DNA of 25,650 nucleotides from a virus. The notes beneath the pieces were generated by a model, which worked only from the letters and a program-made list of their open reading frames with translations, was not told where the DNA came from and searched no databases. The stretch spans positions 1 to 25,650 of IMG/VR virus record IMGVR_UViG_3300003322_001190; one strand, written 5' to 3'. Position numbers and translations under genes: made by a program. Positions 1 through 25,650 of this stretch are shown one piece after another (the first letter of the stretch is position 1; every line of letters starts with the position of its first letter).

Positions 1-44
1 GGGCGGGATCTCGATGGACTGTATCAGCCTGTAGTACAGGGCGC

Positions 45-356
45 CTAGCCCTCGTCCGGCTCGACGAAGAGCGGCACGGGCATCTGCTGCGTCCGCTCCC
101 CCTCGGCCTCCTGGGGCACCACCGGCGTGACGGCCTGGATCGGCATGGCGGACACCGGCACGATGCGCCCCAGGAGGCCCTGTGCGGGCCTGTGAGCGTC
201 CTGCACGTCCTCGGGGACCTCCTGGGTCAGGACGACCTCCGGAAGCTCCTCCTCGCCCTCAGGAGTGCCGGGGAAGCGTCCGTCCCGCTCGGCCAGCATG
301 CGGGCGAAGATCGGCGTTTCTCTTCGGTATGCCTCGGGGTCAACTCGTCTCGGCAT
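45..356 (-). CDS. Hypothetical phage protein, 103 aa
   Basis: I do not recognise this protein. The N-terminal part is charged and helical (PRRVDPEAYRRETPIFARML). The rest is rich in Pro, Val, Glu and Gln and looks poorly structured; there are no membrane segments or cysteines. The ATG at 356 lies inside the end of the upstream gene (17-nt overlap) and is preceded by GGGAGGAG about 10 nt upstream, so it should be translationally coupled. It is the last gene of the run that starts at the promoter near 2377-2406. Existence is fairly sure because of the tight overlap and high GC3; function is unknown. Confidence 0.7.
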   Translation of the reverse strand: MPRRVDPEAYRRETPIFARMLAERDGRFPGTPEGEEELPEVVLTQEVPEDVQDAHRPAQGLLGRIVPVSAMPIQAVTPVVPQEAEGERTQQMPVPLFVEPDEG

Positions 357-849
357 CGGTGGGCTCCTCCCACAGCTTGAATGTCGGCTCGGTCTCCTCT
401 TCAGACCCCTCGTAGCCCACGAGGACCTTCAGAGGTCCGGTGATCTTCGTCCCGTCAGGGATGTCTTCGAGGAAGTACTCCGGCTCGAAGTCGGAATTCG
501 GCACAGCCACCGTGGCGAACCAGCACTCCTCGGTGCGGTGCCAGCGGTGGCCGCCGTGGACCTCGTTCTCCCAGTGGTCCCGGGCGGCCTCGAACTTCTC
601 CCAGTCCTCGCGGGAAGCCGGGGCCGCCTCGTGGTAGTCGCTCGGCGCCATGGGAAACAGCTCGCAGCCCCACTTGGCCACGTCCTTCTCCGTGCCGTTG
701 CACTCCTCCACGAGGCCGCACTCCCGGGGGCCCTCGTAGGGGCACTGCATCGTCCACTTGATCCCGGCATACCAGTGCGTGTCGATGACGGGGATCAGGA
801 GGTGCGGAAGCCGGTTGGACCCCGTTCCCTGCTCGTCGTAGTGCTTCAC
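340..849 (-). CDS. Hypothetical Cys-rich phage protein, 169 aa
   Basis: No known function. The first half has four spaced cysteines (C36, C44, C50 and C62, in CPYEG, ECGLVEEC and GCELFP) followed by a Trp/His-rich stretch (W83, W93, HGGHRWHRTEECWF), suggesting a metal-binding or disulphide-held small domain. The last 30 residues are acidic. I chose GTG at 849 because it forms a GTGA overlap with the stop of the gene upstream, the usual junction in this window. The open frame continues upstream to 1293, but that part is a shadow of the neighbouring gene. Similar small Cys/Trp proteins recur in actinophages (family knowledge, not searched). Confidence 0.75.
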   Translation of the reverse strand: MKHYDEQGTGSNRLPHLLIPVIDTHWYAGIKWTMQCPYEGPRECGLVEECNGTEKDVAKWGCELFPMAPSDYHEAAPASREDWEKFEAARDHWENEVHGGHRWHRTEECWFATVAVPNSDFEPEYFLEDIPDGTKITGPLKVLVGYEGSEEETEPTFKLWEEPTDAETS

Positions 850-1493
850 TGGCCGATCTCCGGGGGCTTGAGGACCTCGTAGGTCCGGCGGTTCAGTTCG
901 TAGCGGATCATCTGCGTCGACAGCTCCGCGCCCCGGGAGTTGCTCACCCAGCGGTTCGGGCTGGCGTGCAGGTAGACCCAGGGCTCCCGCTCCTTGCGGT
1001 TGCGGGTGACCACCACGGTGCCCAGCCCGAGGCGCTCCGGGACACGGGGCTCGGCCAGGTGCCAGGAGTTGCGCAGGATCCGTGCCCGGCCCTGCTTCAG
1101 CTCGACCAGGACCTCCGCGTCTCCCATGGGGAGCCAGGGAGCCGCCGTGGGCATCCAGGCCCGGGTGTGCCGGACCAGGACCGTGGAGTGCTGAGGCAGG
1201 TCGGCCATCAGCATGACGACATCCCCCACGGCGAGCGTCCAGTTGCGGCCCTGGTCCTTCTGGACGGGCTCCACCCGCACCCGCGTGGACCACGCCAGGG
1301 GGTCGAAGCGCATGCGGCGGACCTCACGGCTCACGACGTTCCGGACGGACATCAGGGAGCCACGGCAGGAGGACGCCTTGCGCACGATGCAGAAGGTGCC
1401 CTCGGGCGTGGAGATGACGTCTCCCTCCTGGAGGGACTCCATCCGCACCTTGATGTAGGAGCCGACCTGCCGGAAGGCGTTGATGGACTTCAT
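846..1493 (-). CDS. Hypothetical phage protein, about 215 aa (start uncertain)
   Basis: I do not recognise it. It is rich in beta-strand-like segments and Arg/Val, with Trp pairs, no cysteine clusters and no membrane segment. The start is uncertain. ATG at 1493 (MKSINAFRQ, weak GAGCAGG site) is the first good start after the perfect hairpin at 1531-1556. GTG at 1526 follows the hairpin directly and has no ribosome site. GTG at 1574 overlaps the upstream stop as GTGA and has AAGGGA upstream, but would put the hairpin inside the coding region and give 242 aa. It stops in a GTGA overlap with the following gene. Confidence 0.7.
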   Translation of the reverse strand: MKSINAFRQVGSYIKVRMESLQEGDVISTPEGTFCIVRKASSCRGSLMSVRNVVSREVRRMRFDPLAWSTRVRVEPVQKDQGRNWTLAVGDVVMLMADLPQHSTVLVRHTRAWMPTAAPWLPMGDAEVLVELKQGRARILRNSWHLAEPRVPERLGLGTVVVTRNRKEREPWVYLHASPNRWVSNSRGAELSTQMIRYELNRRTYEVLKPPEIGQ

Positions 1494-1530
1494 GCGGGCC
1501 TGCTCAACGCGGTTGAGGCCCTTCACGGGG

Positions 1531-1556
1531 CGAGCCCCGGTGGTTACCGGGGCTCG
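1531..1556 (-). terminator. Perfect GC-rich hairpin, probable terminator or mRNA 3' end
   Basis: An 11-bp perfect stem (CGAGCCCCGGT / ACCGGGGCTCG) with a 4-nt loop begins 15 nt after the stop of the gene ending at 1571. There is no U-tract. No promoter follows it before the next gene, so termination may be partial. Confidence 0.6.
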
Positions 1557-1570
1557 ATGTGCTGCTGTGC

Positions 1571-2338
1571 TCACTGACCACTTCCCTTCTCGGCCAGCGC
1601 GAGGAGCTTCAGGAGCGTCTCCTCGCTGACCTCGTATGTGGTGCTGATGCCACTGGAGGTGTCCTTGCGGTGCAGGTCGTACCGCTCGCCCCGGCTGCTG
1701 AGACGCTCCTCGCCGAGGAGGTTCTGCACCCGGTTGCGGATCTCGGAGGCGACGAGGTTGTTCTGCGCCCGGCGCCTGCTCTCGGCCTCGTTGTGCAGGA
1801 TCTCCTGCTCGGCCTGCTCCTTCTTGCGGGCGGCGTGGGAGTTCCAGCCGTCGATCAGGGCCTGCGGCCGGACGAACTCCAGCGTGACCTTGACGCTCCG
1901 GGTGGACCCGTCGCTCATGGGGACCTCCACCGTGGTGCGGGCGGAGATGTCGCCGGTGAAGCGGCCGTCGTGGCCCTCCTCCACGAGCTTGTGCGGGTTC
2001 ATCTGGGCCCAGGCCTTGGCGAAGATCACAAAGGGCAGCTCCATGATCCGCGTCTTGGCCGAGACCCACATGTAGTCCATCTCGTCGATGATGAGGACCG
2101 GAACCCCGACGGCCCAGCTCCTGGCGCTCCAGGAGTCGGACCGGCCCGCACGGTCGCCCTTCTGGGCCCGGGTGACGACGGTCTGCTTGGTGCGCTTCTC
2201 GGCTCCGTCCCAGTAGCCCCAGACCTCGTCTCGGCGCCACAGCTTCGGCTCGACGACCTTCGCGGGCCGTGCGACGTCCTCCGAGGTGCGGGGGCGGTAC
2301 GCGTAGATGAGCTTGTCTTCGAGTTCGGCGAGCTTCAT
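1571..2338 (-). CDS. Hypothetical phage protein, 255 aa
   Basis: Not recognised. Residues 1-100 are mixed alpha/beta and include a hydrophobic strand ending in acidic residues (VPVLIIDEMDYMWV). This resembles a Walker B strand, but no P-loop accompanies it, so I do not call an ATPase. Residues about 160-215 are a Glu/Gln/Arg-rich helix likely to form a coiled coil, followed by a Ser/Thr region and a C-terminal helix. ATG at 2338 was chosen over the in-frame start at 2377 because AGGAGG sits 5 nt upstream, inside the conserved GACTCCCCAGGAGG box. It is the first gene behind the promoter at 2377-2406. Confidence 0.8.
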   Translation of the reverse strand: MKLAELEDKLIYAYRPRTSEDVARPAKVVEPKLWRRDEVWGYWDGAEKRTKQTVVTRAQKGDRAGRSDSWSARSWAVGVPVLIIDEMDYMWVSAKTRIMELPFVIFAKAWAQMNPHKLVEEGHDGRFTGDISARTTVEVPMSDGSTRSVKVTLEFVRPQALIDGWNSHAARKKEQAEQEILHNEAESRRRAQNNLVASEIRNRVQNLLGEERLSSRGERYDLHRKDTSSGISTTYEVSEETLLKLLALAEKGSGQ

Positions 2339-2342
2339 GAGG

Positions 2343-2356
2343 CCTCCTGGGGAGTC
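2343..2356 (-). repeat. Start-associated repeat GACTCCYCAGGAGG (eight copies)
   Basis: An identical 14-bp box carrying the Shine-Dalgarno sequence lies just before the start codon of eight genes, all on the minus strand: 2343-2356, 4721-4734, 5918-5931, 8043-8056, 8457-8470, 9376-9389, 10699-10712 and 13088-13101. Only position 7 varies (C or T). The core CTCCYCAGGAG is an imperfect inverted repeat, so it could be read as DNA or as RNA. Six copies directly follow a spacer-dyad promoter. Mycobacteriophages of cluster K are known to have start-associated sequences of a different sequence; the parallel is an inference. Confidence 0.85.
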
Positions 2357-2376
2357 GATTGGCCTTGACGTCGTCA

Positions 2377-2406
2377 AGGTTACTACAAGGATTCTTGGAG
2401 GGTCAA
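2377..2406 (-). promoter_or_regulatory. Spacer-dyad promoter A
   Basis: -35 TTGACC (2401-2406), 18-bp spacer, -10 TAACCT (2377-2382). The spacer holds the dyad CCAAGAATCCTTG. A second dyad, CCTTGAC-GAC-GTCAAGG, overlaps the -10 box and the start region. It drives the genes from 2338 down to 45. Confidence 0.8.
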
Positions 2407-2410
2407 CCCC

Positions 2411-2620
2411 TCATTCGAGGATCTTCGAGATGAACCACATAAACCCCCGGGGGATCGCCAGGGCGATGTCCACGATCAGCTCACCGAGGTCCTCGCCCCA
2501 GTCGCTGTCCCGGCGCCTGCGCGGGGCCCTGGAGACCGCTCCACGGCCGTGCAGGCGGTCGTAGGCCCTGCGGGCCTTGGCGGCCTTCTTCGCCTCTCTG
2601 CGGCGCTTCCAGGCGCTCAT
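2411..2620 (-). CDS. Small basic protein with hydrophobic C terminus, 69 aa
   Basis: Unknown function. The first 37 residues are strongly basic (WKRRREAKKAAKARRAYDRL, then RAPRRRR). After a short acidic stretch the last 25 residues form a hydrophobic or amphipathic helix (LIVDIALAIPRGFMWFISKI) that could bind or cross a membrane. ATG at 2620 overlaps the stop of the upstream gene as ATGA, so translation is probably coupled; its own ribosome site is weak. The longer open frame to 2797 is a shadow. The stop lies just upstream of promoter A. A role at the membrane or in nucleic-acid binding is possible, but nothing in the sequence decides it. Confidence 0.7.
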   Translation of the reverse strand: MSAWKRRREAKKAAKARRAYDRLHGRGAVSRAPRRRRDSDWGEDLGELIVDIALAIPRGFMWFISKILE

Positions 2621-2985
2621 GCGGCGACCGGCACACTGGCTCGCTGGGACAGGTCGAGCAGCGTGGCCACCAGCTCCTCGGCCGACAGGGTGAACTCGAA
2701 GTCCTCGGGGAAGTCCTCGGCGTCCGTCTCGGCGTCGTAGTTGTTGTCCTCGGCGTACTCGGCCGCCAGCATGATGACCGCGTGCAGCTCGGCGCACTCG
2801 GCCGGGCTCAGCAGGTCGTAGTGGTGGTGGTGGACGCGGACCAGCTCCTCCCAGCGGGAGGCCAGGTCGCTGATCAGTACCCCGTTCAGGTCCCCGTCCT
2901 CGGGCTCCGCGATGTTCGCGGCGATCTGGACGCCGGTCTTGACGTGCTCGATCAGGTGGTCGGGAAGGCCGTACACAGCGCTCAT
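2617..2985 (-). CDS. Hypothetical acidic protein, 122 aa
   Basis: Not recognised. It is mostly helical and very acidic, with a run of histidines (VRVHHHHYDLL, residues 50-59) and an Asp/Glu-rich stretch at residues 79-96 (EDNNYDAETDAEDFPED). It has no cysteine pairs or membrane segment. The start at 2985 is supported by GGAGG 6 nt upstream; the open frame further upstream runs through promoter B and is rejected. It is the first gene behind promoter B, and its leader carries the TCCCGCCAGAGA motif (3004-3015). An acidic phage protein could mimic DNA or bind a basic partner, but that is only a thought. Confidence 0.75.
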   Translation of the reverse strand: MSAVYGLPDHLIEHVKTGVQIAANIAEPEDGDLNGVLISDLASRWEELVRVHHHHYDLLSPAECAELHAVIMLAAEYAEDNNYDAETDAEDFPEDFEFTLSAEELVATLLDLSQRASVPVAA

Positions 2986-3003
2986 GGCTACCTCCAGTGA
3001 CTG

Positions 3004-3015
3004 TCTCTGGCGGGA
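3004..3015 (-). repeat. Leader motif TCCCGCCAGAGA (several copies)
   Basis: This motif lies between promoter or hairpin and ribosome site at 3004-3015, 11473-11484, 12136-12145 (CCGCCAGAGA), 14874-14885 (TCCTGCCAGAGA) and, with an insertion, 23913-23926. A related copy is at 13158-13169. One copy at 19272-19283 lies in the opposite orientation. Genes that carry it mostly lack the GACTCCYCAGGAGG box, so it may be an alternative leader element. Function unknown. Confidence 0.6.
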
Positions 3016-3023
3016 CGTCACTG

Positions 3024-3053
3024 AAACTACTCCAACGATTGTTGGGGCGTCAA
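3024..3053 (-). promoter_or_regulatory. Spacer-dyad promoter B
   Basis: -35 TTGACG (3048-3053) overlaps the TGA stop of the gene ending at 3050. An 18-bp spacer holds the perfect-armed dyad CCAACAATCGTTGG. The -10 box is TAGTTT (3024-3029). It drives the genes at 2985 and 2620. Confidence 0.75.
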
Positions 3054-3406
3054 GCCCCCGGTGCCCAACGGGCCTTGGCCTCGTCCTCCGTGATCGCCAG
3101 TCCCTCCTGGAGCACGCTGTAGCTGGCCATGCCGTCCAGCAGGTCCACGAGCTTGATCGAGAGGTTCGCGGCCTCCTGGTCGTCGACCAGCTTCTGGGCC
3201 GCCAGGGCAATCCGGCGCAGGACCTCCGTCTCCGAGGCGTCGAAGACCAGGGCCGTCCAGACCTCCGGCTCGCCCTGCTCGGTCACGTAGTCGAGTTCGC
3301 CCTCCCCCGGCATCAGGGCGAACATGGCCGCCGTCTTGTTGGTCTTCACCTGCATGCCGAAGAGGTCGGCCACCAGGATGCCCTCTTCGTTCGTCCGTAC
3401 CGTCAT
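3050..3406 (-). CDS. Hypothetical phage protein, 118 aa
   Basis: Unknown. The N-terminal half looks beta-rich (EEGILVADLFGMQVKTNKTA, then EVWTALVFDAS) and the C-terminal half helical (ETEVLRRIALAAQKLVDDQE, then LSIKLVDLLDGM). Residues near V36-E49 have a Gly/Glu turn (MPGEGELDYV). No cysteines and no membrane segment. ATG at 3406 has GGAGAAGCC upstream; the in-frame extension to 3562 crosses the terminator hairpin and is rejected. No promoter is visible between that hairpin and this gene, so it depends on read-through or on an unrecognised promoter. Its stop codon is embedded in the -35 box of promoter B. Confidence 0.75.
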   Translation of the reverse strand: MTVRTNEEGILVADLFGMQVKTNKTAAMFALMPGEGELDYVTEQGEPEVWTALVFDASETEVLRRIALAAQKLVDDQEAANLSIKLVDLLDGMASYSVLQEGLAITEDEAKARWAPGA

Positions 3407-3422
3407 GGCTTCTCCCACGCAA

Positions 3423-3447
3423 AAGCCCCGGCGGGATGCCGGGGCTT
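3423..3447 (-). terminator. Rho-independent terminator
   Basis: A 10-bp perfect stem (AAGCCCCGGC / GCCGGGGCTT) with a 5-nt loop is followed by TT on the minus strand, giving four T in a row at the 3' side. It begins 17 nt after the stop of the gene ending at 3465. It is the most classical terminator in the window. Confidence 0.75.
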
Positions 3448-3464
3448 CGCACTGTAGTACCGAC

Positions 3465-3824
3465 CTACCGGGGCGTGTAGGAGATGAAGCCGTGATCCCC
3501 GTCGTGGTTCGCGGGGAGATTGCAGTACTCGGCCGGGCACCGGTTCGTCCCGGTGACCACACCGAGCCCCTGGAGAAGCCGGATCGCCACGTCGACCGGC
3601 GACTCCGGCCTCACGATGTTCGAGCGCGTCATCTCCTGCGGGAAGGACGTCATCAGGAACGTCTGGAGCCGGTTCAGCTCGGCCGCGTAGGGGTTGCGCA
3701 GGGCCTCCCCAGGATCGGAGATGGGCGCCCCGTGGATCTGGGAGGGCGTCTCGTCCGAGGTGTCCTGGACGAAGCCGCTGGTGACCTGTGAGGGCACCTG
3801 GGAGCCGTCGGCAGCACTGGTCAT
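3465..3824 (-). CDS. Small Cys/His (zinc-binding-like) protein, 119 aa
   Basis: No known function. The first 40 residues are Ser/Thr/Gln-rich and probably disordered; the middle is helical (PYAAELNRLQTFLMTSF; SPVDVAIRLLQGLGV). The C terminus has C96, C101, H107 and H111 in CPAEYCNLPANHDGDH, a compact candidate zinc site. The pattern C-x-L-P-x2-H-x-G-x-H/C also occurs in the gene just upstream, so the two may be related. ATG at 3824 overlaps the upstream stop as ATGA. The terminator at 3423-3447 follows it. Confidence 0.75.
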   Translation of the reverse strand: MTSAADGSQVPSQVTSGFVQDTSDETPSQIHGAPISDPGEALRNPYAAELNRLQTFLMTSFPQEMTRSNIVRPESPVDVAIRLLQGLGVVTGTNRCPAEYCNLPANHDGDHGFISYTPR

Positions 3825-4033
3825 GGGGTCTGGGCCTCCTGGGCGCTCTGTGCCCCCTCAGGGGCCTTCTGCTGGTCCTCCCAGATCTCCCGGCGCTGTA
3901 CCGAGTCCTGGACCGAGAGGGACACGCACGGGCCCTTGTGGAGATCGGGGAGTTCACAGGCGTAGGACTGGTACCGCCCCCACACCGGCTCGCGGCATGA
4001 GCGCTCCGGCCACTGCGCCTTCCGAATCTCCAT
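3821..4033 (-). CDS. Small Cys/His (zinc-binding-like) protein, 70 aa
   Basis: Unknown. It carries C13, C26, H32 and C36 in SCREPVWGRYQSYACELPD and HKGPC, the same C-x-L-P-x2-H-x-G-x-(H/C) signature as its downstream neighbour, here as an isolated small domain with a Gln/Glu/Ala-rich tail. ATG at 4033 was chosen because GAGGAGG lies 4 nt upstream; ATG at 4045 would place that site inside the gene. It ends in an ATGA overlap with the next gene. A hairpin lies upstream but no promoter. Tiny zinc proteins of this pattern are common in actinophages; their roles are unknown. Confidence 0.75.
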   Translation of the reverse strand: MEIRKAQWPERSCREPVWGRYQSYACELPDLHKGPCVSLSVQDSVQRREIWEDQQKAPEGAQSAQEAQTP

Positions 4034-4054
4034 GGTCCTCCTCAAACGACTACA

Positions 4055-4079
4055 GGCCCGTACCGCGAGGGTACGGGCC
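4055..4079 (-). terminator. Perfect hairpin between genes
   Basis: A 10-bp perfect stem (GGCCCGTACC / GGTACGGGCC) with a 5-nt loop lies 20 nt after the stop of the gene ending at 4100 and just before the ribosome site of the next gene. No T-run. Termination, attenuation or mRNA stabilisation are all possible. Confidence 0.55.
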
Positions 4080-4099
4080 CTGATGCCGTCAGGGGAAGC

Positions 4100-4465
4100 T
4101 CAGTCGGCCTGGATATCGATCTTCAGACAGGTGGCCGGGTCCTCGGGGTCCCGGGACCACTCCCCCTCGGGGTTGGCCGCCTGATACGACCACTTGCCGT
4201 TCGGGTCGTCCGAGGTGGCATGGTGCAGGAAGCGGGGGACGTCGAAGTCAGGCTGTCCCGTCAGGACGAGCGCCAGGTCCTGAGCGAGCTGCTGTCGCCC
4301 GTGGACCATCCCGCCGGTGAGAGAGTGGATCACGATCGTCTCCAGCCCCGGAGTGACCGGCAGGATCAGCACCGTGCGGAGCAGGGCCTTGAAGTCCTCC
4401 TCGGGGGAGTCGAACTTCCGGACATGCTCCGCCAGGTCGATCCAGGCGCGGCGGTAATCGGTCAT
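4100..4465 (-). CDS. Hypothetical phage protein, 121 aa
   Basis: Not recognised. The N-terminal two thirds are helical (RRAWIDLAEHVRKFDSPEED; RTVLILPVTPG; GRQQLAQDLALVLTG). The C-terminal third is Trp/Pro/Asp-rich (GKWSYQAANPEGEWSRDPED). No cysteine pair and no clear membrane helix. ATG at 4465 is backed by TGGAGG 5 nt upstream; the extension to 4585 overlaps the upstream gene and lacks a ribosome site. A TTTTTAAAA element lies 20 nt upstream. It is second in the operon from promoter C. Confidence 0.75.
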   Translation of the reverse strand: MTDYRRAWIDLAEHVRKFDSPEEDFKALLRTVLILPVTPGLETIVIHSLTGGMVHGRQQLAQDLALVLTGQPDFDVPRFLHHATSDDPNGKWSYQAANPEGEWSRDPEDPATCLKIDIQAD

Positions 4466-4484
4466 AGGGCCTCCAGGGCACTCG

Positions 4485-4493
4485 TTTTTAAAA
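4485..4493. repeat. TTTTTAAAA element
   Basis: One of four T5A5-like palindromes in this GC-rich window (9 of 10 bases here). It sits between two genes, 20 nt before the ATG at 4465 and 1 nt before the upstream stop codon. Confidence 0.6.
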
Positions 4494-4715
4494 TCAGTCA
4501 GCGGTAGCGATCTCCACGTGGTCGCCGCACTCGGGGCACTCCGCCTCAGCGGTCTCGAAGCCGTTCGCGGTGAACTCCATCTCACCCTCGAAGCCGCACT
4601 CGTCGTTGCCGCACTCGGCCTCGCGGGTGAAGTCGGCGGAGACGCCGAACTTGCGGGCGCTCAGCTCAGCGGCGACGGAGACGGTGATCGGGTCGGCGGA
4701 GAGGAAGTTCGACAT
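4494..4715 (-). CDS. Small zinc-ribbon-like protein, 73 aa
   Basis: A short acidic protein with two cysteine knuckles: C-x4-C in CGNDEC (residues 35-40) and C-x2-C in CPECGDH (about 60-63). Together they should hold one zinc. The N terminus (residues 5-28) is beta-like and polar. ATG at 4715 has AGGAGG in the conserved GACTCCTCAGGAGG box. It is the first gene behind promoter C. Zinc ribbons often bind nucleic acid or RNA polymerase, but no partner can be inferred. Confidence in the gene is high. Confidence 0.8.
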   Translation of the reverse strand: MSNFLSADPITVSVAAELSARKFGVSADFTREAECGNDECGFEGEMEFTANGFETAEAECPECGDHVEIATAD

Positions 4716-4752
4716 GAGGGCCTCCTGAGGAGTCGTGGTCCTGACTCCGTCA

Positions 4753-4782
4753 AGGTTACTACAAGGATCCTTGGAGAGTCAA
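4753..4782 (-). promoter_or_regulatory. Spacer-dyad promoter C
   Basis: -35 TTGACT (4777-4782), 18-bp spacer with the perfect dyad CAAGGATCCTTG, -10 TAACCT (4753-4758), then a second dyad CCTTGAC-GGA-GTCAGGA. The clearest operator palindrome of the set. Confidence 0.8.
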
Positions 4783-4790
4783 GCTCAATC

Positions 4791-4919
4791 TCAGTGCGGT
4801 CCGACAACGGGCTCCCAGCCCCAGGAGCCCAGCAGCAGCCACCCCAGACGCGGGTGACGGACGAACAGACGACCCCCGAACACGACCTTCGAGGGTCCCT
4901 TCTCCAGCGAAACGGCCAT
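4791..4919 (-). CDS. Mini-protein, 42 aa
   Basis: A short open frame with a strong ribosome site (GGAGGTGGCCC before ATG at 4919). The product is hydrophobic and Trp-rich: a basic start (MAVSLEKGPSKVVFGGRLFV), then WLLLGSWGWEPVV near the end. It fills the gap between the hairpin at 4941-4962 and promoter C and would otherwise leave about 180 bases without a gene. Size and Trp/Leu content suggest a membrane-interacting peptide. No homologue is known to me. Confidence 0.55.
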   Translation of the reverse strand: MAVSLEKGPSKVVFGGRLFVRHPRLGWLLLGSWGWEPVVGPH

Positions 4920-4940
4920 GGGCCACCTCCGGTGAATCGG

Positions 4941-4962
4941 GCCGGGGGCCGAAGCCCCCGGC
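4941..4962 (-). terminator. Hairpin with UUCG tetraloop
   Basis: A 9-bp perfect stem (GCCGGGGGC / GCCCCCGGC) is closed by TTCG on the minus strand, a very stable tetraloop. It begins 8 nt after the stop of the gene ending at 4971. Probable terminator or 3' end protector. Confidence 0.65.
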
Positions 4963-4970
4963 GGATCGGA

Positions 4971-5912
4971 CTACTTGTTCCACTCGCGCTGGAGCTTGCG
5001 GAACTTCGCCTGAGCCTTCTTCTCGTGGGTCTCGAAGACCTCCTGGATGCTCAGGCCCTTCTTCGCCGCAATCGATCGGATCAGGAGACCGGCGTGGCGC
5101 AGGTTCTCGATCTGGCGCTGCTCGCGGGGCATCCGGGCGTTGTAGTGCGCCCAGTCCTCCTGGCCCACGCGCCACTCGTCCAGCAGGTAGTCCAGCAGGG
5201 CGTCCGTAGCCGCGATCTCGGCGGTACGGAGGGTCTTGCAGACGGTCCAGGAGTCGTTGCTCTTGCCCTCGTAGAGCTTGTCGCCCTCCGGGGTGGTGAT
5301 GCTCTTGTCGGCCGCCGCCTTGGCCTTGCGGGCCCGCTCGGCTTCGCGCTCGGCGCGGGCCTTGGCGGCCTCCTCCTCGTCCGGCGTGAACATCTTGGTG
5401 CCCTTGGCGTTGACCGGGGCGGAGGGGTAGCAGGTGGTGCAGGCGCGCTCACCGGCGTCGGCGACGATCTCCGCCTCCGACTTGCCGGAGTACTGGATCA
5501 GCCAGGCGAAGCCCGTGCGGTACTCGCCGTGGTGGCAGGTGGAGCACTCGGTGCCCTTGTGGGCGTGGCCGTTGCTGCTGGTGGCCAGGAAAACGCGGTT
5601 CCAGCCTCCCCGGCGGGTGTACTCGGCCTCGTAAGGGAGCGCCTCGGCCTCCAGGGCCATCAGCTTGTTGCCCTCGGCGACGATGAAGCGACCGAGCCGG
5701 GCCAGGTCCTCCATCAGCTCGATACCGTCCAGCACGGTGGCGAGCCCGGGGACTCGCAGGCCCTTCTTGATCTTCTCGATCTTCGCGTAGGTCTCGGACT
5801 CGACCTTCTTGTACCGCAGGATCTGGGCCTGGACGACCGCCTGGCGCTCCCAGATCGGAGCGAGGAGGGTGTCGATCTCGACGGGGGTGAGGTTCGCGAG
5901 GTTCTGGGTCAT
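4971..5912 (-). CDS. Actinophage conserved Cys/His protein with coiled coil, 313 aa
   Basis: Residues 1-100 are helical (probable coiled coil at about 25-50 and 60-95). Residues 104-167 form a metal-binding core: W104-N-R-V-F, GHAH (115-118), CSTC (123-126), FAWLIQYSGKSEAEIVADAG and then CTTCYPSAPV (C158, C161). This core recurs in hypothetical proteins of actinophages and actinobacterial plasmids (family knowledge, not searched). Residues 175-205 are a Lys/Ala/Glu/Arg-rich coiled coil. The C terminus is helical and basic. ATG at 5912 lies behind AGGAGG in the start-associated box and behind promoter D. Function unknown; an intracellular nucleic-acid-related role is plausible. Confidence 0.85.
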   Translation of the reverse strand: MTQNLANLTPVEIDTLLAPIWERQAVVQAQILRYKKVESETYAKIEKIKKGLRVPGLATVLDGIELMEDLARLGRFIVAEGNKLMALEAEALPYEAEYTRRGGWNRVFLATSSNGHAHKGTECSTCHHGEYRTGFAWLIQYSGKSEAEIVADAGERACTTCYPSAPVNAKGTKMFTPDEEEAAKARAEREAERARKAKAAADKSITTPEGDKLYEGKSNDSWTVCKTLRTAEIAATDALLDYLLDEWRVGQEDWAHYNARMPREQRQIENLRHAGLLIRSIAAKKGLSIQEVFETHEKKAQAKFRKLQREWNK

Positions 5913-5952
5913 GTGCGCCTCCTGAGGAGTCCTTGTCCTGCTGACAAGAAGA

Positions 5953-5982
5953 ACTCTACCCCCAGGAATTGTTGGAGCGCAA
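5953..5982 (-). promoter_or_regulatory. Spacer-dyad promoter D
   Basis: -35 TTGCGC (5977-5982), 18-bp spacer with the weaker dyad CCAACAATTCCTGG, -10 TAGAGT (5953-5958). It drives the 313-aa gene. The second dyad is absent here. Confidence 0.65.
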
Positions 5983-5988
5983 GTACCT

Positions 5989-6075
5989 CTACAAGAAAAG
6001 TACGAGAGCTACGATGATCGGGGTCCAGAAGACCGCAAGGAGGATCAGTGCTGATCCCCATGCACGAGGGCTCAT
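5989..6075 (-). CDS. Single-pass membrane mini-protein, 28 aa
   Basis: Very short open frame: a 7-residue start (MSPRAWG) followed by 21 hydrophobic residues (SALILLAVFWTPIIVALVLF) to the C terminus, a textbook single transmembrane helix. ATG at 6075 overlaps the stop of the gene upstream as ATGA and has GGAGGAG 6 nt upstream, which together argue for real translation. It ends 7 nt before the -35 box of promoter D. Phages use such peptides to change the host membrane (superinfection exclusion, lysis control), but its role cannot be read from sequence. Confidence 0.65.
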   Translation of the reverse strand: MSPRAWGSALILLAVFWTPIIVALVLFL

Positions 6076-6431
6076 AGGTGCTCCTCCAGTTCCAGGATCC
6101 GCAGCACCTTGGCCGGGTCCAGCGTCCATGACGTGGGCGTAGGAGGCGAGCACTTCCCACTGCATTCGTCCGGGCAGTAGCACCAGTCGATGTACACGCC
6201 CACGCGGGCCGACTCGGCCAGAGCCTTGACGCTCAGCAGAGTCTGGCAGTCCTGGCACTCGACTTGGCGCCCCTCCCCCTCGGAGTCGTACCCGATGGAC
6301 TCCAGCGGGTGCCCGCACGGCGGAACGTACTTCTCGCAGCCCTCCTTCTCCGTGTGGCCCCCGGCGTCCCAGCACGTCCGGCGGCAGCCCCAGTACTCCT
6401 CCGGGATCGGCCCGGGTCTACGTGCGGTCAC
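6072..6431 (-). CDS. Cys-rich zinc-binding-like protein, 119 aa
   Basis: Eleven cysteines in 119 residues: CRRTC (16-20), GCEKYVPPCGHP (32-42), ECQDCQ (59-63) and WCYCPDECSGKC (83-94). They suggest two or more zinc ribbons; the CGHP...ECQDC pair looks like a typical zinc ribbon. GTG at 6431 is chosen because GAGAGGAGA lies 8 nt upstream and because it overlaps the end of the upstream gene by 14 nt; the frame extending to 6518 is a shadow. It ends in an ATGA overlap with the membrane mini-protein. Role unknown. Confidence 0.7.
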   Translation of the reverse strand: MTARRPGPIPEEYWGCRRTCWDAGGHTEKEGCEKYVPPCGHPLESIGYDSEGEGRQVECQDCQTLLSVKALAESARVGVYIDWCYCPDECSGKCSPPTPTSWTLDPAKVLRILELEEHL

Positions 6432-6651
6432 GAGATGTCTCCTCTCGCTTTTTAAAAACGATCTGAAGCCTCTCCCCGTCACCGAAGACGCGGATGTCGC
6501 TGTCGAACAGCTCTGCACCGGGCTTACGCCCCTCCATCAGTTCGTTGCGAGCGAGCCCGAAGAGCTTGCTCAGCTCGGCGAAGGGCGCCCCGTTGTCCAT
6601 CGAGTAGGACACCGTGGTCGTCATGGTCTCCTCGCGGTCGTAGCTCTGCAT
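6418..6651 (-). CDS. Hypothetical phage protein, 77 aa (or 68 aa)
   Basis: Unknown small protein: a helix around residues 20-40 (PFAELSKLFGLARNELMEG) and a beta strand near the end (DIRVFGDGERLQIVFKKREE). Two starts are possible. ATG at 6651 has TGGAGG with 5-nt spacing, like most genes here. ATG at 6624 (MTTTVSYSMD) has GAGGAG with a 3-nt spacing. I prefer 6651, which leaves no gap after the hairpin at 6669-6707. The 3' end contains a TTTTTAAAAA element read as codons for Phe-Lys-Lys. Confidence 0.65.
   Translation of the reverse strand: MQSYDREETMTTTVSYSMDNGAPFAELSKLFGLARNELMEGRKPGAELFDSDIRVFGDGERLQIVFKKREETSRDRT
6449..6458. repeat. TTTTTAAAAA element
   Basis: Perfect T5A5 palindrome, 18 nt before the GTG at 6431 and inside the end of the upstream gene. 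Confidence 0.65.
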
Positions 6652-6668
6652 GAGGTCCTCCAGGTACG

Positions 6669-6707
6669 GCACAGGGCCGGATCCCGTCGTGGGGACCGGC
6701 CCTGTGC
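6669..6707 (-). terminator. Long hairpin, probable terminator
   Basis: A 12-bp perfect stem (GCACAGGGCCGG / CCGGCCCTGTGC) is extended by one mismatch and four more pairs, with a 5-nt loop. It begins 17 nt after the stop at 6724. No T-run. Confidence 0.65.
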
Positions 6708-6723
6708 GGCAGGCGTTCGAGCT

Positions 6724-7497
6724 TCAGGCGGAGGCGTCGGCCGCGTCGGCCTGGGTGTTGTCCACCAGGGTGACGCCGTCGGAGAGACGCTCCACCGAGT
6801 CGACCTTGTCCTCCGGGACGATGTACTCGGTGCGGGAGTCCGCGCCGCGCACGTTGGTGACCAGCGAGTAGCGGCCCGGCTTGTCGCCGGAGCCCGCCTG
6901 GAACAGGACGTGGTCGGCCTTGACGTCCTTGGTGGTGCCGTCGGCCAGGTTGACCCGGTAGACGTGCTTGCCCTCGACCTTGACGTCCAGCTCGGGCTTC
7001 GGGACGACGCGGTACTCGTCGACCGAGTCGGCCTTGATGGACTTCACCACCGTGGTGCCGTTGTAGTCGTCGACACCCTCGACGTAGCCGTGGAAGGTCA
7101 GACGGCCGTCGGCCTCGGTGACGGTCTGGGCCTTGACGACCTCGTTGGGGCGGTCGTCGGCGTAGACGATCTCGAAGGCCTTGGTGTTGCGCTCGCTCAT
7201 GGGTTTCTCCTGCTTCCCGGGCGCCTTGGTGGCGCCTGCTTCGGTTCGGATCGGACTGGCGGGCTGTTCGCTGACGAACATGCGATTGGTGCTCGAATCC
7301 AGGTAGATCTTGCCCGAAGGCACGAGATTCGACATCTGGATGATCGCGTCCGACAGTTGCGAACTGGTGATGGGCGAGTACGAGAGGTTCGTCGAGGTGA
7401 CCCCCTCGTACGTTCTGACCGCCCCCTGGTTCACGGCCCTGGCTGCAATGGCCTCGAACTCGGCGGCGTTGCTCCACTCTTCCAAGCTGGGCTCCAA
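6724..7497 (-). CDS. Hypothetical two-part protein, 257 aa with strong internal start at 7200
   Basis: The frame is open from a TTG at 7497, about 20 nt after the expected transcription start of promoter E. The first 99 residues read like real protein (SNAAEFEAIAARAVNQGAV; LSDAIIQMSNLVPSGKIYLD). They lead into a 158-residue part that starts at Met100 (MSERNTKAFEIVYADDRPNE) and has its own good ribosome site (GGAG, 6 nt spacing). The second part is beta-rich, with repeated Val/Asp/Lys strands (GRLTFHGYVEGVDDYNGTTV; KVEGKHVYRVNLADGTTKDV). Either one 257-aa protein, or a full-length and a short product, or only the 158-aa protein behind a coding-like leader. No family recognised. Confidence 0.6.
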   Translation of the reverse strand: MEPSLEEWSNAAEFEAIAARAVNQGAVRTYEGVTSTNLSYSPITSSQLSDAIIQMSNLVPSGKIYLDSSTNRMFVSEQPASPIRTEAGATKAPGKQEKPMSERNTKAFEIVYADDRPNEVVKAQTVTEADGRLTFHGYVEGVDDYNGTTVVKSIKADSVDEYRVVPKPELDVKVEGKHVYRVNLADGTTKDVKADHVLFQAGSGDKPGRYSLVTNVRGADSRTEYIVPEDKVDSVERLSDGVTLVDNTQADAADASA

Positions 7498-7522
7498 GGA
7501 CCTTCGGGTGAATGCGGATCAC

Positions 7523-7552
7523 ACCCTACTCGAAGGATCCTTGGTTGCTCAA
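7523..7552 (-). promoter_or_regulatory. Spacer-dyad promoter E
   Basis: -35 TTGAGC (7547-7552), 18-bp spacer with CCAAGGATCCTTCG (core palindrome AAGGATCCTT), -10 TAGGGT (7523-7528). It abuts the stop of the gene at 7553 and drives the two-part gene at 7497. Confidence 0.75.
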
Positions 7553-8038
7553 CTAGACGAGGGAGACGATCTCCTCGTCGGCAAGGCCCTCGCCGTCCCA
7601 TCGGACGAAGGTCTTGCCCTTGTAGACCTTGAAGGTCGACGTGTCGGCCCCCGGCTCGGTCCACACCTTGAGCCGCTTGGCCTGGGTGAAGTCCTCGTGG
7701 ATGGCCGTGATCTCGCCGTCCCAGTTGTGCCCCGGCAGGTTGTCCCGCAGCGGGTAGAAGGTCTCGAACAGGTCGTTGTGCATGGAGACCCGGTCGTGCG
7801 AGGGGACGAGGGCGATACCCCGGACGACGTGCAGCGTGCCCTCGTCCGTCTCCTTGTCGAACTCGTCCAGCATGATCTTCAGCGGGAAGTACTCCGAGAA
7901 GACGTTCTCCGGGGTGGCGTACCTCTCCTGGTAGGACTTCAGCCGCCTCATCATGACCTCGGCGGCCTTCTTCAGCTCCTTCGCGCTCAGCGCCGGGGTG
8001 ATGTTGATCGTGCCGCTGATGTGCCATTCAGTGCCCAT
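7553..8038 (-). CDS. DUF6205-like phage protein, 161 aa
   Basis: The start HISGTINITPALSAKELKKA fits the pattern G-x-I-x-I-x-P-x-L-x3-E seen at the start of DUF6205-like proteins of actinobacteria and their phages; my assignment is from memory and moderate. Further on it has a strand-turn pattern (NWDGEITAIHED) and ends in YKGKTFVRWDGEGLADEEIV. A second gene (9856-10341) begins in the same way (GQLHIEPPLNPTEFKALRLF), so the two are probably paralogues. ATG at 8038 is placed by AGGAGG within the start-associated box. It is second in the operon from promoter F. Biochemical role unknown. Confidence 0.8.
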   Translation of the reverse strand: MGTEWHISGTINITPALSAKELKKAAEVMMRRLKSYQERYATPENVFSEYFPLKIMLDEFDKETDEGTLHVVRGIALVPSHDRVSMHNDLFETFYPLRDNLPGHNWDGEITAIHEDFTQAKRLKVWTEPGADTSTFKVYKGKTFVRWDGEGLADEEIVSLV

Positions 8039-8067
8039 GGGACCTCCTGGGGAGTCGGGATGGTGGA

Positions 8068-8451
8068 TCAGATGATGAGGGCGGCCCTGAGGGCGCCCAG
8101 GCCGTCCGTGGAGGACTCCCGGACGATGCGCCGGGCCTCGGCCTTGCGCTTGGCGGCCTGACGGGCCTTGACGAACTCGCGCTCGTACACGGAGCCGTAG
8201 ACGCCCTCGGGAAGCTCCTCGCGGAAGATGTGCGCCATGTCCGAGGAGATCATGCAGGCCATCTTCCAGGTCAGGCCCTCGATGTCCTCGATCACCGGCT
8301 CCTCGCCCTGCTTGCCGTTGGCGTACCAGGAACGGAGATCCTCGATCGCGAGGAGCTGGGCCCGCGCGGCCTTCGTGTTCCCCATCGCTGCTTCCAGCAT
8401 CTCCTTGACGAAGTCGTGCCGGTCGCGCTCGCTGTGGGCGAAGTTCTTCAT
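8068..8451 (-). CDS. Hypothetical helical protein, 127 aa
   Basis: Not recognised. Almost wholly helical. A His/Arg/Asp-rich start (NFAHSERDRHDFVKEMLEAA) is followed by a hydrophobic helix (GLTWKMACMISSDMAHIFRE), a basic helix (REFVKARQAAKRKAEARRIV) and a short hydrophobic end (LGALRAALII). ATG at 8451 has AGGAGG in the start-associated box, and the gene is the first behind promoter F. No metal-binding cysteines or membrane segment. Confidence 0.8.
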   Translation of the reverse strand: MKNFAHSERDRHDFVKEMLEAAMGNTKAARAQLLAIEDLRSWYANGKQGEEPVIEDIEGLTWKMACMISSDMAHIFREELPEGVYGSVYEREFVKARQAAKRKAEARRIVRESSTDGLGALRAALII

Positions 8452-8499
8452 GCGGGCCTCCTGAGGAGTCGGTTCCGGGGCTTCCCCCTGACAACGTCA

Positions 8500-8529
8500 A
8501 GGTTACTACGGGAATTCCTGGGGCGTCAA
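8500..8529 (-). promoter_or_regulatory. Spacer-dyad promoter F
   Basis: -35 TTGACG (8524-8529) overlaps the stop of the gene ending at 8526. The 18-bp spacer holds CCAGGAATTCCCG (core GGAATTCC). -10 TAACCT (8500-8505), then the second dyad CCTTGAC-GTT-GTCAGGG. Confidence 0.75.
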
Positions 8530-8885
8530 GCCCTCTCTTCGAACTCCTCGTGGAGCTGGGAGAGCTTCTCCGTGGGGATCCAGCAGTTCGAGAACGGAGC
8601 CCGGCTCCAGTCGTCGGCGGCCAGGGTGCACAGGCCTTCAGCGGCCACACGGGCCTTCTCCACGGCGTTCGCACGCTTCTGGCTCAGACCCTCCAGGCCC
8701 GCGTCCGGAGTGCGCACGAGGACCTTGGGGTCGCCGTACCGCTGGTAGTGCAGTTCGGCCCGCAAGTAGCGGTTCTCCCTGCTGACGATGAAGAAGATCA
8801 CCGGGCACTTCAGGTGCTCGGCCAGCCGTCGGCCGTTGGTGATCCCCTTGGCCTTCAGGGCCTCGCGCAGCTCCGCCCCGGTCAT
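8526..8885 (-). CDS. Hypothetical phage protein, 119 aa
   Basis: Unknown. It begins with a helix-turn-helix-like pair (MTGAELREALKAKGITNGRR, then LAEHLKCP) reminiscent of a small DNA-binding N terminus. A hydrophobic strand (VIFFIVSREN) follows, then an Arg/Tyr strand (YLRAELHYQRYGDPKVLVRT) and a helical C terminus. The HTH reading is weak. ATG at 8885 overlaps the upstream stop as ATGA; the open frame to 8975 is a shadow. Its stop is built into promoter F. Confidence 0.75.
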   Translation of the reverse strand: MTGAELREALKAKGITNGRRLAEHLKCPVIFFIVSRENRYLRAELHYQRYGDPKVLVRTPDAGLEGLSQKRANAVEKARVAAEGLCTLAADDWSRAPFSNCWIPTEKLSQLHEEFEERA

Positions 8886-9370
8886 CGCTTGCTCCACTGG
8901 ATGCCGATGTTCAGGGCGTTCTCCGTGACGAACTTCCACAGGGCGTGACCACGCATCCAGTGCGGCCCCTCCCACTCCGGCGTGGGAACGACGTGCGTCG
9001 CGCTGATCTTGCCCTCGCCTGAGCGGACGGTCAGCTCGAAGACGGCACCAACGCCCGGGAACATGGGGTCCCGGGTGAGCGGCGGCTCGGGGCTGTCCTC
9101 GCTCGGGACCTCAGCCTCCCAGATGAGCTGGTCGGTGGTCTCGAAGTTCAGCCCTCGGTAGGGGTCGTCCGCCGGGTTGGCGGAGATGTCGGAGTGCGAG
9201 GAGCCGTAGAGGTACGTACGGGCGTACCAGCGCTCCTCGCCCTCATCGCCCCACCAGACGTCCGAGACGTCTCTGCGGTCGCGGAGGTGCTCCTCCAGGA
9301 CCGCCTGAGCGCTCCTCCAGTCGGTCCGGAAGCCCGGCTTGCCGTTGACGGTGAACAGGTAGATCTTCAT
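8882..9370 (-). CDS. Hypothetical phage protein, 162 aa
   Basis: Not recognised. The start MKIYLFTVNGKPGFRTDWRS has a beta-turn-beta pattern followed by a helix (AQAVLEEHLRDRR). The middle is rich in Trp, Tyr, Asp and Glu (VWWGDEGEERWYARTYLYG) and the end has aromatic, beta-like segments (GPHWMRGHALWKFVTENA). No cysteines and no membrane segment. ATG at 9370 has AGGAGG in the start-associated box. It is the first gene behind promoter G and is coupled to the following gene by ATGA. Confidence 0.75.
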   Translation of the reverse strand: MKIYLFTVNGKPGFRTDWRSAQAVLEEHLRDRRDVSDVWWGDEGEERWYARTYLYGSSHSDISANPADDPYRGLNFETTDQLIWEAEVPSEDSPEPPLTRDPMFPGVGAVFELTVRSGEGKISATHVVPTPEWEGPHWMRGHALWKFVTENALNIGIQWSKR

Positions 9371-9427
9371 GAGTCCTCCTGGGGAGTCGGTGCTGACGGC
9401 CTCCTGGGTAACGTCCTGACACCGTCA

Positions 9428-9456
9428 AGGTTACCCCAGGAATCCTTGTAGCGAAA
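9428..9456 (-). promoter_or_regulatory. Spacer-dyad promoter G (weak -35)
   Basis: -10 TAACCT (9428-9433), spacer with ACAAGGATTCCTGG, and only a poor -35 (TTTCGC at 9451-9456, 17-bp spacing). The second dyad CCTTGAC-GGT-GTCAGGA is present. Weak basal strength suggests need for an activator or low output. Confidence 0.6.
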
Positions 9457-9460
9457 CCCC

Positions 9461-9859
9461 CTAGCGGGGTCGGCCTCCGTGGAACCGCTGCTCATGGTCC
9501 ATCATCGACGCCACGGCGTTGAGCATGTTGGCCCCCACGGCCAGGGCCTCGTTGTCCGGCAGCTCCTCGCTGACGCTCGACGTCGCCACCAGCGTGCGGG
9601 GATCCACCAGACCGGCCTTGCCCTGGTAGCAGTCCTTGCAGGCCACGTACGCGTGGACCTTCCAGGGGCCGTCCTCGGACTCCAGACCGTGCTCCACGCC
9701 GAAGACGTACCGGTCCAGCCGCAGGTTGATCAGAGCAAGCCGGAACAGCTCGTTCTTGCGTCGCTTCTCCCGGGCCGCCCTGGCCTCCTGGTGGCGCCGG
9801 AGGTTGAACTCCGGCCAGCTCTCCCCCTCGCGGGGGCGGCTCTCGATGGCGGTGCTCAT
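9461..9859 (-). CDS. Hypothetical phage protein, 132 aa
   Basis: Unknown. The first 40 residues form a long charged helix, basic at its end (NLRRHQEARAAREKRRKNEL). A hydrophobic region (FRLALINLRLDRYVFGVEHG) is followed by one cysteine pair, C74-x2-C77 in VACKDCYQG. The C terminus is helical with Met/Asn (ALAVGANMLNAVASMMDHEQ) and ends in basic residues. ATG at 9859 overlaps the upstream stop as ATGA; the longer frame to 10534 is a shadow. It is the last gene of the operon from promoter H. Confidence 0.75.
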   Translation of the reverse strand: MSTAIESRPREGESWPEFNLRRHQEARAAREKRRKNELFRLALINLRLDRYVFGVEHGLESEDGPWKVHAYVACKDCYQGKAGLVDPRTLVATSSVSEELPDNEALAVGANMLNAVASMMDHEQRFHGGRPR

Positions 9860-10341
9860 TCCGGCTCGCCGATCTTGACCGTGGTGACCTCGTTGTCCTG
9901 GACCTTGATCTGCCAGGCCTCTCCCCCGCCCATGCCGGTCATGATGCCGTTGACCGTGTGGTCGAAGGTGAAGCCGTGCAGGAGGTCGTCCTCGGCGACG
10001 AGCTTGGCCTTCTCGGCGAAGATCCCGGCAGGCCTCAGGAAGTAGTCGATCACGTACCGGATCCAGGGCTCCAGGTCCCCGGCACCCTCCTGGCCGTCCC
10101 ACTCCAGCAGGCCGGGCCCGTTCAGGCGCAGGCTGGCGTACAGGGTCGGCATGTCCTGGGCGGGCCGGTTCCAGTCGATCACGTCCGGGTGGGACGCGGT
10201 GAGGCTCTTGCGGATGTCCAGGGGTCCGTGCACGGTCGTCATGTGCCGGGCGTCCAGGAACAGGCGCAGGGCCTTGAACTCGGTCGGGTTCAGCGGCGGC
10301 TCGATGTGGAGCTGGCCCTTGTACTGTGCGTCGAATCCCAT
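9856..10341 (-). CDS. DUF6205-like phage protein, 161 aa
   Basis: The N terminus (YKGQLHIEPPLNPTEFKAL) matches the G-x-I/L-x-I-x-P-x-L-x3-E pattern of DUF6205-like proteins and its likely paralogue at 7553-8038, which has exactly the same length (161 aa). A Gly/Trp segment near position 100 (GPGLLEWDGQEGAGDLEPWI), FTFDHTVNGIMTGMGGGEAW and a beta end (WQIKVQDNEVTTVKIGE) follow. ATG at 10341 lies 2 nt after the upstream stop, with AAGGA 11 nt away. Function unknown; family label moderate. Confidence 0.8.
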   Translation of the reverse strand: MGFDAQYKGQLHIEPPLNPTEFKALRLFLDARHMTTVHGPLDIRKSLTASHPDVIDWNRPAQDMPTLYASLRLNGPGLLEWDGQEGAGDLEPWIRYVIDYFLRPAGIFAEKAKLVAEDDLLHGFTFDHTVNGIMTGMGGGEAWQIKVQDNEVTTVKIGEPE

Positions 10342-10343
10342 GG

Positions 10344-10694
10344 TCAGATGTCCTTCTGGGGGAACTGGTCGAGCAGGATCTTGAGGTCGTCCAGCAGGAG
10401 CTTCTTGCCCGGCGGCCCCGCGAGGGCCTGGATGTCCTGCTCCATGTTGTCCGCGACACGGGCCACACGGCTGGCGGGGTCGTAGCCCTCGGCCTCGCGC
10501 ACCTTGGCGATGTGCTCCACCTCGATGAGCACATCGGCCTCGTACGCCTTCACGAACGCGGTCACCCGGCGCCGGACGTCCTGGAGGATCTCTGTGCGGT
10601 CCATGGCCTTGGCCACGCGCTCGATGATCTCCTCCCCGTTCTCACGGGCCTTCTGGACGTCCGTCTGCTGGTAGTCGTCGTAGGTCTTCGCCAT
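10344..10694 (-). CDS. Hypothetical helical protein, 116 aa
   Basis: Almost entirely alpha-helical and acidic/basic in alternation (ARENGEEIIERVAKAMDRTE; RRRVTAFVKAYEADVLIEVE; VARVADNMEQDIQAL), consistent with a helical bundle or coiled-coil dimer. Near the end it has GPPGKKLLLDDLKILLDQF. That looks a little like a P-loop, but it lacks the needed spacing and context. ATG at 10694 has AGGAGG in the start-associated box, directly after the hairpin at 10738-10766. Function unknown. Confidence 0.75.
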   Translation of the reverse strand: MAKTYDDYQQTDVQKARENGEEIIERVAKAMDRTEILQDVRRRVTAFVKAYEADVLIEVEHIAKVREAEGYDPASRVARVADNMEQDIQALAGPPGKKLLLDDLKILLDQFPQKDI

Positions 10695-10737
10695 AGCTCC
10701 TCCTGGGGAGTCTCGGGGGTCTGAACGGCCGTACAGG

Positions 10738-10766
10738 GGGCGCCTGGGGTGAAGGCCCAGGAGCCC
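10738..10766 (-). terminator. Hairpin between genes
   Basis: Stem GGGC, one mismatch and CCTGGG pair with CCCAGG and GCCC across a 7-nt loop; flanking ACGGCCG/CGGCCGT can add an outer stem. It follows the stop at 10779. No promoter lies between it and the next gene. Confidence 0.55.
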
Positions 10767-10778
10767 GCAGAGCGGCCG

Positions 10779-11456
10779 TCAGCGGGGCAGCAGGACGCCC
10801 TGGGTCTGGAGCACGGTCGCGGCCACGTCCACCGCGTCCTCGGTCCCGCTCACCACGGCCACGAGGGCGAGGTAGTAGAGGTGGCCCTCCATGCGGCGGG
10901 CGGCCTCCGGGTCGGTCTTCGCGGTCTCCCGGATCGTCCGCACGTGCTCGTCGGCGTCCTCCGGCGTCACCAGCGGCACGAAGGGGAACGCTCCGCGCTT
11001 CGGGTCGGTCTCGCCCGAGGGGGTCTCCACAGAGGCCTCCTCGGTCTCCTGCGGGGCCACCAGGTCCTCGCTCTCGGGAATGTCCGACCGGCGCGCGGGA
11101 GCCCCGGAGACGGCCAGGAAGCTGTTGTCGGTCTTGCCGGTGTCCTCGTTCCAGCCCCACACGACGAAGTAGCCGACCGTCTTGAGGTCCTCCATCATGT
11201 CCGCCACGCGCTCCAGGCGGGCCTTCTCGCGCTCGGCCGCCTTGCGGGCCTGGACGCCCTTCAGCTCCCGGGAGACGCCCTCGTAGGAGACGCGGACGAT
11301 CTTGCCGCCCTCGGTGTCGGACTGTCCCGGCCACTCGCGGACGATGTATCCCCCGTACCGGGTCTCGTGCGCGCCGTACGGGTTGTAGCCGAGTCGGCGG
11401 AGCTGTTTGGACACGGCGGATGCGTGGGTCCGCCCGGTGGTCTGGTGCTTGGCCAT
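10779..11456 (-). CDS. Hypothetical phage protein, 225 aa
   Basis: Not recognised. The basic N terminus (KHQTTGRTHASAVSKQLRRL) leads to a Gly/Tyr-rich part (GYNPYGAHETRYGGYIVREW), then a charged helix of the coiled-coil type (ELKGVQARKAAEREKARLER). A short strand (VGYFVVWGWNEDTGKTDNSF) is followed by an acidic, Pro/Glu/Thr-rich linker at about residues 120-160. The C terminus is helical and hydrophobic (GHLYYLALVAVVSGTEDAVD). The start of the protein resembles DNA-binding pieces of mobile-element proteins only loosely. ATG at 11456 has AGGAGG 6 nt upstream. Its leader carries TCCCGCCAGAGA. Confidence 0.75.
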   Translation of the reverse strand: MAKHQTTGRTHASAVSKQLRRLGYNPYGAHETRYGGYIVREWPGQSDTEGGKIVRVSYEGVSRELKGVQARKAAEREKARLERVADMMEDLKTVGYFVVWGWNEDTGKTDNSFLAVSGAPARRSDIPESEDLVAPQETEEASVETPSGETDPKRGAFPFVPLVTPEDADEHVRTIRETAKTDPEAARRMEGHLYYLALVAVVSGTEDAVDVAATVLQTQGVLLPR

Positions 11457-11485
11457 ACGGCCCTCCTGCTGGTCTCTGGCGGGAA

Positions 11486-11509
11486 GCCGGGGCCCGTGAG
11501 GACCCCGGC
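11486..11509 (-). terminator. Hairpin between genes
   Basis: A 7-bp perfect GC stem (GCCGGGG / CCCCGGC) extended by one mismatch and one pair follows the TerD gene stop at 11527. The leader motif TTCCCGCCAGAGA follows immediately. Confidence 0.55.
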
Positions 11510-11526
11510 GGGTAGGTACTGCTGGA

Positions 11527-12111
11527 TCACATGCCGATCGCGGCGCGGAGCAGGGAACGGAAGTCTCCCTGGGTCAGGCGTCCCGCCGTGTTGATGACCT
11601 CCAGCGTCCAGGAGAGGCCCTGGCGCTCGGCCTTCGCGATGCCCATGAAGTTGCCGGTGGCCAGCAGGGACGGCTGGATCATGGCGACCTTGTCAGAGCT
11701 GCCGCCGGTGGCGTCGTAGACCGAGACGCGCACGTTCTTGGCCTGGCCGAAGTCCGTGCCCTTCTTGAAGGCCACGAAGGCGAACAGGATCGAGGTGATG
11801 TTGTTCGGGATCCGGGAGAAGTCGACGGTGATCACCTCGTCGTCACCGGCCTTCTTGCCCCGGTGCTCATCTCCCGAGTGCGTGATGGCGCCGGTCTCCG
11901 TCGGGTCCAGGTTGTCCAGACCCGCGTACATGACCGGGTCCTCGCCCTGCATCAGGACGGCGACGAGGTCCAGGTCCGTGCCGATGAAGTTCTTGATGGC
12001 TCCCAGGACACGACCGGAGCCGCCGGTGGACGTGTCCCAGGCCCCGCCGATCTGGAGCTTCTGGACACCGGTGAGGTCGTTGCGGCCGTCGTCCTTGGTG
12101 AGTACGTGCAT
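11527..12111 (-). CDS. TerD-family protein, 194 aa
   Basis: Clear TerD domain: QIGGAWDTSTG (20-30), TDLDLVAVLM (45-54), ITHSGDEHRGKKAGDDEVIT (76-95) followed by VDFSRIP, then VRVSVYDATG (127-136). The Asp/Glu-rich loops correspond to the family's calcium-binding sites. Length is normal (about 190 aa). TerD proteins belong to the tellurite/stress-response Ter system of bacteria and also occur in phages. The usual partners (TerB, TerC, TerZ) are not in this window, so this is a stand-alone copy. ATG at 12111 has AGGAGG upstream (7 nt spacing). It is second in the operon from promoter H, and its leader carries CCGCCAGAGA. Confidence 0.92.
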   Translation of the reverse strand: MHVLTKDDGRNDLTGVQKLQIGGAWDTSTGGSGRVLGAIKNFIGTDLDLVAVLMQGEDPVMYAGLDNLDPTETGAITHSGDEHRGKKAGDDEVITVDFSRIPNNITSILFAFVAFKKGTDFGQAKNVRVSVYDATGGSSDKVAMIQPSLLATGNFMGIAKAERQGLSWTLEVINTAGRLTQGDFRSLLRAAIGM

Positions 12112-12146
12112 GAGTGCCTCCTGGGTGGTAAGTGTTCTCTGGCGGT

Positions 12147-12170
12147 GGCGGGGGCCGTGTGGCCCCCGCC
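12147..12170 (-). terminator. Perfect hairpin between genes
   Basis: A 10-bp perfect stem (GGCGGGGGCC / GGCCCCCGCC) with a 4-nt loop lies 9 nt after the stop at 12180. No T-run and no following promoter. Confidence 0.6.
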
Positions 12171-12179
12171 GGGTGGGGA

Positions 12180-13082
12180 CTAGCCCCAGGGGAGTCCGTA
12201 CTTCTCGGCGCAGATCGGACCGTAGCCCGCCGCCTCCGACTCCTCCTTGGTGAGCTGCTTGGTGCAGAAGACGCAGCGGTGGTACAGCTCGCCGAACTTC
12301 GCGGCCTGCTCCGCCGTGGCCTTCTTGTCCTCGGTCAGCTTCCGGAAGGGGCTCTGGCCGACGTAGACCCACTTCTCGGTCTCGTCGTCCCACTCACGGG
12401 CCGTGGTGTTGCCGGTCCGCTCGGAGACGATGACCTTGAAGTACGTCCCGTCGACCACGTAGACGCCCTCGGCCGGGATGTAGCGGGCCGGGGTCTCCGC
12501 CTTGCGCTGCTTGTCCTTGTACGGGGCCGCCTTGAGGTCCGTGATGTGCTTGGACGCGGTCTCGAAGGGGAGGTCGGCCAGATTGGCCAGGTCCAGGGTG
12601 AGGTCGTGCTCCCGCTCGGCCAGCAGCTTCTTCAGGAAGCCGAGCTGAGCCGGAGTGATCATCCGGGTGCTGGAGGTCCCCCTGGGGGCGACCGACAGGT
12701 CCAGCAGGGACTTCATCGCGTCGATGGTCTCGGAGGCCTTCGACTTCTCGATCTCGTTCTGGGCCTGGGCCTGCTCGACGATCAGCCGGTGCTCCGGCGA
12801 GAGCAGGTGCAGCGGGATCCTGCGAGCGAGGGAGCAGACGTAGTTGGCCTGACGCGGACTGGCGGGGGTGAAGACCTCCTTGCCCTCCGCCCGGCCCTGC
12901 TTGCGGTCCGCGACGATGCGCTCGTGCTCGGCGACCTTGCGCTCGTAGGAGGCCGCGACCTGGCAGCAGAAGCCGGAGCCGTGCTCCTTCTTGCCGACAG
13001 CGGCGTGGTCCCGCAGGACGTCACGCATCATGGCGAGGGTGAAGGGGTCCAGCTTGCCGGTGCCGGGGAATTCGTAGGTCAC
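12180..13082 (-). CDS. DUF6011-like zinc-binding phage protein, 300 aa
   Basis: The C terminus has the signature C-x2-C-x-K-x-L-T...G-x-G-P-x-C-x3-Y-G: C270, C273 and C291 in CVFCTKQLTKEESEAAGYG and PICAEKYGLPW, typical of DUF6011-like zinc domains. Upstream it has two copies of a T/SP-x-Q-x2-x-hydrophobic motif (ASPRQANYVCSLA near 74-86; ITPAQLGFLKKLLAER near 142-157), another common feature of such phage proteins. A Lys/Ala-rich linker and a beta segment (GVYVVDGTYFKVIVSERTGN) separate them. The start is GTG at 13082 with AGGAGG in the start-associated box, behind promoter H. Probably nucleic-acid related; biochemical role unknown. Confidence 0.85.
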   Translation of the reverse strand: MTYEFPGTGKLDPFTLAMMRDVLRDHAAVGKKEHGSGFCCQVAASYERKVAEHERIVADRKQGRAEGKEVFTPASPRQANYVCSLARRIPLHLLSPEHRLIVEQAQAQNEIEKSKASETIDAMKSLLDLSVAPRGTSSTRMITPAQLGFLKKLLAEREHDLTLDLANLADLPFETASKHITDLKAAPYKDKQRKAETPARYIPAEGVYVVDGTYFKVIVSERTGNTTAREWDDETEKWVYVGQSPFRKLTEDKKATAEQAAKFGELYHRCVFCTKQLTKEESEAAGYGPICAEKYGLPWG

Positions 13083-13122
13083 GGGGGCCTCCTGAGGAGT
13101 CGGTGTCGCCTTGACGCTGTCA

Positions 13123-13152
13123 AGGTTACTCCAAGGATCATTGGAGAGGCAA
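13123..13152 (-). promoter_or_regulatory. Spacer-dyad promoter H
   Basis: -35 TTGCCT (13147-13152), 18-bp spacer with CCAATGATCCTTGG, -10 TAACCT (13123-13128), then the perfect second dyad CCTTGAC-AGC-GTCAAGG. It leads the longest accessory operon (13082 to 9461). Confidence 0.78.
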
Positions 13153-13169
13153 GCCCCTCCCTGGCGGGA

Positions 13170-13179
13170 TTTTTAAAAA
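13170..13179. repeat. TTTTTAAAAA element
   Basis: Perfect T5A5 palindrome 5 nt after the stop at 13185 and 18 nt upstream of the -35 box of promoter H, flanked by a TCCCGCCAG copy. Confidence 0.65.
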
Positions 13180-13184
13180 CGGGT

Positions 13185-13667
13185 CTAGCGGTTGCCGAAC
13201 GCCACGTCCATCAGCGCGGACAGGTCGTCCAGCGGCAGGGTGACGCTACGTCCGTCCTTGGACACGTCGTATCCGTCTCCCGGTGCCGGGGTGTAGCCGG
13301 GGTAGTTCCTCAGGTTCCGCCGGAGAAGGGTCAGCAGGCGCTGCGCGTGCAGCCGCTCCACCTCCTCCGAGGTCTCCTTGCGCTCGAAGTCGGCCCAGGG
13401 GCCGGAGAGCTTGCGGGGGTCCACGGCGGCCCTCGTGAGGGACTCCTCGTCCTCCCCGGGACTGCTGACGATGTACGCCTTCAGGGACAGGTTCGCCCTG
13501 TAGCGCGTCTCGCCCTTGCCGGGCATGTGGCGCGTGCGGGTGGTGGTGTCCTCCACCCACTCGCCGGAGCCGTTGATGCGCCATCCAGGGGACAGGTCCA
13601 CGATCTCGTAGCACCTGTCCCCAGGACCGACGTACCGTCCGCCGACTTCCAGGTCACTGCGCTTCAT
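13185..13667 (-). CDS. Hypothetical phage protein, 160 aa
   Basis: The first 70 residues look like a small beta-barrel (DLEVGGRYVGPGDRCYEIVD, GWRINGSGEWVEDTTT, YRANLSLKAYIVSS), reminiscent of proteins with a short SH3-like start (KRSDLEVGGRY), but no family is certain. The rest is helical and charged (RKETSEEVERLHAQRLLTLL) and ends in a beta segment. ATG at 13667 has GGGAGG 6 nt upstream; a longer frame to 13724 would cross promoter I. It is the only gene of the promoter I unit. Confidence 0.78.
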   Translation of the reverse strand: MKRSDLEVGGRYVGPGDRCYEIVDLSPGWRINGSGEWVEDTTTRTRHMPGKGETRYRANLSLKAYIVSSPGEDEESLTRAAVDPRKLSGPWADFERKETSEEVERLHAQRLLTLLRRNLRNYPGYTPAPGDGYDVSKDGRSVTLPLDDLSALMDVAFGNR

Positions 13668-13696
13668 GCACTTCCTCCCGCTCTCCACCGGTCTCC

Positions 13697-13726
13697 AGGT
13701 TACTCCTGGAATCCTTGGGGTCACAA
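13697..13726 (-). promoter_or_regulatory. Spacer-dyad promoter I
   Basis: -35 TTGTGA (13721-13726), 18-bp spacer with CCAAGGATTCCAGG, -10 TAACCT (13697-13702). Its -35 box overlaps the base of the terminator hairpin at 13724-13753. Confidence 0.7.
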
Positions 13727-13753
13727 CGGGAGAGGGGCTTCCCTCTCCCGTTG
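13724..13753 (-). terminator. Strong hairpin terminator fused to promoter I
   Basis: A 13-bp perfect stem (CAACGGGAGAGGG / CCCTCTCCCGTTG) with a 4-nt loop lies 10 nt after the stop at 13764. It should insulate the gene upstream from promoter I. Confidence 0.75.
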
Positions 13754-13763
13754 CTCACAGCGG

Positions 13764-14852
13764 TCAGCCCATGTAGGGCTTGATCAGCTCGTCGATGATG
13801 CCGACGGCCTTCACGGGCGCCTGGGTGTTCAGGGCCTCCTGGATCTTGTTCAGGAGCATCCGGAAGGACTTCATGATCTGTTCGGTCTCGGCCATGTGAA
13901 CCGCGTCCTTGCCGGACAGCTCCTTGGACAGGTCGTGGATCTTCTTCTTCGCCGCCTCGCTGGCCTTGTCGAACGCGGCCTTGGCGTCGGTGTACTGCTT
14001 GTCCGACAGGGAGAGGTCCCGCTCCGCCTCCCTGCGGACTTGGGCGATCTGGTCCTCCAGTTCGGCAACCTGCTTCTTCAGGCCGTCGATCTCAGCCGTA
14101 CCAGCCGACCCGGCGAAGTTCTCCCCGAGAACCGAGACGAGCAGTTCCAGCGCGTCATTGACGTCAGAGGGGAGGGCGGGGCTGTGCACGGGGGAGGTCT
14201 CCTGGGTCTCGGGGGCGGAGAGGACGGTTTCCGGGTTGTAGACGCCATGGCGGAAGCCCCGGTGCATGGCGAGCCCCTGCGGGCGCTTGGAGGTGAACTT
14301 CTTGCCCTGCTCCCAGCACTCGATGCAGTAGTACGTCTCGACCCCGTGGAGGTTCACGAGGAAGAGGCTCGACTGCGTCTGGCCCAGGAGCGCCGGGTCG
14401 AAGACCGGGATCTCGGTCGGCAGGACGCGGACCTCCTTCACGGGCTCGGGCTCCGGCTGAGCGTCCACGAGTCCGCCCTGGGTCGCCTCTTCGGCCTTCT
14501 TCTTGGCCCGGTCCGCTTCGGCCTTCTTCTTGGCCTGAGCGGCCTCGAAGGCCTTGCGCTGTGCGTTGGCCGCCTGCGCCTTCTTCTCGCCCTCCGCCTC
14601 CAGCTCAGCGAGAAGAGCCTCGGTCTCTTCAGGCGTACGGGCCGGGCCCTCGCCGATGAGGTTGTACTGGCGGGCGTTCGAGCGGAACACCTTCATCGAC
14701 TCGTCGTTGGGGTTCAGACCGATCGTGATCGCAACGCCGTCGGGCGCGCTGATCACGATCTTCTGGTTCCGGATCGAGACGTCCCAGTCCGCAGCCTTCG
14801 CGAGATCGATCGCGTTCTGCACCTCAGCGGGTACGCGCTTGTTACCAGCCAT
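13764..14852 (-). CDS. Zinc-finger coiled-coil protein with HicA-like N terminus, 362 aa
   Basis: Residues about 8-68 (AEVQNAIDLAKAADWDVSIR, then SAPDGVAITIGLNPNDESMK and ARQYNLIG) resemble a HicA-like fold, but the expected catalytic His is not clear. Residues 70-125 are a Lys/Ala/Glu-rich coiled coil, followed by a Pro/Glu linker. A single C2H2-type finger lies at C176, C179, H197 and H202 (YYCIECWEQGKKFTS ... GLAMHRGFRHG). Residues 255-315 form a second coiled coil. ATG at 14852 has GAGGAGG 6 nt upstream; the in-frame extension passes through promoter J. It is the only gene between promoter J and the terminator at 13724. A DNA- or RNA-binding oligomeric protein is likely; it is a candidate regulator, but this is inference. 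Confidence 0.82.
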   Translation of the reverse strand: MAGNKRVPAEVQNAIDLAKAADWDVSIRNQKIVISAPDGVAITIGLNPNDESMKVFRSNARQYNLIGEGPARTPEETEALLAELEAEGEKKAQAANAQRKAFEAAQAKKKAEADRAKKKAEEATQGGLVDAQPEPEPVKEVRVLPTEIPVFDPALLGQTQSSLFLVNLHGVETYYCIECWEQGKKFTSKRPQGLAMHRGFRHGVYNPETVLSAPETQETSPVHSPALPSDVNDALELLVSVLGENFAGSAGTAEIDGLKKQVAELEDQIAQVRREAERDLSLSDKQYTDAKAAFDKASEAAKKKIHDLSKELSGKDAVHMAETEQIMKSFRMLLNKIQEALNTQAPVKAVGIIDELIKPYMG

Positions 14853-14889
14853 GTGGCCTCCTCGGGTCGGTTCTCTCTGGCAGGACAAG

Positions 14890-14918
14890 AACCTACTACC
14901 AAGGATTCCTGGAGTCAA
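14890..14918 (-). promoter_or_regulatory. Spacer-dyad promoter J
   Basis: -35 TTGACT (14913-14918) overlaps the stop of the giant enzyme gene (14915). A 17-bp spacer holds CCAGGAATCCTTGG; -10 TAGGTT (14890-14895). The leader carries TCCTGCCAGAGA. Confidence 0.72.
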
Positions 14919-17900
14919 GCTCCCAGCTTCACCGGCTCCCAGCTACCTCCGATGCAGAGCATGATCTCCTTGACGTCCCAGGTCGCAGGCTCGACCTTGG
15001 GCAGGAACCGCACGTGGCTGTTGTGGTACTTCAGCGTGATGTGCGGAGTCCATCCATGATCATTGCGGACCTTGTACCCGTGCTCCACGAGGAGTTCGTT
15101 CAGGTCGTGCCGGATCGCCCCTCCCCCGGGGATGTCCACGGCGGCCCACAGGACATGGTTGCCCGGGTTGGTGAAGGTACCGGCTCCGCCGACGCTGGCC
15201 TTGAAGGGCTTCTGCGTACGGGCCCACGCACGCACGAGGGAGTCCAGCCCGGCCACCTGGTCCTTGGAGTGCTCCGTCTTGCTCCCGAGGTAGCACAGGG
15301 TCACGTGGAGGGCCTCCAGGGGCTCCCCGTCCTCCACCAGCAGTTTCCGGCCGATGCTCTTGGGCGGCACGATGGCGATCATGATGCCGTCGCCGTCTGT
15401 TCCCGAGGCCTGGGAGAACAGGCCGGACAAGGTCCTCCTCGCCGTCGTGGGGACCCAGGGGCTCGGTCCGGTGGGCGAGGAGTTCTTCCACTCCCGCAGG
15501 CGCTCCCAGGGCCGGTCAGGGTGCTGGTCGAGGTACTTCTCCACGACGTTCGAGAGATCGAAGAGCCCCTTGCCGTTACCAGTGAAGGCGTCCGAGCGGT
15601 GGGTGTGCAGCTCCTCCCAGAGGTTGGCCGCCATGCGCTGGCGCTCCTCCTCCGGCAGCCTGCCGATCGCCTCGATCTCGTGGAGCAGGGTCTCGGCATA
15701 GTCCCAGTAGGACTCCGGCAGGTGGGTGGCGCTCCAGTCCTTCGGGACCTCCAGGGGGTGCACGGCCCAGGTGTCGTCGGTGACGTCGTAAGCCGCGTAC
15801 GGCTTGAGGTTCCTGATGTCCCAGGCCCGGGGGTTCACGAAGAACGTCCGGTCGAAGGGGCCCACCTTGCGGCCGTCGGCCAGCTCGAAAAAGTAATTGT
15901 CGACATTCGCCTTGGACCACAGGGCGTCCGTCATCTGCTGGGCGATCTCGGCATCGTCCAGCTCCTCGTGATCCGGATTCTGGTCGCGGAACTCGGTCCA
16001 GTCGATGCCGATCAGGACGTCGAAGTCCCCGTTGAAGGGCTGCCACTTGGCCGCCTCGGACCCGGCGAAGTACACCTTGGCCCAGGTCTCCCAGCCGTCG
16101 TACAGGTGCCCCAGGACGCGCCCTACGCGGTCCAGGATGTCCTGGCGGACCTCCGGGCGCAGGTGGTCGCCCTCGAAGATGCGCTGGTCGTTCTGGGCAC
16201 TGTTGGGGCCCCAGTACCGGCCCTCGGGGAGCCAGGTGTGGGTGTGGGTGTAGACCGGGTGGTCCCCGATCGTGGTGTTGTCCTCGTGGCCGTGCGAGCC
16301 GTCGTCGTGAGCCCAGCCGTCCATGGTGGTCATCTGGACCCGGTGGCCCTCGTTGTCGGTCCCCATGGTTCCCGGCGGCGTGTAGGCGGCCGTCGTGGAC
16401 GAGGAAGACCCCGAGTCTCCCCCGGCGTCTCCCGAGTCGTCAGAGCCGCCCTGAAGGGCTTCCGGGACCCCTCCCATCCACCGGTTCTGGGTGTGCTTGC
16501 GCTTCTCCTCGTCGGCCTCCATGGCCCCTTGATGCTGGGCGGGTGCCTGGAAGTGCTCGTCGAACGTTCTCAGGGCGTTGTGGTGACCGTAGTGGCCCAG
16601 CAGCCCCCGGAACGTGTCAACGAAGTCCTGACCATGGCCGCCCGAGGTGAGCAGGTGGGCCATCTCGTGCAGTACAGCGTGGTTGTGGAAGTGGTTCGAA
16701 CCCAGGTGGAGGCGAAGCTGCTCGTCCGGCTCCCCCAGCTCGTCCTCTCGCACGACGTAGCTGTGGTTCGGACGCAAGGTCGGCCTGACGGCCAGGTCGG
16801 CCGCCTGCGGATGCCCGTGGTCGTGCAGGATCTGCCGGGCGTGGTCCCCGGCCTCCTCCAGATCTCCGTAGCGCTGGAGATCGTGACCGCCCTCCGTCAT
16901 GGCCTTCTGAGCCGCGTAGACGTTCGTGGTCCACGCATCCCTCGCCGCTGTCGAGCGCACCCCCTCCGGGTCGGAGAGATCCGGCCTGGTCAGACAGACG
17001 AACTGAGGGCTCTTCCGGGTGAACAGCCGCATCTGCCGGTGCGGGACCTCGGTCTCGGCCCGGTGGCGGACCTCCGGCCAGGACTCGGCGAAGCCGGGGT
17101 GCAGCTCGCCGGACTCGTGCATCTCGTCGATCTGGGGCGCGGTGAACCACCGGTGCCCGGCCGCCTCGTGGGAGTGCGAGCCGTCCTCGGAGGGTGTGAA
17201 CTTCTCCGGGGTGTCGGCGATCACCGTGTGGTACGACCAGCCCCCGTGGTCGTTGGAGTGCGTGCCGATGTGGCCGAGCGGCGGCAGACCTCCCAGCTCC
17301 TCGTCACCCTCTCGGGTACCAGCCTCGAAAGGGGTCTCACCCCTCTCGATCGCTCCGCCGGGGATGGACCAGGTACCCGGGTGGTCGACGTGCCGCGAGC
17401 GCTGCTGGAGCAGGTAGTGGTGGGTCCCCTCCAGGTCCGTGTGGCGCACCAGGAGTCCAGCCGCTCCGCGCGCTCCCCAGTGGTCGTGTCCCTGGGCGCA
17501 GGTGACCTCGTCGGGGTCCTTCGCGGCGTGCACCCGGATGGGGTTGTCGAAGGTGTGGGTGACAGGCCCGCGTGCCGAGTGCCAGGTGATCCCCCGCACG
17601 TTCATGGGGGCGTTGCGCTTGAGGGGCACCTCCCGTTCGGGGTCCATGTCCCAGTCCCGTACGGCCCGGTCCTCCAGCACGTACGAGTTGTCCTCGATGT
17701 GGTGACGCTCGGGAGTGTCGGCGTGCAGGACCACGGCTGTCTGCCCGGGGCTGAGCCGGTCGCCGTTGAGGTGGTGGTAGCCGGGATCGTCGGTCCAGTG
17801 CACGCCGACGTTGCCCTTGGTCAGGGTGTGCTGGAGGACGGCTCGGGCCCGCTCATCCACCGGGAGCTTCTCGTTGTGCGCCGGGTGGCTGCTGGGAAGG

Positions 17901-19180
17901 TCCAGGGCGAGGTGGCGGTACACCCGGGACTGGAGCTTGGGGTGCCACTGGTCCCACATACGCTTGTGGAAACCGTCGTCCTCCTCGTACTGGCTCTCCC
18001 CGACCTGCCGGGGCAGGCCAAAGCTCACTCCCGCCGTACGGGGCTCCAGGGGCTTGGCGGAGAAGCCGATCTCGCTCGGCTTGATCTCCGAGGGGATGTG
18101 CTCGCCGGTGGCCTCCGCCGGATGCCGGGCGGGCGCCGGAGCACCCTTCCCCGCGAGGCCGAACATGTTCCGGCTCACCCGCACGGGGACGTGATCCATC
18201 CCGAGGACCCTGGCCGCCCGCAGCCGGTGGTTGCCCTCACCGAGGTAGGCCTCCCCCGTCTTGGGGTGGTACTGGAGCATCAGGGGCTCCATGTAGCCCT
18301 TCTCGGCGAAGTGGGTCGCCACCTCCCGCGCGTGGTCCCCGTCGGTCTCCTGAGTGGCGTACGGAGCCAGCTCGTGTGTGGGCACCATCTCCACGTTCGG
18401 ATGACCGGCGGTGTGCACCCGCACCCGGATGCCGTGCTGGTTCAGAAACCGGGAGGGGATGTCCCCTCCGTCGTACCTCGCTTCCAGGTCGGCCTGCTTG
18501 CGCACGGGGCTGGAGAAGTCGTACCGGTTGAAGGGCGTTCCGGTGTGGAACTTCATGCCCTCCTCGGAATACTTCTGCCCCGAGGACCAGTGGTCATTGC
18601 CCTCTCTCCACGAGACCCCCGTGACCTTCATCGGGGCCCCGGGACGGACCGGCAGGCGCCAGGAGATCTCGGGGTCGTACTTCTCCCCGGGCCGCATGTT
18701 CTCGTGCCAGTGGTGCTTGTCCGGCGGGGTCTCGGCGTGCATGACGATGTGGGTCGTCGGGCATCCGCCGTGACCAGACTCCTCGTCGCCGCAGTTGTGT
18801 TTGCGCTCGTGGTCGTTGTACGTCCCCCAGCCGGTCTGGTTGGCGTACTCGGCGGCCTTGTGGGGGCTCGGGCTCCAGTAGTTGCCGAGGCCGCCGGTGG
18901 AGCCCTCCTCGCCCTCCGGGCCCTGGTTCTGGGCGTTCTGCTTGCGGACCTCGCTCAGCAGCAGGTGTGCCTTGGCCGCCGGGGGCTGGTTGGGGTCGTG
19001 GACGAACTTGTGGACCTCCGGCCGCAGGACCACGGACAGGCCACGGTGGACCCCCTGGTCCCGGGTGTAGCCGCTCTCGTCCGGCCGTCCCATGGGCTGC
19101 GCGTGGTACTGGCTCTCCTCGGCGGGCGCCGCCGTCTTGTGGGCCGCCGTGGTGAACAGCTCGGTCAGGGTCTGGGACAT
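14915..19180 (-). CDS. Giant multi-enzyme protein, 1421 aa (ART x2, ParB-like, Nudix, HExxH, NTase, 2H)
   Basis: Modules in order. (1) ADP-ribosyltransferase-like, about 40-195: HRGL with R46, GNYWSPSPHKAAEYA, then DPEISWRLP with E171. (2) ParB-like, about 245-337: YLGEGNHRLRAARVLGMDHV. (3) Second ART-like copy, about 410-535: NVGVHWTDDPG and DPEREVPLKRNAPM. (4) Nudix, about 570-715: box 609-631 with GAIERGE, then REGDEELGG. (5) Zinc peptidase-like: HEMAH at 838-842 with H849. (6) Ser/Gly/Asp linker 911-930. (7) Nucleotidyltransferase-like, 1036-1060: FAGSEA, then GDFDVLIGID. (8) 2H phosphoesterase-like C terminus: HVT at 1292-1294 and HIT at 1380-1382. ATG at 19180 has GGAGG 6 nt upstream. 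It directly follows the terminase gene. It may be a virion-carried or self-processed enzyme set acting on NAD, ADP-ribose or RNA ends. Domain calls are by motif; the combined role is inferred. Confidence 0.88.
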   Translation of the reverse strand: MSQTLTELFTTAAHKTAAPAEESQYHAQPMGRPDESGYTRDQGVHRGLSVVLRPEVHKFVHDPNQPPAAKAHLLLSEVRKQNAQNQGPEGEEGSTGGLGNYWSPSPHKAAEYANQTGWGTYNDHERKHNCGDEESGHGGCPTTHIVMHAETPPDKHHWHENMRPGEKYDPEISWRLPVRPGAPMKVTGVSWREGNDHWSSGQKYSEEGMKFHTGTPFNRYDFSSPVRKQADLEARYDGGDIPSRFLNQHGIRVRVHTAGHPNVEMVPTHELAPYATQETDGDHAREVATHFAEKGYMEPLMLQYHPKTGEAYLGEGNHRLRAARVLGMDHVPVRVSRNMFGLAGKGAPAPARHPAEATGEHIPSEIKPSEIGFSAKPLEPRTAGVSFGLPRQVGESQYEEDDGFHKRMWDQWHPKLQSRVYRHLALDLPSSHPAHNEKLPVDERARAVLQHTLTKGNVGVHWTDDPGYHHLNGDRLSPGQTAVVLHADTPERHHIEDNSYVLEDRAVRDWDMDPEREVPLKRNAPMNVRGITWHSARGPVTHTFDNPIRVHAAKDPDEVTCAQGHDHWGARGAAGLLVRHTDLEGTHHYLLQQRSRHVDHPGTWSIPGGAIERGETPFEAGTREGDEELGGLPPLGHIGTHSNDHGGWSYHTVIADTPEKFTPSEDGSHSHEAAGHRWFTAPQIDEMHESGELHPGFAESWPEVRHRAETEVPHRQMRLFTRKSPQFVCLTRPDLSDPEGVRSTAARDAWTTNVYAAQKAMTEGGHDLQRYGDLEEAGDHARQILHDHGHPQAADLAVRPTLRPNHSYVVREDELGEPDEQLRLHLGSNHFHNHAVLHEMAHLLTSGGHGQDFVDTFRGLLGHYGHHNALRTFDEHFQAPAQHQGAMEADEEKRKHTQNRWMGGVPEALQGGSDDSGDAGGDSGSSSSTTAAYTPPGTMGTDNEGHRVQMTTMDGWAHDDGSHGHEDNTTIGDHPVYTHTHTWLPEGRYWGPNSAQNDQRIFEGDHLRPEVRQDILDRVGRVLGHLYDGWETWAKVYFAGSEAAKWQPFNGDFDVLIGIDWTEFRDQNPDHEELDDAEIAQQMTDALWSKANVDNYFFELADGRKVGPFDRTFFVNPRAWDIRNLKPYAAYDVTDDTWAVHPLEVPKDWSATHLPESYWDYAETLLHEIEAIGRLPEEERQRMAANLWEELHTHRSDAFTGNGKGLFDLSNVVEKYLDQHPDRPWERLREWKNSSPTGPSPWVPTTARRTLSGLFSQASGTDGDGIMIAIVPPKSIGRKLLVEDGEPLEALHVTLCYLGSKTEHSKDQVAGLDSLVRAWARTQKPFKASVGGAGTFTNPGNHVLWAAVDIPGGGAIRHDLNELLVEHGYKVRNDHGWTPHITLKYHNSHVRFLPKVEPATWDVKEIMLCIGGSWEPVKLGA

Positions 19181-19395
19181 GGCCACCTCCACCCCTTCGG
19201 GCTTGTACTGCACCCAGAGACAGCAGAAGGCCCCCGAGTGAACGGGGGCCTTCCAGCACAGTGAAGCGAGATCCCGCCAGAGATCCGACTCAGGAGGCCG
19301 CTCGCCGAGGAGCAGACCAATCACTGCGTACGTGGCCGGGTGAAACGGCCGATATCGAAAGCATGCCATGATCGCAAGCTCTTCGGCAAGGTCGC
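19181..19395 (-). other. 215-base gap between the terminase and the giant enzyme gene
   Basis: No stop codon separates a GTG at 19399 (GTGA overlap with the terminase stop) from the giant enzyme, so a 73-residue in-frame extension (SDLAEELAIMACFRYRPFHP ...) is possible, giving 1494 aa. The extension would be translated through a strong hairpin, and the ATG at 19180 has the better ribosome site. The gap also contains an inverted copy of the TCCCGCCAGAGA motif (19272-19283). No spacer-dyad promoter and no tRNA were seen. Confidence 0.5.
19226..19253 (-). terminator. Strong hairpin upstream of the giant enzyme gene
   Basis: An 11-bp perfect stem (GAAGGCCCCCG / CGGGGGCCTTC) with a 6-nt loop lies 45 nt before the ATG at 19180. 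It may terminate, attenuate or cap the terminase message. Confidence 0.6.
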
Positions 19396-21465
19396 TCACA
19401 TGCGATTACGCCGACCACGGGAACGGGCGCTCTCGTGGAACATGTCCTGCCGGGCTCCCCGGGCCCGGCCGAATCCCCCGAGCTGACGGAAGACGTCCTG
19501 GTCAGTCCTGGGACCACCGGAGAACTCGTCTCCCCGGCTCATGCCCGGGAAGGGGTGGATACCGCTCTGCATGGCGCCCTGGGGCCGCATGGCGCCCAGC
19601 TCGGAACGCAGGGAGATGATCTGGTCCCCGATCAGGGCCATGACGCACTCCATCATCGCGTCGGCGACGTCCTTCGTCTGGACCGGCCCGGAGTCCGGGT
19701 GGTCCACCACGCCGTTCTTCTCCTGGAGGAACCTCAGCTCCAGTTCGGCCTGCTCGTAGTAGGGCGCGTGGACCCAGCCCATGTTCACGGCGGTCTTGAA
19801 GATCTCCGCCCGGGTCCAGTTGTGCTGGCGGGTCGCGGTCTTCTCGTAGACCTGGGTGACCTTGGGCAGACCGGACTGCCGGGACCTCTTGGCCAGACGC
19901 TGGATGACCTGGGCCGAGTTGAACTGGTCGAAGGTCATCTCGGTCGGCATGAACGGCGAGAGGATGTTGCCCCAGATCCACTCCTCCACCTGGTCGTAGT
20001 CGACGATGTGATCCGTGAAGTCCTGCGGCCGGAAGTGGTGGATCCGGTCGAACACCACATGGAGCCGGTTGTCCGGGCCCGGCTCGGCGTGGGCGCAGGC
20101 CAGACCGAAGTTCGCGTTGGACTTCGAGGGGTCTCCGTGAGCCTTGTAATCCAGATCCATCCGGCCCCGGATCTGCATGCCCAGCTCCGGCTGGCCGTAG
20201 AACTCCTGACGGGCGTGCCAGGGATGGAAGATCTCCTTGACCTTCTGCTCGTTGAGGTAGGCGTCCAGAGCCACGGCGAAGTGGCTGCGGCGCTCGACCT
20301 TGAAGGTGTCGGGGTTGGCCTGCTCCTCGCGGGCCATCTGGTCGTCGTACGCCTGAATGGCTCCCCGCAGGGGCTGGAAGTAGAGGGTCGGCTTGCCCTC
20401 GTACTCCCCGAGGTCGCCGGTGTAGCCCTCGGGGAACACCGGGATCGTGTGCGCGATCTCCCAGTCCTTGTAGATGTCCCAGCTCGCGAGCTGGATCATC
20501 AGCATCTCGGGGTAGACCGGCTCCCCGTTCTCGTCCTCCATGATCGAGTTCTGGTAGTTCACGTAGAACTGCCCGAGCATCTGCCAGGGGCTGGACGGCT
20601 CGATGATGAACGCGTCCATGCCGAACTGGTCCAGGGACGGCTTGGCCGCCGCGTAGACCTCCTCGGCCGACCGGTTGGCGCCGGAGGCGACCACGTGGGC
20701 CATCTCGTCCCAGGCCTGGCAGAACGAGGTCGGACCTCGTCCGGCCATCAGCGTGGACTCCTTCGGGACCAGCTCGAAGGTGGCCATGTTGATGTCGTCA
20801 GGGTTCATGCCCTGCTCGGCCCGCTTCCTCATCCGCAGGAAGTCGTTCGGGGCGTAGATCGAGAGCTTCTCCGCCTGGAGGGGCGCACGGATGTACGGGG
20901 CGAAGCAGGCAGAGCCGGTGATGTAGTTCACCGCGTCCTGCCACACCGTGGCCTTGGCCTGGTCCCGCTTTCCGGCGAACACCATGGCCACGAGCTTCTT
21001 GTCCCGGTCCACGCCGTAGTAGCGCTGCGGGTCGCCCTTGGCCATGTAGTTCCACAGCACGTAGGCCATGGACAGGCCGGAGATGTGGCCCTTACCGGCA
21101 CGGCGGCCCATGACCAGGAGGGTCTCCCGGAACCACTTCCGGCCCTCCTTGCGGAGCTTGGCCATCCTGCGCCGGACACCGGGCACGACTCCGTTGTTGC
21201 CGGTCTGCCGGAAGCTCTCCTCCCACTCGTCGATGACCGCGTGGTCGTACTCCGTCAGCAGGTCGAGCCGCAGGAAGATGACCTTCAGCAGTGTGGCCTG
21301 GCGCGGGTACATGTTCGGCCGGTCCAGGTAGTCCGCACTGAGCACGAAGGTGATCGGGTCGGGTACCGGAAGGCCGGTGAAGAGCTGGAAGAGCTTGTCC
21401 GGCCCGAAGGCGGGCGGCAGCGTGGAGACGCGCGGCTTGGACCGGACCACAGTCTGGGCGGCCAT
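19396..21465 (-). CDS. terL: Terminase large subunit, 689 aa
   Basis: The motor that pumps phage DNA into the procapsid. ATPase half: Walker A-like VMGRRAGKGHISG (118-130, K125) and Walker B with acidic pair SFCQAWDEMAH (D253, E254), followed by a coupling motif (AFIIEPSSPW, 285-294). Nuclease half: RGRMDLDYKAHGDPSKSN (D437, D439 or D445 are candidate metal ligands), MTFDQFNSAQV (D513) and TKDVADAMMECVMAL (D599 or D602). The length is a little above the usual 500-600 aa, with an Arg/Gly-rich tail (GGFGRARGARQDMF). ATG at 21465 has GGAG 8 nt upstream. The upstream neighbours include a small-terminase candidate; a portal gene, usually next, is missing here. Confidence 0.93.
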   Translation of the reverse strand: MAAQTVVRSKPRVSTLPPAFGPDKLFQLFTGLPVPDPITFVLSADYLDRPNMYPRQATLLKVIFLRLDLLTEYDHAVIDEWEESFRQTGNNGVVPGVRRRMAKLRKEGRKWFRETLLVMGRRAGKGHISGLSMAYVLWNYMAKGDPQRYYGVDRDKKLVAMVFAGKRDQAKATVWQDAVNYITGSACFAPYIRAPLQAEKLSIYAPNDFLRMRKRAEQGMNPDDINMATFELVPKESTLMAGRGPTSFCQAWDEMAHVVASGANRSAEEVYAAAKPSLDQFGMDAFIIEPSSPWQMLGQFYVNYQNSIMEDENGEPVYPEMLMIQLASWDIYKDWEIAHTIPVFPEGYTGDLGEYEGKPTLYFQPLRGAIQAYDDQMAREEQANPDTFKVERRSHFAVALDAYLNEQKVKEIFHPWHARQEFYGQPELGMQIRGRMDLDYKAHGDPSKSNANFGLACAHAEPGPDNRLHVVFDRIHHFRPQDFTDHIVDYDQVEEWIWGNILSPFMPTEMTFDQFNSAQVIQRLAKRSRQSGLPKVTQVYEKTATRQHNWTRAEIFKTAVNMGWVHAPYYEQAELELRFLQEKNGVVDHPDSGPVQTKDVADAMMECVMALIGDQIISLRSELGAMRPQGAMQSGIHPFPGMSRGDEFSGGPRTDQDVFRQLGGFGRARGARQDMFHESARSRGRRNRM

Positions 21466-21474
21466 GGTGTGCTC

Positions 21475-21942
21475 CTAGTGGCCCCAGGCGCAGTGGAGGA
21501 GGCCCTTCTCACGGTCGAGAATGGTCCACCCGCGCAGTTGGGCCAGATCGATGGTGCTGAGGCTCTCAGAGGCGTCCTGCGGCCTCCAGAAGACGGACTT
21601 GCATCCGTCGTGCGAGCACTCCACGTGGTCGGGGATCCGCTCCTCGGGCACAGGGCCCTCCTTCACTCGCTCGAACCGGAGACGGACCTCTCCGTCCACC
21701 TCCACCGTGTCGAAGAAGTTCTCGGCCGGGCGGGCCCAGACCTTGCCGTCTTCGCCCCGGTAGATGATCAGCGCCTCACCGGTCTCGGTGTGCTTAGCGC
21801 CGTGCAGAACCTCGTAGAGGCTGCCCTTGTAGTGGCGCCACATGCCCTCAGGCTCTGCGATCTCGATCGTGATGCAGCAGATGGACGGCTGGTCCCCATG
21901 GACAGAGCAGCGGAAGACCGTCGGAAGACGGAAGTCCTCCAT
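21475..21942 (-). CDS. DUF1653-like protein, 155 aa
   Basis: Residues 35-92 match the small DUF1653 domain: WRHYKGSLYEVLHGAKHTET, then ALIIYRGEDGKVWARP, FFDTVEVDG and RLRFERV. That domain is found in many bacteria and phages; its role is not established. Here it is extended on both sides by cysteine/histidine pairs (C12, H15, C22, C23; C109, H111, C114; C151, H155) that may bind zinc. ATG at 21942 is chosen because it overlaps the upstream stop (TGATG); the alternative ATG at 21954 lacks ribosome-site spacing. It is just upstream of the terminase, in the same transcript. Confidence 0.85.
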   Translation of the reverse strand: MEDFRLPTVFRCSVHGDQPSICCITIEIAEPEGMWRHYKGSLYEVLHGAKHTETGEALIIYRGEDGKVWARPAENFFDTVEVDGEVRLRFERVKEGPVPEERIPDHVECSHDGCKSVFWRPQDASESLSTIDLAQLRGWTILDREKGLLHCAWGH

Positions 21943-22394
21943 CAGTGACCGCATCCTTTGCCGTGCCGGTGGCCCTTCTGGACCTCCAGGATCTTGCGGG
22001 CGTCCTCGGCGGTGAGCTTGAGCTTGCCGCCGGTGCCGAGCTGGAGCAGGTCCGACTGGACCTCGTGGGACATCCGGTCGTGATCGAACACGAAGCTCTT
22101 GGCGTCCGTGCGGCCGGTGATGACGATCTCGGGGATCAGGGTCCCCTCCACCTCGGTCATGGTGCCGTCGGGGTTCGCCACCCCGGCGGAGTACCAGCGC
22201 ACGGAGACCGTGAGGCCCGCCTCCAGGAAGCGGTTCTTGGCTTCGTCGGTGAAGGCCTCGTAGCTCATGCGGGCCGTACGGGTCCGGCGCTCGTTGAGCT
22301 TGTCCAGGATCCCCTCGACCTTGATGATCTCGGAGTCGTAGAGGTTGATCGTGGAGCTGACGCCCCCGGCCTCTTCGGTCACTGCGGTGGTCAC
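21942..22394 (-). CDS. Hypothetical phage protein, 150 aa
   Basis: Not recognised. An initial Thr/Ser/Gly stretch is followed by a helix (SEIIKVEGILDKLNERRTRT), a strand (GLTVSVRWYSAGVANPDGTM), a beta segment (EGTLIPEIVITGRTDAKSFV), and a His/Lys/Gly-rich end (KGHRHGKGCGH) that could bind metal. The start is GTG at 22394, overlapping the upstream stop as GTGA, with GAGGAG 5 nt away. It is transcribed with its neighbours from the 23899 gene to the terminase. Whether it is a virion or a packaging protein cannot be decided. Confidence 0.75.
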   Translation of the reverse strand: MTTAVTEEAGGVSSTINLYDSEIIKVEGILDKLNERRTRTARMSYEAFTDEAKNRFLEAGLTVSVRWYSAGVANPDGTMTEVEGTLIPEIVITGRTDAKSFVFDHDRMSHEVQSDLLQLGTGGKLKLTAEDARKILEVQKGHRHGKGCGH

Positions 22395-22867
22395 GTCTGC
22401 TCCTCGGGGGTCTGCTCAGGGGCCTGGGCGGCCTCCTGGGGCTCTACTGCGGTCTCGATGGGCTCCGGGTCCGCCGGAGGCAGTGCGGGCGGCATGGTGC
22501 CGTCCTGGGCCCACTGAGGGGTCTCGGGATCGATGTCCCTCACTTCTTCCGGCGGGTACTGGGTGCCTCCGGACAGGTCCGGGGTCCCTCCGTAGAAGTA
22601 TTCGTCGGCGACCATCCCGTACCCGGAGCCGTCGGTGTACGTGAACCAGACCCCCGCCGGTGCCGGGATGAACTGTCCGGCGGTGGTGAGGGCCTGGCCT
22701 GCCGAAGGGTTGCGGATCGCGTACATCGCGACCACGTTCTTCGGGAAGAACGTCTCGGGGTCGGGGAACCACACAGGCATTCCCCACTGGTCCAACGAAG
22801 GGACCGCTACGCCCTCCGGGACCTGCATGGCCCAGGTGACGTAGCGGTCGTAGCTGTTGTCGGGCAC
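22391..22867 (-). CDS. Hypothetical phage protein with Pro/Glu tail, 158 aa
   Basis: Residues 1-105 are rich in Trp, Tyr, Phe, Pro and Gly with beta-turn character (VTWAMQVPEGVAVPSLDQWG; PVWFPDPETFFP; GVWFTYTDGSGYGM). Residues 108-158 are a disordered Pro/Glu/Ala/Gln tail (PPALPPADPEPIETAVEPQE). No family recognised; composition is compatible with a virion-associated or scaffolding-type protein, but nothing proves it. The start is GTG at 22867 with AGGAGGG 3 nt upstream; the longer frame to 23318 is a shadow. Ends in a GTGA overlap with the next gene. Confidence 0.75.
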   Translation of the reverse strand: MPDNSYDRYVTWAMQVPEGVAVPSLDQWGMPVWFPDPETFFPKNVVAMYAIRNPSAGQALTTAGQFIPAPAGVWFTYTDGSGYGMVADEYFYGGTPDLSGGTQYPPEEVRDIDPETPQWAQDGTMPPALPPADPEPIETAVEPQEAAQAPEQTPEEQT

Positions 22868-22882
22868 AGCCCTCCTGTCGTG

Positions 22883-23899
22883 CTACACGAGGCGGGAGTG
22901 GCACGTACCGCACCGCTCCGCGTGGTCGGTGACGACCCCGCCCCCGGCCCGCTGAAGGTTGCGGTGCGTGGAGCTGCGGACGTCGATCTCGGGGTTGTTC
23001 GCCTGGTTCGTCATCAGGTTCACCAGGTCGAACACCGTGGCCTGGGAGGGGTTGTCCCCGAGCGAGGGGATCAGGTCCTCCAGGTTGCCCACGGTGCGGT
23101 TCGGGAGACCCTGCTCCAGAGCGAAGCGCCGGAGGGTTCCGGTCGGGTCCTCGCCGAGGGTCTCGTTGCGCAGGGCGTAGTAGTGCTGGATCTCCTCCTC
23201 CAGGGAGTCCACGGCCCGGCGGATCTCGGCGTTGAAGAGGGCGTAGATCTCCTCCTCGGTCGCGCCGTTGGAGGAGACGCGCAGGGACGGGTCGGCGATC
23301 TCCATGCCGTTGGTGCACACCAGGCGCCAGACGAGCTTCTCGATCTCCGGCGCGCGGTTGTTCTTGCGGTCCTGGACCACCCGGACACCGCCCCGGGAGA
23401 TGTCGCCGACGCCGGTGTCCCCCTGGGTGCCCAGCTCATGGTCCTCGGGGAAGATCACGTCGATGCGCAGCTCGTTCTGGTCGCTCCAGGAGTCGACGAT
23501 CGGGGAATGCGCCGGGAAGACGGTCAGCAGGCCCTCCACGAGCTTGTGGGGACGCGTGCGAACCTCTCCGGCCCTGCGGATCTCCGAGACGCCCACGGTG
23601 TCGTTGAAGCTCACCGTGACCTCCTTGTCGGCCCGCTCGACCTGCGTGCGCAGGAGATACTGCTGCTGATCGCGCTCCAGGCGAGCGAAGAACTTCGGCG
23701 GGATGTCGAAGAACGTCGCCATGGACGCCAGGCCGTCCTTGCCCGCGAAGACCTCGTGCTCGCCGAAGCGGATGTGCGGGGTGTCGGCCTCCAGCATGGG
23801 AGTGATCTGCTGGGACACGCCGCCCCAGGTGATCAGGCGCTGGTCGAACTGGTCGCCGAGGTCTTCCAGGGTGGTGCCGGGAAGGGAACGAAGGTACAT
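22883..23899 (-). CDS. DUF932-like phage protein, 338 aa
   Basis: The pattern fits DUF932-like proteins of phages and plasmids: FFDIPPKFFARLERDQQQYL (63-82), DKEVTVSFNDTVGVSEI (91-107), ELRIDVIFPEDHELG, and the hallmark KLVWRLVCTNGMEI (188-201). It has a basic/Asn linker (QDRKNNRAPEIE) and a helical C terminus with a final Cys/His knuckle (HAERCGTCHSRLV, C330, C333). The family's role is unknown. ATG at 23899 has TGGAGG 5 nt upstream. Its leader has an 18-bp palindrome (23927-23944), an operator-like dyad (23948-23961) and the CCGCCACGAGAG motif; it probably begins the terminase operon, but no classical promoter is visible. Confidence 0.82.
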   Translation of the reverse strand: MYLRSLPGTTLEDLGDQFDQRLITWGGVSQQITPMLEADTPHIRFGEHEVFAGKDGLASMATFFDIPPKFFARLERDQQQYLLRTQVERADKEVTVSFNDTVGVSEIRRAGEVRTRPHKLVEGLLTVFPAHSPIVDSWSDQNELRIDVIFPEDHELGTQGDTGVGDISRGGVRVVQDRKNNRAPEIEKLVWRLVCTNGMEIADPSLRVSSNGATEEEIYALFNAEIRRAVDSLEEEIQHYYALRNETLGEDPTGTLRRFALEQGLPNRTVGNLEDLIPSLGDNPSQATVFDLVNLMTNQANNPEIDVRSSTHRNLQRAGGGVVTDHAERCGTCHSRLV

Positions 23900-23926
23900 G
23901 GGGCCTCCAGGGCTCTCGTGGCGGGA

Positions 23927-23944
23927 ACGGTTTTTAAAAACCGT
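23927..23944. repeat. ACGGTTTTTAAAAACCGT perfect 18-bp palindrome
   Basis: The most extended copy of the T5A5 element, 27 nt before the ATG at 23899. Regulatory protein site, late promoter element or weak terminator are all possible. Confidence 0.7.
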
Positions 23945-23947
23945 GTA

Positions 23948-23961
23948 CCAAGAATCCTAGG
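23948..23961. promoter_or_regulatory. Operator-like dyad without consensus promoter
   Basis: CCTAGGATTCTTGG (minus strand) matches the spacer dyad of the ten promoters, but at the expected distances there is no TTGACN or TAACCT. It lies just before the stop of the gene ending at 23957. A relic, or a control site for a different class of promoter. Confidence 0.5.
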
Positions 23962-24619
23962 TGGGATCCTCTGCCGTTTCAAGTGCCTTGGGCTTTCCGC
24001 CTGACATCAGGGCCCGGAGCACCGGGTGCTGGGCCAGGGCCGCGCCGTACGCCTGGAGGTGCTCGATGGGGATGAACTGCTGAGCGACCTCCATATACGC
24101 CACGAGGGCCTGCTGCCAGGCCGCCGAGTCGAGACCCTCCTCCGTGGAGGACTCGATCGCGTGCTGCATCCGGATCGCGGTCAGCAGCTCGGACATGGAC
24201 GGCTTCAGCTCGCCCCGGGCGAGGCGCTCCATGCCCCGCTGGACGATCAGCTCGTTCACCGTGGCGTAGTTGGCCAGCGAGGTCGCGTGGTTCTCGATGT
24301 CGCGACCGATCTGCTTGGCCCGCTCCTCCACCAGCGCCCGTTCAGCCGTCGGGCCGATCGGCATGTGACCGTTGTTCACGTGGTCACGGATGGACTGGTA
24401 CGAGGGGTTCGGCAGGCGCCCCGGCTCCCGGTCGGCCACCACGGCGGCGATCCGCGAGTACGAGTGCTGCTCCAGGATCGCCTGCTCGATCTCCATGCGG
24501 TACGGGCTCATGCAGGTCCGGCACTGAGGCACCCGCTTCATCGGGTACTTCCGGCCGTTGACCTCCACCATGAGGACCGAGCCCGGACGGCCCTCCGGCA
24601 GCGCCCTAGCTTCCGTCAT
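23957..24619 (-). CDS. Cys/HTH protein, candidate small terminase subunit, 220 aa
   Basis: The N terminus carries C33-x2-C36 (CRTCMSPYRMEIEQAILEQH) leading into an HTH-like unit (SYSRIAAVVADREPG; then SYQSIRDHVNNGHM with H80 and H85). This C-x2-C...helix...S-x2-S-I-x-x-H pattern is typical of small DNA-binding phage proteins. The rest is helical (ERAKQIGRDIENHATSLANY; SMSELLTAIRMQHAIESSTE), as in oligomerising terminase small subunits. Position (five genes upstream of the large subunit, same strand) fits that role, but other DNA-binding roles are possible. ATG at 24619 overlaps the upstream gene by 14 nt. Confidence 0.75.
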   Translation of the reverse strand: MTEARALPEGRPGSVLMVEVNGRKYPMKRVPQCRTCMSPYRMEIEQAILEQHSYSRIAAVVADREPGRLPNPSYQSIRDHVNNGHMPIGPTAERALVEERAKQIGRDIENHATSLANYATVNELIVQRGMERLARGELKPSMSELLTAIRMQHAIESSTEEGLDSAAWQQALVAYMEVAQQFIPIEHLQAYGAALAQHPVLRALMSGGKPKALETAEDPT

Positions 24620-25103
24620 TGATCTTCACCACCTGGTAGTGGCCCTCGTCCGGGGCCTTGCTGAACACGGAACCACACCGGCAGGTGACCTCCAGAGGCC
24701 TGCTGCTCATGTACTTCGAGCAGATGGGGCATTTGATGCGCATCTGACCGCCCCAGTAGATCCTCAGGTCGTAGACCTCTCCGGCCTCCACGAACTCATC
24801 ATCGCGGTGAAAGCGCGGGTCGCCGCCAGTGCGGAGGTCGGCGGGTAGGGGCACCTTCCCGTCCACGCTGTTCAGGTGCGGGTGGGCTGAATTCCACGCC
24901 CGGTGGAACATGCCACGTCGCAACGCGCCATCCGGCACCCCCTCCGGCGTGTAGACCTCGCGGCGCTTGCGGTCCTGGTCTTTCCACGGCGTCAGGATGT
25001 CCGACTTCGCCGACATGGAGGTCACACCCTCCAGCGACTTCCGGATCATCTCCGTTGCTGCGTCGTCCAGTTGCTGATGAACGCCGGAATGTAGCTGCCC
25101 CAT
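24606..25103 (-). CDS. Zinc-ribbon phage protein, up to 165 aa (start uncertain)
   Basis: The secure part is residues 30-165: SAKSDILTPWKDQDRKRREV, YTPEGVPDG, then a zinc ribbon with C125-x2-C128 (KCPICSKYM) and C141-x-C143 (VTCRCGSVF). Such ribbons often bind nucleic acid. Three starts are possible: ATG at 25103 (poor ribosome site), ATG at 25049 (makes an ATGA junction with a stop in the third frame at 25046), and ATG at 25016 (GGAGG 11 nt upstream). The choice decides how far the gene overlaps the sigma-like gene. It ends in a 14-nt overlap with the following gene. Confidence 0.75.
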   Translation of the reverse strand: MGQLHSGVHQQLDDAATEMIRKSLEGVTSMSAKSDILTPWKDQDRKRREVYTPEGVPDGALRRGMFHRAWNSAHPHLNSVDGKVPLPADLRTGGDPRFHRDDEFVEAGEVYDLRIYWGGQMRIKCPICSKYMSSRPLEVTCRCGSVFSKAPDEGHYQVVKINDGS

Positions 25104-25452
25104 GCTCGTCTTCGCTTTCCGTCCGATAGCGAGGCAGTTTTCCGCTCGCGATCATCTCCAGGATCTTTTCGAGGCCGTGCGTGGCGTACGACGCGACCGG
25201 GTTGGAGACGGAGACACCCATGCGCCGGGCGACGTCCTTCTCCCTGATGTTCTGCACCAGGAACAGTTCGATGGCCTGCTGCTGCCGGGGGCTCAGATGC
25301 ACCCGGGCTTCGTAGAGGTATTCGATGTCGTGAAGGGAGTACATGACTCCGTCGGGGGCCGTGATCGTGTCGATCCCGTCCGACTCGTACAGCGAACGAA
25401 AGGCCTCCAGGTTCTTCAGGAGAGACCGGAGCACGCTCACCGTCAGCGCCAA
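24799..25452 (-). CDS. Sigma-region-4-like HTH protein (3' end uncertain)
   Basis: Residues 54-101 read as a sigma-70 region-4-type helix-turn-helix: LSPRQQQAIELFLVQNIREK, then DVARRMGVSVSNPVASYATH and GLEKILEMI. The N terminus is helical. The frame stays open to 24799 (217 aa), but beyond residue about 117 it only shadows the next gene. The likely true protein is shorter: about 117-125 residues, or one that shifts into the -1 frame after GGA-AAA at 25138-25131 and stops at 25046 in an ATGA junction. The start is TTG at 25452, GTG at 25440 or GTG at 25434; none has a strong ribosome site. It could redirect or modulate host RNA polymerase. Confidence 0.65.
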   Translation of the reverse strand: MALTVSVLRSLLKNLEAFRSLYESDGIDTITAPDGVMYSLHDIEYLYEARVHLSPRQQQAIELFLVQNIREKDVARRMGVSVSNPVASYATHGLEKILEMIASGKLPRYRTESEDEHGAATFRRSSATGRRSNGDDPEVAGGCDLHVGEVGHPDAVERPGPQAPRGLHAGGGAGWRVATWHVPPGVEFSPPAPEQRGREGAPTRRPPHWRRPALSPR

Positions 25453-25558
25453 TTCCCCACGCGTTCCTCTCCCCGACCTGAAGCAACAGCCCCTGTAGTC
25501 GGGGCCGACGGAATATGCCGTCTACGACGCAGCGTAAGGGATCTACGCCTAACTGCCA
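25453..25558 (-). other. Leader upstream of the sigma-like gene
   Basis: A 106-base gap between the terminator at 25559-25589 and the sigma-like gene. It lacks the spacer-dyad promoter. CATATT (about 25530) could be a -10 box but has no convincing -35. GCCCC...GGGGC can make a 5-bp hairpin near 25488-25505. The start of transcription here is unresolved. Confidence 0.35.
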
Positions 25559-25589
25559 ACAAACCCTGGGGCAGCACCCCAGGGTTTGT
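25559..25589. terminator. Strong bidirectional-looking terminator hairpin
   Basis: A 13-bp perfect stem (ACAAACCCTGGGG / CCCCAGGGTTTGT) with a 5-nt loop; on the minus strand it ends GGGTTTGTTGG. It lies 20 nt after the stop of the partial gene at 25610. Confidence 0.75.
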
Positions 25590-25609
25590 GGCTGATCTGC
25601 AATTATCCG

Positions 25610-25650
25610 CTACGCGGCGTGACTCTTGATCACACGGACAGGACGTCCTT
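25610..25650 (-). CDS. 3' end of an upstream gene (partial)
   Basis: In one minus-strand frame the window edge reads GRPVRVIKSHAA and then TAG at 25610-25612, followed 20 nt later by the terminator, as expected for the end of a gene. Another frame gives KDVLSV and a stop at 25630. The first is preferred because of its position relative to the hairpin, but only 12 residues are visible and no product can be named. Confidence 0.4.
   Translation of the reverse strand, partial: GRPVRVIKSHAA

Follow-up and report, generated by a model that had tools for sequence, protein, structure and literature searches.

A predicted polyvalent protein with exchangeable enzyme-like modules behind the terminase of a Streptomyces-associated phage lineage

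What kind of protein is encoded by a single long frame that lies directly behind a phage terminase gene and carries the motifs of several unrelated enzymes? The window, i.e. the whole stretch of 25,650 nt that was analysed, is part of a 53,909-bp IMG/VR record. Its multi-domain gene (P0003; 14915..19180, 1421 aa plus stop) starts with an ATG at position 19180 and runs down to 14915 on the minus strand, as do all features given below in window coordinates. An alternative in-frame GTG at 19399 would extend the product to 1494 aa, but would overlap the terminase stop. A plus-strand frame of 1416 aa overlaps P0003; the minus frame was taken as coding because of its GC content at codon positions 1, 2 and 3 (0.68, 0.45 and 0.91, in a record of 67 % GC) and because other contigs encode conserved counterparts of the protein. 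The frame is genuine, and the single uninterrupted 1421-residue frame described in a sequence-only reading of this DNA, which had left the strand unstated, was thereby confirmed. All the motifs cited in that reading were found at the residues given, namely a Nudix box (within aa 602–631), HEMAHLLTSGGH at 838, GSEAAKWQPFNGDFDVLI at 1040, HVT at 1292 and HIT at 1380, GEGNHRLRAARVLGM at 314 and the duplicated ART-like motifs VMHAETP (146)/VLHADTP (484) and DPEISWRLP (169)/DPEREVPL (513). This set is not a product of chance, since the Nudix (PF00293, 4.6e-12) and 2H (PF13563, 5.2e-12) matches both exceed the Pfam cut-offs.

Seven modules had been proposed, with structure prediction as the suggested check. 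Of these, Nudix and 2H are firm and the ParB-like module is supported, whereas the HExxH segment is represented by its motif, with the fold unproven; the structural match was strong for ParB/sulfiredoxin and weak for the ART and nucleotidyltransferase (NTase) modules, and the model of the HExxH segment was of low confidence. The Nudix module (aa 560–715; 17036..17503), whose box reads G-x5-E-x7-RE-x2-EE-x-G, also matched RenU (PDB 6uuf, 3.4e-13). Compared with the consensus GX5EX7REUXEEXGU, the catalytic R and E residues are intact and two U positions are Gly, making this assignment firm at the sequence level. A match of this module to the candidate defence family PDC-S07 (PADLOC, 1e-7) was rejected as non-specific, running through the Nudix box only. 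The ParB/sulfiredoxin-fold module (aa 238–337; 18170..18469), which contains GEGNHRLRAA, matched a ParB-like PHROG (2e-6), and the AlphaFold model of this segment retrieved ParB-CDP, sulfiredoxin and Noc in Foldseek (probability 1.00, E 0.01–0.02), so that the predicted fold is supported as the sequence-only reading had proposed. The Arg of the GxHR motif is found as GEGNHR in P0003, L003, L004 and L023 and as GEGNPR in L082. The HExxH segment (aa 735–900; 16481..16978), a putative zincin-like metallopeptidase, carries HEMAHLLTSGGHGQDF with the pattern HEMAH...H; its best profiles were subthreshold (YgjP-like, 0.075; TIGR04338, 0.15), no relatives were found among phages or PDB sequences, and the viral contigs gave only its own near-identical copy. 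The metallopeptidase assignment is unproven.

The two ART-like modules (ART1, aa 41–197, 18590..19060; ART2, aa 409–535, 17576..17956) are homologous to each other (HMM 3.3e-5 and 1.1e-4; BLASTP 4e-7 for the pair). ART1 was delimited by this homology and by its orthologues in L003, L004 and L022, and ART2 by seven homologues, the core of the AlphaFold2 (AF2) model (pLDDT mostly 85–92) and weak Foldseek matches. In ARTs of the R-S-E kind, the R lies in strand 1, strand 2 contains the S/T and an E-x-E precedes strand 6. The corresponding residues of ART2 are R422, T463 and E517, and R, S/T and E are kept in all seven aligned homologues, one of them a module within a 1262-aa protein encoded among the structural genes of this phage. 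ART1 retains the HRG and W-S/T-P motifs, with Arg175 at the position of the catalytic Glu; S-W-R stands against the E-R-E of ART2 in all four orthologues. Because S-W-R replaces the E-x-E catalytic signature, ART1 is probably inactive as a transferase of the R-S-E kind. Loss of catalytic residues across homologues, which would speak against the earlier interpretation of these modules, was thus seen for the Glu of ART1 in all four orthologues, whereas the residues of ART2 are kept in seven homologues. The H-Y-D active site of Tox-ART-HYD2 and ART-PolyVal is not found in ART2, in which R, S/T and E are conserved instead. The full set of sequence features of R-S-E (Alt/VIP2-like) ARTs is therefore present in ART2 but not in ART1, and the fold match of ART2 is weak: outside the ParB region, the best Foldseek matches of the model were ART-fold toxins at a probability of only 0.35–0.69, and a search of PDB sequences with the ART2 profile gave chance matches only. 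An ART identity of both units is suggested by motifs, homologues and these weaker fold matches. The 1262-aa protein itself (L010:6339-10127, minus strand; also in L085) has several further ART-like units, of which one is homologous to ART2 (2.4e-14) and one resembles the rifampin ART Arr-ms (1.6e-5 in the L085 copy).

The C-terminal part of P0003 consists of a Pol-beta-like NTase module (aa 981–1233; 15482..16240) with the motif GS..NGDFD, followed by a 2H phosphoesterase module (aa 1263–1421; 14918..15394). The latter also matched TIGR02258 (6e-10) and, as the sequence-only reading had noticed, both of its paired motifs, HVT and HIT, are intact; the 2H assignment is firm on sequence grounds. 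The NTase module belongs to a family found at 60 viral loci (L020–L078) with members of about 300 aa, including Streptomyces phages. No Pfam, PHROG or PDB profile matched this family, and the PF18765 and PF01909 profiles found no match in the 53.9-kb record. Across 40 sequences, the GS, N, D and D of GS..NGDxD do not vary and the G of NGDxD is near-invariant; in addition, nearly all of 29 aligned sequences have [DE] before a Thr that is itself invariant. The module shows the Pol-beta superfamily pattern G[GS]...[DE]h[DE]h with a third acidic residue on a later strand. Its AF2 model had a pLDDT of about 85–97 over most of the module, and nucleotidyltransferases headed the Foldseek list at a probability of at most 0.57. 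The NTase assignment is thus a prediction from motifs, homologues and weaker fold matches, and by sequence comparison the module is the most conserved core of P0003. A member of the same family, BRock gp39 (L037), is 31–33 % identical; unlike P0003, it has one domain only, in a gene of about 300 aa located close to the endolysin of a Streptomyces phage.

Over most of the 53,909-bp record, identity to a contig of 155,979 bp (G001) is 98.6–99.9 % and, because the two are near-identical, the exact architecture of P0003 is known from one phage lineage only. A megablast of the DNA against 50,697 phage records gave no match. At protein level, the same terminase immediately precedes multi-domain relatives in at least 10 phage contigs, including pRLB1-9.1, with a different module set in each and lengths of 508 to 2011 aa. 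The closest relatives are 57–76 % identical over the shared modules and have a GNAT in place of Nudix and HExxH. L003 and L004 are arranged as ParB-ART1-ParB-ART2-GNAT-NTase-2H, with the 2H cut by the contig end; L022 combines ART1, three GNATs (8e-23), NTase, 2H and further segments; and L080 consists of ART2-NTase-2H only. L088 has a GNAT, a stretch without domain assignment and an NTase, L089 is GNAT-NTase, and L024–L026 (1562–2011 aa) have ART- and ParB-like segments with a C-terminal NTase, L026 also giving a subthreshold match to ART-PolyVal (0.0019). The Nudix was absent from every relative found.

In pRLB1-9.1 (NZ_CP041653.1; L091, L095 and L096), a circular replicon of 154,158 bp in Streptomyces sp. 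RLB1-9, modules of the P0003 type are split across two adjoining genes. WP_143626642 (GNAT..ParB-NTase) lies directly behind the terminase homologue, and WP_143626643 (P0004) comprises an HExxH-like motif recognized by eye, an ART-PolyVal domain above the Pfam threshold (PF18760, 1.4e-9) and a 2H domain. The replicon also encodes Pol III alpha, and was regarded as a phage-plasmid because of its capsid, baseplate and ParA genes; judged by this gene content it is evidently a complete one. A 1158-aa protein annotated as ParB/RepB/Spo0J is encoded a few genes ahead of its annotated capsid gene. Since pRLB1-9.1 resides in Streptomyces and matches in the genome collection were likewise to Streptomyces, hosts of this genus are indicated for the lineage. 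Sequence comparison thus places the slot in Streptomyces-associated myophages and phage-plasmids, with modules swapped between relatives.

The terminase large subunit gene (689 aa; 19396..21465; phrog_2, 5.3e-7) lies immediately upstream of P0003, as the sequence-only reading had correctly stated. Its closest homologues (about 33–36 % identity) are those of Bixzunavirus-type mycobacteriophages and Rhodococcus phage E3. Each of the nine multi-domain relatives examined (L022, L080, L082, L088, L089 and L023–L026) has a terminase homologue immediately upstream, and the same arrangement occurs in L003 and L004. The 156-kb contig represents a contractile-tailed phage, as it has genes for a portal (phrog_2833, 5e-161), an HK97-type major head protein (2e-103), a tail sheath (1e-63) and a baseplate (7e-49), together with a head maturation protease (5e-23). 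In this contig the portal, capsid and protease genes are about 60–80 kb from the terminase, which is located among replication genes in the replication half of the genome. Between terminase and P0003 there is a terminator-like or 5' leader hairpin (GAAGGCCCCC-GUUCACUC-GGGGGCCUUC; 19226..19253; fold z −2.98), an arrangement shared by L003, L022 and L080 with compensatory stem changes, and a conserved upstream element (TCTCTGGCGGGA; 19272..19283), the core of which (TCTGGCGGGA) recurs at the corresponding intergenic position in L003, L022, L080 and L023. Because the terminase is among replication genes and these elements intervene, its adjacency is weaker evidence for packaging of P0003 into the virion than would appear at first sight.

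The upstream element belongs to a phage-wide 12-nt repeat (TCCCGCCAGAGA on the gene strand), which has 12 sites with at most one mismatch in the 156-kb contig (L009–L016), 11 of which lie between genes (permuted motifs would give 0.17), mostly 9–22 nt before start codons. Examples in the window are at about 14874–14885 and at 19272–19283; upstream of P0003 the element is inverted and is conserved in four relatives. It is similar to the start-associated repeats of mycobacteriophages.

Polyvalent proteins, encoded by phages with portal-terminase packaging and by conjugative elements, were described as combining disparate enzyme domains in one chain; their domains are heavily shuffled, and they are predicted to be injected along with the DNA. 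Those of phages list ART, ParB, metallopeptidase and 2H domains, and their genes are usually found close to late genes (Iyer et al. 2017, PMC5512222). P0003 joins more than two domains of disparate activity (Nudix, 2H, ParB-like, the ART pair and NTase) in a phage with an adjacent terminase and, in the near-identical 156-kb contig, a portal. Domains specific to the class, such as ART-PolyVal and LPDs, were not found in P0003 itself. As P0003 shares features of the class, including the fusion of unrelated enzyme domains (ART, ParB-like, putative zincin and 2H), their shuffling and a portal-terminase phage as carrier, and as a relative in the same slot, WP_143626643, bears the Pfam ART-PolyVal domain, P0003 was filed as a variant of the phage polyvalent proteins, a placement made from sequence. 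It differs from the published class in its ART2, which is of the R-S/T-E rather than the HYD type, in its Nudix, which is outside the main listed domains, and in its fixed slot behind the terminase with swapped cassettes and repeated leader-like borders. A Pol-beta-like NTase has been reported only in polyvalent proteins of conjugative elements (PMC5512222); what is new relative to the published set is an NTase family outside Pfam and PHROGs and a Nudix joined to known domains. Among other systems, T4 Alt and other head-packaged ARTs share the R-S/T-E signature and the proposed early action, but T4 Alt is a dedicated ART protein, whereas the ART of P0003 is one module among many. In MuF, portal and capsid-protease fusions of actinophages (e.g. 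Streptomyces phages Mischief19 and Abt2graduatex2 and Arthrobacter phage Edmundo), 2H is likewise fused to or beside virion proteins; a Pfam search found no MuF or portal domain in P0003, and its structural PHROG matches were only to the 2H and Nudix parts of fusion families. A 1192-aa protein of a Streptomyces goshikiensis plasmid has a Nudix module 38 % identical to that of P0003, with a shared CAQGH.HWG..GAAGLL start, and is otherwise unrelated. In that protein (L092:3965-7543) the Nudix is N-terminal, and the gene lies near a T4SS-type gene on a plasmid of the conjugative type.

The explanation that we consider most likely, with reasonable confidence, is that P0003 is a phage polyvalent protein which is loaded into the virion and released with the DNA, each module acting on a different host process. 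We infer that these modules would disarm or reprogram the host in the first minutes of infection: ART2 would probably ADP-ribosylate a host molecule, the ParB-like module probably bind or cut DNA or a nucleotide, Nudix and 2H probably break down nucleotide signals or act on RNA ends, and the NTase probably attach a nucleotide to RNA or to a host protein. Weighing against this explanation are the distance of the terminase from the portal and capsid genes, the hairpin between the genes, the restricted distribution of the leader on pRLB1-9.1 described below, the weak structural matches of the NTase and ART modules, and an HExxH segment recognized by its motif only.

An unlikely alternative is that P0003 is made after infection as an intracellular, non-injected counter-defence or RNA-repair protein with the other modules as accessories; in the repair version, 2H would open the 2',3'-cyclic ends that host RNases leave behind, after which the NTase would re-add nucleotides. 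RNA end-repair was kept because NTase and 2H form a stable pair, apparently the constant core among relatives: they are adjacent in P0003, L003, L004, L022 and L080 and are in neighbouring genes on pRLB1-9.1. RNA terminal uridylyl/adenylyl transferases are among the structures that Foldseek retrieved for the NTase, but at the low probabilities given above, and in L089 and L024–L026 the protein that bears the NTase has no 2H. A fused RNA ligase was not detected in P0003, and 2H domains of phage polyvalent proteins were reported without ligase association (PMC5512222). The conserved element and hairpin in the gene's own upstream region, and the replication genes in the terminase region, agree with an intracellular role.

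Far less probable is a dedicated pathway in which ART, Nudix and 2H act in series on NAD and ADP-ribose against NAD-based defence. All three are present in P0003, and Nudix and ART are common among virion-packaged enzymes of the NAD network (PMC9503650). Nevertheless, the modules shuffle independently, the Nudix is confined to P0003 among the relatives found and recurs in the unrelated plasmid protein, and ART1 lacks the catalytic Glu. The sequence-only reading had called such a coherent NAD, ADP-ribose and 2'-phosphate pathway conceivable and self-cleavage by the embedded peptidase possible; one linear pathway and general self-cleavage are both disfavoured because the Nudix and HExxH cassette is exchanged for a GNAT in the closest relatives, and the HExxH segment is missing from most relatives. 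Least probable of all is a mainly structural or scaffolding virion protein with largely inactive modules, for which the catalytic Glu position of ART1 and the GEGNPR of L082 could be cited, but 2H, Nudix, ART2 and NTase retain their catalytic residues and the module content varies widely, unlike that of a structural part.

Any processing of the preferred polyvalent protein would be explained better by the motifs that recur at its borders and by the capsid maturation protease than by the embedded peptidase. An N-terminal leader (MSQTLTELFTTAAHKTAA; 19127..19180) follows a pattern that recurs in relatives, and an internal copy (RTLSGLFSQASG; 15404..15439) directly precedes 2H, as it does in L003, L022 and L080. 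A junction motif, KQAD (18488..18499), lies between ART1 and ParB, and others are KTAA at aa 15 and RTAG at aa 381. The leader pattern LTxLF..A, searched as hydrophobic-[ST]-x-hydrophobic-F-x(1-4)-A, had 11 copies in 12 relatives compared with 1.3 in shuffles (maximum 5 in 500 shuffles), and [KR][TQVKR]A[ASG] occurred nine times in 1267 linker residues compared with none in 2760 module residues (Fisher 3e-5; linker shuffle P 5e-4), figures that overstate the case since the two patterns were picked with the sequences in view and the relatives do not count as independent samples. Every leader copy in the relatives was at the N-terminus or directly before a module. A copy, LLTDLFVTAAE, also occurs within this phage's capsid-protease gene, in the stretch that separates two regions recognized by PHROGs. 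On pRLB1-9.1, a search of the other virion genes found no leader, which is confined there to the two polyvalent genes, and head targeting by the leader is therefore not established. In relatives from other genomes [KR]TA[AS] occurred seven times compared with 0.95, but with the looser form the single-domain NTase controls, too, had more matches than shuffles. The idea that [KR][KR]TA[AS] is a protease site used throughout the virion was rejected: there were seven matches in structural genes compared with 0.1 expected, two of them within one lysine-rich tail, for a motif defined post hoc.

In giant phages, maturation proteases process head-packaged proteins at multiple motif sites (PMC10052503). 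The recurrence of the leader and of [KR]xA[AS] at N-termini and module borders hints at targeting or cleavage of individual modules, and these border sequences may be cleavage sites, targeting signals or recombination scars. We put forward only tentatively the stronger proposal that they are head-targeting and cleavage signals on each module of a packaged effector polyprotein, cut in the head by the capsid maturation protease; if true, the slot behind the terminase would be a loading dock for swapped effector modules. The border sequence would also predict where such proteins are targeted or cut.

The series of proteins in this slot, with single modules gained or lost, makes the idea of an injected multi-enzyme protein testable module by module, and pRLB1-9.1, being complete and carried by a Streptomyces isolate, is a possible laboratory system. 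The analysis also brought to light the NTase family. Elsewhere in the window, the gene at 11527–12111 appears by eye to encode a TerD-like protein of the tellurium-resistance family (phrog_5698, unnamed, 2e-33). In the 156-kb contig, two neighbouring minus-strand genes (L009:5190-5975 and L009:5978-7135) were judged by eye: the first seems to encode an ART-like protein whose N-terminus reads MSLLWRTAVRRTAA, and the second a protein in which a ParB-like GHHR motif occurs twice.
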